Virus record (IMG/VR): IMGVR_UViG_3300042878_001080
Coordinates: 29,329-93,328 of that record
Strand: one strand, 5' to 3'
Source: a virus
Length of the DNA: 64,000 nucleotides
Shown: positions 1 to 64,000 of the stretch, piece by piece
How the letters are laid out: each line of letters begins with the position of its first letter
Position numbering within the stretch: position 1 is the stretch's first letter
The notes under the pieces: model-generated
Database searches by the model: none
The model's input: only the letters and a program-made list of their open reading frames with translations
Told to the model about the DNA's origin: nothing
Made by a program: the position numbers and the translations under genes

Positions 1-2168
1 CATTTGCGGAATTTGGTCTTAATGTTATAGATAAAGATGGTAATAGTTTCTTCTTTGAAACATCATTTAGTGAATCGGATTCTAAATACTTACCAAAAGT
101 GTTTGGTTCTTCTAATTTCTCTAAACCAAGAACAACAGTACCATTATTTGTTGAGGAAAAATTTCAAACATTATTGAACTACGGTTATAATAAAGGATAT
201 ATTAAAGGTTTAAGTTGTGACTTACTATCATTACCTAGAGCTAATTCAAATGTTAATTCCTCGTCATCTATAGCATATTACTTAGAAAAATATCAAACAC
301 CGGTTTCACCGTGGATTGTTTCTGAAGTTAGAGGTAGTAAAGTATATAACTTATTTAGATTTACAACCATTTCTGACGGTAATGGTGCAAATACGGAAGT
401 TAAAATATCAATATCTAATATGTCTTTTAATAATTTAACATTTGACGTGTTAGTTAGAGATTTTTATGATACCGATAATAATCCGGTAGTAATTGAGAAA
501 TTTACTAATTGTACTATGGATTCTAATAGTAATTCATTTGTGGGACAAAAAATTGGAACAACAGATGGTGAATACGCATTAAATTCAAAATACATAATGG
601 TAGAAATGAATGAAGATGCACCTATTGATACATTACCTTGTGGTTTTCAAGGATTTAAATTTAGACAATATGGTTCATCAAATTCCCCATTTCCAATTTA
701 TAAAACTAAATACGATTATCCGGGAGAAGTGGTTTTTGACCCACCATTTGGATTAAGTTCAGGAAGTAACAACTCAACTTTAAGTCCGGGTGATAATGTT
801 CGTAAAACATATTTAGGTATTTCTACAGGAAATGGTGCTGGTTTTGACGTTGATTTCTTCCAATATAAAGGAAAACAAAGACCTTTAAATTTATGTATTG
901 ATAGTGATGCTGCTGAATGGATAACATTAACTAAAGGTTATCATATGGATAAAAACGCAAGTGGTATAACAATTTCTAATAGTTATACAACTAGTGGAAC
1001 TTCAGCATATTATGTTGGTGACGCTACATTCACAACAGACCCTTCAGACGAAACAAGTCCTTATTACAGAATATATTCTCGTAAGTTCTCAGTATTAGTT
1101 CAAGGAGGTTTTGATGGTTGGGATATCTATAGAGAATCAAGAACAAATACCGACACATTTAAGTTAGGTAGAAGAGGTTACTTAAACGGTGCTTGTCAGG
1201 ACATTAAATATCCTACAGCAACAGGTTGGGGAGCATTTAAACAAATTAAAGTTGGAAATAATACTGTTGATTGGGGTAACTCTGATTACTACGCTTATTT
1301 ATTAGGACAACAAACATTCTCAAATCCTGAAGCAGTTAATATTAATTTATTTGTTACACCAGGTATTGATTATACTAATAATTCTGATTTAGTTGGGGAT
1401 GCAATTGAAATGATTGAGTTCAATAGAGCTGATTCATTATACATTTGTACGACTGCTGATAGTAATTTATTTTTACCAACACCTGATACCGCTGGTTTAA
1501 TTTACCCTCAAGAAGCTGTTAATGTTTTGGACGATAGTGGTGTAGATTCTAATTATACAGCAACTTATTATCCTTGGGTATTAACTAGAGATAGTGTTAA
1601 TAATACACAAATCTATTTACCACCAACGGCAGAAGTTGTAAGAAACTTGGCATTAACCGATAACATTGCGTTCCCTTGGTTCGCGGCAGCAGGTTATACA
1701 AGAGGTATTGTAAATGCTATCAAAGCGAGAAAGAAACTTACTCAAGAAGATAGAGATGTCCTTTATCAAGGTCGTATCAACCCAATCGCCACTTTTTCTG
1801 ATGTTGGTACCGTAATTTGGGGTAATAAAACTCTTCAAGTAGCACAATCCGCTCTTGATAGAATAAATGTGAGAAGATTATTACTTCAAGCTCGTAAATT
1901 GATTTCAGCAGTATCTGTAAGATTATTGTTTGAACAAAACGACCAAAAAGTAAGACAAGATTTCTTAGATGCTGTTAATCCTATCTTGGACGCTATCAGA
2001 AGAGATAGAGGTTTATATGATTTCCGAGTTACAGTATCTTCAGACACTGCTGATTTAGATAGAAATCAAATGACTGGTAAGATTTATATCAAACCAACCA
2101 AATCATTAGAATTTATAGACATTACGTTCTATATTACTCCAACCGGAGCTTCTTTTGAAAATATATAA
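1..2168 (+). CDS. 18: Tail sheath protein, gp18-like (5' end outside window)
   Basis: Forms the contractile sheath around the tail tube. The reading frame is open from base 3 with no stop, so the GTG at 99 is internal and the gene starts upstream of the window. The last ~130 residues carry the sheath C-terminal domain: the stretch reading NVRRLLLQARKLISAVSVRL, then a glycine-poor helix and the strand pattern ending in KPTKSLEFIDITFYITP, which is the most conserved part of T4 gp18 and related sheaths. The middle of the protein is long and variable, as is usual for surface-exposed sheath domains. It is followed directly by a hairpin terminator. Assignment is firm for the C-terminal domain; full length is unknown. 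Confidence 0.93.
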   Translation, partial: FAEFGLNVIDKDGNSFFFETSFSESDSKYLPKVFGSSNFSKPRTTVPLFVEEKFQTLLNYGYNKGYIKGLSCDLLSLPRANSNVNSSSSIAYYLEKYQTPVSPWIVSEVRGSKVYNLFRFTTISDGNGANTEVKISISNMSFNNLTFDVLVRDFYDTDNNPVVIEKFTNCTMDSNSNSFVGQKIGTTDGEYALNSKYIMVEMNEDAPIDTLPCGFQGFKFRQYGSSNSPFPIYKTKYDYPGEVVFDPPFGLSSGSNNSTLSPGDNVRKTYLGISTGNGAGFDVDFFQYKGKQRPLNLCIDSDAAEWITLTKGYHMDKNASGITISNSYTTSGTSAYYVGDATFTTDPSDETSPYYRIYSRKFSVLVQGGFDGWDIYRESRTNTDTFKLGRRGYLNGACQDIKYPTATGWGAFKQIKVGNNTVDWGNSDYYAYLLGQQTFSNPEAVNINLFVTPGIDYTNNSDLVGDAIEMIEFNRADSLYICTTADSNLFLPTPDTAGLIYPQEAVNVLDDSGVDSNYTATYYPWVLTRDSVNNTQIYLPPTAEVVRNLALTDNIAFPWFAAAGYTRGIVNAIKARKKLTQEDRDVLYQGRINPIATFSDVGTVIWGNKTLQVAQSALDRINVRRLLLQARKLISAVSVRLLFEQNDQKVRQDFLDAVNPILDAIRRDRGLYDFRVTVSSDTADLDRNQMTGKIYIKPTKSLEFIDITFYITPTGASFENI

Positions 2169-2174
2169 TAAAAA

Positions 2175-2207
2175 AATTATGACCCATTGTAATAGTGGGT
2201 CATAATT
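2175..2207 (+). terminator. Hairpin terminator after tail sheath
   Basis: A perfect 12-bp stem, AATTATGACCCA (2175-2186) with TGGGTCATAATT (2196-2207), encloses a 9-base loop 6 bases after the sheath stop codon. There is no strong T-run on either side, so termination efficiency is uncertain, but the position between two genes supports a transcript end. Confidence 0.65.
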
Positions 2208-2225
2208 AAGCCTTAATTAAAAATT

Positions 2226-3044
2226 ATGTTAAAAAATAGAATTGTAGAGGGTATTGACGAAACAGGTGCTCCGGATGAAAAGTATTACGCTTTTGATTGG
2301 GACGATAATATTGTTTCTATGCCGACAAAGATAATATTAAAAGATGAAGATGGTGATGAGGTTGGAATGTCAACTGAAGATTTTGCAACATATCGAGAAG
2401 AAATTGGTAAAGAACCAGTTGAGTTTGAAGGACACACTATTGTTGGGTTCTCTAACGACCCTTTTAGATGGTTTGGAACTAAAGGTGATAAACAATTTAT
2501 TGTTGATTCAATGACCGCAAAACCAGGTCCTGCTTGGCCGGATTTTGTTGAAGCAATTAATAATGGTTCAATATTCTCAATCGTAACAGCAAGAGGGCAT
2601 ACACCTTCAGTTTTAAAAGAGGCTTGTTACAATTATATTGTATCTAATTTCAACGGTATTAATTCTAATGAATTAGTTAGAAATTTAGAAAAATATAGAG
2701 ATTTAACGGATGAAGAAAACACATCTAAAAGAGAAATGATTAGAGAATATTTAGATTTATGTCGTTTTTATCCTGTAACTTATGGAGAAGGTTCCGCAAC
2801 AAATCCTGAACAAGGTAAAATCAAAGCATTAGATGAGTTTGTTGAGTATGTTAAAGATATATCTAACTATATTCAAAAAGAAGCATTTTTAAAAAATAAA
2901 ATAAATAATTATTTTGTACCTAAAATAGGTTTTTCAGATGACGACTTAAAAAATGTGGATGTAGTGAAAAAACATTTTGAACAAGACCCAGAAAATATTA
3001 TTAAAACATATTCAACCGCTGGAGGAATTAAAAAAGAATATTAA
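2226..3044 (+). CDS. HAD-superfamily hydrolase/phosphatase
   Basis: A 272-aa protein with all four HAD motifs visible: motif I FDWDDN with the nucleophile pair Asp24/Asp26, motif II Thr121 in VTARGH, a lysine (Lys198 or Lys200) for motif III, and motif IV FSDDD at 236-240. The HAD family mostly hydrolyses phosphate esters, for example nucleotides or nucleic-acid 3' phosphates. Substrate cannot be read from the sequence; a nucleotidase or DNA-end phosphatase is a reasonable guess for a phage. It sits alone between the sheath terminator and the repeat-rich gap before the tail tube gene, so it interrupts an otherwise structural operon. The ATG is preceded by an A-rich leader without a Shine-Dalgarno sequence. 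Confidence 0.8.
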   Translation: MLKNRIVEGIDETGAPDEKYYAFDWDDNIVSMPTKIILKDEDGDEVGMSTEDFATYREEIGKEPVEFEGHTIVGFSNDPFRWFGTKGDKQFIVDSMTAKPGPAWPDFVEAINNGSIFSIVTARGHTPSVLKEACYNYIVSNFNGINSNELVRNLEKYRDLTDEENTSKREMIREYLDLCRFYPVTYGEGSATNPEQGKIKALDEFVEYVKDISNYIQKEAFLKNKINNYFVPKIGFSDDDLKNVDVVKKHFEQDPENIIKTYSTAGGIKKEY

Positions 3045-3046
3045 AA

Positions 3047-3054
3047 TATTTATA
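3047..3054 (+). promoter_or_regulatory. TATTTATA motif at head of tandem repeat
   Basis: A copy of the recurrent TATTTATA core begins 3 bases after the HAD stop and runs directly into the 14-bp repeat array. It matches the motif found before most transcription units here, but no gene starts within 230 bases, so its activity is doubtful. Confidence 0.3.
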
Positions 3055-3151
3055 AATAAAAATTATTAAATAAAAATTATTAAATAAAAATTATTAAATA
3101 AAAATTATTAAATAAAAATTATTAAATAAAAATTATTAAATAAAAATTATT
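3054..3151 (+). repeat. Tandem array, seven perfect copies of a 14-bp unit
   Basis: The unit AAATAAAAATTATT is repeated seven times without a mismatch (7 x 14 = 98 bp), followed by a degenerate eighth copy from 3152. The array lies in the 244-base gap between the HAD gene and the tail tube gene. It contains only A and T. A 14-bp period is not a whole number of helical turns, and no coding frame runs through. It may be a slippage-prone spacer, a binding array or a DNA-unwinding element; nothing in the sequence decides between these. Confidence 0.95.
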
Positions 3152-3238
3152 AAATAAACTATTAATATAAAAACTAGGATTTCTAGAATGATAGATATTT
3201 TAATTCTAAAAGTCAAGTAAAAAAAATTAAATAGGTAA

Positions 3239-3250
3239 TATTTATAATAA
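3239..3250 (+). promoter_or_regulatory. Candidate late promoter, TATTTATAATAA, before tail tube
   Basis: The TATTTATA core (3239-3246) extended by ATAA lies 42 bases upstream of the tail tube ATG. It is the same extended form seen before the genes at 3881 and 6621. Confidence 0.55.
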
Positions 3251-3288
3251 ACAAGATAAAAAATAAAAATTAAAAAAACAAATAGAAA

Positions 3289-3777
3289 ATGGCTGATTTA
3301 TTAATGAAAATGCCCATACCGTATGAACCGAAAAGACAAAATAGGTTTATTGTACGATTCCCTTCTACATTAGGGATTAACGAATGGTTCGTAGAATCTG
3401 CCGCTAGACCACACATAACAATCAAAGACGTTGAAATACCTTTTTTAAATACTTCAACTTATGTTGCTGGTAGATTTACTTGGGGTACTATGAATGTTAA
3501 ATTCCGTGACCCAATTGGACCTTCAGCGTCACAAGCTCTTATGGAGTGGGTTCGTTTATGTGCTGAGTCTGTTACAGGTCGTATGGGGTATGCTGCGGGA
3601 TACAAAAAAAATATTGACCTTGAGATGTTAGACCCAACAGGTGTTGTTGTGGAAAAATGGATTTTAGAAGGTTCTTGGTTAAGTGATGTTAATTTTGACG
3701 CTTTACAGTATAGTTCAGACCAATTAGCAACAATTTCAACAACTATTCGTATGGATAGATGTGTATTAGTTTATTAA
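3289..3777 (+). CDS. 19: Tail tube protein, gp19-like
   Basis: A 162-aa protein, the same size as T4 gp19, which polymerises into the inner tail tube. Visible family features are the N-terminal RFIVRFPSTLGI strand, the conserved PHITIKDVEIPFLNTSTYVAG region, and the C-terminal strands WILEGSWLSDVNFDALQYSS leading into an MDRC end typical of the tube fold shared with gp48/gp54. It is bracketed by a candidate promoter and a very strong terminator, so it is probably transcribed as a single gene, which fits the high copy number of tube protein. The order sheath, tube, chaperone, tape measure is standard for contractile tails. Confidence 0.93.
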   Translation: MADLLMKMPIPYEPKRQNRFIVRFPSTLGINEWFVESAARPHITIKDVEIPFLNTSTYVAGRFTWGTMNVKFRDPIGPSASQALMEWVRLCAESVTGRMGYAAGYKKNIDLEMLDPTGVVVEKWILEGSWLSDVNFDALQYSSDQLATISTTIRMDRCVLVY

Positions 3778-3790
3778 TTTATAAAAATTA

Positions 3791-3834
3791 AAATAAAATA
3801 CCCCTACATTTAATTATGTGGGGGTATTTTATTT
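3791..3834. terminator. Strong bidirectional hairpin terminator after tail tube
   Basis: AAATAAAATACCCC (3791-3804) pairs perfectly with GGGGTATTTTATTT (3821-3834). Five further pairs (one T-G wobble) extend the stem inwards to a 6-base loop at 3810-3815. The A-tract on the left arm and T-tract on the right arm make it functional in both directions. Confidence 0.9.
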
Positions 3835-3856
3835 ATATTAAAAAAATATATCGTAT

Positions 3857-3871
3857 TATTTATAATAAAAA
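3857..3871 (+). promoter_or_regulatory. Candidate late promoter before gp26-like gene
   Basis: TATTTATAATAAAAA, with the TATTTATA core at 3857-3864, ends about 10 bases before the ATG at 3881. Confidence 0.55.
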
Positions 3872-3880
3872 CAAAATTAT

Positions 3881-4636
3881 ATGGAACAAAGTTTAATAGA
3901 TGCTGGAACACAAAATTTCAGCTTACCACACGATATGGTTCAATTACCGACAGATGGGGTTTTTTATAAATCAAAAAAGAAAGCGGTTAAAATTGGTTAT
4001 TTAACAGCAAATGATGAAAATTATTTAATTGGTGCTGGTCGTAGTAGTGAAAACATTATTTTAAAATTATTGAGAAATAAAATGTACGAACACGACTTAC
4101 GTCCTGAAGAACTTTTAGATGGTGATGTTGAGGCAATATTAATCTTTTTAAGAAATACTTCTTTTGGTTCAGAATATAGTCTTAATTTAATTGACCCAGG
4201 AACTGATAAACCATTTGTTGGTACAATTACTTTAGATGAGTTAAATTTTAGAAAAACGAATGTTAAACCGGATGAAGATGGTACATTTACCACTAAATTA
4301 CCAAAAACTGGTGTTACAGTAAAATTAAAACCAACAACTTTTAATGATACAATTGATTTAGATAAAATGGCTGAACAATATCCCGTTGGTCATCAAGTGC
4401 CAAGAATTACTTGGAAATTATTAAAACATATTGTTGAAATTGATGGTAATACTGATAGAACAAAAATAAGTTTATTTATTGATTCCTTACCAATTATGGA
4501 TTCAAAATACATAAGAAAGTTTTTAAAAGAAAATGAACCGTCATTGGATTTAAAAAGAAGTGTAATCGCCCCATCAGGAGAATTGGTATCTTTCGAGATT
4601 GCCTTTGGGGTGGAGTTTTTTCGACCTTTCTTCTAA
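3881..4636 (+). CDS. 26: gp26-like baseplate/tail-assembly protein (zero-frame product)
   Basis: A 251-aa protein between the tail tube and tape-measure genes, the position of tail-assembly chaperones in contractile-tailed phages and of the 26/51/27-29 cluster in T4. The N-terminus reads LPHDMVQLPTDGVFY and the C-terminus has strands ending in GVEFFRPFF, the general pattern I associate with the T4 gp26-type baseplate family (PF12322-like). The zero frame ends at 4634-4636, just after a GAG TTT TTT CGA run. The +1 frame is open for another 50 well-formed codons (see next entry), so the gene probably makes both a short and a frameshifted long product. Role as a chaperone of the tape measure is inference from position and architecture. 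Confidence 0.75.
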   Translation: MEQSLIDAGTQNFSLPHDMVQLPTDGVFYKSKKKAVKIGYLTANDENYLIGAGRSSENIILKLLRNKMYEHDLRPEELLDGDVEAILIFLRNTSFGSEYSLNLIDPGTDKPFVGTITLDELNFRKTNVKPDEDGTFTTKLPKTGVTVKLKPTTFNDTIDLDKMAEQYPVGHQVPRITWKLLKHIVEIDGNTDRTKISLFIDSLPIMDSKYIRKFLKENEPSLDLKRSVIAPSGELVSFEIAFGVEFFRPFF

Positions 4637-4775
4637 TCACCGACAATTATTGATTGAGGAATACTTGTATTTGTCTCAATCAATACACGTTTCATATTCG
4701 GATTTTCATTTGATGCCAACATATGTTCGAAAATATTTAATAAACCGATTAATCGATAATAACACACCAGACTAG
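4623..4775 (+). CDS. Frameshift extension of the gp26-like protein
   Basis: After TTT TTT (4616-4621), a +1 (or -2) shift at TTTTTTC enters a frame coding 50 residues before TAG at 4773-4775. The peptide starts DLSSNHRQLLIEEYLYLS, continues with SYSDFHLMPTYVRKYLINR and ends in an Asn-rich tail. Its helix-then-MP-then-aromatic/basic-helix layout is protein-like and resembles the C-terminal half of tail-assembly chaperones. The frame is open from 4566 but has no ATG until 4713, so independent initiation would lose most of it. Fusion to residue 247 of the zero-frame protein gives about 297 aa by +1. A single-base error or true indel in the T6 run would also join the frames. Confidence 0.65.
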   Translation, partial: DLSSNHRQLLIEEYLYLSQSIHVSYSDFHLMPTYVRKYLINRLIDNNTPD

Positions 4776-4798
4776 TAATTTAAAAACTATGTTTGGTG

Positions 4799-4814
4799 TA
4801 TTTATTTATAAATA
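4799..4814 (+). promoter_or_regulatory. Candidate late promoter before tape measure (double motif)
   Basis: Two overlapping cores, TATTTATT (4799-4806) and TATTTATA (4803-4810), lie 13-25 bases upstream of the tape-measure ATG. The region also forms a dyad, TGTATTTAT and ATAAATACA, separated by TT. Confidence 0.5.
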
Positions 4815-4823
4815 CATTTAATT

Positions 4824-6572
4824 ATGCCGACCCCAATAGACCCAACAACACCCGCAGATAAATCGAGAGGATTAGGGGAAACTTTATATTCTAATATTAG
4901 TCCTGAAGCAATTGCTAAAGTTGTATTAACACTTGATGCTGCTGCTAGTCAAATGTTACATCAGTTTGGACAAGGTCAAGCTATGTCCGACATTTTGCGT
5001 AAAAGTATGGCAGAATCAGTTACTGATGTTAGAAAACTAGGTGGTGATATTGCGGATGTTCTTAAAACACAACAAGAAGCTTCCTTAGCGTTAGGTAGAA
5101 ATGTTATTTTATCTAATAAAACAACTGAAGATTTATATGCTACGATGAAGGTTACGGGACAATCTGTTAAAGAGATTGTTAGTAATATGGCAGATGCGGG
5201 TATATCATCCGCAAAGGCGACAAATGAAATGTTAAAAGTGGTTAATGTTGCTCGAGAATCTGGTGTAAGTGCTGTAGCAGTTTCTGAAACGGTTTTAAAA
5301 AATATGAATGCTCTTAACAAATATAATTTTGAAGGTGGTGTTGATGGTTTGGCTAAAATGGCGGCACAAGCGACATCGTTAAGAATTGATATGTCTCAAA
5401 CATTAGGGTTTGCTGAAAAAGTGTTTAATCCTGAGGGGGCTATTGAAATTGCTGCTGCGATGCAAAGATTAGGTGTTTCTCAAAGTTCATTACTTGACCC
5501 ATTAAAATTAATGGATTTATCTCAAAATGACCCGGCTGAATTACAGAATCAAATTGCTGAAATGAGCAAACAATTTGTTCAACTTGGAAAAGACGGACAT
5601 TTTGAAATTATGCCGGGGGCAAAACGACAACTGAGAGAAATTTCAAGTGCGATGGGTATAGGTTACGACCAACTTACCAAAATGGCCTTAGGTAGTGCTG
5701 ATTTAGATAAAAAAATGAAAGAAATATCTTTTCCATCAGCAACTGAAGACCAAAAGAAAATGATTGCCAATATGGCAGAAATGGGTACGGGTGGTGAATA
5801 TATGGTTAAATTTACTGATAAAGAAGGTACTTCTCAAGAAAAGGCTGTTTCTGAATTAAATAAAGATGATGTTGCCGCTCTTGAAAAAATGGCTAACACA
5901 GCACCAAAATCGATGGAGGAATTGGCTAAAGACCAATTATCAGCAATACAAGATGTTACTGCAGCAATTAACAGTTTAGGTGATAGAACAGGTTTAGGGT
6001 TAGCTACGAGTAATCTAAGTAGTCAATTATTAAAAGGTGGTAGAAAAATTGGTGAGGCTTTAGGTGAAGTCCCTGGTAAAAATTTATCGGCGAAAAATAT
6101 TGGAAAAGGTGCTGATGAAATTATAAATGATTTAAGTTCAGGGGCTAGTTTAAGTGATGTTTTGAGTAAATTTAAAAATAAATTTATTAATGAATTACAT
6201 ACAGCTTTTGAAAATGTTAATGAACAAATGGCTAAACTAAAAGATGAGGTACCCCTATTCAAGGTGATTAATAGTATTAGTACGGGAACCCCAATAGGAA
6301 ACACTCCAACAAATTCTAGTATACCAAAAGGTAACAATACTACAAATAACTCTCAAACATCAAATAATCCATCAAATGTTAATGTAACATTAACTCATAA
6401 TATTACAGTAACTGCTCCGGTAAATATTGATGGAAAAACAATTGTAGAAGCGTTTAAAAATAATACAGATGTTTCTCAAGCAGTTGCTCAATCAATTAAA
6501 GAAACTTTTACAAATTCTAATTTTGGAATGAATTCAGGTAAAAATGATAAAGTTGGTAATCCATGGAGTTGA
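4824..6572 (+). CDS. 29: Tail tape measure protein, gp29-like
   Basis: A 582-aa, largely helical, Ala/Lys/Met-rich protein, nearly the length of T4 gp29 (590 aa), which sets tail length; this suggests a tail close to T4's. Helical heptad-like stretches run over residues ~20-470, followed by a low-complexity Asn/Ser/Thr/Pro linker (~495-530). The C-terminal segment NVNVTLTHNITVTAPVNIDG is a short beta unit common near the end of tape measures. Position immediately after the tail-assembly gene is diagnostic. No membrane segment or lytic domain is evident. Confidence 0.85.
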   Translation: MPTPIDPTTPADKSRGLGETLYSNISPEAIAKVVLTLDAAASQMLHQFGQGQAMSDILRKSMAESVTDVRKLGGDIADVLKTQQEASLALGRNVILSNKTTEDLYATMKVTGQSVKEIVSNMADAGISSAKATNEMLKVVNVARESGVSAVAVSETVLKNMNALNKYNFEGGVDGLAKMAAQATSLRIDMSQTLGFAEKVFNPEGAIEIAAAMQRLGVSQSSLLDPLKLMDLSQNDPAELQNQIAEMSKQFVQLGKDGHFEIMPGAKRQLREISSAMGIGYDQLTKMALGSADLDKKMKEISFPSATEDQKKMIANMAEMGTGGEYMVKFTDKEGTSQEKAVSELNKDDVAALEKMANTAPKSMEELAKDQLSAIQDVTAAINSLGDRTGLGLATSNLSSQLLKGGRKIGEALGEVPGKNLSAKNIGKGADEIINDLSSGASLSDVLSKFKNKFINELHTAFENVNEQMAKLKDEVPLFKVINSISTGTPIGNTPTNSSIPKGNNTTNNSQTSNNPSNVNVTLTHNITVTAPVNIDGKTIVEAFKNNTDVSQAVAQSIKETFTNSNFGMNSGKNDKVGNPWS

Positions 6573-6596
6573 GTAACTTAAAATGGGTTATTAATC

Positions 6597-6608
6597 TATT
6601 TATAATAA
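6597..6608 (+). promoter_or_regulatory. Candidate late promoter before the 1651-aa baseplate gene
   Basis: TATTTATAATAA (core 6597-6604) ends 12 bases before the ATG at 6621, in a 48-base gap with no other content. Confidence 0.55.
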
Positions 6609-6620
6609 AAGAAAAAAAAT

Positions 6621-9600
6621 ATGTCAAATAGTACATTATCATTTGCTTCATCCTCTTCGTTTAGAGATATTTTATTGGCAAAAAATTTAGCACCGTATAG
6701 TGTTAGTGGTGTATATACACCACCAGCCTCAGATATTGATACGGAAGTGTCTTTAAACAATTTTAATGTTATTGATTCACCAAATGATTTAATTACTAAT
6801 GACCCTTTTGCTCAATTACTATATCCTTTAAATGAATATGGTCCTAATGGTGGTTATGATTTAAATATTAATTTTAATGGACCCCCACTTCCAGTAACAC
6901 CAAATCAAGGTGAATATGGTCCGAATGATACTGTTTTAGATTTAGTCAATGAATTTTTTATTGACGCCGCTTATATTGATAACTACTATGGACCTGTTGG
7001 TGGTTTTAATGATATGTATGGGGTTACTACTCAGATATTGGGACAACCTATACATCAACCTTATTTACCTACAAATTTTGTTCCTTCATCGTATTCACCA
7101 TATACAATTTTAATGTCTAATAATCCGACTGGTAGTGATGGTTCATTATCTCAGGATTCATATTTGGCTAGATTAGGAGCAACATTTTTAAATAAGTTAT
7201 TTCAAGATAGAATTAATCGAGAAATTTTTATAAATACAGTGGGTCAAGTTAATTTACAATCATTACAAGACCCTTTTGATGCTAGTTTAATGATTACCGG
7301 ACAAGAACCGTTAATTTATAAAAATTGGAAGATTACATCACCGGAAAACCCTGTTACTGCCGCCGCTGATTTATTAACAAGATTGGCGGGGGCTTATTGG
7401 CCGGTATCTTTAATTCCTGGAGATTATTTTACCGATAACACAAGAAATGGACAAACACAACAAACATCAACAGCATTAAATGTTGTTAATCAATTAACGG
7501 GGGGGTTTTTAGGGCCAATATTAAATAGTAAAAGAAATCCTTCTGAGATATTCTTGGCAAACACAGGAAATGGTCAAAGGTCTGTTTTATTTAGAAATAT
7601 TAATTATAATCGATATCAACCAAATTACGATAAAAATTATGGCGGTTTATTGGGTGTTGGTCAAGCAATTGTTAGTTTAATAAACCCATTTAATGGAACT
7701 TTAGTGGGTGGTTATTATGTTGGTAGTAGAAGTGCGGAACCTTCATCAATAACATCACCCCCAAATCAAGTTCCTGTTAATGCTTTTGGACAACAAGAGG
7801 ATGTTCCGGTATATGGACCATCAGAATTAGGTATTTTATATGAGGGTAATCAAGATACTCTTAAATTTGGACTTGCAGCAAAACCATTAAGTGATGGTGG
7901 AGGTATTGACGGTCAATTTGTTTGGACATCACCAAAATATAAATCAAATGCTGGTTTTCACGCAACTCCGGGAGGTGGTTCAGGTTCATTAGATGGTGAG
8001 TTTAATTTAATTAGTAGTAATTATACTCGTGATGAATCAACTAATTTTGTGTTTAAATCAACATCTATTTTAGATGAAACTCAAAGATTAGTTAATTCTG
8101 CTGATAACGTTCAAGGTATTTCAAGATTAAAACACGTTGGTAACGCTATCAATCAAGTTAGTAAAGTATTCCACGATGGGTATAAAGAAATGACTAAAGG
8201 TTCTCAAGTTGTGTCTTATACAGACCAAACAACGGGAGGTGAAGCTGGTATTGAATATTGTAGAGTTTTTACAAAAGATACACCATATTACACTTATAAT
8301 GATTTACAAAAAGTTGATGGTATCACAACAAGTGGAAGACAATTTGCCGGTTCGGTATTAGACAACACATTCAATTTAAATATTTCACCAACAAGAAATC
8401 CGGGTTCAACAAATATAATTGCTGATGGACCTAACGGTATTGGGGGTTATGCTAAAAAATATATGTTCTCAATTGAGAATTTGGCTTGGAGAACATCAAG
8501 TAAACAGGGTTATACTTATGATGAATTACCTGTTTGTGAAAAAGGACCAAATGGGGGTAGAGTTATGTGGTTTCCACCATATGATATTAAATTTAATGAT
8601 AATAGTACAGCTAACTGGACACCAACATCATTTTTAGGAAGACCGGAACCAATATATACATATAAAGATTCTAATAGAACGGGAACTTTAAGTTGGAAAA
8701 TAATTGTAGACCATCCATCTGTTATGAATGTTCTTGTTGAAAAACAATTAAAAGGTCAAAATAAAGAAAGAATCAATTCTATTATTGATTCATTTTTTGC
8801 TGGTTGTGTTAAGTATGATATATATGAATTGGCTAAAAAGTTTAATACGGTACCAACTAAAGATTTATATACTTATCAACAGATATTAAATGACCCTAAT
8901 TTAGATAAAAATACCGCAAAAGAAGTATTCAACAGTAATGGTTCTGTGGGTACAGTAACTAATAGTAGTACAGCTGGTAATTCTATTCCAAAAACAAATA
9001 CTGACACATCAGTTGCTCACTTATTGGATGGTTATAAGAATTTAGGGTTTTATTTTGATAATGATATTCCGGGACCAAACACTAAAAAAAACCCAATTCC
9101 TAATTCAACATATAAAGCTGATTATGATAACTACACAAACAGTGTGAATCAAGACCTATATGTTGATATATCAAGTAAAACTTTTGCAATAGTTAGTACT
9201 AATAGAAATGTTAAATCTTTTTTTGATAATGTGGTTATAGATAATTTTAATAAAATTAATAATAGTTTTATTGAGGATGCTTTTAAAATTTTGAGTGAAA
9301 ATAAAGGTGTTATTAAAATTTCTTTAGCTAGTTCTGCATCAGCACCGGCACAGGATGATTATAATGTTACATTATCTGTTAGAAGAAAAAATTCAGTTAT
9401 TGAATATTTTAAAAATACTAAATTGGCGAAATTTATTACAGAATCTAAAACATTAATTTTTGAAGGGAATACTGACAACGGTGAAATTGAAACAATTTCA
9501 TTTCCACAAACCTCAAATGGGGTTTTTGGTTCCTCAGTTGATTGCCATCAAGATATTATGTCTCAATCAAATACAGCTGCGTCTAATAAACAGGCTCAAG

Positions 9601-11576
9601 TTTATTCAGTTGCTGCAATGGCTTGTAGAAGAGTTATTTTTAAAGATATAAAAGTTACGGATATTCCTTCAGATAAACCAGTTGAACCTATAATAAAGGA
9701 TGAAATCAAACCAACGATATCTGAGCCAATAAAACCAAAAGCAAAAACTACTAGAACAGAAAAAACAATAAAAGAAGGTATTAGTAAATTAATATTAAGA
9801 AGATTACTATCTGAATGTGATTATTTTGATGTTATTAAGAAAGAAGTACCAATGTTATATGATTCTATACAGGAAAAAATCAAATATTTTAACCCTGCGT
9901 TTCACTCTATGACACCTGAAGGATTAAACTCTCGTTTGACGTTTTTAAATCAATGTGTTCGACCTGGTGAATCAATTCCTGTTATTGGGGATAAAGGTCA
10001 GATAGTAGCTAATGATGCGTTAAACACCTCATTTGGAGCACCACCTGTTTTAGTTTTAAGAATTGGGGATTTTTATAATGGTAAAATTATACCAAGGTCA
10101 ATTGGTTTTTCATATGAACCTTTGGTTTTTGATATGAATCCTGAGGGTATTGGAATCCAACCAATGATTGCAAATGTTACGATGCAATTTGATATGATTG
10201 GTGGAATGGGATTAGAAAAACCGGTAGAAGAGTTACAAAACGCTTTATCGTTCAATTATTATGCTAATACTGAAATTTACGATGAAAGAGCAAAATGGAC
10301 GGATGATAGTTGGAAAAAGTTAGATAAAGAATATTTCCAATCTTTAATTGATGAACAACCAACATTAACTGTTGCTCAAGTTGATAATCAACAAACAAAT
10401 ACTGCTGGAGAAACTATTGGACAAATACAAACAACTGTTAATGGTGTTAGTGGTCAAACTGGTGATATAACCTACATGAAAATTATGGATACTTTATTAG
10501 ATGTAACTAAAGAGTATTATACTAATATTGTTAATCAAGGTGAGAGTATGACTAAATCATATAATAATGGTATTTGGCAATTAATTTCAAAAGAAAGACA
10601 ATATACTGATGGTATATCTAATTTTAATATTGATAATTTACCACCATCTTTTACTGTAAATATTTTTGGTAAATCTGTTTTTGAGAGTAGAATTGATGAA
10701 TTATTTAATAAAACAATTGAAGATGTTGATAATAATAGTAATTTCATAATTTTAGGATTAATTGCGGAAAACTTTAATGATGCAACACTTAGAAGTGTTA
10801 AAACAAATTTAAAAACATATTTAACTAATTATAAAACTGATTTTAGTTTAGGTGTTAGTACTATTGTTAGTAATGTCGTTCAACAACAAGTTGATATGGT
10901 TCAAGTTTTTAGAAAAATTAATTTTGTTACAACATTATCTGATGGTGTTATTATTGATTCAAAACCTAAAATATATAATATTTCCGGTACAACAGAAATT
11001 GATAAATCAAGTAAACCGATACCATTAGATACCTATGATGAATTATCAACAGATTATAAATCGGTTTCAAATAATTTAAATAAATTTAATCAATATCTTA
11101 TTGATAAGAGTATTATTTATAATGGATATAACGAACCGGGAGGGTTTAATCCAACATCAACAGTTTTTGAATTAACAGATTTGCCAGGTAAAAGATTTTT
11201 TATGGTTATGTCTCAAATATTTGATAATAGTGATGATTTTAATACGTTTAAAACGTCAATAATTACTAATGATATGGATAAATCAACACCAAATTTATTA
11301 AAATCATTTAATAAAATTGTTAATAAATTTCAAGATAAAGTTAAAATAGAATTAAAGGAAGAAGAAAAGTTTTATAAAACATTTAAAAAGAGTAACGATT
11401 ATAAAAATTATCTTGTGGTTGAAAACCTTTATAAAAAAGGTAAAACACGTAAATTTAATTATACGACAGAACCATCATCAAAGAATGTTGAACAAACTAA
11501 AAATTTATTTTTATTATACCAAGGTAAGAATGATGGTGATAAAATAATTTGGACTGATAAAACTCAATTTAATTAA
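6621..11576 (+). CDS. Giant baseplate structural protein with OmpA-like domain
   Basis: 1651 aa, in the T4 position of gp48/gp54 (tube initiators on the baseplate). The first ~300 residues are Asn/Tyr/Gly/Pro-rich. Residues ~895-990 read like an OmpA C-terminal peptidoglycan-binding domain: IKISLASSASAPAQDDYNVT then LSVRRKNSVIEYF, matching the family's glycine/alanine turn, N..LS..R..V..Y pattern. Residues ~1090-1220 (APPVLVLRIGDFY, then SFNYYANTEIYDERA) resemble a tail-tube-like baseplate domain. The C-terminal 350 residues are Lys/Asn-rich. It is several-fold larger than gp48 and gp54, so it may be a fusion. Baseplate role is inferred from neighbours; the OmpA-like call is from motif reading. 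Confidence 0.65.
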   Translation: MSNSTLSFASSSSFRDILLAKNLAPYSVSGVYTPPASDIDTEVSLNNFNVIDSPNDLITNDPFAQLLYPLNEYGPNGGYDLNINFNGPPLPVTPNQGEYGPNDTVLDLVNEFFIDAAYIDNYYGPVGGFNDMYGVTTQILGQPIHQPYLPTNFVPSSYSPYTILMSNNPTGSDGSLSQDSYLARLGATFLNKLFQDRINREIFINTVGQVNLQSLQDPFDASLMITGQEPLIYKNWKITSPENPVTAAADLLTRLAGAYWPVSLIPGDYFTDNTRNGQTQQTSTALNVVNQLTGGFLGPILNSKRNPSEIFLANTGNGQRSVLFRNINYNRYQPNYDKNYGGLLGVGQAIVSLINPFNGTLVGGYYVGSRSAEPSSITSPPNQVPVNAFGQQEDVPVYGPSELGILYEGNQDTLKFGLAAKPLSDGGGIDGQFVWTSPKYKSNAGFHATPGGGSGSLDGEFNLISSNYTRDESTNFVFKSTSILDETQRLVNSADNVQGISRLKHVGNAINQVSKVFHDGYKEMTKGSQVVSYTDQTTGGEAGIEYCRVFTKDTPYYTYNDLQKVDGITTSGRQFAGSVLDNTFNLNISPTRNPGSTNIIADGPNGIGGYAKKYMFSIENLAWRTSSKQGYTYDELPVCEKGPNGGRVMWFPPYDIKFNDNSTANWTPTSFLGRPEPIYTYKDSNRTGTLSWKIIVDHPSVMNVLVEKQLKGQNKERINSIIDSFFAGCVKYDIYELAKKFNTVPTKDLYTYQQILNDPNLDKNTAKEVFNSNGSVGTVTNSSTAGNSIPKTNTDTSVAHLLDGYKNLGFYFDNDIPGPNTKKNPIPNSTYKADYDNYTNSVNQDLYVDISSKTFAIVSTNRNVKSFFDNVVIDNFNKINNSFIEDAFKILSENKGVIKISLASSASAPAQDDYNVTLSVRRKNSVIEYFKNTKLAKFITESKTLIFEGNTDNGEIETISFPQTSNGVFGSSVDCHQDIMSQSNTAASNKQAQVYSVAAMACRRVIFKDIKVTDIPSDKPVEPIIKDEIKPTISEPIKPKAKTTRTEKTIKEGISKLILRRLLSECDYFDVIKKEVPMLYDSIQEKIKYFNPAFHSMTPEGLNSRLTFLNQCVRPGESIPVIGDKGQIVANDALNTSFGAPPVLVLRIGDFYNGKIIPRSIGFSYEPLVFDMNPEGIGIQPMIANVTMQFDMIGGMGLEKPVEELQNALSFNYYANTEIYDERAKWTDDSWKKLDKEYFQSLIDEQPTLTVAQVDNQQTNTAGETIGQIQTTVNGVSGQTGDITYMKIMDTLLDVTKEYYTNIVNQGESMTKSYNNGIWQLISKERQYTDGISNFNIDNLPPSFTVNIFGKSVFESRIDELFNKTIEDVDNNSNFIILGLIAENFNDATLRSVKTNLKTYLTNYKTDFSLGVSTIVSNVVQQQVDMVQVFRKINFVTTLSDGVIIDSKPKIYNISGTTEIDKSSKPIPLDTYDELSTDYKSVSNNLNKFNQYLIDKSIIYNGYNEPGGFNPTSTVFELTDLPGKRFFMVMSQIFDNSDDFNTFKTSIITNDMDKSTPNLLKSFNKIVNKFQDKVKIELKEEEKFYKTFKKSNDYKNYLVVENLYKKGKTRKFNYTTEPSSKNVEQTKNLFLLYQGKNDGDKIIWTDKTQFN

Positions 11577-11578
11577 AA

Positions 11579-11905
11579 ATGAATAATAGACAAAATTATA
11601 ATAGATATAATCAATTTTTATTAAATGGTGAACAAACTATTGTTCCTTATATTTCCGTTTCTAGTAAATCGTCGGATAAAAGATATATTTATAAAGTTGG
11701 TCAATCTAGATTGGATAAAATATCACAACAATATTATGGTACCCCAACTTTTGGTTGGTTAATTCTTGCGGGAAACCCAATTTTTGGTGGTGATGAATGG
11801 TCTATACCGGATGCTGCGATATTAACAATTCCATTTCCTTTAGTATCATCTTTACAAGAATATAAATCTCAATTAGATAATCATTTCTATTATTATGGTA
11901 GGTAA
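11579..11905 (+). CDS. 53: LysM-like baseplate protein, gp53-like
   Basis: A 108-aa protein beginning two bases after the upstream stop and overlapping the next gene by 11 bases, so the three genes are translationally tied. Residues ~38-86 form a LysM-like unit: VGQSRLDKISQQYYGTPTFG, W60, AGNP, then ILTIP. In T4-like baseplates gp53 and other small LysM proteins tie the hub to the wedges; many phages encode such a protein beside the hub. Peptidoglycan binding is possible but in tails this fold usually serves assembly. Confidence 0.7.
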   Translation: MNNRQNYNRYNQFLLNGEQTIVPYISVSSKSSDKRYIYKVGQSRLDKISQQYYGTPTFGWLILAGNPIFGGDEWSIPDAAILTIPFPLVSSLQEYKSQLDNHFYYYGR

Positions 11906-14900
11906 CTCTGAAAATATATTGGTCGAATTCGACTACAATAACATTACAATTATTGACCCAAACAAAGTTATTGATAGTGATAATAAAGTGAAGGATAGAT
12001 ACGTTAAACAAGAGGATTTAGTGATGTACGCTAATCTTGAATGTAATGTCTTACCAAGAACTAAATTAGCTATTGGGGTTGCAAATAATGATTCTATTAG
12101 AACAGTTTCTATTGCAAAAATTAATTTTTTAAAGCCTGGTGGTAAAGATTATTTAGATAATTCATATACGGATGAATTAACGGGTAAAGGTGCTATAAAA
12201 GGTGATGGTGTTAATCAACCAACTTTTAAAGGGATAACTAATCCTAATAACAGTGATGATTTTTACATTAAACAAACTATTAGTTCAAACGGAAAACCGG
12301 GGGCTACGGATAATGGTTTATTGGGGATAACTTCTATTAACATTAGACAAGGGTTAGATTTTATGCCAACAATTGATATTAGGTTGGTGGATATTAAAGG
12401 TAGGGCGTTATTTGAAGCGGGTGATAATTCTCCATATGCGGCGTTTTTCAATTTACCTTACCCATTATTTCATTTAACGATAAAAGGGTATTTTGGTAAG
12501 GCGGTTAGATTAGCCTTAATGTTACAAAATTTTACTACAACATATAATGGAAACACAGGTAACTTTGATATTGATTTAAAGTTTTACACATACAAATATA
12601 CTGTTTTAGCTGATGTAACGATGGGGGCTTTATTGGCGACACCACATATGTATCAATCAAGATTTAATATTAGTCAAACTAGTGGTGGTCCAAGTCCAAC
12701 AACTAAAACAGATAATGTTGTCGTTGAAAGAGGTTATCAAAAAATACGAGAATTATATAGTGAGTATAAATCAAAAGGTTTAATTGCGGATGATTTCCCT
12801 GAAATTACTTTAATGCAGATGAAAGACAGAATTGATAATTTTATTAAAAATGTTCTTGATTCGTTTATTAAACAAAACTTGGACCCTTTAACTAATTTAG
12901 ATACCTATGGTATTCAGTTAAGGGATTATCAAAAAGAAGTTTTTTATACTGTAAAAACTTCATGGTTTAATGAATTTATGGATACAAGTAATTATTATAT
13001 CTTAAATAAATTAAATACAAAAGTTTATACATTCAAAAAAGAATTAAACGACCAAAATAAGTCTGACGCAATTTCAAAATTGAAGGGGATTATTGATAAG
13101 AATAATAAATTACTTAATGAAAACTCTACTTGTGGTACAAACGGTAGTTATGTGATTAATGGTAAAAAAACGGAATGTAAAATACCTAATGATATTACTT
13201 ATGAAAAAGTATTTACAATACAAATTAAACCAACGGATATTAATTTAACCGAAACATATAAATTACAAAGAAAAAATAGTCAAGCAACTCCGGAAGATTT
13301 AAAAAAATTCCAAGCGGAATTAGAAAAGACAAATCTTTTTCATAACACATCTGTAACTCTTAAAAATGGTGCTAAACAAGCTATTTCTGAATATTTTGTA
13401 TTTGAAGGAACTGGTTCATTTATCGATTTAACTGATAATATGAATAAAAACTTAAAAACCAAAAGAAATGAAATTGAAGATGAATTAACAAAGGCTTTAT
13501 CGGCCTTATTGGAGAATAAGGATAATGGTATTGGTTTTGTACCAACAATTAGAAATGTGTTGGCGGTTGTTTTTGCAAATGGTGAGGCTTTTTTACGTTT
13601 ATTGGATGAAGTTCATACTAAAGCTTGGGCTCAAAGAGATACTAAAATTAGAAAAGATGTTATTTTTAATAAACAAGTTGCTAATGCAAGTGCTGATAGT
13701 AAAGATTCCGGAGATGATAAAAATCAACCGGTATATCCTTGGCCTCAAGTAATAAAAGAAACTCCGGGGGAAAAAGGTCAGGAAAAATATGAATTAAGAT
13801 ATCCTGGTGATAGTGATATTATTGGAGAAACTAAAGGTTATTTATATGATATTTGGCCTGAAATAGAGTTTGTTGAAGAATTTATTAGTTCAATGACTCA
13901 AAAAACACCACCACCACCACCATCAACAAAATCGTCAAATTCAAAAAAAGACCCTGTAAGAGTTTCAACAAATGCTATCGAATTTCCAATTAGTAATGAT
14001 GTTTATGCTAACAAAGAATTAGTAAAATATTTTTATGAAATTTATGAAAGAACATTATTAACCTCTCAATATTCTAAATTAGATAGAACTAATAATTTAA
14101 CTTCGGAGACTGATAAAGTTTCAAACGTTATTAGTGAAGGTGAATCTATTAATGTGTTAAATAGTTTATCAGATAATAATGATGTGGAATTAATTAAAAA
14201 TTTAAAAGAATATAATTTTACTTCAGTTAAATTTGATAGTGTGTTAAAACATATTTCAAATGAGGGCGTTTCCCAAAGTTGGCAAAATTATATAAGAGGT
14301 ATTTTTAATACAGGTTATATTAAAAATGTTGTGGAAAACGCGTCTTTTGAGTTTAAATCTAAAAGTGTTGTTAATAATTCTGAGTCCCAACCATTAGTTT
14401 CTGTTAATAATGAAAAGGATATAATCGAATACATTTCAAATTCTACTACATCAAATCAATTTGATTTAACAGATACTTACCCATTTACAGATAAAACTTG
14501 GGTTAAGAATAATTTGGCTAATGGGGTTGCAACAGATGAAAAATTAGCATTTAACACAACAAAAACATTATTATATAATACTGTTAAAAAAGTTGTTACA
14601 AATTTTAGTGATACTCAATCAGAGGATGTTAAAAAACCAATAACTAATTTTGTTTATAAAAATGTAATTGCACCAATTGTTGGAAATGATTTAAGAAATT
14701 TTTATAGTAGTAGAACATATACGAAACAATTACCAACTGAAGGTGATGTTAAATATTTGAACTATAGTGGGCTTGTTAGTAGTTATCAAACAACCTCAAT
14801 GTTTAATACTCCATATTTTATAAATTCAATTCAAGAGGGGGTTCAAAATGTTAAAAATGGTGTTAAATACCCATATGTTAGTTCCGCTTATTTGTTTATT

Positions 14901-17900
14901 AACAGTTTGCCATTATCAACCTTAAGAGAAAAATATAAAACATATACAGGTAACGACACAAATTATTCTGAAGAAAATTTAGATTATATTTTTGCGTCTA
15001 TGAAAAAATTTGCGGCTTTACATAAGGTTCCGTATGCTTGGGCGTTAAAGATAGGTTCTATTTGGCATCGTTATAAAACATATGTTAATACTAATGTTGA
15101 TATATTAAGTGATTCTTGGAAAGATTTTGATTATAAAAATAATTATGACCCTATTAGTGGTAAAACATCTACGGTTTATAATTTTACCATTCCGGGTCAA
15201 ATATCGGCAACAACTATTGTGTTGGAAACAATAACAACAGCATCAACACTTAATGGTATAAATTACACAACAACAATTAATACCGGATTCTATCCTAAAT
15301 TGATAAATGATTTTAATGTGTTTTATCAGGGGTATAATATATTCACAGATTACACCAGTGGAGGTATTCAAAGTGGTTTCACCGAAGGACTTACTTTAAA
15401 TTATGTTCCTGAGGCGGTAATAGATAATACTATGGGTATTCCTACCTCATATTGTATAACTAATAGAGTTATTCCATGGTCTGTTTCTGTTACAGCAGAT
15501 TATGGTCAATATGCTTATGTTATGCCATCAAATGGTAGTGTTTTTAATCAAACAAAGAATGAATGTTTTAATATATTAAGTGAATTAGTGTATGATTTAA
15601 CTGGTAATACTTCTATGTATAATGGGTCGGCTAGATTATTTTGGGCGGCACCTAATTATGGTTATTTTGATAATAGTAAGGTTGTTAAACCAGACCCTAT
15701 TCGATATTTAAAACAAGTGTTTAATGGGCAAAGTGCTCAAGAAAATTTCTCAATTAATGGTGAATTAATTAATTATACAGAAATTAGTGAAATGTTTTCT
15801 GTTTTTGATAGAGATGCTTTAGATAAATTTGAAAATGAGTTTTTAAATTTTACGATATCTGTTTATGATTATAAAGTTGATGAAAATTCAACAGATACGG
15901 ATACAGAAAAATCGTTTAAAAATTTCCAATCATTATTGAGAAATATGATGAAAATTACAAATACAACAACAACTAATGAACAATCAGTTAGCGACATTCA
16001 ATCTAAACAATTAACAAAAATATCTAATACGATTTCTCAATTTTTAAATTATGATGTTTATTTTAAATTAGGTAATCCATCGTCATTTAATAAACAATTA
16101 TTTTACACCTTTTCAAATAAACATAAAGTAGAAATTGAAAATCCTATTACTTGGGATTATTATAACTATACAACACCAAACGCATTACCTAGTGGTACAA
16201 CATTAAATAATTCATTAGAAACTTATCCTTTAGAGTGGAAAGCATTGGAGACCTATGTTGGATTCTCCGATATACCAGAGTTATTATATAAAGATGGTGG
16301 TTCGTATATTACAGATTTTTTTATTGATTGTAATGTGGCTTTTGATGTGTATAATATTGAAAAATTGGCACCAATAATTAAAATATATGCAACTCAAAAA
16401 TTAAAAGATAAAACTTTGAATTATGATAAGTTTGTTAAATTAATGGATGTACATTTAGATAGTTTAGATTTATTTACTAATAGAATTATAAACAGTACAA
16501 TGATTAAATTACAAAATAAGTTACCTAATGTTAATTTTACTCCTCAACCTAAAATTGAAACTGTTTTGGAAAGTAAACAAACTAAACTTGAATTATGGGA
16601 ATCATTTAAAGCGACAAATGATAAATGGATTTCAGGTACTGATTTTAAAGAAAAAACATTATTTGAGGATGTTTTATTGATGGATAGAGCAAGTAGAGAT
16701 GTGGGCGATTTAATTCTTGTGGATATTCAAAAGTTACAAGTTGATTTAACAGATATAAATGTTACCTCGACAATGCTAACATATGTTCAAACAATATTGG
16801 TTAGAAATAACTTTGTTGTTATGAATATACCATCATATGTAAATTTTTATAATGTTCAAAATGCGGTTAAAAATCCAAAACCAAAACCGGAAGGAACGTT
16901 GGAATTTGCTAATACCTTATTTGGTACATTTATGAATGTTGATTATAGAGATTCTTCTGCTAAAATGGTTTGTTTTTATGCTGGAAAACCAAGTGAACAA
17001 CTCGATTTAAAAGAGAATGTTGATTATAGATATAGAAATGATGCGTTTGATTTAAGACGAGTTGATAACCCATTAGTTGAAAATCAAATAGGTAAAAATG
17101 ATTGGGATAAGTCAAATAAGGTTGTTGGGTTTAATGTTGAATTTGGACCACAAAATCAATCTATATTTCAAGGGTTTAATGTTTCTCAAAACCCTGGTTT
17201 AGCTACGGCAGAATCGTTGGAAGTATTAAATCAAATGGCTAATCAATCAAATAATAGGGGTGGTGCCACTCAGAATACGTCATTGTATAACTTATATAAA
17301 AATAGAAGTTATGCTTGTACTGTAACTATGTTGGGTAACGCTATGATACAACCTACGATGTACTTTAATTTAAGACACGTACCAATGTTTAGTGGTCCTT
17401 ATATGATTCAAAAAGTTAATCATTCAATAACACCAGGACATTTTGAGACAATTTTTGAAGGTATTAGACAACCTACGGCTTCTTTACCTAAGATAGATAA
17501 TTATATTCAATCACTTAAGACAACATTATTACAATCAATTATTGAAAAAAATAATAAAGATAAACAAGAGAAGGAGAAAGCTCTTAAATCAGGTGTGGAT
17601 ACTAACATTATTAATCAAAAAAATAGTGTAATTAGTAAAAATGTAAGTCAAGATGGTACGACTCAAAGCAATAGTCAAAACTGTAAGCCTATGGAGGCAA
17701 AACAAAATAAATATGGTAAATTTACAGTTATTAATGATAAATTAAGTACTAGTGTAACATATAAAGAAGTTGTGGATTTAATATCGTTAAAAACAACAGA
17801 CCAAAAACTTCGTTACGCAGTTTTTGCAAAAATGTACTTGAGTTCATCTCAAAGTGGCGTGTTACAATCGCATTCATTTAATTTTAGTGATACGGATTTA

Positions 17901-18233
17901 AAACAAGATTGGGGTCCATCTGTTGAATCATTTTTTACGACAAAAAAATATTATTGTAGTAATGAAAATAAACCATATATCGTCTTTACTAGTTTAACTC
18001 AAAATGTTGAATTTTTAATATCAAGATATAAAGATAGGGTTGGAAAAATTAAAAGTGTTAATTCAAAAGACATTACAAAATTTTTAATATTATATGGTGA
18101 AACTTCAATGTATGATGATTCGTTTTATACAAAAATAAATCCTACAGTTATTACAACAATTGAAAGTAATGTTCAGGATTCTATTAATATTTATAACCCA
18201 ATAAGTGGAAATTATAACAAAACACCAAATTAG
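11895..18233 (+). CDS. Giant baseplate hub protein (2112 aa)
   Basis: Likely central hub, combining functions split in T4 between gp27 and gp5. Residues ~130-270 (GLLGITSINIRQGLDFMPT, then FHLTIKGYFGKAVRL and a transport of beta strands) look like an N-terminal hub domain. A Pro-rich hinge with PPPPPSTKSS lies near residue 670. Residues ~1740-1880 include YACTVTMLGNAMIQPTMYF, then HVPMFSGPYMIQKVNHSITP, a pattern common to the last domain of gp27/gpD-type hubs. The C-terminal ~150 residues (SFNFSDTDLKQDWGPSVESF, FLISRYKDRVG) could be a peptidoglycan-hydrolase-like domain, but I see no unambiguous catalytic residue. Length is about five times T4 gp27. Confidence 0.65.
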   Translation: MVGNSENILVEFDYNNITIIDPNKVIDSDNKVKDRYVKQEDLVMYANLECNVLPRTKLAIGVANNDSIRTVSIAKINFLKPGGKDYLDNSYTDELTGKGAIKGDGVNQPTFKGITNPNNSDDFYIKQTISSNGKPGATDNGLLGITSINIRQGLDFMPTIDIRLVDIKGRALFEAGDNSPYAAFFNLPYPLFHLTIKGYFGKAVRLALMLQNFTTTYNGNTGNFDIDLKFYTYKYTVLADVTMGALLATPHMYQSRFNISQTSGGPSPTTKTDNVVVERGYQKIRELYSEYKSKGLIADDFPEITLMQMKDRIDNFIKNVLDSFIKQNLDPLTNLDTYGIQLRDYQKEVFYTVKTSWFNEFMDTSNYYILNKLNTKVYTFKKELNDQNKSDAISKLKGIIDKNNKLLNENSTCGTNGSYVINGKKTECKIPNDITYEKVFTIQIKPTDINLTETYKLQRKNSQATPEDLKKFQAELEKTNLFHNTSVTLKNGAKQAISEYFVFEGTGSFIDLTDNMNKNLKTKRNEIEDELTKALSALLENKDNGIGFVPTIRNVLAVVFANGEAFLRLLDEVHTKAWAQRDTKIRKDVIFNKQVANASADSKDSGDDKNQPVYPWPQVIKETPGEKGQEKYELRYPGDSDIIGETKGYLYDIWPEIEFVEEFISSMTQKTPPPPPSTKSSNSKKDPVRVSTNAIEFPISNDVYANKELVKYFYEIYERTLLTSQYSKLDRTNNLTSETDKVSNVISEGESINVLNSLSDNNDVELIKNLKEYNFTSVKFDSVLKHISNEGVSQSWQNYIRGIFNTGYIKNVVENASFEFKSKSVVNNSESQPLVSVNNEKDIIEYISNSTTSNQFDLTDTYPFTDKTWVKNNLANGVATDEKLAFNTTKTLLYNTVKKVVTNFSDTQSEDVKKPITNFVYKNVIAPIVGNDLRNFYSSRTYTKQLPTEGDVKYLNYSGLVSSYQTTSMFNTPYFINSIQEGVQNVKNGVKYPYVSSAYLFINSLPLSTLREKYKTYTGNDTNYSEENLDYIFASMKKFAALHKVPYAWALKIGSIWHRYKTYVNTNVDILSDSWKDFDYKNNYDPISGKTSTVYNFTIPGQISATTIVLETITTASTLNGINYTTTINTGFYPKLINDFNVFYQGYNIFTDYTSGGIQSGFTEGLTLNYVPEAVIDNTMGIPTSYCITNRVIPWSVSVTADYGQYAYVMPSNGSVFNQTKNECFNILSELVYDLTGNTSMYNGSARLFWAAPNYGYFDNSKVVKPDPIRYLKQVFNGQSAQENFSINGELINYTEISEMFSVFDRDALDKFENEFLNFTISVYDYKVDENSTDTDTEKSFKNFQSLLRNMMKITNTTTTNEQSVSDIQSKQLTKISNTISQFLNYDVYFKLGNPSSFNKQLFYTFSNKHKVEIENPITWDYYNYTTPNALPSGTTLNNSLETYPLEWKALETYVGFSDIPELLYKDGGSYITDFFIDCNVAFDVYNIEKLAPIIKIYATQKLKDKTLNYDKFVKLMDVHLDSLDLFTNRIINSTMIKLQNKLPNVNFTPQPKIETVLESKQTKLELWESFKATNDKWISGTDFKEKTLFEDVLLMDRASRDVGDLILVDIQKLQVDLTDINVTSTMLTYVQTILVRNNFVVMNIPSYVNFYNVQNAVKNPKPKPEGTLEFANTLFGTFMNVDYRDSSAKMVCFYAGKPSEQLDLKENVDYRYRNDAFDLRRVDNPLVENQIGKNDWDKSNKVVGFNVEFGPQNQSIFQGFNVSQNPGLATAESLEVLNQMANQSNNRGGATQNTSLYNLYKNRSYACTVTMLGNAMIQPTMYFNLRHVPMFSGPYMIQKVNHSITPGHFETIFEGIRQPTASLPKIDNYIQSLKTTLLQSIIEKNNKDKQEKEKALKSGVDTNIINQKNSVISKNVSQDGTTQSNSQNCKPMEAKQNKYGKFTVINDKLSTSVTYKEVVDLISLKTTDQKLRYAVFAKMYLSSSQSGVLQSHSFNFSDTDLKQDWGPSVESFFTTKKYYCSNENKPYIVFTSLTQNVEFLISRYKDRVGKIKSVNSKDITKFLILYGETSMYDDSFYTKINPTVITTIESNVQDSINIYNPISGNYNKTPN

Positions 18234-18254
18234 TAACATTTACAAATAAACAGA

Positions 18255-18268
18255 TATTTATATATAAA
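18255..18268 (+). promoter_or_regulatory. Candidate late promoter before 18276
   Basis: TATTTATATATAAA with the core at 18255-18262, 13 bases upstream of the ATG. Confidence 0.5.
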
Positions 18269-18275
18269 AAAGATT

Positions 18276-18500
18276 ATGGATACAAAATCATTATTAGAAA
18301 ATTACTTAGGTAAAAAAACCCGTACTACCGAAAAAGATATGGGTAACGGTTCAAAACAAGTATGTGATTTAGATTCAGGTGATTGTTATACAATTAGAAT
18401 GAAAGATGGTCTAATTGAAAGAGTTGATAACACTATGAGTCAAAATAGAAAAATACAAGTTGAAACTACAACAGGTGTAAAACAATTATTAAACGGATAA
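18276..18500 (+). CDS. Small protein of unknown function
   Basis: 74 aa, not recognised. Charged, with two cysteines in CDLDSGDC (residues ~31-38) that could form a loop or bind metal. It follows a TATTTATA motif and is separated from the next ATG by one base, so it is cotranscribed with the Pro-rich protein downstream. Placement at the end of the hub operon suggests a virion or assembly role. Confidence 0.6.
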   Translation: MDTKSLLENYLGKKTRTTEKDMGNGSKQVCDLDSGDCYTIRMKDGLIERVDNTMSQNRKIQVETTTGVKQLLNG

Positions 18501-18501
18501 A

Positions 18502-19176
18502 ATGAAAAAAATAGATAATAGAATTTTAGAGGAGATTGCTAGATATAATTCAATTAATAGTTATATTGTAGAACAAGATGCTACTTTACCACCACCTCCG
18601 GGTGAAGACCCAAATGCGTTACCACCTATGGGAGGAGCTCCAGCTCCTATGGACCCAAATATGGTAACACCATCACCTGAAGCTCCAGCAGGACCACAAC
18701 CGGTTGATTTAACTACTGACCCTGATGTGGAAAAAGTTGGTGAAGGTGAAACAGGGGATAAAACAGGGGGTTCAACTGAAGAAATGGATATTACTGATTT
18801 AGTAAAATCTCAGAAAAATGTTGAACAAAAACAAGAAGAGTATTTTGATAATTTATTTCAACATTTAGATAACTTAGAATCTAAGTTAGGTGAGATGGAT
18901 GGTATTATGAGTAAATTGAATGATTTAGAAGCGAAGATTGAAAAATATAGAGAAAAAACTCCTCAAGAAAAATTAGAACTTAGAACTTTAGATTCGGGAC
19001 CATTCAATCAAAAATTAAGTCAATTTTTTGATGATAAAGAAGAGGACATGGAAAAATCAGGAAAAAATGAATATGTTTTAACACAAGATGATGTTGAAGA
19101 TTATTCACCTGTTGAAATTAAAAAAACATTTAGAAATTTTGACGATAGTTCGTCAGGGTTTCAACAAGTTAGATAG
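18502..19176 (+). CDS. Pro-rich, coiled-coil protein, probably virion or scaffold related
   Basis: 224 aa, not recognised. After a short basic N-terminus, residues ~27-80 are a Pro/Ala/Gly/Met-rich disordered linker; residues ~90-150 are charged heptads (QKNVEQKQEEYFDNLFQHLD onward) typical of a coiled coil; the C-terminal third is acidic. It ends the tail operon and is followed immediately by a strong terminator. The disordered-plus-coiled-coil form resembles assembly or scaffolding proteins, but this is only inference. Confidence 0.6.
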   Translation: MKKIDNRILEEIARYNSINSYIVEQDATLPPPPGEDPNALPPMGGAPAPMDPNMVTPSPEAPAGPQPVDLTTDPDVEKVGEGETGDKTGGSTEEMDITDLVKSQKNVEQKQEEYFDNLFQHLDNLESKLGEMDGIMSKLNDLEAKIEKYREKTPQEKLELRTLDSGPFNQKLSQFFDDKEEDMEKSGKNEYVLTQDDVEDYSPVEIKKTFRNFDDSSSGFQQVR

Positions 19177-19181
19177 ATAAG

Positions 19182-19202
19182 ACGGTCTTCGGACCGTTTT
19201 TA
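19182..19202 (+). terminator. Rho-independent terminator with TTCG loop
   Basis: ACGGTC (19182-19187) pairs with GACCGT (19192-19197) around a TTCG tetraloop, followed by TTTTTAT. It closes the tail operon just before the gp32 gene. Confidence 0.92.
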
Positions 19203-19215
19203 TTTCACAAAACAA

Positions 19216-19249
19216 TTTGACAAACACACCTTTAACACTTATACTTTTA
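19216..19249 (+). promoter_or_regulatory. Possible host-type promoter before gp32
   Basis: TTTG (19216-19219) and TACTTTTA (19242-19249) loosely match the Bacteroidetes -33/-7 elements, but spacing is 22 rather than 19 and the last G is missing. The gap between the terminator and gp32 must hold a promoter if the terminator is efficient. Confidence 0.3.
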
Positions 19250-19274
19250 TAAACCTTTAAATATTTTAAACACT

Positions 19275-20129
19275 ATGGCGACAAATTCATTAGACGCAGT
19301 TTTGGCTCAATACGAGAAAGCAAAACAAGGTAGTAATTCTTCTACTACAAAATTTACACAAGAAGAAAGAATGAAAAAATACTTCGCGGCAATCCTTCCA
19401 GATAAGGAAACTCAAGGCCAAAGAAGATTAAGAATCTTACCAACAACAGATGGTTCTTCACCATTTAAAGAAGTTTGGTACCACGAGATTCAAGTGGATG
19501 GAAAATTCCAAAAATTTTATGACCCGGGAAAAAACGACAATGAACGCTCACCTTTAACTGAGGTTTATGAAGAACTTCGTGAAACAGGAAAAGAAGAGGA
19601 CAAAAAATTATCGTCAAATTATTTGGCTCGTAAATTTTACATTGTTAAAGTTATCGATAGAGATAATGAGGGGGATGGAGTTAAATTTTGGAGATTTAAA
19701 TCTAACTACAAGAATGAAGGTATCTACGACAAAATCATCCCTATCTACAGAAATAAAGGTGATATTGCTGACCCTGAAAAAGGTAGAGACCTTATCTTAG
19801 AATTAACTAAGGCTAAGACTCCAAAGGGAGCTGTTTATACAGTAATTCAAACGGTTATGTATGATGATGCAGCACCAATTCACGAAGATTCAAAACTTGC
19901 TGAAAGTTGGATTAACGATGAATTAACTTGGGAAGATGTTTACTCTAAAAAACCAGTTGAGTACTTAGAATCTATTGCAAGAGGTGAAACTCCAAAATGG
20001 AATTCTGATAAAGGTGGTTATGATTATGGTAACTCTGATGAGTCTGAAGTATCGTTTGGTGGTTCTAAACCATCTGCACCAATTGACCCACAAGCGGGAG
20101 ATGAAGAGGATAATGATATGCCTTTCTAA
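19275..20129 (+). CDS. 32: Single-stranded DNA-binding protein, gp32-like
   Basis: 284 aa (T4 gp32 is 301). Coats ssDNA during replication and recombination and recruits partners through its acidic tail. Visible: a basic N-terminal cooperativity region, the RRLRILPTTDGSSPF and EVWYHEIQV strands of the OB fold, FWRFKSNYKNEGIYDKI, an acidic/aromatic DWVY-like segment, and the C-terminal tail ending GDEEDNDMPF, the hallmark partner-binding tip of SSBs. There are no cysteines at all, so the zinc site of T4 gp32 is absent. It has its own upstream terminator and is followed by a hairpin before uvsX, suggesting separately tuned expression. Confidence 0.9.
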   Translation: MATNSLDAVLAQYEKAKQGSNSSTTKFTQEERMKKYFAAILPDKETQGQRRLRILPTTDGSSPFKEVWYHEIQVDGKFQKFYDPGKNDNERSPLTEVYEELRETGKEEDKKLSSNYLARKFYIVKVIDRDNEGDGVKFWRFKSNYKNEGIYDKIIPIYRNKGDIADPEKGRDLILELTKAKTPKGAVYTVIQTVMYDDAAPIHEDSKLAESWINDELTWEDVYSKKPVEYLESIARGETPKWNSDKGGYDYGNSDESEVSFGGSKPSAPIDPQAGDEEDNDMPF

Positions 20130-20138
20130 TCAAATAAT

Positions 20139-20189
20139 TTAGACATATAGTTAGGACACTAAGATATACTTGGTGTCCTACTTGTCTAA
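20139..20189 (+). other. Two-tier hairpin between gp32 and uvsX
   Basis: An outer stem TTAGACA (20139-20145)/TGTCTAA (20183-20189) and an inner 12-bp stem TAGGACACTAAG (20152-20163)/CTTGGTGTCCTA (20169-20180, one wobble) close a 5-base loop. On the + strand it is followed by A residues, not T, so it is not a standard terminator; it may be an RNA-stability or processing element in the gp32-uvsX transcript. Confidence 0.7.
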
Positions 20190-20219
20190 AAAAAATAACA
20201 AATTAAACTAATTAGAAAT

Positions 20220-21209
20220 ATGGCGATTAAAAAGAAAACATTCTCGTTAGAGGATATAAAGGGTAAATTCTCTACAAAAACAAAATACAAACCTGAAAGC
20301 TTCTATAACTGCGGTGAAGCTTTTATGGATGCTTGTGGTTTACCCGGACCTGTAATGGGGGGTATCAATATGATGTTAGGTCATTCAAATACTTCAAAAA
20401 CAACAGCTATGATATTAGCGGCGGCTGATGCTCAGAAAAAAGGACATTTACCGGTGTTTATTATAACGGAAAAAAAATGGTCTTGGGAACACTCGGTTGA
20501 ATTGGGGTTACAAGCGGAACAAAATGAAAATGGTGAGTGGGACGGTCATTTTATTTTTAACGATTCTTTTGAAACAATAGAACAGGCGACTGATTTTATG
20601 AATGATATATTAGATGCTCAAGAAAAAGGTGAATTACCGTATAATGTTGCTTTTTTCTTTGATAGTATTGGTAGTATTCCCTGTCAAATGACTTTTGAAG
20701 GTAAGGGGGGGTCTATGCACAATGCTAGAGTACTATCAGAAAGAATAGGTATGGGGTTACATTCAAGAATAACAAAATCAAAAAAAGAGGATTATCCTTA
20801 TTACAATACTTTAGTTGTAATTGTACAACCTTGGGTTGAATTGCCGGACTCACCATTTGGTCAGCCTTCTATTAAACCTAAAGGCGGTGAGGCGTTATAT
20901 TTGGCATCTTCTTTAGTATTTTTATTTGGTAACCAAAAAAATGCTGGAGTTAATCATATAACCGCAACTAAAAATGGTAGAACCGTATCTTATGCTGTTA
21001 GAACAAAAGTATCAATATTAAAAAATCACGTAAATGGTATTGCGTTTAAGGATGGGAAAATTATTGCGGTTCCTCAAGGATATATTGCGGATACAAAAGA
21101 GGCGTTAGATAAATATAAAAAACAATATTCTAGTTATTGGGGTGCGATACTTAGTGGTACCGGTGAATTGATATTAGATGAAAATAGTGAAGACGATTCT
21201 GACGATTAA
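20220..21209 (+). CDS. uvsX: UvsX-like RecA-family recombinase
   Basis: 329 aa (T4 UvsX is 391). Catalyses homologous pairing and strand exchange with gp32. The Walker A loop is GHSNTSKTT at residues 54-62, lacking the usual Gly before Lys, as does the T4 loop. Further RecA-core elements are FIITEKKWSWE, FFFDSIGSI (Walker B-like), the LSERIGMGLHSRI helix and the NTLVVIVQPWVELPDSPFG segment with the GGEALYLASSLVFLF strand. The acidic C-terminal tail (ENSEDDSDD) is typical. Downstream lies the first RHH+HNH cassette, inserted between uvsX and the RNase H gene. Confidence 0.9.
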   Translation: MAIKKKTFSLEDIKGKFSTKTKYKPESFYNCGEAFMDACGLPGPVMGGINMMLGHSNTSKTTAMILAAADAQKKGHLPVFIITEKKWSWEHSVELGLQAEQNENGEWDGHFIFNDSFETIEQATDFMNDILDAQEKGELPYNVAFFFDSIGSIPCQMTFEGKGGSMHNARVLSERIGMGLHSRITKSKKEDYPYYNTLVVIVQPWVELPDSPFGQPSIKPKGGEALYLASSLVFLFGNQKNAGVNHITATKNGRTVSYAVRTKVSILKNHVNGIAFKDGKIIAVPQGYIADTKEALDKYKKQYSSYWGAILSGTGELILDENSEDDSDD

Positions 21210-21248
21210 AAAAATTGATACTATTACTACTTTTAAGTATTTTTAAGA

Positions 21249-21256
21249 TATTTATA
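21249..21256 (+). promoter_or_regulatory. TATTTATA motif of RHH-HNH cassette 1
   Basis: The core ends four bases (TAAT) before the ATG at 21261. The same motif, same 4-base gap and same following ATGGGAAGA occur in cassette 2, so the promoter seems to travel with the cassette. Confidence 0.6.
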
Positions 21257-21260
21257 TAAT

Positions 21261-21413
21261 ATGGGAAGACATAAGATTGATGAAGATAAAAAAAAGGTAA
21301 AAGTTTCGGTTGCGATTGACCCTGAATTACCTCAATACTTTAAGGATAAATCTATAAATTTATCTTCCCTTGTTAATAAATTATTAAAAGAATATATTAA
21401 AAATGGAAACTAA
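21261..21413 (+). CDS. Small ribbon-helix-helix-like protein, cassette 1
   Basis: 50 aa. Begins MGRHKIDEDKKKVKVSVAID, giving a basic N-terminus and one beta strand, then helix A (PELPQYFKDK), a turn, and helix B with SSLVNKLLKEYIKN. Strand-helix-helix with the SSLVNKLL helix is the signature of CopG/MetJ-like ribbon-helix-helix DNA-binding proteins. It overlaps the HNH gene by 11 bases and a second copy (56880) has the same arrangement. Likely roles are repression of the cassette promoter or DNA targeting for the nuclease; neither is shown by the sequence. Confidence 0.72.
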   Translation: MGRHKIDEDKKKVKVSVAIDPELPQYFKDKSINLSSLVNKLLKEYIKNGN

Positions 21414-21963
21414 AGTTTGTAGTAAATGTAATGTTGAAAAACAAATAACCGATTTTTATAAAAAAAATAATTATTGTAAAATTTGTCATTTAGAAAAAAA
21501 ACAAAATTGGAGAAAAAATAATCCCGAAGAATATAAAAAACAAAACAAAAATTATTGGGAGAGAACTAAAGATGTTCAATCACAAAAAAAGAAAGTTTGG
21601 ATTAAAAATAATCGGGAAAAGTATAATAGTTATTGGACAAATAGAAAAAATATAGACCCAGAATTCAAACTACTAATGAATATGAGGTCTAGATTATGTG
21701 GTTATTTAAAGAAACTTAACATAACCAAAACTAACAAAACTTTTGATATTGTGGGTTGTTCTCCCCAATTTTTAAAAGAACATTTAGAAACCCAATTTAC
21801 TGATGGTATGAGTTGGGATAACAGGAGTGAGTGGCATATTGACCACATCATTCCATTATCATCGGCAAAAACAGAAGACGAACTTTATAAGTTGTGTCAT
21901 TATGAAAATCTTCAACCATTATGGGCTGAGGATAATTTGAAAAAGAGTAACAAAATTTTATAG
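21403..21963 (+). CDS. HNH homing-type endonuclease, cassette 1
   Basis: 186 aa. An N-terminal zinc ribbon (Cys6, Cys9, Cys25, Cys28) is followed by a Lys/Asn/Trp-rich DNA-binding region and a C-terminal HNH domain: WHIDHIIPLSSAKTEDELYK with His145 and His148, then NLQPLW with Asn169 and EDN with Asn178. HNH proteins of this kind make site-specific or nicking cuts and are common free-standing mobile endonucleases in T-even-like phages. It lies between uvsX and the RNase H gene and starts inside the RHH gene. It is paralogous to the protein at 57022. Confidence 0.88.
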   Translation: METKVCSKCNVEKQITDFYKKNNYCKICHLEKKQNWRKNNPEEYKKQNKNYWERTKDVQSQKKKVWIKNNREKYNSYWTNRKNIDPEFKLLMNMRSRLCGYLKKLNITKTNKTFDIVGCSPQFLKEHLETQFTDGMSWDNRSEWHIDHIIPLSSAKTEDELYKLCHYENLQPLWAEDNLKKSNKIL

Positions 21964-21984
21964 TAACGAATACAAACAAAACAA

Positions 21985-22986
21985 GTGACTAAAACACTAT
22001 TAGTGGATGGAAACAATCTACTTAAGATTGGGTTTTGCGGGGTTAAAGACTTTTACCACAACGGAAAACACATAGGAGGATTATGGCATTTTATCAATAC
22101 AATTAGACGTTTTATAGACGAACAAAATTTTGATAAGGTTGTTGTTATGTGGGATGGTGATAATAATTCATCCGCCCGAAAACTTATTTACCCCCAATAT
22201 AAAGAAAAACGACGTATAACCGAAGATTTCAAAGATGAATCTTTTGAAGAACAGAAAGAGAGAATCAAACAATACTTGGAGGAATGTTATATAAGACAAA
22301 TCAACGTAGATAATAACGAAGGCGACGATTTGATTGCTTACTACTGCCAAATCTCGGAAAACGAACAAAAGACTATCTATTCGGGGGATAAAGACCTTAC
22401 CCAACTTATATCGGATAAGGTATCGGTATATTATCCAAGAACCAAAGAGACTTATCATTTAGGAAGTAAAATCAAATGTGATTTTTACGAATTTCCCCAC
22501 GAAAACATCAGGACTTATAAAATTCTATCTGGAGATAAATCGGACAATATTGACGGTATTTCAGGGTTGGGTGAGAAAACTCTTATAAAGTTTTTTCCTG
22601 AGCTACTTGAAAAAACCGTTTCTATTACCGATATTTTAGAAAAGGCTGAAATTCTACTAAAGGAAAACAAGGGTAATAAGACATTACAAAATCTTTTATC
22701 CGGAAAAACTAAAAGTGGTGTGTATGGTGATGAGTTTTTTGTTATTAACGAAAAAATTATAAATTTATCAAACCCATTAATTACTGATGGTGCTAAAGAA
22801 CTTGTTGAATTATATTATAAAGAAACCTTAGACCCTGATGGAAGGGGTCATAGGGGACTTATTAAAATGATGATGGAAGATGGGTTTTTTAAGTATCTAC
22901 CGAAGGGGGATGACGCGTGGGTTAATTTTGTTAGACCCTTTTTAAAACTAACAAGAAAAGAAAAAAGAAATTATAAAAACAATTAA
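21985..22986 (+). CDS. rnh: 5'-3' exonuclease / flap endonuclease, T4 RNase H-like
   Basis: 333 aa from a GTG start; no ATG occurs before residue ~51, which would delete the first active-site motif, so GTG is chosen. FEN-family metal-binding motifs are in order: LLVDGNNLLKIGF, VVMWDGD, EGDDLIAYY, TIYSGDKDLTQL, then the helix-two-turn region GDKSDNIDGISGLGEKT. T4 RNase H (305 aa) removes RNA primers and adjacent DNA at the lagging strand. Neighbours are UvsX and the replicative helicase, consistent with a replisome role. Confidence 0.9.
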   Translation: MTKTLLVDGNNLLKIGFCGVKDFYHNGKHIGGLWHFINTIRRFIDEQNFDKVVVMWDGDNNSSARKLIYPQYKEKRRITEDFKDESFEEQKERIKQYLEECYIRQINVDNNEGDDLIAYYCQISENEQKTIYSGDKDLTQLISDKVSVYYPRTKETYHLGSKIKCDFYEFPHENIRTYKILSGDKSDNIDGISGLGEKTLIKFFPELLEKTVSITDILEKAEILLKENKGNKTLQNLLSGKTKSGVYGDEFFVINEKIINLSNPLITDGAKELVELYYKETLDPDGRGHRGLIKMMMEDGFFKYLPKGDDAWVNFVRPFLKLTRKEKRNYKNN

Positions 22987-22994
22987 TTAAAACT

Positions 22995-23447
22995 ATGAAA
23001 GACCAAGATTCGGTAAAATTAGAATTCTTAATGATGGTAAATGATAACATCATTGTGCAGAGATTTTTTAACGTAAGAGAGTTCAATAATGAGGGAAAAA
23101 ACTCGTTAGAACTTTATGACTTACTTCGTGAATTTAAAGACGATATTCAAACTCAATTGTCGTTGAAAACCGTAACGTATATGACGGATAATATGTACGA
23201 AATTGTGAACAATCCTGCTATTTTGGAAACGTCTTATACTGACGGTCCGGAGTACTTCAACATCTTCATCAAACAAAATGATGTGACAATTTGTCATAGA
23301 CAGGTGGATGCTAAAGTATACCCTCCAAAGATAAGATATACTGTGGATGTACGCCCACACCTAAAAAACCTATTAATGAATTTAACTGACATTTTTTCGT
23401 CAAAAGATTTAACAAAAAAATATCTAGAAGTTAACCTAAGTGTATAG
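22995..23447 (+). CDS. Conserved-looking protein of unknown function in the replication block
   Basis: 150 aa, not recognised. Soluble and mixed alpha/beta, with no cysteine cluster; features include LEFLMMVNDNIIVQRFFNVR, a central acidic helix, YFNIFIKQNDVTICHRQVDA and a helix-rich C-terminus. It begins 8 bases after the RNase H stop and precedes the helicase, the neighbourhood where T4-like phages keep helicase loaders and small replication accessories. A replication role is inferred from position alone. Confidence 0.6.
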   Translation: MKDQDSVKLEFLMMVNDNIIVQRFFNVREFNNEGKNSLELYDLLREFKDDIQTQLSLKTVTYMTDNMYEIVNNPAILETSYTDGPEYFNIFIKQNDVTICHRQVDAKVYPPKIRYTVDVRPHLKNLLMNLTDIFSSKDLTKKYLEVNLSV

Positions 23448-23455
23448 TATTTATT
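23448..23455 (+). promoter_or_regulatory. TATTTATT motif before gp41
   Basis: A variant of the recurrent core, 21 bases upstream of the helicase ATG, sitting in the loop of a 6-bp dyad GTGTAT (23440-23445)/ATACAC (23457-23462). Confidence 0.4.
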
Positions 23456-23476
23456 AATACACTAAAAGAAAAATAT

Positions 23477-24862
23477 ATGGCGTCAAACAAAAATTTTGAG
23501 TATCTAGGTAGTACATTTCAGATACAATTATTAAACCAAATCATTATCGATAAAGACTTCTCAAGGTCAATTATAGATGTGATTGAAACAAGTTATTTTG
23601 AGAATAAATATTTCAAATTAATCATTCAAATGATTAAAGAGTATTACACAAAATACGAACACACACCAACCTTTGACACCTTAGAACAAATCACAAAATC
23701 TGAGATACAACAACCTCTGGCGGCAAAAATCATTATTGATACCCTTACAAAAGTTAAGGAGTCCACGTTAGAAGGTGCTGAGTTTGTACAAGAAAAATCT
23801 ATGAAATTTTGTAAACAACAAGAGTTACAAAAAGTAATGGTTAAAGCTCAAAAAATCATCGATACTGGTGAGTTTGAAAGTTATGATACATTAGAGGAAA
23901 TGGTTAGTAAGGCATTACAAGTAGGGGAACACGATAAGGGAACTGAAAGTGTTTTTAGTAACTTAGATGATGTTTTAAACGAAGATTATCGTCATCCGAT
24001 ACCGATGGGTATTCCGGGGATAGATAGACTCTTAAAAGGAGGGTTGGCTAAAGGTGAAATCGGTGTTATTTTAGCACCAACAGGTGTAGGTAAATCTACT
24101 TTACTTACAAAAATTGCAAATCATTCATTTAATTTGGGGTATAATGTTTTACAAATATTCTTTGAGGATAATCCGAAGATTATCCAACGAAAACACATTA
24201 CATTATGGACAAAAATCCATCCGGATGAATTGTCTATAAGAAAAGATGAAGTTATGGTTAAAGTTCAAGAAATTAAGGAGAAAATGCCTAATGAATTAAT
24301 ACTTAAAAAACTTCCATCTGATACTATAACAATGATGCAAATTAAGAATCAAATTAGAAAAATGATTTCTGAAGGTATTAAAATTGATATGGTATTATTG
24401 GACTACATTGACTGTGTGGTTCCGGATAAAAACTTAGGAGATGAATGGAAATCTGAAGGGTCTGTGATGAGAGGTTTTGAATCTATGTGTCACGAACTTG
24501 ATTTAGTTGGATGGACTGCAACTCAGGGTAATAGAAGTTCAATATCCTCAGATGTTGTAACTACCGACCAAATGGGTGGTTCTATCAAAAAAGCTCAGGT
24601 TGGACACGTAATCATTTCCGTGGCTAAATCTCTACAGCAAAAAGAAATGAAACTAGCGACGATAGCAATTACTAAATCACGTATTGGTGATGATGGTGTT
24701 GTCTTTGAGAATTGTAAATTCGATAATGGTATGTTAGAGATTGATACTGAGAGTTCAGTAACATTCTTAGGGTTAGAAGAACAAACTGAAGAAAGAAATA
24801 GACAGAGAATCAAGGACTTGTTAGATAAGAGAAAAGAAAAAAACCAACAACAAATTAATTAA
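23477..24862 (+). CDS. 41: Replicative DNA helicase, gp41/DnaB-like
   Basis: 461 aa (T4 gp41 is 475). An N-terminal helical domain (~1-170) with [17 protein letters not shown] resembles DnaB-type N domains; the RecA-like motor follows, with [20 protein letters not shown], Walker [10 protein letters not shown] at residues 200-208, [10 protein letters not shown] as Walker B, and the DnaB-family [10 protein letters not shown] and [20 protein letters not shown] segments. It unwinds the fork and works with the primase, here encoded 31 kb away at 55932. nrdB begins one base after its stop. Confidence 0.92.
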
Positions 24863-24863
24863 T

Positions 24864-25814
24864 ATGAAAGAAAAAATATTAGAACCAAATAATGAGAGAT
24901 TTGTTATCTTCCCAATAGAACATAATGATATTTGGGAATTTTACAAACAACACCAAGCGGCGTTTTGGACAGCGGAAGAAGTTGATTTATCTAATGATAT
25001 TAGAGATTGGGAAAACCTATCTGATAATGAGAGATATTTCCTTAAAAATATATTAGCATTCTTTGCGGCATCTGATGGTATCGTGAATGAAAATTTGGCT
25101 GAGAACTTCTTAAAAGAAGTTCAATATGCTGAAGCGAAGTTCTTCTACGGATTCCAAATTATGATGGAGAATATTCACTCCTTAATGTATTCATTATTAA
25201 TAGATACTTATGTGTCTGATGAGACAGAAAAAGATGAATGTTTCCACGCAATAGATAGATTACCTGCTGTTCAGAAAAAAGCTAGTTGGGCATTGAAATG
25301 GATAGAAAGTTCGTCTTTTCAAGAAAGATTAGTAGCGTTTGCGGCGGTTGAGGGTATCTTCTTCTCAGGTTCATTCTGTTCAATCTTTTGGATGAAATCA
25401 AGAGGGATTATGCAAGGATTATGTAATGCTAATAGCCTCATCTTCAAAGATGAGAACTTACATTGTGATTTTGCGATTCATTTGATTAACAATCATATTG
25501 AAAACAAACCAACGGAGAAAAGAATTAAAGAAATTTTATTATCAGCATTAGAAATTGAAAAAGAGTTTATTACTGAGTCATTACCTGTATCTTTAATTGG
25601 TATGAATTCAAATTTAATGAAACAATATCTTGAATTTGTAACTGATGGACTATTAGTTAAGTTTGGATGTAAAAAACATTTTAATGTTGAACAACCATTT
25701 AAATTTATGGAACAAATCGCTGTTGAAACAAAGGGTAACTTTTTTGAATCAAGAACAATGGAGTATCAAAAAGCTAAGTTAGGAGAATCATTAACATTTA
25801 CAGACGATTTTTAA
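24864..25814 (+). CDS. nrdB: Ribonucleotide reductase class Ia small subunit
   Basis: 316 aa. Generates and stores the tyrosyl radical used by NrdA to make dNTPs. Di-iron ligands are visible: Asp in AASDGIV, Glu and His in [13 protein letters not shown] (with the radical Tyr four residues after His), Glu in [12 protein letters not shown], and Glu and His in [10 protein letters not shown]. The C-terminal tail ends in TFTDDF, a partner-binding tip. The sequence is of the eukaryotic/viral-like type. It lies between gp41 and nrdA with one-base gaps, forming a tight operon. Confidence 0.95.
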
Positions 25815-25815
25815 T

Positions 25816-28230
25816 ATGATGTCACTAAAAATAAGAAAAAGAGGGGGTGATGAGGTATCCTTTAACCCCCAAAAAATTTACAATAGAGTTAAACAAGCTT
25901 CTAAAGGGTTAAAAGTTAATGCTGATGAGGTGTTCATTAAAGTGATTACTTCGGTCCCAACTGAAGGTGTTATTACAACTAAAGAGTTGGATAAATTGGT
26001 TTACGAGATTGCTGCGGCTTATACTGGTAGTCATCACGATTACTCAAGACTAGCGTCATCTGTGGCAATATCTGCGTATCACAAAGAGACTGATGAAAGT
26101 TTCTGTAATACAATGAAAAGTTTATATGACGATGATATTATTAATGATATCTTAATCAATACAATTACTCAATACGGTCCTGAAAATATTGATTCGGTAA
26201 TAAATCACGAGAATGATTACAATTTTGATTATTTTGCGTGGAAATCATTACAGGAAATGTATTTGTTGAAAACACCTAAAGGTGTTGTAGTTGAAAGACC
26301 TCAACATATGTATATGAGAGTTGCTTTATGGGTGACTAAATCATTTGAAGAGGCGGTTGAATACTATAATTCGTTATCGAATCAACTTATCTCTCCGGCA
26401 ACACCAATTATGATTAATGCGGGTACCAAAACACCTCAACTAGCGTCTTGTGTGTTGAAGTACAATAACGGAGATTCAAGACAAGGTTTGTTGGATACAT
26501 TTAATGACATTTCAACTTATTCGTCAGATGCGGCTGGAATTGGGTTATGTATGTCTAACATTCGTAGTAAAGAAAGTCGTATTAACTCATCAGGAGGATT
26601 TGCGGGTGGTTTATTGAAATACCTAAAGATTGTTAATGAAGGGTTAAGATTCTTCAACCAACAAGGAAGAAGACCGGGTAGTGCTGCTATCTACATAGAA
26701 CCTTGGCATAAGGATATTATGGACTTACTTGAAATCAAAAAGAATACGGGTGCTGAGGAGTTGAGAGCAAAAGATTTATTTACCTCAATTTGGTTACCGG
26801 ACAACTTTATGAACGCAGTTAAGAACAATGATGATTGGTATTTGTTCTGTCCTAACGAAATTATCAAAGCGGGTATCAAACCATTACAAGAAGCTTACGG
26901 TGATGAGTATGAATCAAATTACAACAAAGCAGTTGAACTTGGTTTAGGTAAGAAAGTAAAAGCACAAACAATTTGGAATAAGATTATTGAATCTCAGGTT
27001 GAAACCGGAGTTCCTTACTTATGTTCTAAAGATAGTGCTAACAGAAAAACTAACCATCAAAACATCGGAGTGATTAAACAATCTAACTTATGTAATGAGA
27101 TTTACCAATTCACCGATGAGAACACCACAGCAATCTGTACGTTATCATCTATGGTATTAAAGAACTTCATCATAAAAGGAGAATTTGATTTCAAATTACT
27201 TTATAGTGAAGTTAGAAAGGTTGTTAGAGCACTTAACAAAGTTGTTGATATCAATAGTTATTCAACTGAACAAGGAAGAAAAGGTGGGTTGGAACAAAGA
27301 GCGATTGCCATTGGAACACAAGGTCTTGCTGATGTATTCTTCTTAATGGATTATATCTTTACAACTGAAGAAGCAAAGAAACTTAATAAAGAGATTTTTG
27401 AAACAATCTACTTCGCAGCAATCACTGAAAGTATGAATCTATGTAAAACAGGTGAATACAAACCATACGACTTTTTTAATGGGTCACCAATGTCAAAAGG
27501 TATATTCCAATTTGATATGTGGGGGTTAGATTATGAAGGTTTAGGTGGAATGTGGGATTGGGACTCACTTAAATTAGAAGTGTCTAACCACGGTGTTTGT
27601 AATTCGTTATTCACGGCTCAGATGCCAGTTGCGTCTTCGGCTAAGATTACAGGTTCATTTGAAATGACAGAACCGGCTCACTCGGCATTATTTAATCGTC
27701 GTGTTGTCGGTGGTGAAATTTTAATTGTTAATAAATACTTAATTAACGATTTTGAAAAGTTAGGTGTTTGGTGTGAGGACTTGAAAAATGAGATTATAAT
27801 GAATGAAGGGTCAGTACAAAATATTAATTTTAATCATTACTTGGACCCGGAAGATAAAAATTATAATAAGAAGGTTAAACGAATAGAACATTTAATTCCA
27901 AAATACAAAACAATTTGGGAGATATCTCAAAGAGAATTGATTGATATGGCTGCGGACAGAGCACCATTCATAGACCAATCACAGTCAATGAATATCTATA
28001 TGTCTGAACCAACATTATCAAAGATTTCATCATCACACTTCCATTCTTGGGGTAAAGGGTTGAAAACTCTTTGTTATTATGTTAGAACAAAGGCGATATC
28101 AACCGGAGCTAAACACTTAGCTGTTGATATATCAAAAGTGAGTCAATCAAAACCAATTGAGAAACCAACCGTTGATTTAACACAAAAACCTTCGGATTCC
28201 GAGTTTGAGTGTTTCGGATGTGGTTCTTAA
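25816..28230 (+). CDS. nrdA: Ribonucleotide reductase class Ia large subunit
   Basis: 804 aa. Reduces ribonucleoside diphosphates. The N-terminal ~90 residues are an ATP-cone (RKRGGDEVSFNPQKIYNRVK), implying allosteric activity control. Catalytic features are the cysteine in QLASCVLKYNNGD, NLCNEI with the radical cysteine, the partner cysteine in AICTLSSM, the tyrosine pair in LCYYVRT for radical transfer, and the redox-active C-terminal CFGCGS. The start is ATGATG, so initiation could be at either codon. A terminator follows 7 bases after the stop. Confidence 0.95.
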   Translation: MMSLKIRKRGGDEVSFNPQKIYNRVKQASKGLKVNADEVFIKVITSVPTEGVITTKELDKLVYEIAAAYTGSHHDYSRLASSVAISAYHKETDESFCNTMKSLYDDDIINDILINTITQYGPENIDSVINHENDYNFDYFAWKSLQEMYLLKTPKGVVVERPQHMYMRVALWVTKSFEEAVEYYNSLSNQLISPATPIMINAGTKTPQLASCVLKYNNGDSRQGLLDTFNDISTYSSDAAGIGLCMSNIRSKESRINSSGGFAGGLLKYLKIVNEGLRFFNQQGRRPGSAAIYIEPWHKDIMDLLEIKKNTGAEELRAKDLFTSIWLPDNFMNAVKNNDDWYLFCPNEIIKAGIKPLQEAYGDEYESNYNKAVELGLGKKVKAQTIWNKIIESQVETGVPYLCSKDSANRKTNHQNIGVIKQSNLCNEIYQFTDENTTAICTLSSMVLKNFIIKGEFDFKLLYSEVRKVVRALNKVVDINSYSTEQGRKGGLEQRAIAIGTQGLADVFFLMDYIFTTEEAKKLNKEIFETIYFAAITESMNLCKTGEYKPYDFFNGSPMSKGIFQFDMWGLDYEGLGGMWDWDSLKLEVSNHGVCNSLFTAQMPVASSAKITGSFEMTEPAHSALFNRRVVGGEILIVNKYLINDFEKLGVWCEDLKNEIIMNEGSVQNINFNHYLDPEDKNYNKKVKRIEHLIPKYKTIWEISQRELIDMAADRAPFIDQSQSMNIYMSEPTLSKISSSHFHSWGKGLKTLCYYVRTKAISTGAKHLAVDISKVSQSKPIEKPTVDLTQKPSDSEFECFGCGS

Positions 28231-28237
28231 ATAAAAT

Positions 28238-28266
28238 AATCACGACATTAGTGTCGTGATTTTTTA
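28238..28266 (+). terminator. Rho-independent terminator after nrdA
   Basis: AATCACGACA (28238-28247) pairs perfectly with TGTCGTGATT (28252-28261) around TTAG and is followed by more T residues. Its right arm can alternatively pair with an exact repeat of the left arm at 28289-28298 (see findings). Confidence 0.92.
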
Positions 28267-28274
28267 TTTTAATC

Positions 28275-28309
28275 TATTTATAAGAAATAATCACGACACT
28301 ATATTTATA
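28275..28309 (+). promoter_or_regulatory. Two TATTTATA motifs before gp25
   Basis: Cores at 28275-28282 and 28302-28309; the second ends three bases before the gp25 ATG. Between them lies the direct repeat AATAATCACGACA (28286-28298) of the upstream terminator arm. Confidence 0.5.
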
Positions 28310-28312
28310 GTT

Positions 28313-28771
28313 ATGGCAGATGGAACAACATATGGGTTAACTTTTCCTTTCAGAGATTCTTTTGATGGGAAATATTTAGATTTATCGGATTATAATGACC
28401 AAGAGATTAGGTCTAATTTAATACATCTTTTATTATCTAAAAAGGGTAGTAGATATTATTTACCTGATTTTGGTACAAGATTATATGAGTTCATATTTGA
28501 ACCATTAGATGGACCTACTTTTTCAGAAATAGAAACAGAAATAAGAGAATCTGCGGGTATATATCTTCCGGGAATAAGAATAACTAAAATTAGTATTACC
28601 GCGGCATCCGATGGTGATGAAGATAAAGGAAGTTATATAAACGATAACGATGAAAGAGTATTTAGAGTACCTAACATCTCAAATAATGAACATACTGCAA
28701 AAGTTAAAATTGATTATATCATAAATAATGATGTTTTTAATAGTAGTGACTTTGTAATTATTAATATATAA
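28313..28771 (+). CDS. 25: Baseplate wedge protein, gp25-like
   Basis: 152 aa with the GPW/gp25 fold: FPFRDSFDGKYLDLSD at the start, then EIRSNLIHLLLSKKGSRYYL, PDFGTRLYEFIFEP, and the C-terminal strand AKVKIDYIIN. gp25 (132 aa in T4) forms the wedge core with gp6 and gp53 and nucleates sheath assembly. The frame is open further upstream (to 28256), but that stretch overlaps the terminator and promoter motifs, so the ATG at 28313, directly before MADGTTYG, is preferred. gp6 begins 4 bases downstream, as in many contractile tails. Confidence 0.9.
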   Translation: MADGTTYGLTFPFRDSFDGKYLDLSDYNDQEIRSNLIHLLLSKKGSRYYLPDFGTRLYEFIFEPLDGPTFSEIETEIRESAGIYLPGIRITKISITAASDGDEDKGSYINDNDERVFRVPNISNNEHTAKVKIDYIINNDVFNSSDFVIINI

Positions 28772-28775
28772 AATT

Positions 28776-30614
28776 ATGGCAAACAAGAAAATTTCCTATA
28801 CTACAAGAGATTTCCAATCAATTAGAACAGAGTTAATTAACTTTACTAAAACGTATTATCCTGATACAATTCAAAACTTTAATGATGCGTCGGTTTTTTC
28901 AGTATTATTAGATTTAAATGCTGCGGTTACAGATAACTTACAATTTAATATTGATAGAAGTATTCAGGAGACAGTACTTCAATTCGCACAACAAAGGTCA
29001 TCAGTTTTTAATATCGCAAAAACTTATGGATTAAAAGTTCCGGGAATGAGACCATCAGTTGCTTTAGTTGATTTCTCAATTACGGTTCCTGCTTATGGTG
29101 ATAAGGAAGATTTAAGGTATTGTGGTATTTTAAGAAGGGGTTCTCAAGTTAATGGTGCGGGACAAGTATTTGAAACCGTTTATGACATTGATTTTACATC
29201 CCCAGTTAATGATGAAGGATATCCTAATAGATTAAAAATACCTAATTTTGACTCAAATAACAAGTTATTAAATTATACAATAACTAAAAGAGAAACTGTT
29301 GTTAATGGTACAACAAAAGTATTTAAAAAAGTTATAACTCCAAATGATGTTAAACCTTTTTATGAATTATTTTTACCGGACAAAAACGTGTTAGGGGTGA
29401 CTAGTGTTTTATTAAAAGATAGTACTCAATATACAAATATCCCATCAGTACAAGAGTTTTTAGGGTTAAATAATAGATGGTATGAAGTAGATTCTTTGGC
29501 GGAAGATAGAGTATTTGTTGAGGACCCAACCAAAGTATCAGATGCTCCGGGGGTTAAAGTTGGAAAATATATACAAACTAGTGATAAATTTATAACAGAA
29601 TTCACACCTGAAGGGTTTTTAAAAATGACTTTTGGTGGTGGTAATCAATCTGCTGATGAACAATTAAGAGAATTTGCTAAAGACGGTTATCAATTAAATT
29701 TATATAAATACTCAAATAACTTAGCGTTAGGTAGTTCTTTGAAGGCGAACACAACCTTATTTGTTCAATATAGAGTTGGTGGGGGTGTTGGTTGTAATCT
29801 TGGTGTTAATGCAATTACTCAAATAGGTACGGTATCATTCTTTGTTAATGGTCCTTCGGATAGTGTTAATACAACTGTGGTTAATTCGTTACGATGTAAT
29901 AATGTAACAGCAGCAATCGGTGGGGCAAGTTTTCCAACTACGGAAGAAGTTAGAAATTTGGTATCGTATAACTTTTCATCACAAAAAAGAGCTGTAACGG
30001 TTAATGATTATGAGTCGATAATTAGAACAATGCCATCACAATTTGGTGCTCCGGCAAAAGTTTCAATTACAGAAAACAATAATAAAATTATTGTACAAAT
30101 GTTATCTTATGATGAAACAGGTAGGTTAACGGAAGTAATATCAAATACTTTAAAAAATAATGTCGCAAATTATTTATCAAACTATCGTATGATAAATGAT
30201 TATGTATCAATACAAAGTGCTAATGTTATTGATTTAGGGTTTAACATTGATGTTGTTTTAGATAACACACAAAATCAAGGGACGGTTATTTCTCAAATTA
30301 TTACAATTGTTTCTGATTATTTTGACCCAGCAAATAGACATATGGGAGAAAATGTCAATATTTCAGAATTAAGAAGATTAATACAGAGTGAAAACGGTGT
30401 TGTTTCATTATCTGATATACAAGTATTCAATAAAGTTGGGGGTCAATACTCCTCATCTCAAACATCTCAAAAATATTCGGATAGTTCAACTTATCAAATA
30501 GGTTTAATTGATGATACCATTTTTGCGGAACCAAATCAAACCTATCAAATAAAATATCCTAACAAAGATATCAATATTAGAGTTAAAAACTTAAAAACTG
30601 TTAACTTCTCATAA
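28776..30614 (+). CDS. 6: Baseplate wedge protein, gp6/J-like
   Basis: 612 aa (T4 gp6 is 660). The N-terminal YTTRDFQSIRTELINFTKTY and the following NFNDASVFSVLLDLNAAVTD are typical of gp6/baseplate J proteins, as is the central EEVRNLVSYNFSSQKRAVTV, then NDYESIIRTMPSQFG motif. gp6 forms the inner baseplate ring with gp25 and gp53 and drives the dome-to-star change on contraction. The gp25-gp6 pair is conserved across contractile systems. Confidence 0.92.
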   Translation: MANKKISYTTRDFQSIRTELINFTKTYYPDTIQNFNDASVFSVLLDLNAAVTDNLQFNIDRSIQETVLQFAQQRSSVFNIAKTYGLKVPGMRPSVALVDFSITVPAYGDKEDLRYCGILRRGSQVNGAGQVFETVYDIDFTSPVNDEGYPNRLKIPNFDSNNKLLNYTITKRETVVNGTTKVFKKVITPNDVKPFYELFLPDKNVLGVTSVLLKDSTQYTNIPSVQEFLGLNNRWYEVDSLAEDRVFVEDPTKVSDAPGVKVGKYIQTSDKFITEFTPEGFLKMTFGGGNQSADEQLREFAKDGYQLNLYKYSNNLALGSSLKANTTLFVQYRVGGGVGCNLGVNAITQIGTVSFFVNGPSDSVNTTVVNSLRCNNVTAAIGGASFPTTEEVRNLVSYNFSSQKRAVTVNDYESIIRTMPSQFGAPAKVSITENNNKIIVQMLSYDETGRLTEVISNTLKNNVANYLSNYRMINDYVSIQSANVIDLGFNIDVVLDNTQNQGTVISQIITIVSDYFDPANRHMGENVNISELRRLIQSENGVVSLSDIQVFNKVGGQYSSSQTSQKYSDSSTYQIGLIDDTIFAEPNQTYQIKYPNKDINIRVKNLKTVNFS

Positions 30615-30664
30615 TAATTTATTTTTAATAATAATGAATTATCTTTTAAAAATAGTGTATAAAC

Positions 30665-30672
30665 TATTTATT
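30665..30672 (+). promoter_or_regulatory. TATTTATT motif before the 1892-aa wedge gene
   Basis: The core lies 14 bases upstream of the ATG at 30687 and overlaps a 7-bp dyad AAATAGT (30650-30656)/ACTATTT (30663-30669). Confidence 0.45.
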
Positions 30673-30686
30673 AAAAAAGATAAAAA

Positions 30687-33600
30687 ATGTCAAAATCATA
30701 TAGAATAAGAACGAAGGTCGGTGTAGATACTTCTTTAAAAGTGTTAATTGAACAAGAGTTTGAGCACTTGGAGATTTTATCGTTAAAAATATTACAAAGT
30801 GATATCTACACAAGACAATGCTCGGATTATGGTGTTATTATTGGCCGAGTTAGCGTTAATAACGGATTTGGTGTTCCAAACGCTAAAATATCTATTTTTA
30901 TTCCTATAGATAGTGAAGACCAAAAAAACCCTATTATATCTGAATTATATCCCTACAAATCATTATTAGATAATAATTCTGATGGTTATAGATATAATCT
31001 ACTTCCATATGTTAAATCATATAGTGAGCACATACCTACAGGAACTTTTTTCACTAGAAATGATGTACTTAAAGACCCCACTTTAATTGAGGTTTATGAT
31101 AAATATTACAAATATAATGCCGTAACAAATCAAAGTGGTGATTATATGATATTTGGGGTTCCAGTTGGTTCTCATACAATTGTAATGGATGTTGATTTAT
31201 CCGATATTGGTGAATTTTCATTATCACCCCAAGATTTAATTCGAATGGGGTTGGCAACAGAATCTCAGGTTTCGGGAACTAATTTTAAATCGTCACATAA
31301 TTTACGAGAATTACCTCAAATTATTAATCTTAGTAAATCTATTGAGGTTGAACCATTATGGGGTCAGCCTGAAATCTGTAATTTAGGAATTACAAGAACT
31401 GATTTTGACTTGAGTAGTGAGTCGAAAATTGATATTAGACCAACAGCGGTTTTTATGGGGTCAATAATTTCTGATTCTAATACTAACGCTTTAAAATCTA
31501 ATTGTAAGCCAACAAATAAATCTGGTTATTTATGTAGTTTAATTGCGGGTCCGGGTGAAATATTATCTATTAGACAAACAATAAATCAAGATTCTAATGG
31601 GTTACCAATTCTTGAAAACTTTAGTTTAGAAAGTGGGGGTAAAGTAATTGATGAAAACGGGGCTTGGTTAATAGATGTTCCGATGAATTTAGATTATTAT
31701 ATAACTAATGAGTTTGGAGAACAGGTATTATCGAATGACCCTGAAGTGGGTATTCCAACAAAATCTAAATATAGGTTTAAAGTAAAATGGTCTCAATCAC
31801 CATCATTGTCTGATGTTACTAAACGAGCGTATTATTTAGTTCCAAATATTAGAGAATACCCTGAACCTTTTAATTTAAATTCATACTCGTTTAGTGTTGA
31901 TTGGAATGATTATGGAAATTCTCAAATGATTCAAGACGCAATAAACTGTGATGATAAATTTTATTTAATGCAATATAATAAAGTTTATACGATTTCTGAG
32001 TTTATTGATAATCATAAGTATGGTAGTGGAACAGAAAGATATATTGGGATTAAAAATATATTAGAAGATACCTGTGAAAGTGATAACAATAAATTCCCGA
32101 CTAATGATGGGACATTTAGATTTGATATAATATACATAATATTTATGTTTTTCAGTGTTATGTTAACACCGATTTTTTTCTCTTTAATACTTTTATTACA
32201 TATTTTATATTTTGTTGCGTGGTTGACAGGTATTATACTTTCCTTAGTTATTGTTGTTGTAGGTAGTATTGTTGTTTTATTATGTAATTTTGTAAAATTG
32301 ATTGTTAATGTTATTAATTCAATACCTTATGTTAGTATTGGGGATTCTCCTGATTGTCCGGATTTTGAAGATATAAAAAATTTAATAAAACAAGTTATGG
32401 GGTTAAAGGATTATTTTAAGAATGTAAAAGTTCCTATTTTAACCTATCCGGATTGTAATCTTTGTTCTTGTGAGCAAGGTGAGGGTATTAATGAACCGTC
32501 TGACCCTGATGGGTGGCCAAATACTGAAGTTGGTAAATTAACTCCTTGTGATACAATATCTTCAGACCCTAAACCAATGTCTACATTAAATAATGGTATG
32601 ACTATTGCTCCCTTATCTACTTTTTCAGGGTTTAAATTACCTACATACAATATACAGGAAAACCCAACAGGGTTTAATGGTCAAAGAAAAACCATCTTTG
32701 CTAATGATTTTGCTGGTTATACTTATGATGGTCAGTATGGGTCATCAACTATTGGGGCACCTTTTTTACAGTTAGAAACTATAACAACAGGGTCGGGAGG
32801 TAACTCTTCGACGGAAGTTTGGAATTGGTTTACAAACGGGTTACCTCTTGCTGATAGAATTAATTTATTTAATGTTAAGGCCAAATATTTTGATGAAAAT
32901 GCTAATAACCCTGGTGGTGGTGTTAATAGAATATCTGTTAATTTCCAACCAACTCAACCTCAAGTTCATTATGACAATACTATTGTAATTTTATGTGATA
33001 AAACCACGGCTAAGAAATTTGCTGCGGGGCAAATGATATCATTTCAAAATCCTTCTTTTACTAAAGACCCAAATTTAACGGGGGGTATTAAGAATAAGTA
33101 TAATAATTACGCAATTACAGGGACAACATTTACTGGTAATAATACTACAGTTCAAGTTAATTATTCGAGGTTTGATGGTAATGGTTATACACAATCTCCG
33201 GTATATGTTGTTAATATTACTGCGGACACAACAAACAATTATCATAAGTTTCCTATTGATATAGAATATTTCCAAGTTATAACGGGAATGACATATAATC
33301 AATTTAACGGTCAATGTTCGACTCAATTACCAAATTCGTTAAATGAAAAATATTTTAATAATGATACAACTTTTTTCCAACTTTATAATAATACTAATGG
33401 TTATGTTGCGGGGTATAGAGGATTCATTAATATAGAGACCTTTGGACAAACACCATTAACGCCCTCAGGTATTAATGTGTTAAATTCTATGACTTATGTT
33501 AAAAATGTTAATGATAACTATGTTGTAATATTAAATAGAGGTGTTGACCCATATACTAATAAGATTGATATTGAATATGGTATTGGTAAACTTCTTGGTT

Positions 33601-36365
33601 ATAGTTCTGAAAGTGAGGTAAAAGTTAGAGGGTTATACCGTATGAATATACCTATTCAAGGGAGTTATAAAAATATTAGTCATAACAGTAGTGATAGAGC
33701 TATTACAACACCAACATCTCCTTGGACGCCATTATCAAGTACAAGTACTCAAAATTATGTTGATGGGTTAACTTGGGTTGGTGGTAATTCAGTGCCTGTA
33801 GGTGGAAATGTTAATAATGAAACAGGATATGCCGGACAACAATTGTATTTTAATTCGTTTTCTTATTGTGATAATCAAAAAGAAACTTGGGGATGGGTAA
33901 CAGGGTATACTCAAGGTTTAACAGCAACAACTTGGACGCAAAAAACCTCAAGATTTTCAGGGTTTAATTCAAATTTAATTAGTTATTATTCTAGTTTAGA
34001 TAATCGTTCTTTAAATTACAAACCAACTTGTAATAATATACAACCTGGTAATGGAACAACCAATACTGGTGATGATGTACCTTTATTCTCTCAGACACCA
34101 CCTTTAAGTGATGGTGCTATTGCAGACACATTCCACGGGTTATGTATTAGTTTGGCAAATGGATTTACATATTCTTGGAGTAGAACACCAACTTATCATT
34201 ATCAATTACAAACTTGTGTTTATGATGATATTACAGGGAATAATTGTGATGCGTGTGGTTGTTGGACTGATTCAAATGGTGATTGTGTTAATTGGTCTCT
34301 ACCATGGATGACTCGAGATATTTCACAATATTACACAACAACAGGTAAGAATGAAGGTTATATTCCTAATGAAATTGTTGAGGGAGGTTCGATGTTACAT
34401 ATGATGTCAATAATTCCGACAAGTCCTCTTGTTGTAGATTGTTGTAGTGATATTTGTTCTTATCCCCCACCGGAAGTAAATGTTAAGACATTTTATTATT
34501 CACCAATTTATGATACAACGGGAAATACTATGAATTTCACTTTAGGTAGTATTCCGTCACCTACATTTATTTCTTTTCCTAATATGACTGAGAACCAAAT
34601 TGTGATGAGAGGGGATAGGTTACCTACAAGTACTAATGTTGAAGAATATTGTTGTAATGGGCGGGTTTTACAAAAAAATAGTAAATTATCAATATATCAA
34701 ATACCAGATAAAGGTGTTGTAGGAATAAATTCAGTTGCGGGACCAACAGATTCGATAGGTAATGGTTCATTAAATGATGTTAGAGAAGATTTAGGTGGTT
34801 CTCCAAAAATAAATCAAGTTATTAATACATTTACTTGTGAAGGTTCGGTTAATTTGGGATGTTATGGTTGTAATCAATCACCGGTTAATAGTTCCATTTT
34901 AATAAAACCAAGAGGAAACCCTTGTTTAGAATTTAATGGAGAGACAATCTTTGAGGGTGGGTGTTATATTTTTGTTACATCAATTTTCATTTCAATATTT
35001 AGAGATTGGGAATTAATGTTTGAGTGGATAGCTCGAAATATGGTAATGCTTGGTGCTTGTCGAAATGTGTTTTCTCATCGATTTAATAATAATTGGGTGA
35101 ATGGTGTATTATATGCGTTCCCATTTAAAAATGAGGTAAAATATTTTACAGCACCTACAGATAGCCCACCAAATTATCCGGTGGCAAAATATTGTACGGA
35201 TGTTATAATGTATCATAATACATCAAGAAGTTTTTATTATCGATGTTCACCTTATAATCCTATTACGGGAACTTTTAGTGGTAAATTAAATTATCCAACA
35301 ACTATTATGGATTTAGGGCCTAGGTCGGCTTTTTTACAAGAGTTAATAATGTCGGATGTTTATGATGGTTATTTAGTTAATAAGTTAGATACTACAACAT
35401 ATTCTCACGTTGATGAGATTCTTAATTTATTTATTGTTAGTAGATTTATGAATAACAATTTTTTAAATAATGCGTTAGGAGCTCTTAATATTTTTGCCTA
35501 TTTTCAAAATAGTAGAAATGGTAAATTTTTAATTGATGCTGATTATGCTCAATTAATATCGATTAATTCCGAATTAGGGGTTAATCCATTTCAATCATCA
35601 AATTATCCTGACGCACCTACTTTAGTAACGGCAGGACGTTTTGTTACGGGAATTCAATATAAAATAACAACACCAGGAACGACATTATTTACGTCAATTG
35701 GTTCTCCAAATAATACTGCGGGGACTACGTTTATTGCTACGGGTGTTGGTTCAGGTACCGGAACGGCTAATGTGTTTCCTGAAATTCAAAATCCGATATT
35801 TTTTGATTGTGATAATTCTTTGGGTATATTCTTTTCGTCAGATACTCAACTTAGAGATTATATTACACCAAAAAGAACAATTATTAATTCATCGGGTAAT
35901 AATTCAAATCCTGATTGTGTTTTTAATAATTTCCCTGTTTATTCTCAACAAGTTCCATTATCTCAATGGAGTATTTTAACAGATACTAAAGGTAGTATTT
36001 TTGGTGGAGAGTCTAATGATTGGAATTACGATACTATTTATTCATCGAAATATCAATCTTTAGATAGATTATCACCACCGTCAAGATATTTTAGAACAAC
36101 AAATCAATCTCAAGTTGATTTTTTTAAAGGGTATATATATGCGGTTACTGAGGGTAATAGTTTAACACCTTCAACACCAGGTGGTTCTCCGATGCAAAAT
36201 AACTCAATTACAGCTCTTGTTAATTATTGGGATAGAAATCAATCTGATGAACAGAATGTAACTGTTGGAGCTCCGTTTCATTTTTATTTTGGTCTTAAAA
36301 GAGGTTCTTCATCATTTGATAGATTTAGAACAAAATGGATAAACAATAGTAATATTATAAATTAA
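30687..36365 (+). CDS. Giant baseplate wedge protein with membrane-type segment (gp7 position)
   Basis: 1892 aa, directly after gp6, where T4 has gp7 (1032 aa). The N-terminal ~220 residues (YGVIIGRVSVNNGFGVPNAK, later DYMIFGVPVGSHTIVMDVDL) form a carboxypeptidase-regulatory-like beta sandwich. Residues ~478-542 are strongly hydrophobic: IIYIIFMFFSVMLTPIFFSL onward to VVVGSIVVLLCNFV, enough for two or three membrane helices. Directly after come Cys-rich clusters (PDCNLCSCEQG; later CDACGCWTDSNGDC and CCSDICS). The rest is Asn/Thr/Gly-rich beta structure of adsorption-apparatus type. gp7 equivalence is positional; I do not see clear sequence similarity to T4 gp7. Confidence 0.6.
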   Translation: MSKSYRIRTKVGVDTSLKVLIEQEFEHLEILSLKILQSDIYTRQCSDYGVIIGRVSVNNGFGVPNAKISIFIPIDSEDQKNPIISELYPYKSLLDNNSDGYRYNLLPYVKSYSEHIPTGTFFTRNDVLKDPTLIEVYDKYYKYNAVTNQSGDYMIFGVPVGSHTIVMDVDLSDIGEFSLSPQDLIRMGLATESQVSGTNFKSSHNLRELPQIINLSKSIEVEPLWGQPEICNLGITRTDFDLSSESKIDIRPTAVFMGSIISDSNTNALKSNCKPTNKSGYLCSLIAGPGEILSIRQTINQDSNGLPILENFSLESGGKVIDENGAWLIDVPMNLDYYITNEFGEQVLSNDPEVGIPTKSKYRFKVKWSQSPSLSDVTKRAYYLVPNIREYPEPFNLNSYSFSVDWNDYGNSQMIQDAINCDDKFYLMQYNKVYTISEFIDNHKYGSGTERYIGIKNILEDTCESDNNKFPTNDGTFRFDIIYIIFMFFSVMLTPIFFSLILLLHILYFVAWLTGIILSLVIVVVGSIVVLLCNFVKLIVNVINSIPYVSIGDSPDCPDFEDIKNLIKQVMGLKDYFKNVKVPILTYPDCNLCSCEQGEGINEPSDPDGWPNTEVGKLTPCDTISSDPKPMSTLNNGMTIAPLSTFSGFKLPTYNIQENPTGFNGQRKTIFANDFAGYTYDGQYGSSTIGAPFLQLETITTGSGGNSSTEVWNWFTNGLPLADRINLFNVKAKYFDENANNPGGGVNRISVNFQPTQPQVHYDNTIVILCDKTTAKKFAAGQMISFQNPSFTKDPNLTGGIKNKYNNYAITGTTFTGNNTTVQVNYSRFDGNGYTQSPVYVVNITADTTNNYHKFPIDIEYFQVITGMTYNQFNGQCSTQLPNSLNEKYFNNDTTFFQLYNNTNGYVAGYRGFINIETFGQTPLTPSGINVLNSMTYVKNVNDNYVVILNRGVDPYTNKIDIEYGIGKLLGYSSESEVKVRGLYRMNIPIQGSYKNISHNSSDRAITTPTSPWTPLSSTSTQNYVDGLTWVGGNSVPVGGNVNNETGYAGQQLYFNSFSYCDNQKETWGWVTGYTQGLTATTWTQKTSRFSGFNSNLISYYSSLDNRSLNYKPTCNNIQPGNGTTNTGDDVPLFSQTPPLSDGAIADTFHGLCISLANGFTYSWSRTPTYHYQLQTCVYDDITGNNCDACGCWTDSNGDCVNWSLPWMTRDISQYYTTTGKNEGYIPNEIVEGGSMLHMMSIIPTSPLVVDCCSDICSYPPPEVNVKTFYYSPIYDTTGNTMNFTLGSIPSPTFISFPNMTENQIVMRGDRLPTSTNVEEYCCNGRVLQKNSKLSIYQIPDKGVVGINSVAGPTDSIGNGSLNDVREDLGGSPKINQVINTFTCEGSVNLGCYGCNQSPVNSSILIKPRGNPCLEFNGETIFEGGCYIFVTSIFISIFRDWELMFEWIARNMVMLGACRNVFSHRFNNNWVNGVLYAFPFKNEVKYFTAPTDSPPNYPVAKYCTDVIMYHNTSRSFYYRCSPYNPITGTFSGKLNYPTTIMDLGPRSAFLQELIMSDVYDGYLVNKLDTTTYSHVDEILNLFIVSRFMNNNFLNNALGALNIFAYFQNSRNGKFLIDADYAQLISINSELGVNPFQSSNYPDAPTLVTAGRFVTGIQYKITTPGTTLFTSIGSPNNTAGTTFIATGVGSGTGTANVFPEIQNPIFFDCDNSLGIFFSSDTQLRDYITPKRTIINSSGNNSNPDCVFNNFPVYSQQVPLSQWSILTDTKGSIFGGESNDWNYDTIYSSKYQSLDRLSPPSRYFRTTNQSQVDFFKGYIYAVTEGNSLTPSTPGGSPMQNNSITALVNYWDRNQSDEQNVTVGAPFHFYFGLKRGSSSFDRFRTKWINNSNIIN

Positions 36366-36366
36366 G

Positions 36367-38211
36367 ATGGATGATATAAGAATAGTGTTAGGGTCTTTAA
36401 GGTATAAGACATCAACAAATACTAATTTATCGATACCTACACCGTTAGTTCAGAACACGAAAAATCTACAAGAATTTGATAGGAGTGTTGATGTTAATTT
36501 GGCTCAGGTTTTTGATGATGAAAGACAAAAATCAACAACTTTTAGACCTGTCTGTAAGTTTCAAATATTATTTAATAACTCGTATAGTGGTTTAACAAAT
36601 TATGAGCCATTAGAGAATAATTTATATTATGTTAATGAGAATGCTTTAACTCTATTGCAATGTCAGCTTAATCCTCAATCGGTTTATTGGGAAGGGTTCC
36701 CACAGTATGATGAGTTTGATTTTGTTAGGAGTGATTATAATGTTTCGGGATATACAATACCAATCCCATCTACAGTGCCCGGACAGCCTCCCTTAGTTCA
36801 TATTGATTTTATTTCAAGAAGTGCTTCAACATATAATTGGAACCATTTTGTTAGTTATCCGTATAAAAATATTGATAAAGTTATGTCTTTTAATAATGAA
36901 AATTTAGTTAATCCTTTGACTTGGAATGCTGTTGATGGAATTCCTTTTGTTGTTGTTATTTTAGATAGTGCAGGTAATCCTTTATTAGAGGGTGGAAATT
37001 CAATAATTCGATTTAAGTGTCCGGTTAAACACGGGTTATCGGAATCTGAGTTTATTAAGATTAAATTAAATGGATATGTTAATACCTACCAAATATTTTC
37101 TTTTGGTGATGGTTTGCCAGGAACGGAAGAATATATTGTTAATATATTTAATATTGGTTATATATCTATTTTTAGTGACGGTGATGACGGTACATTTAAG
37201 AGAGTAATAAATAATGAAAACCCCAACGATACAACATCCAAATATTATGTGATTCAACATAAGATAATTACGGATGTGAATGATGCTGTTTTAGTTAATT
37301 CAGGATTCGAAAAAAATATATTTGGTACTAATAAAAAATTTGAAAGTCGTGTTTATACACCAAATAAGGTAAGTAGAGTTTCGATTAAAGAAAATTCACA
37401 ATCATATACATTATCGTTTAATAAAGATATTGATGTAAATGAATTGAGGGATAATCAAAAACGACCAATAAGTGAGTTATACATTAGTACGATATGGAAA
37501 GGATATTTTGGATTAACTTTTGGTGGTGTTGATAATGTTGGAAATCCTGTGGGATTAAAACAAGGGTTTGATTTTAATTTATCACCATTAACGTCATTTA
37601 ACATACCACAATCTTGGTGGGGGTCGGATAATTCCAATTCAAATTTTGTTAATTCAAATGGATTACCATATCCTATTGATACTTACTCAACATATGTGGG
37701 TTCAAACATTAAGTTTACATATCTTAAATCACTTAAGATGGGGGATACTATTGATGGTAACTATTGTGAATGGAATGATTACGAACAAAAAGAGAGAGTT
37801 ATTTCGGAAATGTATCATAAATTTACATTTAATTCGAATGTGTTTAATATAGGTTCGACAGATGATAATAATCAATTTGGGTATTATTACAAACCAAATA
37901 GGTTGATGAGAATTAGGGGGTTCTCTGATTATATTGAGACGGGTAGTATTAAGAATATGGCGGATGTTCCGGATTATTCATATTTCTCAACAACATATAA
38001 TTCTTTTATTTGGAGAGATTTATATACCTATGGTTTTAAGGATAATTCAGGTAATGGTGTTGATTATCCGTTTTTAAATGGAAAACATTATCCATATGAG
38101 AATTTTATTTTTAGAATAATACCGGAAGGCACTAATTATATAGAAAGTAGTTTACATAATTATGCAACTCTTTACGGGGCGGCTCAACCAATAACAGACA
38201 ATTGTGAATAA
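36367..38211 (+). CDS. Baseplate/adsorption structural protein (gp8 position)
   Basis: 614 aa, not recognised. It begins one base after the preceding stop and overlaps the next gene by 8 bases, so it belongs to the wedge operon, in the T4 position of gp8. Mostly beta strands with aromatic- and Asn-rich loops; segments such as VLGSLRYKTSTNTNLSIPTP at the N-terminus and FIWRDLYTYGFKDNSGNGVD near the C-terminus look conserved. No cysteine clusters, signal peptide or membrane segment. Confidence 0.55.
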   Translation: MDDIRIVLGSLRYKTSTNTNLSIPTPLVQNTKNLQEFDRSVDVNLAQVFDDERQKSTTFRPVCKFQILFNNSYSGLTNYEPLENNLYYVNENALTLLQCQLNPQSVYWEGFPQYDEFDFVRSDYNVSGYTIPIPSTVPGQPPLVHIDFISRSASTYNWNHFVSYPYKNIDKVMSFNNENLVNPLTWNAVDGIPFVVVILDSAGNPLLEGGNSIIRFKCPVKHGLSESEFIKIKLNGYVNTYQIFSFGDGLPGTEEYIVNIFNIGYISIFSDGDDGTFKRVINNENPNDTTSKYYVIQHKIITDVNDAVLVNSGFEKNIFGTNKKFESRVYTPNKVSRVSIKENSQSYTLSFNKDIDVNELRDNQKRPISELYISTIWKGYFGLTFGGVDNVGNPVGLKQGFDFNLSPLTSFNIPQSWWGSDNSNSNFVNSNGLPYPIDTYSTYVGSNIKFTYLKSLKMGDTIDGNYCEWNDYEQKERVISEMYHKFTFNSNVFNIGSTDDNNQFGYYYKPNRLMRIRGFSDYIETGSIKNMADVPDYSYFSTTYNSFIWRDLYTYGFKDNSGNGVDYPFLNGKHYPYENFIFRIIPEGTNYIESSLHNYATLYGAAQPITDNCE

Positions 38212-39031
38212 TAATAGTTATAAATTTACATTACCAAAAGGTAACGACAAATATATCAATATACCAATTGAGATTAAATGGGATATTCTTGGACAGGATA
38301 ATGCTGTAGATGAATATCAGCAAAATGTTGTGGAAGATATAATTGGGTTTCCTGGTGATTTTGAGGTATTAAGATTTGCTCACGCACCTTATAATAATAG
38401 TACAAAAACTGATATCAAATATGATTTTCATTTTTTTAGTGTTGATGGAGGTGTTCCTCCTAATCCGTCAAGTGATGTGACTACTGCGGTCTCAACAGAT
38501 TGGGAGGTTAGTTATATTCCTGAAGGTTTTTTAACTACTGAAATATACTATTATGTAAAACCATTTACTAAGTCATTTTTTAAATTGGATTTTTATGATA
38601 GTAAAGATGCGATTACCCAAACTAATTATTTTACGGTAATATTACCAGTTCAACAGGGATTCACGGTAAGTTCTATGATTAGTTCCTATCAACCATCGGT
38701 TGAGATTAAAATACCGTCATTTAAGTTAGATTATGTTGGGGATAAAGAAGGGTTCTTTTTGTATTGGTTAAGAAACACAAAATTTTTAAATATTAGTAAA
38801 TTTTATATGACAGCAAAGTTTTTTGATGCTAGATTGGGTGTTTTTGTTAAAATGATGAATGTTCCCCAAGCATCAACACTGGTTCCATCATTATTTAGAT
38901 TTAATCCTGAGGATTTTTTTTATTATGAGGTTAGATTGGATTATAATGAGAAAACATATGAAGTATGGGATGTTAATGGTAGAGTTGGGACGACAAGTTC
39001 AATAAAATGGTATGAATATATAAACCCATAA
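38204..39031 (+). CDS. Baseplate-operon structural protein, unknown
   Basis: 275 aa from a GTG start that overlaps the upstream stop by 8 bases; the overlap supports translational coupling and this start. Not recognised. Predominantly beta, with IPIEIKWDILGQDNAVDEYQ at the N-terminus and GFFLYWLRNTKFLNISKFYM, then VRLDYNEKTYEVWDVNGRVG near the end. Probably part of the baseplate or fibre attachment, judged only by its place in the operon. Confidence 0.55.
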   Translation: MNNNSYKFTLPKGNDKYINIPIEIKWDILGQDNAVDEYQQNVVEDIIGFPGDFEVLRFAHAPYNNSTKTDIKYDFHFFSVDGGVPPNPSSDVTTAVSTDWEVSYIPEGFLTTEIYYYVKPFTKSFFKLDFYDSKDAITQTNYFTVILPVQQGFTVSSMISSYQPSVEIKIPSFKLDYVGDKEGFFLYWLRNTKFLNISKFYMTAKFFDARLGVFVKMMNVPQASTLVPSLFRFNPEDFFYYEVRLDYNEKTYEVWDVNGRVGTTSSIKWYEYINP

Positions 39032-39032
39032 T

Positions 39033-40226
39033 ATGACTGAAAGAGATTATCGTATTAAAATATCCCCTGAATTTATTAGTGGTGACATTTTTAAGGTCAC
39101 TTATAACGCAGGAACTATAACGGGTACCGGAATAGTTAATGAGTGTTGTATTATTCCATCAGAAACTTTTAAAATTAATTTAACAGGTGCGTCTTATGTT
39201 TATTCATCAATGACCGAAGTGTTATCTGGTGGGACTAATGGTTCATCTCTATTAACAGGGTTAACCATTCCAATATTATTGACTGAAAACACAATTGATA
39301 TTGGGTATTATTCAGTATTTGATGGTATGGTTTTGCAACAAGATACCATGTTAAATTTTGTTTTTTCGGGTGATGGTGTGCAACCACATAATTGTTATTT
39401 TTATAATACTTCGGATACTGAATTTAAAAAATATTTAGAATTTTCGACATATACTATTGATTGGGGGGATGGATATGTTGAACCTGTAACATCGACATTA
39501 CCTTTATCACATTTTTACCCACAAACAACTGATGTGAATTATACAATTACTATGTCAGGTATGAGTCCTTGGGGGGTAAATATTATTAAAAAAACAGTTC
39601 GACCACCATTTACAGGTACAACAACATTAAATAAACAAGGTACAGCTCATTTCAAACCAGCTGGTGGTAATTGGTCGAATACTCTACTTTCTTACGATTA
39701 TATATTCAGTGGGGATTCAAGTTGTGATGCGACAACTGATGATATATGGTTATTTAATACAGGTAATGTTCCACCATTTACTGGACAATCAATACCTTTT
39801 CTAATAACAGGTTATACAATATCGTCATTAAATGATTTAAAACAATATGGTTCTGTTAAATTTAAACCGGGGATTCAAGTAACGGGTAACACAGGAATGA
39901 TTGGTACTTATTCGGGTACAAGTTTGGATGGATTATATACTGCTTATACAATTAATGATGTTGATTATTATGATTGGTCGGATGGAACAACAATTTTTGC
40001 GGTAAAATCTTCAGGTTTAACCTCTAATATGGTGGTTTGTGAGCCAATTGTGAAAAATGAGTTATTATTAGGAATAATTGATGAGGCAGAAGTACAATCT
40101 AATATATTTATAGAAAGGGGTAAGAACTCGGCCCTTGAAAGAGTGGAAAGATTGGGTGAGGTTGATAACGTAGGAGATTTAGTCAAATACGGGTATAAAT
40201 TTTTTAATGTAAATACTAAAATATAG
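39033..40226 (+). CDS. Structural protein with PKD-like element
   Basis: 397 aa, one base after the upstream stop. The segment YTIDWGDGYVEP followed about 15 residues later by SHFYP has the WDFGDG-type turn and closing strand of PKD domains, common in Bacteroidetes surface proteins and present again in the fibre protein at 52855. The remainder is Thr/Gly/Ser-rich beta structure; the C-terminal 60 residues (IDEAEVQSNIFIERGKNSAL, ERVERLGEVDNVGDLVKYGY) are more compact and look like an attachment or oligomerisation domain. Likely baseplate or fibre component. Confidence 0.55.
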   Translation: MTERDYRIKISPEFISGDIFKVTYNAGTITGTGIVNECCIIPSETFKINLTGASYVYSSMTEVLSGGTNGSSLLTGLTIPILLTENTIDIGYYSVFDGMVLQQDTMLNFVFSGDGVQPHNCYFYNTSDTEFKKYLEFSTYTIDWGDGYVEPVTSTLPLSHFYPQTTDVNYTITMSGMSPWGVNIIKKTVRPPFTGTTTLNKQGTAHFKPAGGNWSNTLLSYDYIFSGDSSCDATTDDIWLFNTGNVPPFTGQSIPFLITGYTISSLNDLKQYGSVKFKPGIQVTGNTGMIGTYSGTSLDGLYTAYTINDVDYYDWSDGTTIFAVKSSGLTSNMVVCEPIVKNELLLGIIDEAEVQSNIFIERGKNSALERVERLGEVDNVGDLVKYGYKFFNVNTKI

Positions 40227-40227
40227 A

Positions 40228-41136
40228 ATGGCTACAGGAACATATGGAACAATAAGACCGGCTGACGTAAGTCCGGAGGATGTTGAGATAATTTTAAATT
40301 ATACACCATCAAGAGATGAAACGGATAATTTTGTATTAACAAAGTTGGACGCATTATCTATTTTAAAACCTTACTATAACAATAGTGATACGGGGGTTAG
40401 TAATGGTATTGAAATATTGGGTGGTTTATATAATTTAAAACTGCCTGCGGAACAATTTAATAAAATTGGTGTCTATACTTTATTTATTAGACCAGCTCAA
40501 ATAAGAACAACAATATTAGATTGTGGTGTGTTATCGGCACTTCCAAACGTTAAAGGTTTGATATTTGATTTAAGTCAAGTTCCTTCGAATTATAGAAACA
40601 AATTTGTTAGTCAAGGATTAGTTGGTTTTAGAATTGAATATTTAAACTCAGATGGTACAAAAATACCTAATTTTTTTAGAATTATTACCTCATCATTTTT
40701 TTGTGAGCCAGTAGTTCAAAACTTAACAAATTCATCACAAAAATCAATAAGATATAAATATACGGATAACAATACTAATTTGTTATTCTGTACTTTAACA
40801 CCATCTTCGGCACCAACAAATAAGCCAAATGCGACACCATATATAGGCCAACCAAATCAGAATGTAATTATTACAAATACATTCTTTAATCCAATAACTT
40901 TGGATATTGAAATTGGTGAGCATGATTTCTCAACATTGGCTATTGGTATTTATGGTAATCAAACTAAATCTATGGATGATGGTATCTACACATATTACGA
41001 TAATAGTTATAACATTTACAAACAATACAATTTATACGAAATTAGAGACCAATTTAACGCATTATTATATGAAGTTAGACAAGATAGAGGTAATAATATA
41101 GATTTTAGTAAAAACTTTACAAACATAACTCAATAA
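40228..41136 (+). CDS. Structural protein of the adsorption operon, unknown
   Basis: 302 aa, one base after the upstream stop and overlapping the next ATG by one base. Not recognised. The N-terminus GTIRPADVSPEDVEIILNYT and the C-terminal YNLYEIRDQFNALLYEVRQD flank a beta-rich core. Its fixed place between the PKD-like protein and the large tail protein suggests a connector in the baseplate. No membrane or signal sequence. Confidence 0.55.
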   Translation: MATGTYGTIRPADVSPEDVEIILNYTPSRDETDNFVLTKLDALSILKPYYNNSDTGVSNGIEILGGLYNLKLPAEQFNKIGVYTLFIRPAQIRTTILDCGVLSALPNVKGLIFDLSQVPSNYRNKFVSQGLVGFRIEYLNSDGTKIPNFFRIITSSFFCEPVVQNLTNSSQKSIRYKYTDNNTNLLFCTLTPSSAPTNKPNATPYIGQPNQNVIITNTFFNPITLDIEIGEHDFSTLAIGIYGNQTKSMDDGIYTYYDNSYNIYKQYNLYEIRDQFNALLYEVRQDRGNNIDFSKNFTNITQ

Positions 41137-44117
41137 TGGCTACAGAAAAATTTACTTGTCCTCCACAAACGGCATCAGGTGCTGGTACATTTTCCGATAA
41201 TTCAGTTGGATTTCAACTTGTTACAGGTGGTGGTTTAACGCAAGGTAATTTTGAATTTACAACGGGGATAACGGAAAAATCAAATAGAACTTTTACCACA
41301 GGAGTGTTCTCTAATCCAATTAATTTAGAGGGGTTAGGTGTTGATAGTGTTGCACAATCAAAAACGATATTTGAAAACAACTTTAAGGTTTATCCTAATT
41401 TTGATATAACTCAAGTTACAAATTTTACCACATATGGGTCAATGGTTAAAAGAATTTCAACATCTGTTGAAACTATTATTAGTAAATTTCCTGCGGCATT
41501 AGAAGTGACCTTTATGGATGAGAATTATGTGACCGGAACAACAGCAACAAATATATCTTATAACCCAATAACAGATGAGACTAGTATAGAACTAAATGTT
41601 TCTAAAATTAGAAATCCATTTGACGTTGATTTTAGTGTTAATTCTACTAGAAATTTGGAGTTAAGAGAGGTTCAGGTTTCTCCTTTAAGAAATTTAACAA
41701 CACAATTTATTAAATACTCGTTATATTATAGTGGTGTCGGTTATAATCTTACTCATATTGAACCAACAACATCATTAACTACCGGAGTACTTAAAATATA
41801 TCTTAAAGGTGATGTTTTTCCAAATCAAACTGAAACATATGATGATTTAGTTATTCGACCAAATGACTATGAGGTTAGTAGGGTTTTTAACGAAGATTTA
41901 GATGAGGTTCAAAGATTTTTATTAAATAGAAACTCAGTACCAAATTATACGGCAACATTCCAAGTTCCAAATGAGAATGATGATGGTACTTATTACATTC
42001 AAAATACGTTAGTTACGTGGCCATTATATGGTAATTGGAATTTGGATATATTAACAAATTCATTTACTACTTATTTAACTACTTTAAATACCATTAGTGT
42101 GTCTTTTGATGGATATCAGACAAATCTTGTCTCAAGATTTTTAACAACTGATTCTCTTAAAGAGTTTGATACTTCTGACCAAAAAATTGAAAAAATATTA
42201 CAAATATATGGTAGAAGTTTTGATGAAACTAAAAAATTTATAAATGGGTTGGCGTATATGAATTCGGTTAATTATAATACCGGTAATGATATTCCATCAC
42301 AATTATTAAAAAATTTATCACAAACATTAGGTTGGGCGACTAATATGTCCCCAATAACTAATGAGGACTTTTTAGGTTCAGTTTTTGGACAAAAGAATGT
42401 TGATAAATCTGATTTTAGTGGTGTAGGACAATCTCAAACACCTGATGAATTAAATTATCAATATTATAAAAATTTAGTTCTTAATTCTGCATATTTGTTT
42501 AAGTCAAAAGGAACTAGAAAGTCAATTGAAACTTTAATGAGGTTGATTGGTGCTCCTGATGCTTTAGTTGAGTTTAATGAGTATGTTTATTTGGCGGACC
42601 AAAGAATAAATATGAATGAGTTTAACTCTCAATATGCTAATATATCGGGAGGAACTTATTCTAAAGAATTACCTATTTTAGACGGGGAATATACATTTAA
42701 CATACAAGGTGTGGTGTGTTCCGGTTTCACAACAACATCGGTTCTTCAAGAAGCGAACGTTACTAAAGGAGATTACCCTATTAGTGATAGTGGATATCCA
42801 TCGTCACCTATTAATTCTGATACTTATTTTTATCAAATGGGTAGTGGATGGTTTGAATCAACACCAAAACATAGGTCACCGGAACAACCTGATTTAACTA
42901 ATAGTGTTTTTACAGGGTCAAACCCAAATTATCAAACAAAGTTAGCTCCTTTTACTTATGGGCAAGAATACTTAAATGTTTATAAAAAATTCCCATTCAC
43001 TGATTTGGGATATAATTTAAGTTCAATTATTGATAATAACAAAAGTTGGGCAGATACTGAAATTGGAAGTAGAAGTAATTTAGATGGTGGTTATAATTCG
43101 TTATATACTACTGATAGTGAAGATTTAATTATTAATGTTAAAAATATTGATTTATATTTAAATCCTGCTCAAGGATTATCGTATGATGTTTGGTATATGT
43201 CTAGAGAATTTAACTTCCCTATTGCCGATGAAGGTTTGGGTTATGTTGCACCAACAAGATGTAATCCTAATCCAAATTCATCTTACCCTCATAGAGGTGG
43301 CGTTGATTCTACGATTATTAATCCTCAACCATTAAAGGAAACATTCTTTGAATTTGCTCAGACATTTTGGAAAAACACAATTAATGTTAGAAATAGACAA
43401 TACGCAACAGATGGAAAAACTAGTGGGTATCCAACATTATCTTCAATATATTGGAATTATTTAGAATCCCAATCTTTGGCTGGAATTCAAAATGATAATT
43501 TTACATACCAAACAATGATTGACTATGTAAATGGTATGGGTGATTATTGGATTAGATTAGTGGAACAAATGATTCCAGCAACAACAATTTGGAATACGGG
43601 AGTTAAATTAGAAAACTCTATTTTTCATAGACAAAAATTTGTGTGGAGACGACAAAGAGGTTGTGATTTAGTTCCAATTCTTTGTAATCCTTGTAAATTC
43701 ACGGGTAGTATTTATTTAGATAATTGTACTGTATGGTCTCACTTATGTAATGTATATCCTGATAAAGGATTTGATTTGATATTATCTGATGTTGTGAATA
43801 CAGAAGGATGTGATGAAGATACGATTAGTAGTGATTGGTTTGTTGATATTACTATAAATGGGTTTAATATTAATCAAGTACCATTTTTCCATGGTTCGGG
43901 TCTTTATTTCCCAAATAGTGTTCCTAACTTATCTGATTGGGAGACAGCTTTAAACCAAACTTTACAACAAATATATTCGTTAGGGTATGATTATCGTTAT
44001 GAGACAATTGATAATGTTTATTATGTCAGAATTTGGGATACAAATTGTGCTACTACACCATCAACTAAAACAATAACTATAAATGTGGGAATACAATACA
44101 GTATATCTTGTCAGTAA
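41136..44117 (+). CDS. Large tail/baseplate protein, gpI-like region
   Basis: 993 aa. The N-terminal ~450 residues are beta-rich. Around residues 440-490 it reads YYKNLVLNSAYLFKSKGTRK, SIETLMRLIGAPDALVEFNE, resembling the helical segment of P2 gpI/phage tail proteins that bridge baseplate and fibres. The C-terminal part (WIRLVEQMIPATTIWNTGVK, then FVWRRQRGCD) is conserved-looking and followed by a Cys-containing beta domain. Last gene of the baseplate series before the fibre gene, it may anchor the fibre at 44157. Functional name is by resemblance only. Confidence 0.6.
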   Translation: MATEKFTCPPQTASGAGTFSDNSVGFQLVTGGGLTQGNFEFTTGITEKSNRTFTTGVFSNPINLEGLGVDSVAQSKTIFENNFKVYPNFDITQVTNFTTYGSMVKRISTSVETIISKFPAALEVTFMDENYVTGTTATNISYNPITDETSIELNVSKIRNPFDVDFSVNSTRNLELREVQVSPLRNLTTQFIKYSLYYSGVGYNLTHIEPTTSLTTGVLKIYLKGDVFPNQTETYDDLVIRPNDYEVSRVFNEDLDEVQRFLLNRNSVPNYTATFQVPNENDDGTYYIQNTLVTWPLYGNWNLDILTNSFTTYLTTLNTISVSFDGYQTNLVSRFLTTDSLKEFDTSDQKIEKILQIYGRSFDETKKFINGLAYMNSVNYNTGNDIPSQLLKNLSQTLGWATNMSPITNEDFLGSVFGQKNVDKSDFSGVGQSQTPDELNYQYYKNLVLNSAYLFKSKGTRKSIETLMRLIGAPDALVEFNEYVYLADQRINMNEFNSQYANISGGTYSKELPILDGEYTFNIQGVVCSGFTTTSVLQEANVTKGDYPISDSGYPSSPINSDTYFYQMGSGWFESTPKHRSPEQPDLTNSVFTGSNPNYQTKLAPFTYGQEYLNVYKKFPFTDLGYNLSSIIDNNKSWADTEIGSRSNLDGGYNSLYTTDSEDLIINVKNIDLYLNPAQGLSYDVWYMSREFNFPIADEGLGYVAPTRCNPNPNSSYPHRGGVDSTIINPQPLKETFFEFAQTFWKNTINVRNRQYATDGKTSGYPTLSSIYWNYLESQSLAGIQNDNFTYQTMIDYVNGMGDYWIRLVEQMIPATTIWNTGVKLENSIFHRQKFVWRRQRGCDLVPILCNPCKFTGSIYLDNCTVWSHLCNVYPDKGFDLILSDVVNTEGCDEDTISSDWFVDITINGFNINQVPFFHGSGLYFPNSVPNLSDWETALNQTLQQIYSLGYDYRYETIDNVYYVRIWDTNCATTPSTKTITINVGIQYSISCQ

Positions 44118-44156
44118 ATATGAAAAATAAACTTTACAATAACTTACACATTATAA

Positions 44157-47100
44157 ATGGCTTGTAATATATTATATAATACTAGTATAACCGGAGATTG
44201 TGCTAATATTAACTCAGGGTCATTTACCATTAACATTAGTGGTACGGGTCCTTATTCCATTCAATGGGTGTCACCCTTCACCGGAACGACTTCTTTAGGT
44301 TTGAGTGCCACAACATATTCACGAACAAGTTTATCGGCAACAACTTATACTTTTAACATTATTGATAGTTGTAGTCCTAATACAATAGTACCTGTAAATA
44401 TTTATATTTCTAGCGGGACTAGTGTTTCTATAACAAATTTTAGTAATACAATATGTGGTGGAAATAATGGTTCTTTAACGGCATCGACAAGTAATATATA
44501 TGGAACACCAACTTTTAGTTTATATAATAATACAGGGGGGTTTGTTTCTTCAGGTGCGTCATATACTAATACATTTGTATTCACTAGTTTATCCTCAGGA
44601 ACTTACTATGTGATTGCTAATGATGGTGGTGGTTGTGTGGGGAAATCAGAGACGTGTATCATTAAAGAATCGAATCCAATTGATTATGATTTTTATATTG
44701 TGGATGATGCGGGTTGTAAAGTTAATTCAGGTAAAATGTTTATTTCAGGATTAACAGGAACGCCTCCTTACACTTATTTATGGTCAAATGGTAGTATTAC
44801 AAATTCTATTTCAGATTTATCAACAGGTGTTTATAGTGTTACAGTTACTGATAATACAGGTTGTAGCGTTAGTAAAAGTGGTTTTGTTGGTGAAGTAACG
44901 CCTGTTGGGTTTGGTGTTGAATATTTAAAACAACCAACGTGTTTTAGTGGTGACGGTGAGGTTACTATTGTTGTGACTGATGGTACTCCACCATTTTATT
45001 ATTTAGGTTCAAATGGTGTTACAAATGTCACATTTGATAGGACTGTTACTTTTAGTGGGTTAAGTGCCGGTCTTTTTACTATTCAAGTAACGGATGCGGG
45101 ATTATGTAATTTTATATCCTCAGTTACTTTACAAGTTCCGATGGGAATCTCGTCAGTTTCAGTTGAAACTAAAAATTCAAAATGTAATGATTTGACAGGT
45201 CAAATAGGTCCTATCCATGTTTTTGGTGGGGTTATACCTTATACTTATACTTTAACGGATTTTGATGGTAATATAATAAGTCAAACATCTAATAGTGGTA
45301 CTTGGACTTTTAATAATTTATCTTCAGGTACTTACTTATTAACTGTTTCTGATTCAGGTACTGAGTCTTGTGTATTTATGGATTCGTATACGGTTAATAA
45401 TGATGTGTTATATGATTTAACCGTTACTACAACAGGAACTACTTGTGATGGTAATGATGGGGTTGTAACGTTAGACATTACATCGGGAGGAACACCGCCT
45501 TACTTATATAAAATTGATGGTAAATCAATTAAAACTTCATTAACTTCTTATACTTTTAATAATTTAGTTTCGGGTAATTATGTTGCGAGTGTTACCGATG
45601 CGTTATATTGTTACCAATCAACACCATTTACTATAGATGAGTCGAACACTATAGATTTTCATTTATTAAGTCAAAATGCGATAAATGATGATGGGATTAT
45701 AACTGCTTACATAACTAATGGAACACCACCATTTACGTTATATTTTAATGGTGATACTGTTGGAACTACAGTTATGTCTATACCTGATTTACCTATTGGT
45801 GATTATTCGGTTAGGATAGTTGATAGTTCGGGATGTTCTAAAACAAAAAGTAATAAAATCGGAGGGTATCGACAAAGAGGTTCTATTGGGTCTTACAATG
45901 TTTGTAGTGGTACGTTAGATAAAAGTATTGTTCTCAATTCTAACATTAGACAATTTTTTTATGAAGGGTATAATGAGTTAATATTGACAGAACCAACATA
46001 TTCAAATTGTATTTTAACAGGGGCTACGTTTTCTGCGACAACAACTATTGGTGATTGTGTTAAAACTGAATTATTTTATCATAGTACAACAATAACGGAT
46101 TATCCATCTGATGAGGATTGGTTTTTAGTTATAACTTCATTAATTGAATCCTGTCCTCAAATTGGTTCCGGTAATGTTTTAATTAATTCTTTAACTAATA
46201 CTATTACTGTTACAACAAATTGTGATTTAGAATCTTTACATAATTCAAATGTTTTAGTTGAGTTAAGAATTCATTATGAGATTGCTTGTGTTTGTGCTTT
46301 ACCAACACCAACACCAACAATGACACCAACTCATACTCCGACTCCAACAATGACTCAAACGCCAGGAGCATCACCATCTGTGACGCCAACACATACTCCG
46401 ACTCAAACACCGACACATACACCTACAATGACTCAAACTCCAACGAGTACAATGACTCCAACACCAACACCGACATCTAAAAAAACATATTATGCGTATG
46501 TTATATGTGATGCGAGACCAAATTTAACTACTTCAGTGATTCAACCAATACCGGCAATAGTTGGTAATATGGTTAATGATGTTATTTTAGATTTAAATAA
46601 TAATATTTGTTGGAGATTAGTTGAAATTAGTGATAATGAGAATCATTTAATTAGTACTTATGGTGGAACTACCTATACTAATAATTATTTTACAAATGTT
46701 TATGGTGAAATATTCTCAAGTCAGAACACTAAAAATCCTTGTGACGATTGTAAAGAAGTTATAAAATCATTACCAGTCCCGGTTAAAAGTGATTGTCCAA
46801 CAAACTTAAGAAATTGGAGTGATTGTCCTAAAGCTGATGTTATAGGTATTATTTATGTTAATGATACAATAATTTATTCATTTGATTATGACTTTGATGT
46901 TAGTTTATATTTAGATACTTTACCAACAAATAATGGTGATTATGTTAATATAGTTTTAACAACATCAAGTAGTGATACTATTGTTACGTTAAATGTTTCA
47001 TATAATGATGGTGTAACATATTCTCAAACAAGTAATACAGTAATTAATTTTGGTTATTTTGTTAAATGTGATGCAAAATCACAACCTGATTCTATTGATA

Positions 47101-47570
47101 TTTTCTCAACGTGTGAACGTGTTCCACCATCAATAATATTATATAGTACAACATATAGTGAGGGTGGTTTTATTCCTACCCCAGCATATTCATATACATC
47201 AAATAATTCACCACAAATGGTGTGGATGTTAAATAATTTTAATGGAATAACGGTAACTAGTTTTGAAATACTTTGTGAAGATATTGATATTGTTGGTAGT
47301 AGTCCTGATGGATATTCTGTTCTATGGCATGTTACAAATATTGACCCTACACAATTCAATATTGCGAGTAACGGTACTTGGATTGGTGATGCAATACTTA
47401 ACTTTACTGATGGTGACCCAACTAGTTTTAATGGTTGGAACGGTCCTAGTGTAACGGGTGGTTTTGTAAATCATTATAGAATACAAATAACAGCTAATTT
47501 ATCTAGTGGTGGTTCCGTAAGTAGTAATTACTCAACATTTAGAGCTACTTGTACGACACCATACTGTTAA
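44157..47570 (+). CDS. Tail fibre/adhesin with SprB-like repeats and Pro-Thr linker
   Basis: 1137 aa. Residues ~20-580 contain about six to seven SprB-like repeats, each with a GTPPYTYLW-type strand, a [13 protein letters not shown]-type strand and a Cys. SprB repeats are known from the gliding adhesins of flavobacteria. Residues ~715-774 are a Thr/Pro(-Met/His/Gln) linker. The C-terminal ~360 residues form a separate beta domain with paired cysteines, probably the receptor-binding tip. It begins MACN like the minus-strand fibre at 54109 and shares its linker sequence with it. It ends the + strand adsorption operon at a bidirectional terminator. No clear TATTTATA motif precedes it, so it is probably read from the baseplate operon. 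Confidence 0.72.
46303..46478 (+). repeat. Pro-Thr coding repeat module, + orientation
   Basis: Degenerate CCAACA/CCGACA-type hexamer repeats encode [15 protein letters not shown] and similar. The exact 14-mer CCGACACATACACC (46410-46423) and the 12-mer GGAGCATCACCA (46365-46376) recur in inverted orientation at 54617-54630 and 54652-54663. Confidence 0.9.
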
Positions 47571-47577
47571 TAAATAA

Positions 47578-47603
47578 AAAACCCCTCCGTTAAGAGGGGT
47601 TTT
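47578..47603. terminator. Bidirectional terminator between convergent genes
   Basis: AAAACCCCTC (47578-47587) pairs perfectly with GAGGGGTTTT (47594-47603) around CGTTAA. It serves the + strand fibre gene and the - strand resolvase gene, whose stop codon is at 47607. Confidence 0.93.
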
Positions 47604-47606
47604 AAA

Positions 47607-48206
47607 TTACCATATGTTTTCTTGTCTCATGTGACCTAAGACACAACAATAAGCATCTGTTTGGTCGAAGTTCTCTTTTTTGAGTGTATTGTTTCTTGTG
47701 TATTGCCAAGTAATTTGTGGTTCTTTTTTTGCAATTAAGTCCCATATAATTTGTTTCTTATCAATATCTTTTGGGAGACCGCCGAATAGTACAAATTTAC
47801 CTTGATTGTTTTCTTTAACTAATTCAGGGAAGGCAAACTTACGAGAGTTATATGTTGATATGAAGTCAGGGACTATCCCTAAAACATCATATATCTCTTT
47901 TGTGACTAATGTGTTAAAACGTAATAATGTTTGAACGGTATAGACGTTATTTGAGTTTAATAGAGGTTCTTCAATAATTACTTTAGTGATACCCATATCT
48001 TTATATTCTAAAAGTTTAGCTCTAAAGATTTCACCTTTAAGAAGTAATTCTTTTATTTTATTATCTTCCTTAGGTTTAGGTGTTGGTGATACGTGAGTTA
48101 ATTCCAATAATTCTTTACTTTCTATGTCGAATAATGCGACACCTATAGTTTTTGTTGAGACATCTAATCCAAGTACTTTAGGGCTTTCTTTTAATGTTTT
48201 TTTCAT
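47607..48206 (-). CDS. RuvC-like Holliday-junction resolvase / RNase H-fold nuclease
   Basis: 199 aa. Begins with KVLGLDVSTKTIGVALFD (catalytic Asp15), then VIIEEPLLN (Glu79/Glu80), and ends DQTDAYCCVLGHMR (Asp181/Asp184), the acidic tetrad spacing of RuvC/poxvirus A22-type resolvases. It could resolve branched DNA before packaging, replacing T4 endonuclease VII (gp49). It is oddly placed, as the last gene of the - strand fibre cluster, 3 bases after a fibre gene, and would be expressed with it. Confidence 0.82.
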   Translation of the reverse strand: MKKTLKESPKVLGLDVSTKTIGVALFDIESKELLELTHVSPTPKPKEDNKIKELLLKGEIFRAKLLEYKDMGITKVIIEEPLLNSNNVYTVQTLLRFNTLVTKEIYDVLGIVPDFISTYNSRKFAFPELVKENNQGKFVLFGGLPKDIDKKQIIWDLIAKKEPQITWQYTRNNTLKKENFDQTDAYCCVLGHMRQENIW

Positions 48207-48209
48207 ATA

Positions 48210-50630
48210 TTAAAAATCAAATTTTACTAAAAACTGTTGAATTCCTTGTCTAAGGACAGGAGATTGTAGCTTTGATACAATCATAAGATTCATTTGGTCA
48301 TCGTAAAGACCAATTTCTGAAATATATGGTGTAACACCTTGAGACCAACTTGGGTTGGATGAGTGTTGAAACTCGGCTTGGCCAAGATTTATTTTATATC
48401 TCATTTCATAGATGGTTGCTTGTATGTCAGTTTCTAAGGAACCGTAAAAATAATATTCGTCACCAAAATTAAGAGTTTGTCCTGTTTGTCCTATTGATGG
48501 TAATGAAATGAAATTGTTTAAATTATATTTGTTAGTTTCTGATGTGTCATATAAAGTTTTAGTGATAACGAATGTATTACCGGTAAGACCTGATTGAGTA
48601 ATATAACTATTTACGGTTGTCGCACTTAATTGATTTGTAAAATTAATTAATCTCCATTTATTTGAGTCAGGTCTATCACCATTTTCAACAATTTGGCAGA
48701 TTATTTGAAATTTGTTTGCAACATAACCATTAACTAGTGAATTATTTGTTATTTGTTTTAAACAATTAAATCCACCACCAAAAGTGATTGCAACATCTTG
48801 TTGTCCTGCAACACCACAATTAACATTTGGTCCTAATATTGTTGAGTAATAATTACAATGTAATGAATTTGTTGCTCCTGATGATGAGTTTGTTAATAAA
48901 TAACTAACATACATCGTTTGGTTAGTTCCTGATAGTACCCCTAAACCAGAAGAATCATTAACTACAGTACAACTATTTGGTGTTATTAGAGATGTTGTGG
49001 CTGATGGTAAAGTCCAGTTACGATTTGATTTATAAGATAATGCGGCGATTAATTCCTCATCATCGATTACGATTATTTTTTGGTCGGGAAACACTTTACC
49101 AACTCTGTTAGGTTGTCCATTAACACTATTTGGGTGAGTGTCCCATAACATATAATAACGAATACCTGGTGTATTCATATCTGTGTTTTTAGTGGATTTG
49201 ATATAGTGAGTTTTAAACACATTGATTGGTACCTCGTCTTCAGGTGGGAAAACATAGAATGTTTCACCGTGACAGCACTCAGGGTTTTTATGCCACATTA
49301 ACCAAGGTAAGTGTAATTTAAAATTTCTTGCGTCTCCTGTTACATCTTCAGCATTTGTTCCGGTAATCGGTTGCTCGAGTGCAAATTTTTCACCATAGAA
49401 AAAATCAATCGTGTTATTTGTATAATGAATGATAGCTATTGATTTTTGTTCTTCCGGAGTAACAACAATTTTTTTATTAAATGAATTATAATAATAAACA
49501 GAATCTTCAACATTCATATCTTTATCAACAAATGTTTGACCGCTACTTGACATATATCCTAAGTATTCTTTAGTACCAATATATGATTTAGAATTAAAAT
49601 GTGTGTAATCTTGAGATATTGTTGGAATTAATCCTGCGGGGTTTTCAGACCAAGGAATGTTCATATTCCAAACTTTAACATCAAATTGGTCTGTATCACA
49701 AATAGATTCAAAATTAATCACATCAGTGTTCCAATGTTGGGTTGGTGTTATACTATCGTATAATGAAGTCATATTAGGTGGATACACTAATGTTCTAACA
49801 TAAGTACAAGCGGACGTTATGTAAGTGTAGTTAGGTGTTACTCTATCTAAAGTTATTACATTTAAACAAATATCAACAATTTTATATGTTAAGATATTGT
49901 GACAACTATTAACATTTACAAAGGTGTTAATAACAGGTGTTGGAGTACAACCTGTTGGGGTTGTTAGACAACAAGTTGATGATGGTGTTGGTGTTGGGTA
50001 TGGTGGCATACAAGCATCATATGATGGTGTAACCGTTGGTGTTGGTGTGGGTGTTGGTGATGAAGGTATGTTAGTTCCACAATAACTAGTATTACCATCA
50101 AAATAAATTGTGATTAAATCTCCTTTTGATGGTAATCTAACAATATTGGTGTTACAACCTGAATAAATTATTTTGATTTGTGTTCCACCGGTGAATGTTG
50201 AAATATCGACAACATAGTTAGAATTGATAACGTAATTAGTGTTAGTGTTTGCACTCCAACTTGAAGGTGGTGATGTTGTATCTCCACTAAAAAAACCTCT
50301 AATTGATGCTCTATTATATATTGGAGAAACCGCAGGGTCTGAGAATGGGATACCATAAGTACTATTGTTATTTTGATTAACATAAATAGGGTATTTAACA
50401 TTCTGTTTATTAGTTTGACCTTGAGCAGAATTTTGTGAATTAAAATTCGGTTCTAATATATTATTATAAGATTGATTGTAAGGGGCACCACTTAAGGTGT
50501 TGTAAGAAATTTCACTATCTCCAATTTGAAAATAGGAGATGTTAAAATTACCTTCAGATAGTTTTTGTCTAGCTGTGTCGGTTAATCTTGTGTTAATTAG
50601 TGCTGATGTGTTTTTAACTATATATGCCAT
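48210..50630 (-). CDS. Tail fibre/collar-type protein with Pro-Thr-Cys insertion
   Basis: 806 aa. The N-terminus (MAYIVKNTSALINTRLTDTA, RQKLSEGNFNISYFQIGDSE) and the C-terminus (PYISEIGLYDDQMNLMIVSK) together match the pattern of phage tail-fibre/collar N domains (DUF3751-like), here apparently split by a long insertion. Residues ~187-232 are a Pro/Thr/Cys-rich linker. The middle includes many Cys pairs and aromatic residues. Likely baseplate-proximal fibre. A TATTTATA motif lies four bases before its ATG on the - strand. Confidence 0.62.
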   Translation of the reverse strand: MAYIVKNTSALINTRLTDTARQKLSEGNFNISYFQIGDSEISYNTLSGAPYNQSYNNILEPNFNSQNSAQGQTNKQNVKYPIYVNQNNNSTYGIPFSDPAVSPIYNRASIRGFFSGDTTSPPSSWSANTNTNYVINSNYVVDISTFTGGTQIKIIYSGCNTNIVRLPSKGDLITIYFDGNTSYCGTNIPSSPTPTPTPTVTPSYDACMPPYPTPTPSSTCCLTTPTGCTPTPVINTFVNVNSCHNILTYKIVDICLNVITLDRVTPNYTYITSACTYVRTLVYPPNMTSLYDSITPTQHWNTDVINFESICDTDQFDVKVWNMNIPWSENPAGLIPTISQDYTHFNSKSYIGTKEYLGYMSSSGQTFVDKDMNVEDSVYYYNSFNKKIVVTPEEQKSIAIIHYTNNTIDFFYGEKFALEQPITGTNAEDVTGDARNFKLHLPWLMWHKNPECCHGETFYVFPPEDEVPINVFKTHYIKSTKNTDMNTPGIRYYMLWDTHPNSVNGQPNRVGKVFPDQKIIVIDDEELIAALSYKSNRNWTLPSATTSLITPNSCTVVNDSSGLGVLSGTNQTMYVSYLLTNSSSGATNSLHCNYYSTILGPNVNCGVAGQQDVAITFGGGFNCLKQITNNSLVNGYVANKFQIICQIVENGDRPDSNKWRLINFTNQLSATTVNSYITQSGLTGNTFVITKTLYDTSETNKYNLNNFISLPSIGQTGQTLNFGDEYYFYGSLETDIQATIYEMRYKINLGQAEFQHSSNPSWSQGVTPYISEIGLYDDQMNLMIVSKLQSPVLRQGIQQFLVKFDF
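49935..50066 (-). repeat. Pro-Thr coding repeat module in the 806-aa fibre
   Basis: Short PTPTPTPT and PTPTPSS tracts separated by cysteine-containing segments, same hexamer repeat family as in the other fibres. Confidence 0.8.
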
Positions 50631-50634
50631 ACTG

Positions 50635-50642
50635 TATAAATA
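50635..50642 (-). promoter_or_regulatory. TATTTATA motif before the 806-aa fibre gene
   Basis: TATAAATA on the + strand, i.e. TATTTATA on the - strand, ends four bases before the ATG (50628-50630), the same spacing as in the two RHH-HNH cassettes. Confidence 0.55.
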
Positions 50643-50657
50643 TTCTGTGTTTTATTA

Positions 50658-52589
50658 TTAGTTAATTTTTATTGAGCAACAATCGCATCCACTAATAACA
50701 GGATTACTAATTGAGTAGTTATCGGTGCAATATCCAACAACACATTCACCTAATGTAGTTTTATCAACTCTTGATGTTGTATTGATTGTTATAGTATCAT
50801 TATTTGAAATTGTTAATGAACTCCAAACATCATCAATGTTTGATTGATAAACATATTCTTTTTGACAGTTAGTGATTGTATTAATCGATTGTGTGTTACC
50901 TGTTACTGTACTGTTAATTGATATTGGTGTGATGTTTTTAGTTAATACAGTTCCGGTTGTTAATATTGATGTTCCACTTGTTGGGGATGAATAAAAACTA
51001 TTGTTATGTATAATATCAAATGTGATGGTTGTACCATCAGGTAATGATGGATTTACATCGACGATTGTTTCGTAAGTATTAACTAATGATATATTATTAT
51101 TAACGGGTGTAGTATTAATCGTTTTAAGTGATATACTATATGTTGTGGATTGTTGTTGTTTATCTAATGTTACTGAACTTGAATAAGATTCTAATAATGA
51201 ATCAACAACCAATAATGAATAAATTCCACTACAAAGGTTGGTAAATATTGGGGATGATGAATACGTCACACCATTATCGATTGAGTAATTGAATGGAGGG
51301 TTATCTAATGTTACATTAAATATAATACTACCATCACATAAACAAGTTGGTTGATTAACACTTACTGGTGGTAATTGTTTTCTTACATTACCACAACTAC
51401 CTTCATTTGTTGTTATTGATTGTAATGGAAAACCTCCGGTTCCAAACCAGTTTGTTGGGTATGTTATTGAAGAAGTTAGTTGTGTATTTGAAAACATTAT
51501 ATTACCATAAATTGTTGAGGATAATAACCATCTGGTACCGTCCCAATTAATGGTTGAATTTGGGTTAAGTTCATTTTCGTCTATCCAAGTTGGTTTATTA
51601 TTAGAATCTAATCCATTATAAATAAAATGGGTGTCACTTACAGATATACCCCCTTTTTTAGGTGCTGATACTGATAAACAAAAATCAGGATATAAACTTA
51701 CTGTTGGAACAATTAATGTAACTGTGTTATTTAGACAATGTTCGTTATAGATATAGAAAACACCTAAATTAACTGGTGTTGTATTTGGTACTTTGACGAT
51801 AATACCTAATTGTAAAGTTGTTCTTGGTATGTTTTGTGCCAATACTCCGGATGGGTATAATATTGGTATATCGGCAGGTCCTGGAGGTGCACTATTGTAA
51901 TAAATTGTGTATGGACCATCTGATGTTGATTCCATAGTTAAACTTATAGTATAATAATAATGTGTGTTGTCTATTGGTGTTGGTGTGTAATTACTAATAG
52001 TTCCACTGAATGAACAGTCTCGTTCTGTATGAATATTACAAACTGTTATTGCAGTATAGTCGTGCCAGTAATCAACGGTTGTTGCCGTATAATAACCATT
52101 ACCAAGACCATCAATTGCTGGTGATACATTACCAGTATTCCACCAAGTAGTTTCATATGGGGGAGTTCCTCCTGATATTAGAAGAGATACTTGACCATCA
52201 TAACTGTCGTATGATGTAGGGTTAGATACCACACAATCAACAACCATTGGTAATATTGTAATAATCCCACATTCATTTTTATAACCAATAATTGTTGGGG
52301 GTGTTATAATTGGTGGTGTGTAACAAGGGTATGTATTAAAACATTTCTCACAATCGCTCTCCCATTGAAGACCTATTGGTGTTGTGTTATATATTTGATA
52401 ATTACCGACAGATGATAATGAACTACCACTATAAGTAACACATCCCTTAAAAGTTTCGATAGATAGTGGATATGTTTTACCTTCAGGATAGGAAAACCAA
52501 GAAGACCAATCATCGGTGGTACCTGAGGTAATTCCAAAAGGTTCGACCCCACCACAACATCCGCTAAAATAATGTATAATACTACCCAT
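50658..52589 (-). CDS. Fibre/adhesin with SprB-like repeats
   Basis: 643 aa. Contains SprB-like units: DGQVSLLISGGTPPYETTWW with NTGNVSPAIDGLGNGYYTAT, and later PTCLCDGSIIFNVTLDNPPF with FTNLCSGIYSLLVVD. Cysteines are frequent at the N-terminus (FSGCCGG, DCEKCFNTYPC) and the end reads ISGCDCCSIKIN, so both ends may be disulfide- or metal-stabilised outside the cell. Probably a phage adhesin with host-like surface repeats. It has its own TATTTATA motif. Confidence 0.62.
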   Translation of the reverse strand: MGSIIHYFSGCCGGVEPFGITSGTTDDWSSWFSYPEGKTYPLSIETFKGCVTYSGSSLSSVGNYQIYNTTPIGLQWESDCEKCFNTYPCYTPPIITPPTIIGYKNECGIITILPMVVDCVVSNPTSYDSYDGQVSLLISGGTPPYETTWWNTGNVSPAIDGLGNGYYTATTVDYWHDYTAITVCNIHTERDCSFSGTISNYTPTPIDNTHYYYTISLTMESTSDGPYTIYYNSAPPGPADIPILYPSGVLAQNIPRTTLQLGIIVKVPNTTPVNLGVFYIYNEHCLNNTVTLIVPTVSLYPDFCLSVSAPKKGGISVSDTHFIYNGLDSNNKPTWIDENELNPNSTINWDGTRWLLSSTIYGNIMFSNTQLTSSITYPTNWFGTGGFPLQSITTNEGSCGNVRKQLPPVSVNQPTCLCDGSIIFNVTLDNPPFNYSIDNGVTYSSSPIFTNLCSGIYSLLVVDSLLESYSSSVTLDKQQQSTTYSISLKTINTTPVNNNISLVNTYETIVDVNPSLPDGTTITFDIIHNNSFYSSPTSGTSILTTGTVLTKNITPISINSTVTGNTQSINTITNCQKEYVYQSNIDDVWSSLTISNNDTITINTTSRVDKTTLGECVVGYCTDNYSISNPVISGCDCCSIKIN

Positions 52590-52607
52590 TTTTATTAATT
52601 GTTTTAT

Positions 52608-52615
52608 TATAAATA
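52608..52615 (-). promoter_or_regulatory. TATTTATA motif before the 643-aa adhesin gene
   Basis: On the - strand the sequence reads TTATTTATAATAAAAC, the same extended form as before 3881 and 6621, 18 bases from the ATG. Confidence 0.55.
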
Positions 52616-52680
52616 ATCTAAAGTTTGATTTTATTAAAATATAATTGACATTTACTTTTAATAAATGGTGTGGTTGGTGA

Positions 52681-52688
52681 TATTTATT
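52681..52688 (+). promoter_or_regulatory. TATTTATT motif before the 56-aa gene
   Basis: Ends three bases before the ATG at 52692, on the + strand between two - strand fibre genes. Confidence 0.45.
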
Positions 52689-52691
52689 AGT

Positions 52692-52862
52692 ATGAAACTT
52701 ATTAGTACCATATCCAATATTGTTACGGAAGCTAAAGAACTATATGATTTGGCTTGTGATAAAGGAGTTCCTGAAAAAGAATTGGAACGACTTGAAAAAA
52801 ATTATTACGAATCCTTAAAACTTCTAAGGATATATGAAAACTTGGGTAAGAATCCTAAATAA
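52692..52862 (+). CDS. Small helical protein inside the fibre block
   Basis: 56 aa, not recognised. Two amphipathic helices: KLISTISNIVTEAKELYDLA and KELERLEKNYYESLKLLRIY. The frame is open to an upstream ATG at 52665, but the internal ATG follows a TATTTATT motif by three bases and gives a cleaner protein. It is the only + strand gene between 47.6 and 55.9 kb and its last 8 bases overlap the end of the - strand gene at 52855, so transcripts would be antisense to each other there. Confidence 0.6.
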   Translation: MKLISTISNIVTEAKELYDLACDKGVPEKELERLEKNYYESLKLLRIYENLGKNPK

Positions 52863-54105
52863 CACCACCATCAGTTATATTCCACCCATAACCACCGGAA
52901 ATTACTGGATTGGTTAGGATATCTCTACCGGATTGGCTGGATGATGTGTATTGTGCATCACCAAACTTTATATTAAGTGATAGTTGAAGTGATGGTAATG
53001 AACTCCACCCATTATATATAGAGTCTAGATTATTTGAAGAAAACGTTGATGGGGTTTTATCTTCCATGAATGAAGTAAAATCATTAACCATTGATACATT
53101 CCAGTTTCCAATGTTTTGGTCAAATAATGAAAATATAAACATGGCAACCATTGTTGTGACATTTGACACATTCCAACCGGATAATGGTTGGTTAAATAGT
53201 GAATTTTGAAACATTTGATTCATTTCGGTAACGTTCGAAACATCCCACGAATTAATATCTTGGTCGAATACCGTTCCCGCAAACATATCATTCATGTTAG
53301 TAACGCCTGAAACATTCCAATTACCGATAGGACTGTTAAACATTGAATTTGAAAACATACTATTCATTTGAGTAACGTTCGATACATCCCATGAACTTAT
53401 ATCGTCATTAAATCCTGAACCATCAAACATCCCATACATGGTGGTAATATTACTAACATCCCAATTATTAATAAACGGTATTGTTGTTAATGAAACACAT
53501 GACGCAAATGTATCTTCTAAATTATATATTCCGGATAAATTAAGTGTGTCTGTAACATTTGTTAATGATAAATCGTAACAATTGTAAAAATTACTACCAC
53601 TATTACCTAATTGAAGACAACCCCACTGTAATATTTCAATAATATTTACAGAATAGGGTGAAGACATAAACGACCACCCATTTATAATTCCTTTGATGGT
53701 TATTGTATAGGTTCCAGCTACATCGTAAGTGTGGGAACTATTTGAATATGAGTTAGATGAAAAAGTGCCGTCACCCCAATCTATTATTCCATCGTATGTT
53801 CCATCTAACTCATAAGGTAATGTAATACTCTCAAATGAACTTGTTGTTCTCCAAACAGAGATAAATGCTGGTGATAACATATTACAATCAATAATCTTAA
53901 ATCTTTCACAACCATCGGATGTTATTATTTTAATACCGACAGCGGGTGCCATGTCAAATGGGAATGGTAATAATATTTCGTTTATTGGTGGTACAGATGT
54001 TGTGATGGTTGATATTAAAACACAATCATTACCATAGACATTACACACATATATATTATATGGGTATGTTAATCCTGTTATTGTATTTAATGTTATTGAT
54101 GTCAT
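52855..54105 (-). CDS. Fibre/adhesin with PKD domain and DUF285/BspA-like repeats
   Basis: 416 aa. Residues 1-75 form a small beta domain homologous by eye to the whole 73-aa protein at 55622. Residues ~100-140 are a PKD-like domain (GIIDWGDGTFSSNSYSNSSH then TYDVAGTYTITIKG). Residues ~205-345 hold at least five ~25-residue repeats with the WDVSNVTxMxxMF signature of DUF285/BspA-type surface proteins (SSWDVSNVTQMNSMFSNSMF, NSWDVSNVTEMNQMF). These repeats mediate binding in bacterial surface proteins. Second gene of the - strand operon starting at 55843. Confidence 0.75.
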   Translation of the reverse strand: MTSITLNTITGLTYPYNIYVCNVYGNDCVLISTITTSVPPINEILLPFPFDMAPAVGIKIITSDGCERFKIIDCNMLSPAFISVWRTTSSFESITLPYELDGTYDGIIDWGDGTFSSNSYSNSSHTYDVAGTYTITIKGIINGWSFMSSPYSVNIIEILQWGCLQLGNSGSNFYNCYDLSLTNVTDTLNLSGIYNLEDTFASCVSLTTIPFINNWDVSNITTMYGMFDGSGFNDDISSWDVSNVTQMNSMFSNSMFNSPIGNWNVSGVTNMNDMFAGTVFDQDINSWDVSNVTEMNQMFQNSLFNQPLSGWNVSNVTTMVAMFIFSLFDQNIGNWNVSMVNDFTSFMEDKTPSTFSSNNLDSIYNGWSSLPSLQLSLNIKFGDAQYTSSSQSGRDILTNPVISGGYGWNITDGGVI

Positions 54106-54108
54106 AAA

Positions 54109-55620
54109 TTAAGGACAGTATAACCAATTAGTACCATTAATGTGTATGTTAAAATAAAGTGGTGAATTATCGGTTATTGTTATTGTTGCTGGATTAGTCG
54201 GACCACAGTACCCCGTGTATGTTGCGTTAACAGCTTGTCCTGGTACAACGGTACCTTGACCAATACCGAATGTGATTGAGTTTCTAACATATGTGGCTCC
54301 TTGTTCTGTGATATAAAAATTATAAGTTTCTCCCGAACATAATGAATTAATAAAGTGTGGTGTTATCACTGAAGATGTTGTGTAATGTCCAAATAATGGT
54401 GTTCCAAATAATGATGAACCACCTAAAGTACTATAACAACTAATAGGTTCTGATGATTTTTTAAAATAAATGTAAATACCATATCCTGCTGGTGGAATAA
54501 CGTTTATGTCTTTAGTTAAATAAGCATAAACTGATGGTAATTGATTAGGGAACGATGGGTTACATAAAGAACAATTAAGTTGTGTTGTACTTGGAGTCAT
54601 CGTCATAGTCATTGTTGGTGTATGTGTCGGAGTTTGTGTTGGTGTGTGACTTGGTGATGCTCCCGGTGTTCCGGTCGGTGTGTGTGTTGGAGTTCTAGTC
54701 ATTGTTGGTGTTTGGGTAGGTGTTGAAGTATGTGTTGGTGTTGGGGTTGGAACAATTGCTGATTGGCAATATATACAAGCACCGTCTTCATATGAAAAAC
54801 CGTAAGGACCAGTAGTTATGTTAATTGTGTTAATATTTCCGTGGTCATAATCCATACCAAGGTAAGATATACATCTTGTTTCGGTCACACCGTTGTTATT
54901 AACAGTTGCCCCTAAAACAATATATAAATCAAATTCAAATCCTGTTGGGGTTCCGGTTACATCAGTACAATAGTAAAAATCGCCATTATAACAATCTTGA
55001 AACTTCAATACTCCCGGACAAATAATTTGACCTGTGATTGCGGAATAACTACCAAATCCATCAATCAAACAATTTCTAGATATTAATGGTGAGTTAAAAG
55101 GTAATTTAGACCATATATTGTTTTCGTCATACATAGTTGGTGTTACTGTTGGTGTTGGTGTTGGTGTCGGAGTATATGTGTAACCACTAGCATCAATACC
55201 GATTATTGAACAATAGTTTGTTGAACTTGGTGTAACCGTAGGTGTTGGAGTTACGCTAGCACTTGGTGTCGGAGTTGGTGTTGGGATAAATTCACAATCA
55301 AAGATTGCTGTAAAATCTAAAACATCACAATTTTGAGTTGGTGTTGGTGTAGGTGTTAAACATATACCACTAAAGACATAGGATGTTGATAAGTCGGGAC
55401 AGATACTTGTGGATGGATACTTACCACTTAAATAACAAGTACCTCCAAGAATATTAGATAAACACCATTCACTAGTTGTCCCCGTTGTATGATATATAGT
55501 CCAACCACTGGTTTGACCCGTCCAATATGTGTAACCATTATAGGTACCACCTGTTATGTAGTTATCGTCGGCACCTACTATTCCGGTATTATTTACACAA
55601 TATGTTGAATTACAAGCCAT
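54109..55620 (-). CDS. Fibre/adhesin with multiple Pro-Thr linkers
   Basis: 503 aa, beginning MACN like the fibre at 44157. Small Cys-containing beta domains are strung between Pro-Thr linkers: LTPTPTPTQNC (~88), PTPTPTPSASVTPTPTVTPS (~113), TPTPTPTPTVTPTMYDE (~150), and a long one at ~290-345 with [20 protein letters not shown]. The C-terminal ~155 residues (SYVRNS- and GYCGPTN-containing) form a separate domain, likely the tip. The long linker matches that of the + strand fibre in inverted orientation. Tightly packed between neighbours (1- and 3-base gaps). Confidence 0.65.
   Translation of the reverse strand: MACNSTYCVNNTGIVGADDNYITGGTYNGYTYWTGQTSGWTIYHTTGTTSEWCLSNILGGTCYLSGKYPSTSICPDLSTSYVFSGICLTPTPTPTQNCDVLDFTAIFDCEFIPTPTPTPSASVTPTPTVTPSSTNYCSIIGIDASGYTYTPTPTPTPTVTPTMYDENNIWSKLPFNSPLISRNCLIDGFGSYSAITGQIICPGVLKFQDCYNGDFYYCTDVTGTPTGFEFDLYIVLGATVNNNGVTETRCISYLGMDYDHGNINTINITTGPYGFSYEDGACIYCQSAIVPTPTPTHTSTPTQTPTMTRTPTHTPTGTPGASPSHTPTQTPTHTPTMTMTMTPSTTQLNCSLCNPSFPNQLPSVYAYLTKDINVIPPAGYGIYIYFKKSSEPISCYSTLGGSSLFGTPLFGHYTTSSVITPHFINSLCSGETYNFYITEQGATYVRNSITFGIGQGTVVPGQAVNATYTGYCGPTNPATITITDNSPLYFNIHINGTNWLYCP
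54585..54751 (-). repeat. Long Pro-Thr coding module, inverted relative to 46303
   Basis: Encodes PTPTPTHTSTPTQTPTMTRT and on to TPGASPS and [14 protein letters not shown]. Shares with the + strand module the protein string [13 protein letters not shown] and exact DNA words of 14 and 12 bases in opposite orientation. Confidence 0.88.
55135..55359 (-). repeat. Three short Pro-Thr coding modules
   Basis: Tracts at about 55135-55184, 55226-55293 and 55338-55359 within the 503-aa fibre gene, each built from the same CCAACA-type hexamers, separated by short Cys-containing segments. Confidence 0.8.
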
Positions 55621-55621
55621 A

Positions 55622-55843
55622 TTAGATTACTATATTTGAGATTGAGGTACAACCATTATTATCAACAACTTTTAAATTAAATGATATCTGACCTTCCATA
55701 ATTGAAGGAACCTGAAAATCGTAAGGTAACGATGATGATGGTATTGTGTTAATATATACACAAGTAACATTTAATGAATCACATAGATAAACATTAAAGG
55801 GTGTTGCTCCGGATATATTATTGATATTAATATTTGTTGGCAT
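55622..55843 (-). CDS. Small beta domain protein paralogous to start of the DUF285 fibre
   Basis: 73 aa from the ATG at 55843 (MPTNINI...); an ATG at 55864 is in frame but overlaps the TATTTATG promoter-like motif, so the internal start is preferred. The pattern SGATPFNVYLCDSLNVTCVY, then VPSIMEGQISFNLKVVDNNG, then C, parallels residues 1-70 of the protein at 52855 (TGLTYPYNIYVCNVYGNDCV and VGIKIITSDGC). It looks like a stand-alone copy of a fibre attachment or capping domain. First gene of the - strand operon. Confidence 0.62.
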   Translation of the reverse strand: MPTNININNISGATPFNVYLCDSLNVTCVYINTIPSSSLPYDFQVPSIMEGQISFNLKVVDNNGCTSISNIVI

Positions 55844-55861
55844 TTGGTTAAAAGTTATTAT

Positions 55862-55869
55862 CATAAATA
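55862..55869 (-). promoter_or_regulatory. TATTTATG motif before - strand fibre operon
   Basis: Variant core on the - strand, 18 bases upstream of the chosen ATG at 55843; last base differs from consensus. Confidence 0.4.
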
Positions 55870-55895
55870 TAGTAGGATTAAAAAACTAATAAAGT

Positions 55896-55926
55896 TTTGA
55901 TAATAATAATTTTATTCTTATCTTTG
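55896..55926 (+). promoter_or_regulatory. Bacteroidetes-type promoter before primase
   Basis: TTTG (55896-55899), 19 bases, then TATCTTTG (55919-55926), matching the Bacteroidetes primary sigma consensus TTTG...TAnnTTTG. The primase ATG at 55932 is only 5 bases beyond, about where transcription should start, so the message may be leaderless. The spacing and the -7 octamer are identical to the promoter at 63921. Confidence 0.8.
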
Positions 55927-55931
55927 CCCCT

Positions 55932-56831
55932 ATGTCAGACGATGCGGAAATATTATTAGAGATACTACACGAAATTTTGGGTGATGAGAAACTTCATTAC
56001 GAATCGAAGGGTCAAATATCTTTTGACTGTCCGATATGTGATGAGGACCAACACAAAGGAAATATGGAGGTAAATTATTTTGACCACGTATTTAAGTGTT
56101 GGAGTTGTGGTGATGAGAATAATACCAAAGGACCTCTTGGAAAACTTATAGATAATTTTGGTAACAAGAAACAAAAAAAAATCTACAATCTACTCCAACC
56201 TGAGAATCACAAACCAAAAGAGAAACGAGTTGATAAACTAAAACTACCTGAGGGATTCACAAAATTCAAGGATAGTAGTTTGGTTTATCCAGTTCGTCGT
56301 CAGGCGTATAACTATTTAACTCAACGAGGAATAACCGATAAGATTATTGAAAAGTATGGTATTGGGTTCTGTGATAAAGGTGCGTTCTCTGGTAGGATAA
56401 TTATACCCTCCTATGATATAAAGGATGAGTTAAACTATTTCATTGCTCGAAGTTGGGACCCAAATAGCCGAGCTAAGTACAAGAATCCGGAAGCAGCTAA
56501 AGATGAGATAATCTTCTTTGAGAGTACAATCAATTGGAATGCTGACATCCATCTTTGTGAGGGAGCGTTTGATGCTATCTTTCTACCTAATAGTATTTCT
56601 ATGTTGGGAAAACATATGTCTGAGTTATTACTTAATACACTGTATGAGAAGGCGAATGGTAATATAATTATTTGTTTGGATAGTGACGCCTTCCAAGATG
56701 CTATTAAATTATACCATAATTTAAATGGGGGTAGATTATATGGTAAAGTAAAATTAATAAAATTAACTGGTGATGCTGATGTTGCCGATTTAAGGGGAAA
56801 CATTAGTGATTACTTTTATACAATGAAATAA
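55932..56831 (+). CDS. 61: DNA primase, gp61/DnaG-like
   Basis: 299 aa (T4 gp61 is 342). An N-terminal zinc ribbon (Cys33, Cys36, Cys56, Cys59; His41 nearby) is followed by a linker and the RNA-polymerase core with YNYLTQRGITDKIIEKYGIG and GRIIIPSYDIKDELNYFIAR, then a TOPRIM domain: IHLCEGAFDAIFL near residue 208 and IICLDSDAFQDA near 247. It makes RNA primers with the gp41 helicase. Expression appears to come from a host-type promoter, consistent with an early gene, unlike the neighbouring fibre genes. Confidence 0.9.
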   Translation: MSDDAEILLEILHEILGDEKLHYESKGQISFDCPICDEDQHKGNMEVNYFDHVFKCWSCGDENNTKGPLGKLIDNFGNKKQKKIYNLLQPENHKPKEKRVDKLKLPEGFTKFKDSSLVYPVRRQAYNYLTQRGITDKIIEKYGIGFCDKGAFSGRIIIPSYDIKDELNYFIARSWDPNSRAKYKNPEAAKDEIIFFESTINWNADIHLCEGAFDAIFLPNSISMLGKHMSELLLNTLYEKANGNIIICLDSDAFQDAIKLYHNLNGGRLYGKVKLIKLTGDADVADLRGNISDYFYTMK

Positions 56832-56854
56832 AGTTGTTAAAAATAACAACTTTA
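56829..56854 (+). terminator. Hairpin at primase stop
   Basis: TAAAGTTGTTA (56829-56839), which includes the stop codon, pairs perfectly with TAACAACTTTA (56844-56854) around AAAA. No strong T-run follows; termination may be partial. Confidence 0.5.
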
Positions 56855-56867
56855 TATAAAACTATGA

Positions 56868-56875
56868 TATTTATA
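56868..56875 (+). promoter_or_regulatory. TATTTATA motif of RHH-HNH cassette 2
   Basis: Same core, same TAAT spacer and same ATGGGAAGA start as cassette 1. Confidence 0.6.
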
Positions 56876-56879
56876 TAAT

Positions 56880-57041
56880 ATGGGAAGAAACAAAAAAAAT
56901 AACGAAGAAAAAAAACAAAGTATATCTATTGCTCTTAAACCTGAGATTTTAGAATACTACAGGAATCTTCATATTAACTTGTCTTCGTTAGTTAATAAAT
57001 TATTAGAAGATTATAAAGAAAATGGAAACAAAAGTTTGTAA
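56880..57041 (+). CDS. Small ribbon-helix-helix-like protein, cassette 2
   Basis: 53 aa. Starts MGRNKKNNEEKKQSISIALK (beta strand), then helix PEILEYYRNLHINL and helix SSLVNKLLEDYKEN. The block LSSLVNKLL is identical to cassette 1 and the ending ENGN aligns with KNGN. It overlaps the HNH gene by 20 bases. Same reasoning as for the copy at 21261: a DNA-binding partner or regulator of the endonuclease. Confidence 0.72.
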   Translation: MGRNKKNNEEKKQSISIALKPEILEYYRNLHINLSSLVNKLLEDYKENGNKSL

Positions 57042-57579
57042 AAAGTGTGGTGTTGAAAAATTACTTTGTGATTATAATAAAGATAAGTATTCATCTGATG
57101 GTTTGAGATACCGATGTCGGGAATGCACATCGTTAGAGTATAAAAATTTTTATTATAAAAATAGAAAAAATGAAATTCAAAGACAGGTTAATTATCAAAA
57201 AAATAATGATGAATCTGTTAAAAAAAGTAGAAATTACCGACATCAAAAAAATTATGATAATAACATTTTGTATAAATTAAAATTTAATATTAGAAATAGG
57301 GTTAAACTTTTTATTAAAAGTGTTAATTTTGATATAAAAACTAATAACACCTATAATATTGTAGGTTGTACTCCTGAAGAATTAAAAATTTATCTTGAAG
57401 GACAATTTACCGAAGGTATGTCTTGGGATAATCATAAACACACGGGGTGGCATATAGACCATATAATACCGATATCTTCAGCTAAAACAGAAGAGGATGT
57501 TTATAAATTATGTCATTATACTAATTTACAACCATTGTGGTGTAATGAGAATTATAAAAAAGGAAAAAAAATAATATGA
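57022..57579 (+). CDS. HNH homing-type endonuclease, cassette 2
   Basis: 185 aa, paralogous to the protein at 21403. Zinc ribbon Cys6, Cys9, Cys32, Cys35; C-terminal HNH domain with GWHIDHIIPISSAKTEEDVY, KLCHYTNLQPLW and NENYKKGK. The conserved FTEGMSWDN before the HNH also matches the other copy (FTDGMSWDN). The stop codon overlaps the ATG of the nuclease gene at 57576 (ATGA), so the insertion sits directly against that gene and may drive its translation. Confidence 0.88.
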   Translation: METKVCKKCGVEKLLCDYNKDKYSSDGLRYRCRECTSLEYKNFYYKNRKNEIQRQVNYQKNNDESVKKSRNYRHQKNYDNNILYKLKFNIRNRVKLFIKSVNFDIKTNNTYNIVGCTPEELKIYLEGQFTEGMSWDNHKHTGWHIDHIIPISSAKTEEDVYKLCHYTNLQPLWCNENYKKGKKII

Positions 57580-58439
57580 ATAAATTAAAAAATGTTGCAA
57601 CTGAAATATTAGATATTTTAGAAAAAAGACGACAAGAACTTGAACTTACATTTGTGGAGGACACACATACCTACACGATGAAAAACGCCAAAGGTGAATT
57701 AAAAAGTGATTGGCCTTCGGTAAGTAAAGTAATGAAGTCATTTTACACAGAATTTGATTCTGAAGGGATATCTTTAAAGAAGGCGAATGGAGACCCCGAA
57801 GTCCAACAACAATTATTGGCCGAATGGAAAGCCGCTGCCGACTATTCAATAAATGTGGGAAGTAGAACTCACTTTTTATTGGAAAAAAAATCTTTAGAGA
57901 TGTTTGAGTTGGATAAGGAAGTTAGACAACCTGAATTTGAGTGTAATTTTGAACAGATATTACGTAGTGATTCTATGGTGTCTGCCGGAACTAACTTTTT
58001 AGAAACTATGAAAGAGCGTGGAGCGTTATTGTTGGATACAGAGTTAATTCTTGGTGACTATGAGTATGGTTATACAGGTGCTCCCGATAAAATGTGGTTA
58101 ATTGAGAATAAAGATAAAACTGAGATTGGTATTATCTGTACGGATTATAAAACTAATAAACCAAAAAACTTTGAGGCGAGTTATTTTACCAAAAAAATGA
58201 AATATCCTTTCGAAAAGTTAGATGATACCGCTCTTGGACATTATTCAACACAATTACCATTTTATTGTAAGCTATTATTAAAGATGTTGAAAGGGTCTAA
58301 ATACGAAAACATTAAAGTATTTGGATGTATTATTGTTCTTGTTAAAGATAATGGAACATTTGAAGAATTTAGAATACCAAAATCAGTTCAACAAACCATA
58401 TTGGATATGGATATGAAAAAGTATTTGACTAAGAAATAA
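57576..58439 (+). CDS. PD-(D/E)XK-family nuclease (RecB/Cas4-like)
   Basis: 287 aa. Core motif visible: a Glu in DTELILGDYEYGYTG, Asp171 in GAPDKMW, and Asp190-X-Lys192 in ICTDYKTNK, with a following QLPFYCKLLLKM helix like the QxxxY motif of RecB/Cas4 nucleases. No cysteine cluster typical of the Cas4 iron-sulfur site. Placement among primase and gp46/gp47 suggests a role in DNA processing or host DNA degradation. Exonuclease versus endonuclease cannot be decided. Confidence 0.78.
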   Translation: MNKLKNVATEILDILEKRRQELELTFVEDTHTYTMKNAKGELKSDWPSVSKVMKSFYTEFDSEGISLKKANGDPEVQQQLLAEWKAAADYSINVGSRTHFLLEKKSLEMFELDKEVRQPEFECNFEQILRSDSMVSAGTNFLETMKERGALLLDTELILGDYEYGYTGAPDKMWLIENKDKTEIGIICTDYKTNKPKNFEASYFTKKMKYPFEKLDDTALGHYSTQLPFYCKLLLKMLKGSKYENIKVFGCIIVLVKDNGTFEEFRIPKSVQQTILDMDMKKYLTKK

Positions 58440-58467
58440 AAATTAACTAAATTTAAAAGAAAAACAT

Positions 58468-58683
58468 ATGGACGATTTATTGAAACCAAAGATTGATTTA
58501 AAAAAACAACCAACGGTTGAGTGTAGTGAGTGTAGTTGCATCTACTTCAAAGAAGTTGTTATGATAAAAAAAGTAAACAAATTATTAACAGGAAGTCAGG
58601 AAGATACTATAGTTCCATTTCCAACTTATCGATGTGATGATTGTGGTCACGTAAATGAGGATTTTAAATTATTTGATAAGTAA
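58468..58683 (+). CDS. Small zinc-ribbon protein
   Basis: 71 aa with two CxxC knuckles, Cys19/Cys22 (ECSEC, plus Cys24) and Cys56/Cys59 (RCDDCGHVN), a typical zinc ribbon. Possibly a transcription or nucleic-acid-binding accessory. Its stop overlaps the next start (TAATG), so the two are translated together. Confidence 0.68.
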   Translation: MDDLLKPKIDLKKQPTVECSECSCIYFKEVVMIKKVNKLLTGSQEDTIVPFPTYRCDDCGHVNEDFKLFDK

Positions 58684-58868
58684 TGAAACTATTTAAACGA
58701 AAAGATGTTTGTGCACCTTGTACCGCATCGTTATGGTTAATACCGACAATGTCTTATATATTCGGTAAAGTTGGTGGTTTAACATATAATAGAGAATGGA
58801 TATGGTGGGTGGGAATACCAACTATGTTTTTAATATGGGTATTATTAAATTGGAAAATAAAAAAATAA
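58683..58868 (+). CDS. Small two-helix membrane protein
   Basis: 61 aa. After a basic start and a CAPC motif (Cys10, Cys13), two hydrophobic segments (SLWLIPTMSYIFGKVG; WWVGIPTMFLIWVLLNW) predict a hairpin membrane protein ending in lysines. Function not recognised. Overlap with the zinc-ribbon gene by one base and a one-base gap to gp47 place it in the nuclease operon. Confidence 0.6.
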   Translation: MKLFKRKDVCAPCTASLWLIPTMSYIFGKVGGLTYNREWIWWVGIPTMFLIWVLLNWKIKK

Positions 58869-58869
58869 G

Positions 58870-59655
58870 ATGATAAAAAAAATAGTACATTTTAGTGATT
58901 TACACATACGATTGTTTAAAGACCACGACTTATATCGAGGAATCTTGAATAATATGTTGGAACAATTCAAAGAGATTGCTCCGGATAGAATTGTCTTCAC
59001 CGGAGATTTAGTTCATTCCAAAAATCAAATGACTCCTGAACTTATTGAGTTTGTTGCTTGGATTCTTACGGAATGTTCTCAGATTGCCAAAACCATAGTT
59101 ATTATTGGAAATCACGACTTCTTGGAAAGTAACTCCTCAAGGTTGGACGCTCTTACACCGGTGATTGATTCCTTAAAAAACGACAACATCGTTTATTTGA
59201 AGAACAGAGGAGAATACGAGGACGATAATGTTGATTGGGTAGTGTATTCATTACTTGACCATAACATCCCACCTGAGATTGAAAAAACGGGTAGATTAAA
59301 GATTGGTTTATTCCATGGGCCGGTTCAGGGATTAACAACTGATATTGGGTATAAATTTGAGACAGGATTTGAAACTGATAAGTTTGACGGATGTGATTTG
59401 GTATTATGTGGTGATATTCACAAAAGACAAATCTTCAACATTCCGGGTGGAAAGAAAGCGTATATGGTTGGTTCAACAATTCAACAGAACTATGGTGAGA
59501 CAATAACCAAACACGGATTCGGTATCTATAATCTTGAGACAGATGATTATTCATTTGTTGATTTGGATAATCCAAAACCTTTCTTATCATTTAAGATGAA
59601 ATCATTTGATGATATAATAAACGGAACAGAAAAATTAGTTAATAGTGGAAAATAA
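58870..59655 (+). CDS. 47: Recombination nuclease subunit, gp47/SbcD/Mre11-like
   Basis: 261 aa, shorter than T4 gp47 (339). Metallophosphoesterase motifs in order: FSDLHIR (Asp10, His12), FTGDLVHS (Asp46), IGNHDF (Asn81, His82, Asp83), LFHGPVQ and LCGDIHKRQ. With gp46 it forms the Mre11-Rad50-type complex that processes DNA ends for recombination-dependent replication. The missing C-terminal part probably corresponds to the gp46-binding/capping region. Overlaps the next GTG start by 11 bases. Confidence 0.92.
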   Translation: MIKKIVHFSDLHIRLFKDHDLYRGILNNMLEQFKEIAPDRIVFTGDLVHSKNQMTPELIEFVAWILTECSQIAKTIVIIGNHDFLESNSSRLDALTPVIDSLKNDNIVYLKNRGEYEDDNVDWVVYSLLDHNIPPEIEKTGRLKIGLFHGPVQGLTTDIGYKFETGFETDKFDGCDLVLCGDIHKRQIFNIPGGKKAYMVGSTIQQNYGETITKHGFGIYNLETDDYSFVDLDNPKPFLSFKMKSFDDIINGTEKLVNSGK

Positions 59656-59827
59656 TGTAATAGGTAGAACACTTGATTTAGATTTAGGGTCTACACCGGT
59701 CAATGTGACCATAAAGGAAATAACTGATACCAAAGTGATTGTGGAATATAACAATTCTACACCGGGAAGAACTGAAGAGTTTACAATTATTGACTTTGAG
59801 TATTTTAGTGGGTTAAAAATTAAATAA
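59645..59827 (+). CDS. Small protein of unknown function
   Basis: 60 aa from a GTG that overlaps the gp47 end by 11 bases. A compact beta-type sequence (TLDLDLGSTPVNVTIKEITD, then VIVEYNNSTPGRTEEFTIID). Not recognised. Coupled to gp47. Confidence 0.55.
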   Translation: MENNVIGRTLDLDLGSTPVNVTIKEITDTKVIVEYNNSTPGRTEEFTIIDFEYFSGLKIK

Positions 59828-59829
59828 CA

Positions 59830-59934
59830 ATGGGAAATCTTAGAGACAAATTCTCCGATGAGGAGTGGGAAGAATTACTTAAAAAAATAGAACAAGAAGA
59901 CAAAGAACGTGCAGCAAATCAAGTTAACAAGTAG
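59830..59934 (+). CDS. Very small acidic helical protein
   Basis: 34 aa: MGNLRDKFSDEEWEELLKKI then a charged tail. ATG two bases after the preceding stop; its end overlaps the next gene by 26 bases. The tight packing and clean amphipathic helix make it plausible, though very short. Confidence 0.45.
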   Translation: MGNLRDKFSDEEWEELLKKIEQEDKERAANQVNK

Positions 59935-60304
59935 TCAATTAAGTAGTGTCAAAGAATATTGTAAATTAAACAATATTGAGGATGTGGATAAGTTCATAAC
60001 CAAATGTTATACCGAAGGGTTTAACATAAAAAAATATGGACTACTTGGAGACGATTCAGGAAAAACAGATATTGTTGGTGAAAAACAGGTAGAAATTGAG
60101 GTAATTCGTGAAATACGGGTAGAAGTTCCGATTGAAGTTATTAAAGAAGTTATAGTGGAAGTTCCTGTCACAAATATAGATAAAATTTGTGACAAACCTG
60201 AATCAAATGATAAGGTAAAACTTCTCCAAGAAACTTTACAGAAACTTAGAAAAGAACTATCTTTAAAGAACTTAAGGATTGAAGAACTTGAAAAAAATAA
60301 ATAA
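59909..60304 (+). CDS. Protein with alternating Val/Glu repeat and C-terminal coiled coil
   Basis: 131 aa from a GTG start nested in the previous gene. Residues ~58-90 are an alternating pattern (VEIEVIREIRVEVPIEVIKE and VIVEVPV) that would make long beta strands or a repeat fibre; residues ~103-131 are a Leu/Glu/Lys coiled coil (LLQETLQKLRKELSLKNLRI). The N-terminal ~50 residues look like a small helical domain (LTSSQLSSVKEYCKLNNIED). Function not recognised. Confidence 0.58.
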   Translation: MQQIKLTSSQLSSVKEYCKLNNIEDVDKFITKCYTEGFNIKKYGLLGDDSGKTDIVGEKQVEIEVIREIRVEVPIEVIKEVIVEVPVTNIDKICDKPESNDKVKLLQETLQKLRKELSLKNLRIEELEKNK

Positions 60305-60319
60305 ACTAAATAATATAAT

Positions 60320-60670
60320 ATGATTAAAATTTTAACTTGGTTCATTTTAAGCTACGGGCTTATGAACATTATGGTCTATGGGTCAATTTTTCAGGGATTC
60401 AGAAACTTTTTTAAAAAATGGGGGGAAATAACCGTAATACCTTTTTATGAGGTGGGTAACTTCATATCGGGAATATTATCATGTCCAATGTGTTTTAGTA
60501 CATGGGGTGGATTTGTATTATCTCTTACAGTATTCTCGCCAACATATGAATTGTTCTCAACACCACTATGGATTAGTTGGTTCTTTGATGGGATTTTATC
60601 CTCTGGAGCTGTATGGGCTATAAACGCAATTGTAGAATGGTTTGAAGTTAATAGACCATCAAAAAATTAA
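60320..60670 (+). CDS. Membrane protein with CPMCxxxW motif
   Basis: 116 aa with about three hydrophobic segments (1-25, 47-75, 82-105) and the motif LSCPMCFSTWGGFVLSL, reminiscent of DUF1360-type membrane proteins with CxxCxxxW. It probably inserts in the host inner membrane; a role in envelope modification, superinfection exclusion or lysis is possible but unsupported. Confidence 0.65.
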   Translation: MIKILTWFILSYGLMNIMVYGSIFQGFRNFFKKWGEITVIPFYEVGNFISGILSCPMCFSTWGGFVLSLTVFSPTYELFSTPLWISWFFDGILSSGAVWAINAIVEWFEVNRPSKN

Positions 60671-60673
60671 AAT

Positions 60674-61267
60674 ATGAAACGTAATGTAGGTGAAATAGTT
60701 ATTAAGTATCTAAGTAATAAAACTGAGACAAGAAATATCATTAAATGTGATGATTTTTTTAATTTAATTGGTATGATGGGATTTAGAGATGAAAGTCAAG
60801 AGGTTATCGATATTATTGATTACTTAGAAGATAACAAAACAGATATTAATTTTCACGGAGCAAAGACTAATGATTATTATAATAGGTTTAGGAATATTGA
60901 AAAAAAAGTTCAGTTATCTAAAATATTAAAAGGTTCTAAAACGGAAGTCCAAAAACTGATTGAAAAGGTTGGTAATATTAAAATTGAAGAGAGACCGGAT
61001 TGGTTGGATTATTATCGTAATGATGATGACGATGATGTACCACCCCCACCAATCTCAGAAAGAGATAAAAATTTAGGTCAAAGTATTATTGATAGATTAA
61101 CTGGTAAGATTAAAGACCGACTTGATAATGAACCGGGAATGACTTTAGAGGAAATTCAAAGTATGGTTGATGTTGAAATGGGTCTTAGTGATGAACAGAT
61201 GGAACAATTGAGAAACGCTCCGGATATTACTGAAGAACAAATAAATGAAATTAGAAATAACAATTAA
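60674..61267 (+). CDS. Acidic protein of unknown function
   Basis: 197 aa, not recognised. An N-terminal helical domain (~1-110), then a DDDDDVPPPP linker near residues 117-126, then acidic helices with DEQMEQLRNAPDITEEQINE. Two-domain layout with a flexible acidic/proline hinge. Spaced 3 bases after the membrane protein gene, so in the same operon. Confidence 0.58.
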   Translation: MKRNVGEIVIKYLSNKTETRNIIKCDDFFNLIGMMGFRDESQEVIDIIDYLEDNKTDINFHGAKTNDYYNRFRNIEKKVQLSKILKGSKTEVQKLIEKVGNIKIEERPDWLDYYRNDDDDDVPPPPISERDKNLGQSIIDRLTGKIKDRLDNEPGMTLEEIQSMVDVEMGLSDEQMEQLRNAPDITEEQINEIRNNN

Positions 61268-61279
61268 ATAAAAACAATT

Positions 61280-61537
61280 ATGCCAAAGTCAAAATTACGT
61301 GGTGGAGCAAAGGCTCACAAAAAAAGAGTTACATTAAGAAATCAAAACCTTAATGGGATGAGAAAGAAAGCTCAAACAGAATATAAAGAAATGTTTGAGA
61401 AACAAATGGAGGTATTAAAGGCTCAGTATCAAAATGATAATGGTGAGATGATGGATATTAACGCTGAGGTTCTCGGTGATGTAAATGAAATTAACGTGAC
61501 CGATGCTGAGGTTGTAACACCTGAGGTTGCTGTATAG
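61280..61537 (+). CDS. Small protein with basic head and acidic tail
   Basis: 85 aa. The first ~25 residues are strongly basic (PKSKLRGGAKAHKKRVTLRN), the middle is a Lys/Glu/Gln helix and the last 30 residues are acidic and Val-rich. Possibly nucleic-acid-binding. Not recognised. Ends 10 bases before the preferred gp46 start. Confidence 0.6.
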   Translation: MPKSKLRGGAKAHKKRVTLRNQNLNGMRKKAQTEYKEMFEKQMEVLKAQYQNDNGEMMDINAEVLGDVNEINVTDAEVVTPEVAV

Positions 61538-61547
61538 TAAAACACAA

Positions 61548-63917
61548 ATGGATTTATTTAATCCCCCATTAGAATTTAATTACACAATAATGACAAAAGA
61601 TTTAGATATTACAAGTTTTGATAATCCTTACCTACAGATTGTATGGGAGGATTATGCGGAAAACTTTACACAAGAAAAGATAAAGAGTGTTCGTCATTAC
61701 TTCCAAAAGAAGTACAACACAACCAACGTCAACGTAATCACGAAGACAAAGGTTGCTGACGACACCACACATACCGTAGACATATCCTTTAACATCTTAG
61801 ATGAGAACTATCAATTAGAATTAGTTCGTTCATTCTTGGAGTCAAAAGGAAATATGGAACACTATGATGATATCTACCAACTTAATAGTATTGTGGATAA
61901 CAAATTGTTACAGGACCAAACCGATGCCACTCCGTTTAAGAGGTGGTATATTAAGAACATCGAGTTCTCAAACTTCTTATCCTATGGTGAGAATCAGAAG
62001 ATAGACTTTGAGAAGTGTGATGGGATTACGGTTGTTGAATCAAATCCACCTAACTTTGGGGGTAAGACAGTTTTGACTGTGGATTTACTTATGTTCTTAT
62101 TCTTTAATGAGACCACCAAGACATCCAAAGCGGAGGAGATATTCAACAGGTTTACGGACAGAAACAAAGTTGCGGTAAAAGGTGAGATTACAATCGATGG
62201 TGAGGAATATATCATATTGAGAAATATTGAGAGAAAGTTATCAAAGAAAAACGAATGGACGGTTAAAACCGAGTTGGACTTCTATAAAAGATTGTCTGAT
62301 GGTAGTTTACAAAACTTCACCGGAGAACAACGAAGAGAGACCGAGGCGTTTATCAAAACATCTATCGGAACCAAAGAGGACTTCTTAATGACCATCCTAA
62401 CAACTGCCACCAACTTGGAAGAACTAATTGATGCCAAACCCACAGCGAGGGGTCAAGTTCTTTCAAGATTTATGGGGTTGGATTTCCTTAAACGTAAGGA
62501 AGATGCAGCCAAAGAAATTTATAGTGACTTTTCCAAAGGAATGTTGTCGAACATCTATAACTCGGAACAACTTAAAACGGATAATCAAACTAATCAAGAT
62601 ACGATTGATACTCTAACGGAAACTAATCTTACATTAGGTACTCAATTAGAAGATGTTAAATCAAGAATCGTTAAAGGTCAGGAGTATAAAGACGGATTAT
62701 TAAACTCCAAACACAATATTGATAGAGATTTAACATTGGTATCACCGGATAAAGTCCAAGAGGAAATTAATGGGTTGGACATACAGAAAACCAAATCCAT
62801 TTCAGATAGAGATGGGGTTAAGGTTGTTGAACCATCTGAATTTTACCACGAGGACAAACACGATGAGGTAAAACAAGAGATTAAGGACTTGATTACCAAA
62901 CAAGCGGAGAACAATGCCAAGATTAAAAGTATTGAAGAACTTAAGAGTTCGGTTGATGGTGGAATCAAATGTGAACACTGTGGCATTGAATTGATGAACG
63001 CGGCTATAACCAATGCCAAAATTGGTGAACTTGCCGGATTTATCACGCACAAAGAGGAATTATCGGGGTTAATGCGTGAGTTAACCGGCAGAGAAGAAGG
63101 TTTTGTTAATCTTAAAAAGGAATTTGATGAGTATGAGAAAAACAAACTTATCAAAGAGAAATATGAATTAAGTGTTGAACGTTTCCAATTGATGATTGAT
63201 GCGTTAAAAACCAAATTGGAAAGATACTCTGAAGTTCAGGATAAGATTATTGAAAACAATAAGACAGATGGATTGTTGATTAAAGCGGGGATTAGAATTG
63301 ATGAACTTGAGGGTGAGAAGAAAACTATTGAAACTAGTATCTCAAACAATAAGTTTACAATGACTAATTTAACCACCAAGATGATTTCTAACTTGGAAAC
63401 AATTAGAAAAATTGCTGAGGAGGCCGAGAGAGAAAGAATCTACAAAATCTATTTGGAAATCTTTGGTAAGAATGGTGTGACTAAACTTATAATGAAGACG
63501 ATGATGCCATTGATTAATAGTGAACTTCAAAGATTGTTAGAGGATAGTTGTCACTTTAGATTAGAAGTTAAGATTAACGATAAGAATGAGGTTGACTTCC
63601 TTATGATAGACAACAACACTCAGGTTGAGAAACCGATGGCATCCGGTTCCGGGTATGAAAGAAGTATTGCTTCGCTAGCGTTAAGAGCCGTGTTAAGTAA
63701 GATATGTTCATTACCAAGAGCAAACGTAGTTGTGTTTGATGAGGTCTTTGGAAAGATATCCAACGACAATTTAGAGATGGTATCTGAGTTCTTTGGTAAG
63801 ATTAAGGAATACTTTGAGAAGATATTTGTTATCACTCATAATCCTTTAGTTACCAATTGGGCAGACAACGTTGTTAGGATACGAAAAGAAGAAAATATTA
63901 GTTACGTTTCCCAATAA
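61548..63917 (+). CDS. 46: Recombination nuclease ATPase subunit, gp46/SbcC/Rad50-like
   Basis: 789 aa from the ATG at 61548; the frame reaches a TTG at 61527, but that lies inside the previous gene. Rad50-like features: IEFSNFLSYGENQKIDFEKC with Walker A SNPPNFGGKT, the zinc hook CEHC near residue 475 between two coiled-coil arms, the ABC signature in GSGYERSIASLALRAVLSKI and Walker B VVVFDEVFGKIS. It is much longer than T4 gp46 (560): an additional ~140-residue N-terminal domain (ITSFDNPYLQIVWEDYAENF onward) precedes the ATPase. Works with gp47. Confidence 0.92.
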   Translation: MDLFNPPLEFNYTIMTKDLDITSFDNPYLQIVWEDYAENFTQEKIKSVRHYFQKKYNTTNVNVITKTKVADDTTHTVDISFNILDENYQLELVRSFLESKGNMEHYDDIYQLNSIVDNKLLQDQTDATPFKRWYIKNIEFSNFLSYGENQKIDFEKCDGITVVESNPPNFGGKTVLTVDLLMFLFFNETTKTSKAEEIFNRFTDRNKVAVKGEITIDGEEYIILRNIERKLSKKNEWTVKTELDFYKRLSDGSLQNFTGEQRRETEAFIKTSIGTKEDFLMTILTTATNLEELIDAKPTARGQVLSRFMGLDFLKRKEDAAKEIYSDFSKGMLSNIYNSEQLKTDNQTNQDTIDTLTETNLTLGTQLEDVKSRIVKGQEYKDGLLNSKHNIDRDLTLVSPDKVQEEINGLDIQKTKSISDRDGVKVVEPSEFYHEDKHDEVKQEIKDLITKQAENNAKIKSIEELKSSVDGGIKCEHCGIELMNAAITNAKIGELAGFITHKEELSGLMRELTGREEGFVNLKKEFDEYEKNKLIKEKYELSVERFQLMIDALKTKLERYSEVQDKIIENNKTDGLLIKAGIRIDELEGEKKTIETSISNNKFTMTNLTTKMISNLETIRKIAEEAERERIYKIYLEIFGKNGVTKLIMKTMMPLINSELQRLLEDSCHFRLEVKINDKNEVDFLMIDNNTQVEKPMASGSGYERSIASLALRAVLSKICSLPRANVVVFDEVFGKISNDNLEMVSEFFGKIKEYFEKIFVITHNPLVTNWADNVVRIRKEENISYVSQ

Positions 63918-63941
63918 AAGTTTGGGAAACATAATTTTTTT
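63906..63941 (+). terminator. Terminator after gp46, overlapping the next promoter
   Basis: GTTTCCCAA (63906-63914) pairs with TTGGGAAAC (63922-63930), followed by ATAATTTTTTTA. The left arm lies in the last gp46 codons, and the right arm overlaps the TTTG element of the promoter at 63921. Confidence 0.85.
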
Positions 63942-63951
63942 ATTATCTTTG
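63921..63951 (+). promoter_or_regulatory. Bacteroidetes-type promoter at right edge
   Basis: TTTG (63921-63924), 19 bases, TATCTTTG (63944-63951); same elements and same spacing as the primase promoter. The next ATG is at 63983, leaving a ~25-base leader. Confidence 0.8.
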
Positions 63952-63982
63952 TAACATAATATATAACTTAAACGTATAACGT

Positions 63983-64000
63983 ATGAATGGTTTAACCAAA
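63983..64000 (+). CDS. Start of a gene cut by the window end
   Basis: ATG AAT GGT TTA ACC AAA, six codons read before the window ends. The call rests on the strong promoter 30 bases upstream and the preceding terminator; nothing can be said about the product. Confidence 0.4.

What the first reader, a model, noticed from the sequence alone, without database searches (positions are those of the whole stretch)
4566..4775. Probable programmed +1/-2 frameshift in the tail-assembly gene before the tape measure
The zero frame stops just after GAG TTT TTT CGA. The +1 frame is open from 4566 to the TAG at 4773 and, after the T6 run, encodes 50 residues of ordinary protein-like sequence with no usable start codon before position 4713. 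Genes between tail tube and tape measure in many long-tailed phages use a programmed frameshift to make a short and a long chaperone. A slip of tRNA-Phe from UUU to UUC (+1), or a -2 slip on the homopolymer (reported for phage Mu on a G run followed by CGA), would produce about 297 or 298 aa. If real, it would also suggest that the T4 gp26/gp51 neighbourhood corresponds to the chaperone pair of other phages. That last step is inference.
Basis: partly seen in the sequence, partly recalled or inferred. Interest (0 to 1): 0.78.

Follow-up and report, generated by a model that had tools for sequence, protein, structure and literature searches.

The report
Plus-one frameshift in tail-chaperone gene
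This phage very probably makes a short and a long version of a tail-building helper protein by letting some ribosomes slip forward one base at a run of six Ts, in a T4-like protein family where many other members appear to slip backward at nearly the same letters.

Summary
Gene 3881-4636 is a T4 gp26/gp51-type protein (PF12322, phrog_150). All 33 distinct junctions among 80 related viral loci keep TTTGGGGTGGANTTTTTTCGNCC and an open +1 frame (one cut by its contig end). Past the stop the +1 frame evolves like a gene (pN/pS 0.29; other frames 1.82 and 0.69). A related tail lies in the +1 frame in a second group (open in 77 of 78 readable loci) and in the -1 frame in a cyanophage group (79 of 80). 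T4 instead has two genes, gp26 (short) and gp51 (same domain plus a tail); 13 of 15 other records searched had one match, two none. The shift is best read as +1, not -2. That T4-like tail chaperones come as short gene plus fused long gene, and that poly-T -1 shifts occur in them, is in print (Vladimirov 2022, seen only through citing papers). What seems new is the +1 branch: the same TTTTTTCG letters as in -1 phages, used in the opposite direction, beside a Shine-Dalgarno-like GGGGTGG. No product was observed; efficiency is unknown.

The parts
3881..4636 (+). Short form (TAC-N, T4 gp26-like), 251 aa, stop TAA 4634-4636
   Evidence: PF12322 33.6 bits (cut-off 24.5) and phrog_150 E 4e-11; only PF12322 match in the 93-kb record
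4616..4622 (+). Proposed slip site TTT TTT C in frame 0: P-site UUU (4619-4621) re-pairs with UUC (4620-4622); A-site codon CGA
   Evidence: T run in 28 of 28 unique junctions (27 T6, one T7); A-site codon CGN in 28 of 28 (CGA 11, CGG 7, CGT 6, CGC 4) although AGA is 72% of Arg codons in the window's 36 long ORFs
4607..4615 (+). Shine-Dalgarno-like GGGGTGGAG just before the T run, candidate stimulator
   Evidence: GGGGTGGA invariant in 25 of 25 aligned variants, last base varies; -9.2 kcal/mol with the anti-SD; reached in 353 of 20,000 synonymous shuffles
4620..4775 (+). +1-frame extension (T domain, TAC-NC tail): TTC then 50 further residues, stop TAG 4773-4775; joined product 297 aa (298 if -2)
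   Evidence: pN/pS 0.29 in +1 frame after the stop; best of 1,030 window segments with a tail profile of the second group, E 0.0012; model of 53 residues, pLDDT 90.5, helices 2-24, 28-33, 36-50
3289..3777 (+). Tail tube gene, upstream neighbour
   Evidence: phrog_4542 tail tube E 1e-27
4824..6572 (+). Probable tape measure gene, downstream neighbour (582 aa)
   Evidence: By position only; no convincing family match; no blastp similarity to the 741 residues compared of the annotated tape measure of phage immuto
3792..3833 (+). Terminator-like hairpin between tube and chaperone genes
   Evidence: -24.0 kcal/mol; a hairpin of -8 kcal/mol or better followed by Ts in 24 of 26 unique group loci with enough upstream DNA; the simple scan listed none

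Best explanation
The gene is a T4-type tail assembly chaperone gene. Most ribosomes stop at 4634 and make the 251-aa short form (TAC-N). A minority, with Phe-tRNA on the second UUU (4619-4621) and a CGN Arg codon that is uncommon in this genome waiting in the A site, slip one base forward onto UUC and read GAC CUU UCU... to 4775, adding a roughly 50-residue helical T domain (TAC-NC, 297 aa). An SD-like GGGGUGG just upstream probably helps. By analogy with lambda gpG/gpGT, the short form would coat the tape measure protein and the T domain would recruit tail tube subunits. Shown by sequence: the gene family, the conserved site, selection on the +1 frame, and related tails in shifted frames elsewhere. 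Inferred: the product, the slip mechanism, the SD role and the assembly role.
For: Junction conserved in 33 of 33 distinct variants from 80 loci. Selection: +1 frame pN/pS 0.29 after the stop, against 1.82 (frame 0) and 0.69 (-1), over 28 unique junctions; variation between T6 and stop is wholly synonymous in frame 0. Codon constraint at the 3' end: 7 of 9 conserved-residue codons invariant against 27 of 110 in the body, Fisher p 0.002 (28 unique of the 51 genes of equal length). Related tails: +1 versus -1 tail profiles E 3.7e-11; the second group's profile finds the window tail first of 1,030 segments, E 0.0012, next 0.68. Copies: one PF12322 match in the window record and in 13 of 16 other records, two in T4, none by this profile in Mel-JY01 and immuto. 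+1 over -2: GXN1 GAA TTC TTT CGT, LR756508 AAC TTT CTA and immuto TTT CTT TGG allow +1 but give no matched -2. Fold: best Z to HK97 chaperone 2ob9 5.4, YqbN 3klu 5.3 and 5ir0 4.4; the next rows are at 2.5 and below.
Against: No product was seen and no efficiency measured. Z 5.4 is below the tool's safe level, and plain Foldseek gave no PDB match at E 0.001. The +1 tail profile does not match the T4 gp51 C-terminus directly (E 0.29, and 0.11 with a wrong row removed); the link runs through the -1 tails (4.6e-5, then 2.3e-6). The cyanophage and jumbo tail profiles do not find the window tail, and the window-group profile puts other segments first in 10 of the 14 other records, two of them at E 0.006 and 0.013, so E near 0.01 means little here. 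In GXN1 a second +1 site (CCC C) is as good as TTT C. By its best pairing register the SD-like element lies about 8 nt from the P codon, not the 3 nt recalled for RF2. No conserved downstream RNA structure. The downstream gene is a tape measure by position only.
Confidence: 0.88

Rival explanations
1. The +1 frame is entered by a -2 slip on the T run (phage Mu style), giving 298 aa.
For: In the window TTT TTT allows a fully matched -2 re-pairing, as do the T6-T7 runs of most relatives; -2 is reported for phage Mu (PMC5009743 passages).
Against: GXN1, LR756508 and immuto reach the tail frame from sites where -2 has no match, while +1 works; immuto's CUU U equals the RF2 slip (recalled).
Confidence: 0.12
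2. Transcriptional slippage at the T run makes a mixed mRNA population.
For: T6-T7 runs are kept in nearly all members.
Against: Three of 18 annotated relatives have no run of five Ts (GXN1, LR756508, immuto) yet keep the shifted tail; phase and length of the run are nearly constant within each group; six Ts are short for slippage (recalled).
Confidence: 0.05
3. The tail is a separate small gene with its own start (TTG 4605 or a later codon) or is made by re-initiation.
For: A TTG lies upstream in the +1 frame in 28 of 28 unique window-group junctions; annotators draw such small genes elsewhere.
Against: No ATG or GTG upstream in the +1 frame in 28 of 28; in the second group 24 of 63 and in the cyanophage group 53 of 53 unique junctions have no ATG/GTG/TTG between the preceding stop and the T run, although aligned residues begin right after FF; T4 gp51 carries a similar tail fused in frame.
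Confidence: 0.05
4. Sequencing error or pseudogene: one continuous gene is broken by a homopolymer mis-call.
For: The site is a homopolymer.
Against: The same run appears in six identical contigs from different metagenomes and in 33 distinct variants, and the variation fits dual coding.
Confidence: 0.01

Closest known systems
T4 gp26 / gp51 (PF12322, phrog_150), the T4-like tail assembly chaperones of Vladimirov, Gautam and Davidson 2022 (paper not seen)
   Same: Same domain family; short form and tailed long form
   Different: T4 has two genes, gp26 short and gp51 with a tail fused in frame; here one gene with a shifted tail
Cyanophage gp26 plus 'gp51' (S-SM1, S-RIM8 and relatives)
   Same: One PF12322 match in S-SM1, the TTTTTTCG letters in most, related tail profile
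   Different: Tail is in the -1 frame after T TTT TTC; the T run sits in another phase of frame 0
Lambda gpG/gpGT and other tail chaperone frameshifts (as told in PMC5009743 passages)
   Same: Short form and longer frameshift form, tail assembly role
   Different: -1 shift in lambda; no sequence relation tested here
+1 frameshifts: Listeria phage PSA tail shaft gene (CCC UGA), haloarchaeal virus HSTV-2 tail gene (very likely +1), RF2 prfB (recalled)
   Same: +1 direction; for RF2 also an SD-like element (recalled)
   Different: Other genes or families and other shift codons (PMC5009743 passages)
Vandenendeviridae phage Adele chaperone, -1 at GTTTTT (PMC12846349 passages)
   Same: T-run shift in a tail chaperone gene, argued from the same kind of comparison
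   Different: -1 direction; homology to this family not tested here

Membership tests
T4-type tail assembly chaperone (PF12322 / phrog_150) | Profile match over the curated cut-off | tested here: met
   33.6 bits against 24.5; phrog_150 E 4e-11
T4-type tail assembly chaperone (PF12322 / phrog_150) | Short form plus long form with C-terminal T domain | tested here: met
   At sequence level only: conserved shifted-frame tail; products not observed
T4-type tail assembly chaperone (PF12322 / phrog_150) | Chaperone fold like HK97 gp13 | tested here: inconclusive
   2ob9 Z 5.4, rmsd 3.4, 83 residues aligned; it and 3klu stand above the rest, but Z is under 8
T4-type tail assembly chaperone (PF12322 / phrog_150) | Gene between tail tube and tape measure | tested here: inconclusive
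   Tube upstream by profile; downstream gene is tape measure by position only
-1 poly-T frameshift subtype (cyanophages, jumbo phages) | T TTT TTC read in frame 0 with tail in the -1 frame | tested here: not met
   Window reads TTT TTT C and its tail is in the +1 frame; the -1 frame runs only 5 codons past the stop
Mu-type -2 frameshift | Two-base backward slip | tested here: inconclusive
   Possible in the window; no matched -2 re-pairing at three homologous sites
RF2-type SD-stimulated +1 frameshift | SD-like element about 3 nt before the P codon (recalled) and a slow A-site codon | tested here: inconclusive
   SD-like element stronger than most synonymous alternatives, but best register about 8 nt from the P codon; the A-site is an uncommon sense codon, not a stop

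The most novel reading that the evidence does not exclude
Within one chaperone family the same TTTTTTCG letters are used in mirror image. One branch (the window group and, with variants of the site, a large second group of uncultured phages and Bacillus, Listeria and Streptococcus phages) reads TTT TTT and shifts +1; in the window group this goes from TTT TTT CG to TTT TTC G. The other (cyanophages, jumbo phages) reads TTT TTC G and shifts -1 to TTT TTT CG. Direction was switched by a change of phase while the tail domain was kept, and the T4 lineage replaced the shift by two genes. This would be a natural case of direction switching at a nearly constant slip sequence.
Probability: 0.65. Interest if true: 0.68.

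Novelty: new variant of a known kind. Interest (0 to 1): 0.58.

Why it matters
A 2016 review names T4 as the exception to conserved tail chaperone frameshifting (PMC5009743 passages). This family suggests that many relatives of T4's chaperones do use a shift, in both directions, at nearly the same letters. It offers a natural set for asking what decides +1 against -1 slipping, explains several small 'hypothetical' or 'gp51 catalyst' genes as tails of the gene before them, and gives a testable junction peptide.

Tried and rejected
Downstream RNA hairpin 4642-4691 as stimulator: not stronger than shuffles (z -0.76; 38 of 200 fold as well), and its arms are lost in more distant group members (read from the alignment). 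Open frame as proof by itself: rejected, 14 of 72 frames, this one included, run as far. Tail against phage records by tblastn: nothing significant (best E 3). Tail against PHROGs and Pfam at E 1: only phrog_22397 at 0.03. Window gene in GTDB genomes by six peptide patterns (close relatives only): no relative. tRNA genes in the 64-kb window: none. RM378: +1 by open frame only; no tail profile recognised it, so I do not count it as support for the tail. The tails of Atu_ph07 and PA5oct were found by none of the three profiles built without them, and neither the cyanophage nor the jumbo profile found the window tail. Plain Foldseek against PDB: no match at E 0.001; in pdb_via only six entries are listed. 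Tree of the N domain: +1 rows are not a clade in the free tree; holding them together is not rejected (p-AU 0.34, tested without LR756511 and RM378). Sister placement of T4 gp26 and gp51 has SH-aLRT 88 with long branches, so the duplication point is tentative.

Papers: ten searches. I saw their listings, and passages of seven papers (PMC3004832; PMC10885494; PMC12846349; PMC11131426; PMC9603447; PMC5009743; PMC3711429). None of what I saw describes a +1 shift in this family. Other listed papers, such as the T4-like genome comparison PMC3037559, were not opened, and the key paper (Vladimirov 2022) is not held, so this is no proof of novelty.

Full report
What is there. The window gene 3881-4636 encodes 251 aa and matches PF12322 (T4 base plate protein; 33.6 bits, cut-off 24.5) and phrog_150 (baseplate hub, E 4e-11). 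It follows a tail sheath gene (99-2168) and a tail tube gene (3289-3777), both by profile, and precedes a 582-aa gene that by position should be the tape measure (no convincing profile match; no blastp similarity to the annotated tape measure of phage immuto). Frame 0 ends GAG TTT TTT CGA CCT TTC TTC TAA. The +1 frame is open 4566-4772 and gives 50 residues after FF. An open frame is not itself evidence: 14 of 72 shifted frames at the ends of 36 long ORFs in the window, this one included, run 46 codons or more.

Close relatives. Of 248 candidate stretches in IMG/VR, 230 encode relatives and the best 80 were kept. They hold 33 distinct junctions, all with TTTGGGGTGGAN TTTTTT CGN CCTTTCTT and an open +1 frame; apart from L063, cut by its contig end, they carry the pattern EE(Y/F)...SY..F..(M/I)PTY.RK.(L/I). 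Six contigs have one identical junction, the window's. In one search, 79 loci (L063 too short) gave 28 unique regions: pN/pS after the stop is 0.29 in the +1 frame, 1.82 in frame 0 and 0.69 in -1; the gene body, from 28 unique of the 51 genes of equal length, is 0.23 in frame 0. The 12 nt between T6 and the stop vary only at frame-0 synonymous sites. The A-site codon is CGN in all 28 (CGA 11, CGG 7, CGT 6, CGC 4), although AGA makes up 72% of Arg codons in the window's long ORFs. Of the last testable codons 7 of 9 are invariant, against 27 of 110 in the body (Fisher p 0.002). These variants are related, so such counts are not independent.

Distant relatives. Reading junctions of named phages by hand gave an open tail in the +1 frame in GXN1, SP-15, LR756508, LIS04, Mel-JY01, immuto and, without profile support, RM378. 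It is in the -1 frame in LR756511, Atu_ph07, PA5oct, Vibrio 2.275, GAP32, RaK2, PBECO4, RAS14, XacN1, S-SM1 and S-RIM8: 7 and 11 of 18. Larger samples: the S-SM1 (cyanophage) group is -1 in 79 of 80 (L159, the exception, lacks the T run at its stop; L165's tail is cut by its contig). In the second +1 group (relatives of Mel-JY01), 77 of 78 loci with a readable stop have at least 97 nt of +1 extension; L197 (85 nt) and L258 (97 nt) are cut by their contigs, two more loci are cut before the stop, and in L221, L250 and L258 the -1 frame happens to be as long or longer. Among unique junctions, T-run phase and length are nearly constant by group: window 27 of 28 T6 in phase 0; second group 60 of 63 T7 in phase 0, 3 T6 in phase 1; cyanophage group 53 of 53 and GAP32 set 10 of 10 T6 in phase 2.

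Are the tails one domain? Profiles were built from 92 unique of 162 +1 tails and 60 unique of 89 -1 tails. +1 against -1 gives E 3.7e-11; -1 against the T4-type gp51 C-terminus 4.6e-5, or 2.3e-6 after removing a mis-framed row; +1 against gp51 directly 0.29 or 0.11, not significant. T4 gp51 also matches phrog_634 'baseplate hub assembly catalyst' with residues 147-246. In cross-searches a profile from the second group alone (64 tails) ranks the window tail first of 1,030 window segments (E 0.0012, next 0.68), and ranks the tail first in SP-15, GXN1, LR756508, LR756511, LIS04 and GAP32 (E 5.8e-4 or better) and weakly in S-SM1 (0.015) and XacN1 (0.037), but not in RM378, Atu_ph07, PA5oct or T4. 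The window-group profile is weaker: first in LR756511 (2.3e-6), Mel-JY01 (0.0022), LR756508 (0.0093) and immuto (0.045), elsewhere not, with off-target firsts down to 0.006. The cyanophage profile finds T4 gp51 (3e-4), GXN1 and Mel-JY01 first (and LIS04 at 0.094); it and the jumbo profile (8 tails) do not find the window tail. The 53-residue tail model is confident (pLDDT 90.5) with helices 2-24, 28-33 and 36-50.

T4. Both gp26 (208 aa) and gp51 (249 aa) are full PF12322 proteins; gp51 has an extra C-terminal tail in frame, and gp26 is followed by no like tail. Of 16 records searched with PF12322, T4 has two matches, 13 have one (RM378 among them), and Mel-JY01 and immuto have none by this profile although tblastn relates their genes. 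The window record, 93 kb and perhaps a fragment, has one.

Mechanism. In the window the second UUU can re-pair one base on with UUC, which matches the usual tRNA-Phe anticodon GAA (recalled). A -2 slip would also fit here, but GXN1 (GAA TTC TTT CGT), LR756508 (AAC TTT CTA) and immuto (TTT CTT TGG) give no matched -2, so +1 is preferred. GXN1 also has CCC C a few bases on, an alternative +1 site. The same three have no T run of five, which speaks against transcriptional slippage. GGGGTGGAN before the run pairs with the anti-SD at -9.2 kcal/mol, against -5.7 for synonymous shuffles (12 related representatives); 353 of 20,000 shuffles of the window's own segment reach it, and 290 of 58,077 9-mers inside the window's long ORFs do. 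The second group shows only a slight excess of SD-like pairing there. No conserved downstream structure was found. Comparing phases: the window group reads TTT TTT CG and moves to TTT TTC G, while the cyanophage and most jumbo phages read TTT TTC and move to TTT TTT C, mostly with G next: mirror images on one set of letters. The second group (TTT TTT TGG), RAS14 and XacN1 (TTT TTT A) and others differ in detail.

Function. The predicted N domain (pLDDT 87) has as best solved matches HK97 tail chaperone 2ob9 (Z 5.4), YqbN 3klu (5.3; an XkdN-like chaperone by recall) and 5ir0 (4.4), the next row at 2.5; plain Foldseek gave nothing significant in PDB. In lambda, gpG binds the tape measure and the T part of gpGT binds the tube protein (PMC5009743 passages). 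I assign the same role here by analogy.

Known or new. A 2016 review states that G-T frameshifting is widely conserved except in T4 and lists -1, -2 and +1 uses (passages). The PRFect paper says some T4-like phages carry one short gene and one longer fusion (passages), and the Adele paper says poly-T -1 signals are known in T4-like chaperone genes (passages). Both cite Vladimirov 2022, which is not held. So a two-gene T4-like arrangement and the -1 shift are known. I met no description of the +1 branch, its UUU UUU CGN site or the SD-like element in the listings or in the passages read, which cannot exclude that paper.

Tree. On the N domain (69 rows) the four states need four changes; 37 +1 rows fall together with one -1 row, LR756511, which has a long branch (support 89). 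Without LR756511 and RM378 the +1 rows are still not a clade in the free tree, and holding them together is not rejected (p-AU 0.34). gp26 and gp51 of T4-like phages are sisters with support 88 and long branches.

Noticed in passing
3792-3833: Strong terminator-like hairpin between the tube and chaperone genes (-24.0 kcal/mol); one of -8 or better in 24 of 26 unique group loci and 27 of 68 of the second group, with changing sequence. SP-15 has an annotated terminator between the same two genes. It may lower chaperone expression relative to the tube.
   Followed up: partly
L099 3073-3255 and L100 3115-3252: Annotated cyanophage 'gp51 baseplate hub assembly catalyst' lies in the -1-frame continuation of gp26, started at an internal codon; probably not an independent gene.
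   Followed up: yes
L091 3348-3458, L085 4740-4859, L088 3695-3931, L089 3888-4010: Small hypothetical genes in public records that coincide with the shifted tail or its end.
   Followed up: partly
3050-3160: Tandem copies of a 14-base AT-rich unit upstream of the tube gene, seen by eye.
   Followed up: no
2226-3044: 272-aa gene with a DWDDN motif resembling HAD-type phosphatases (from memory), inside the tail module between sheath and tube.
   Followed up: no
L159 2001-2704: The one locus of the cyanophage group without the T run near its stop; an upstream indel is likely, assembly error or real break not told apart.
   Followed up: no
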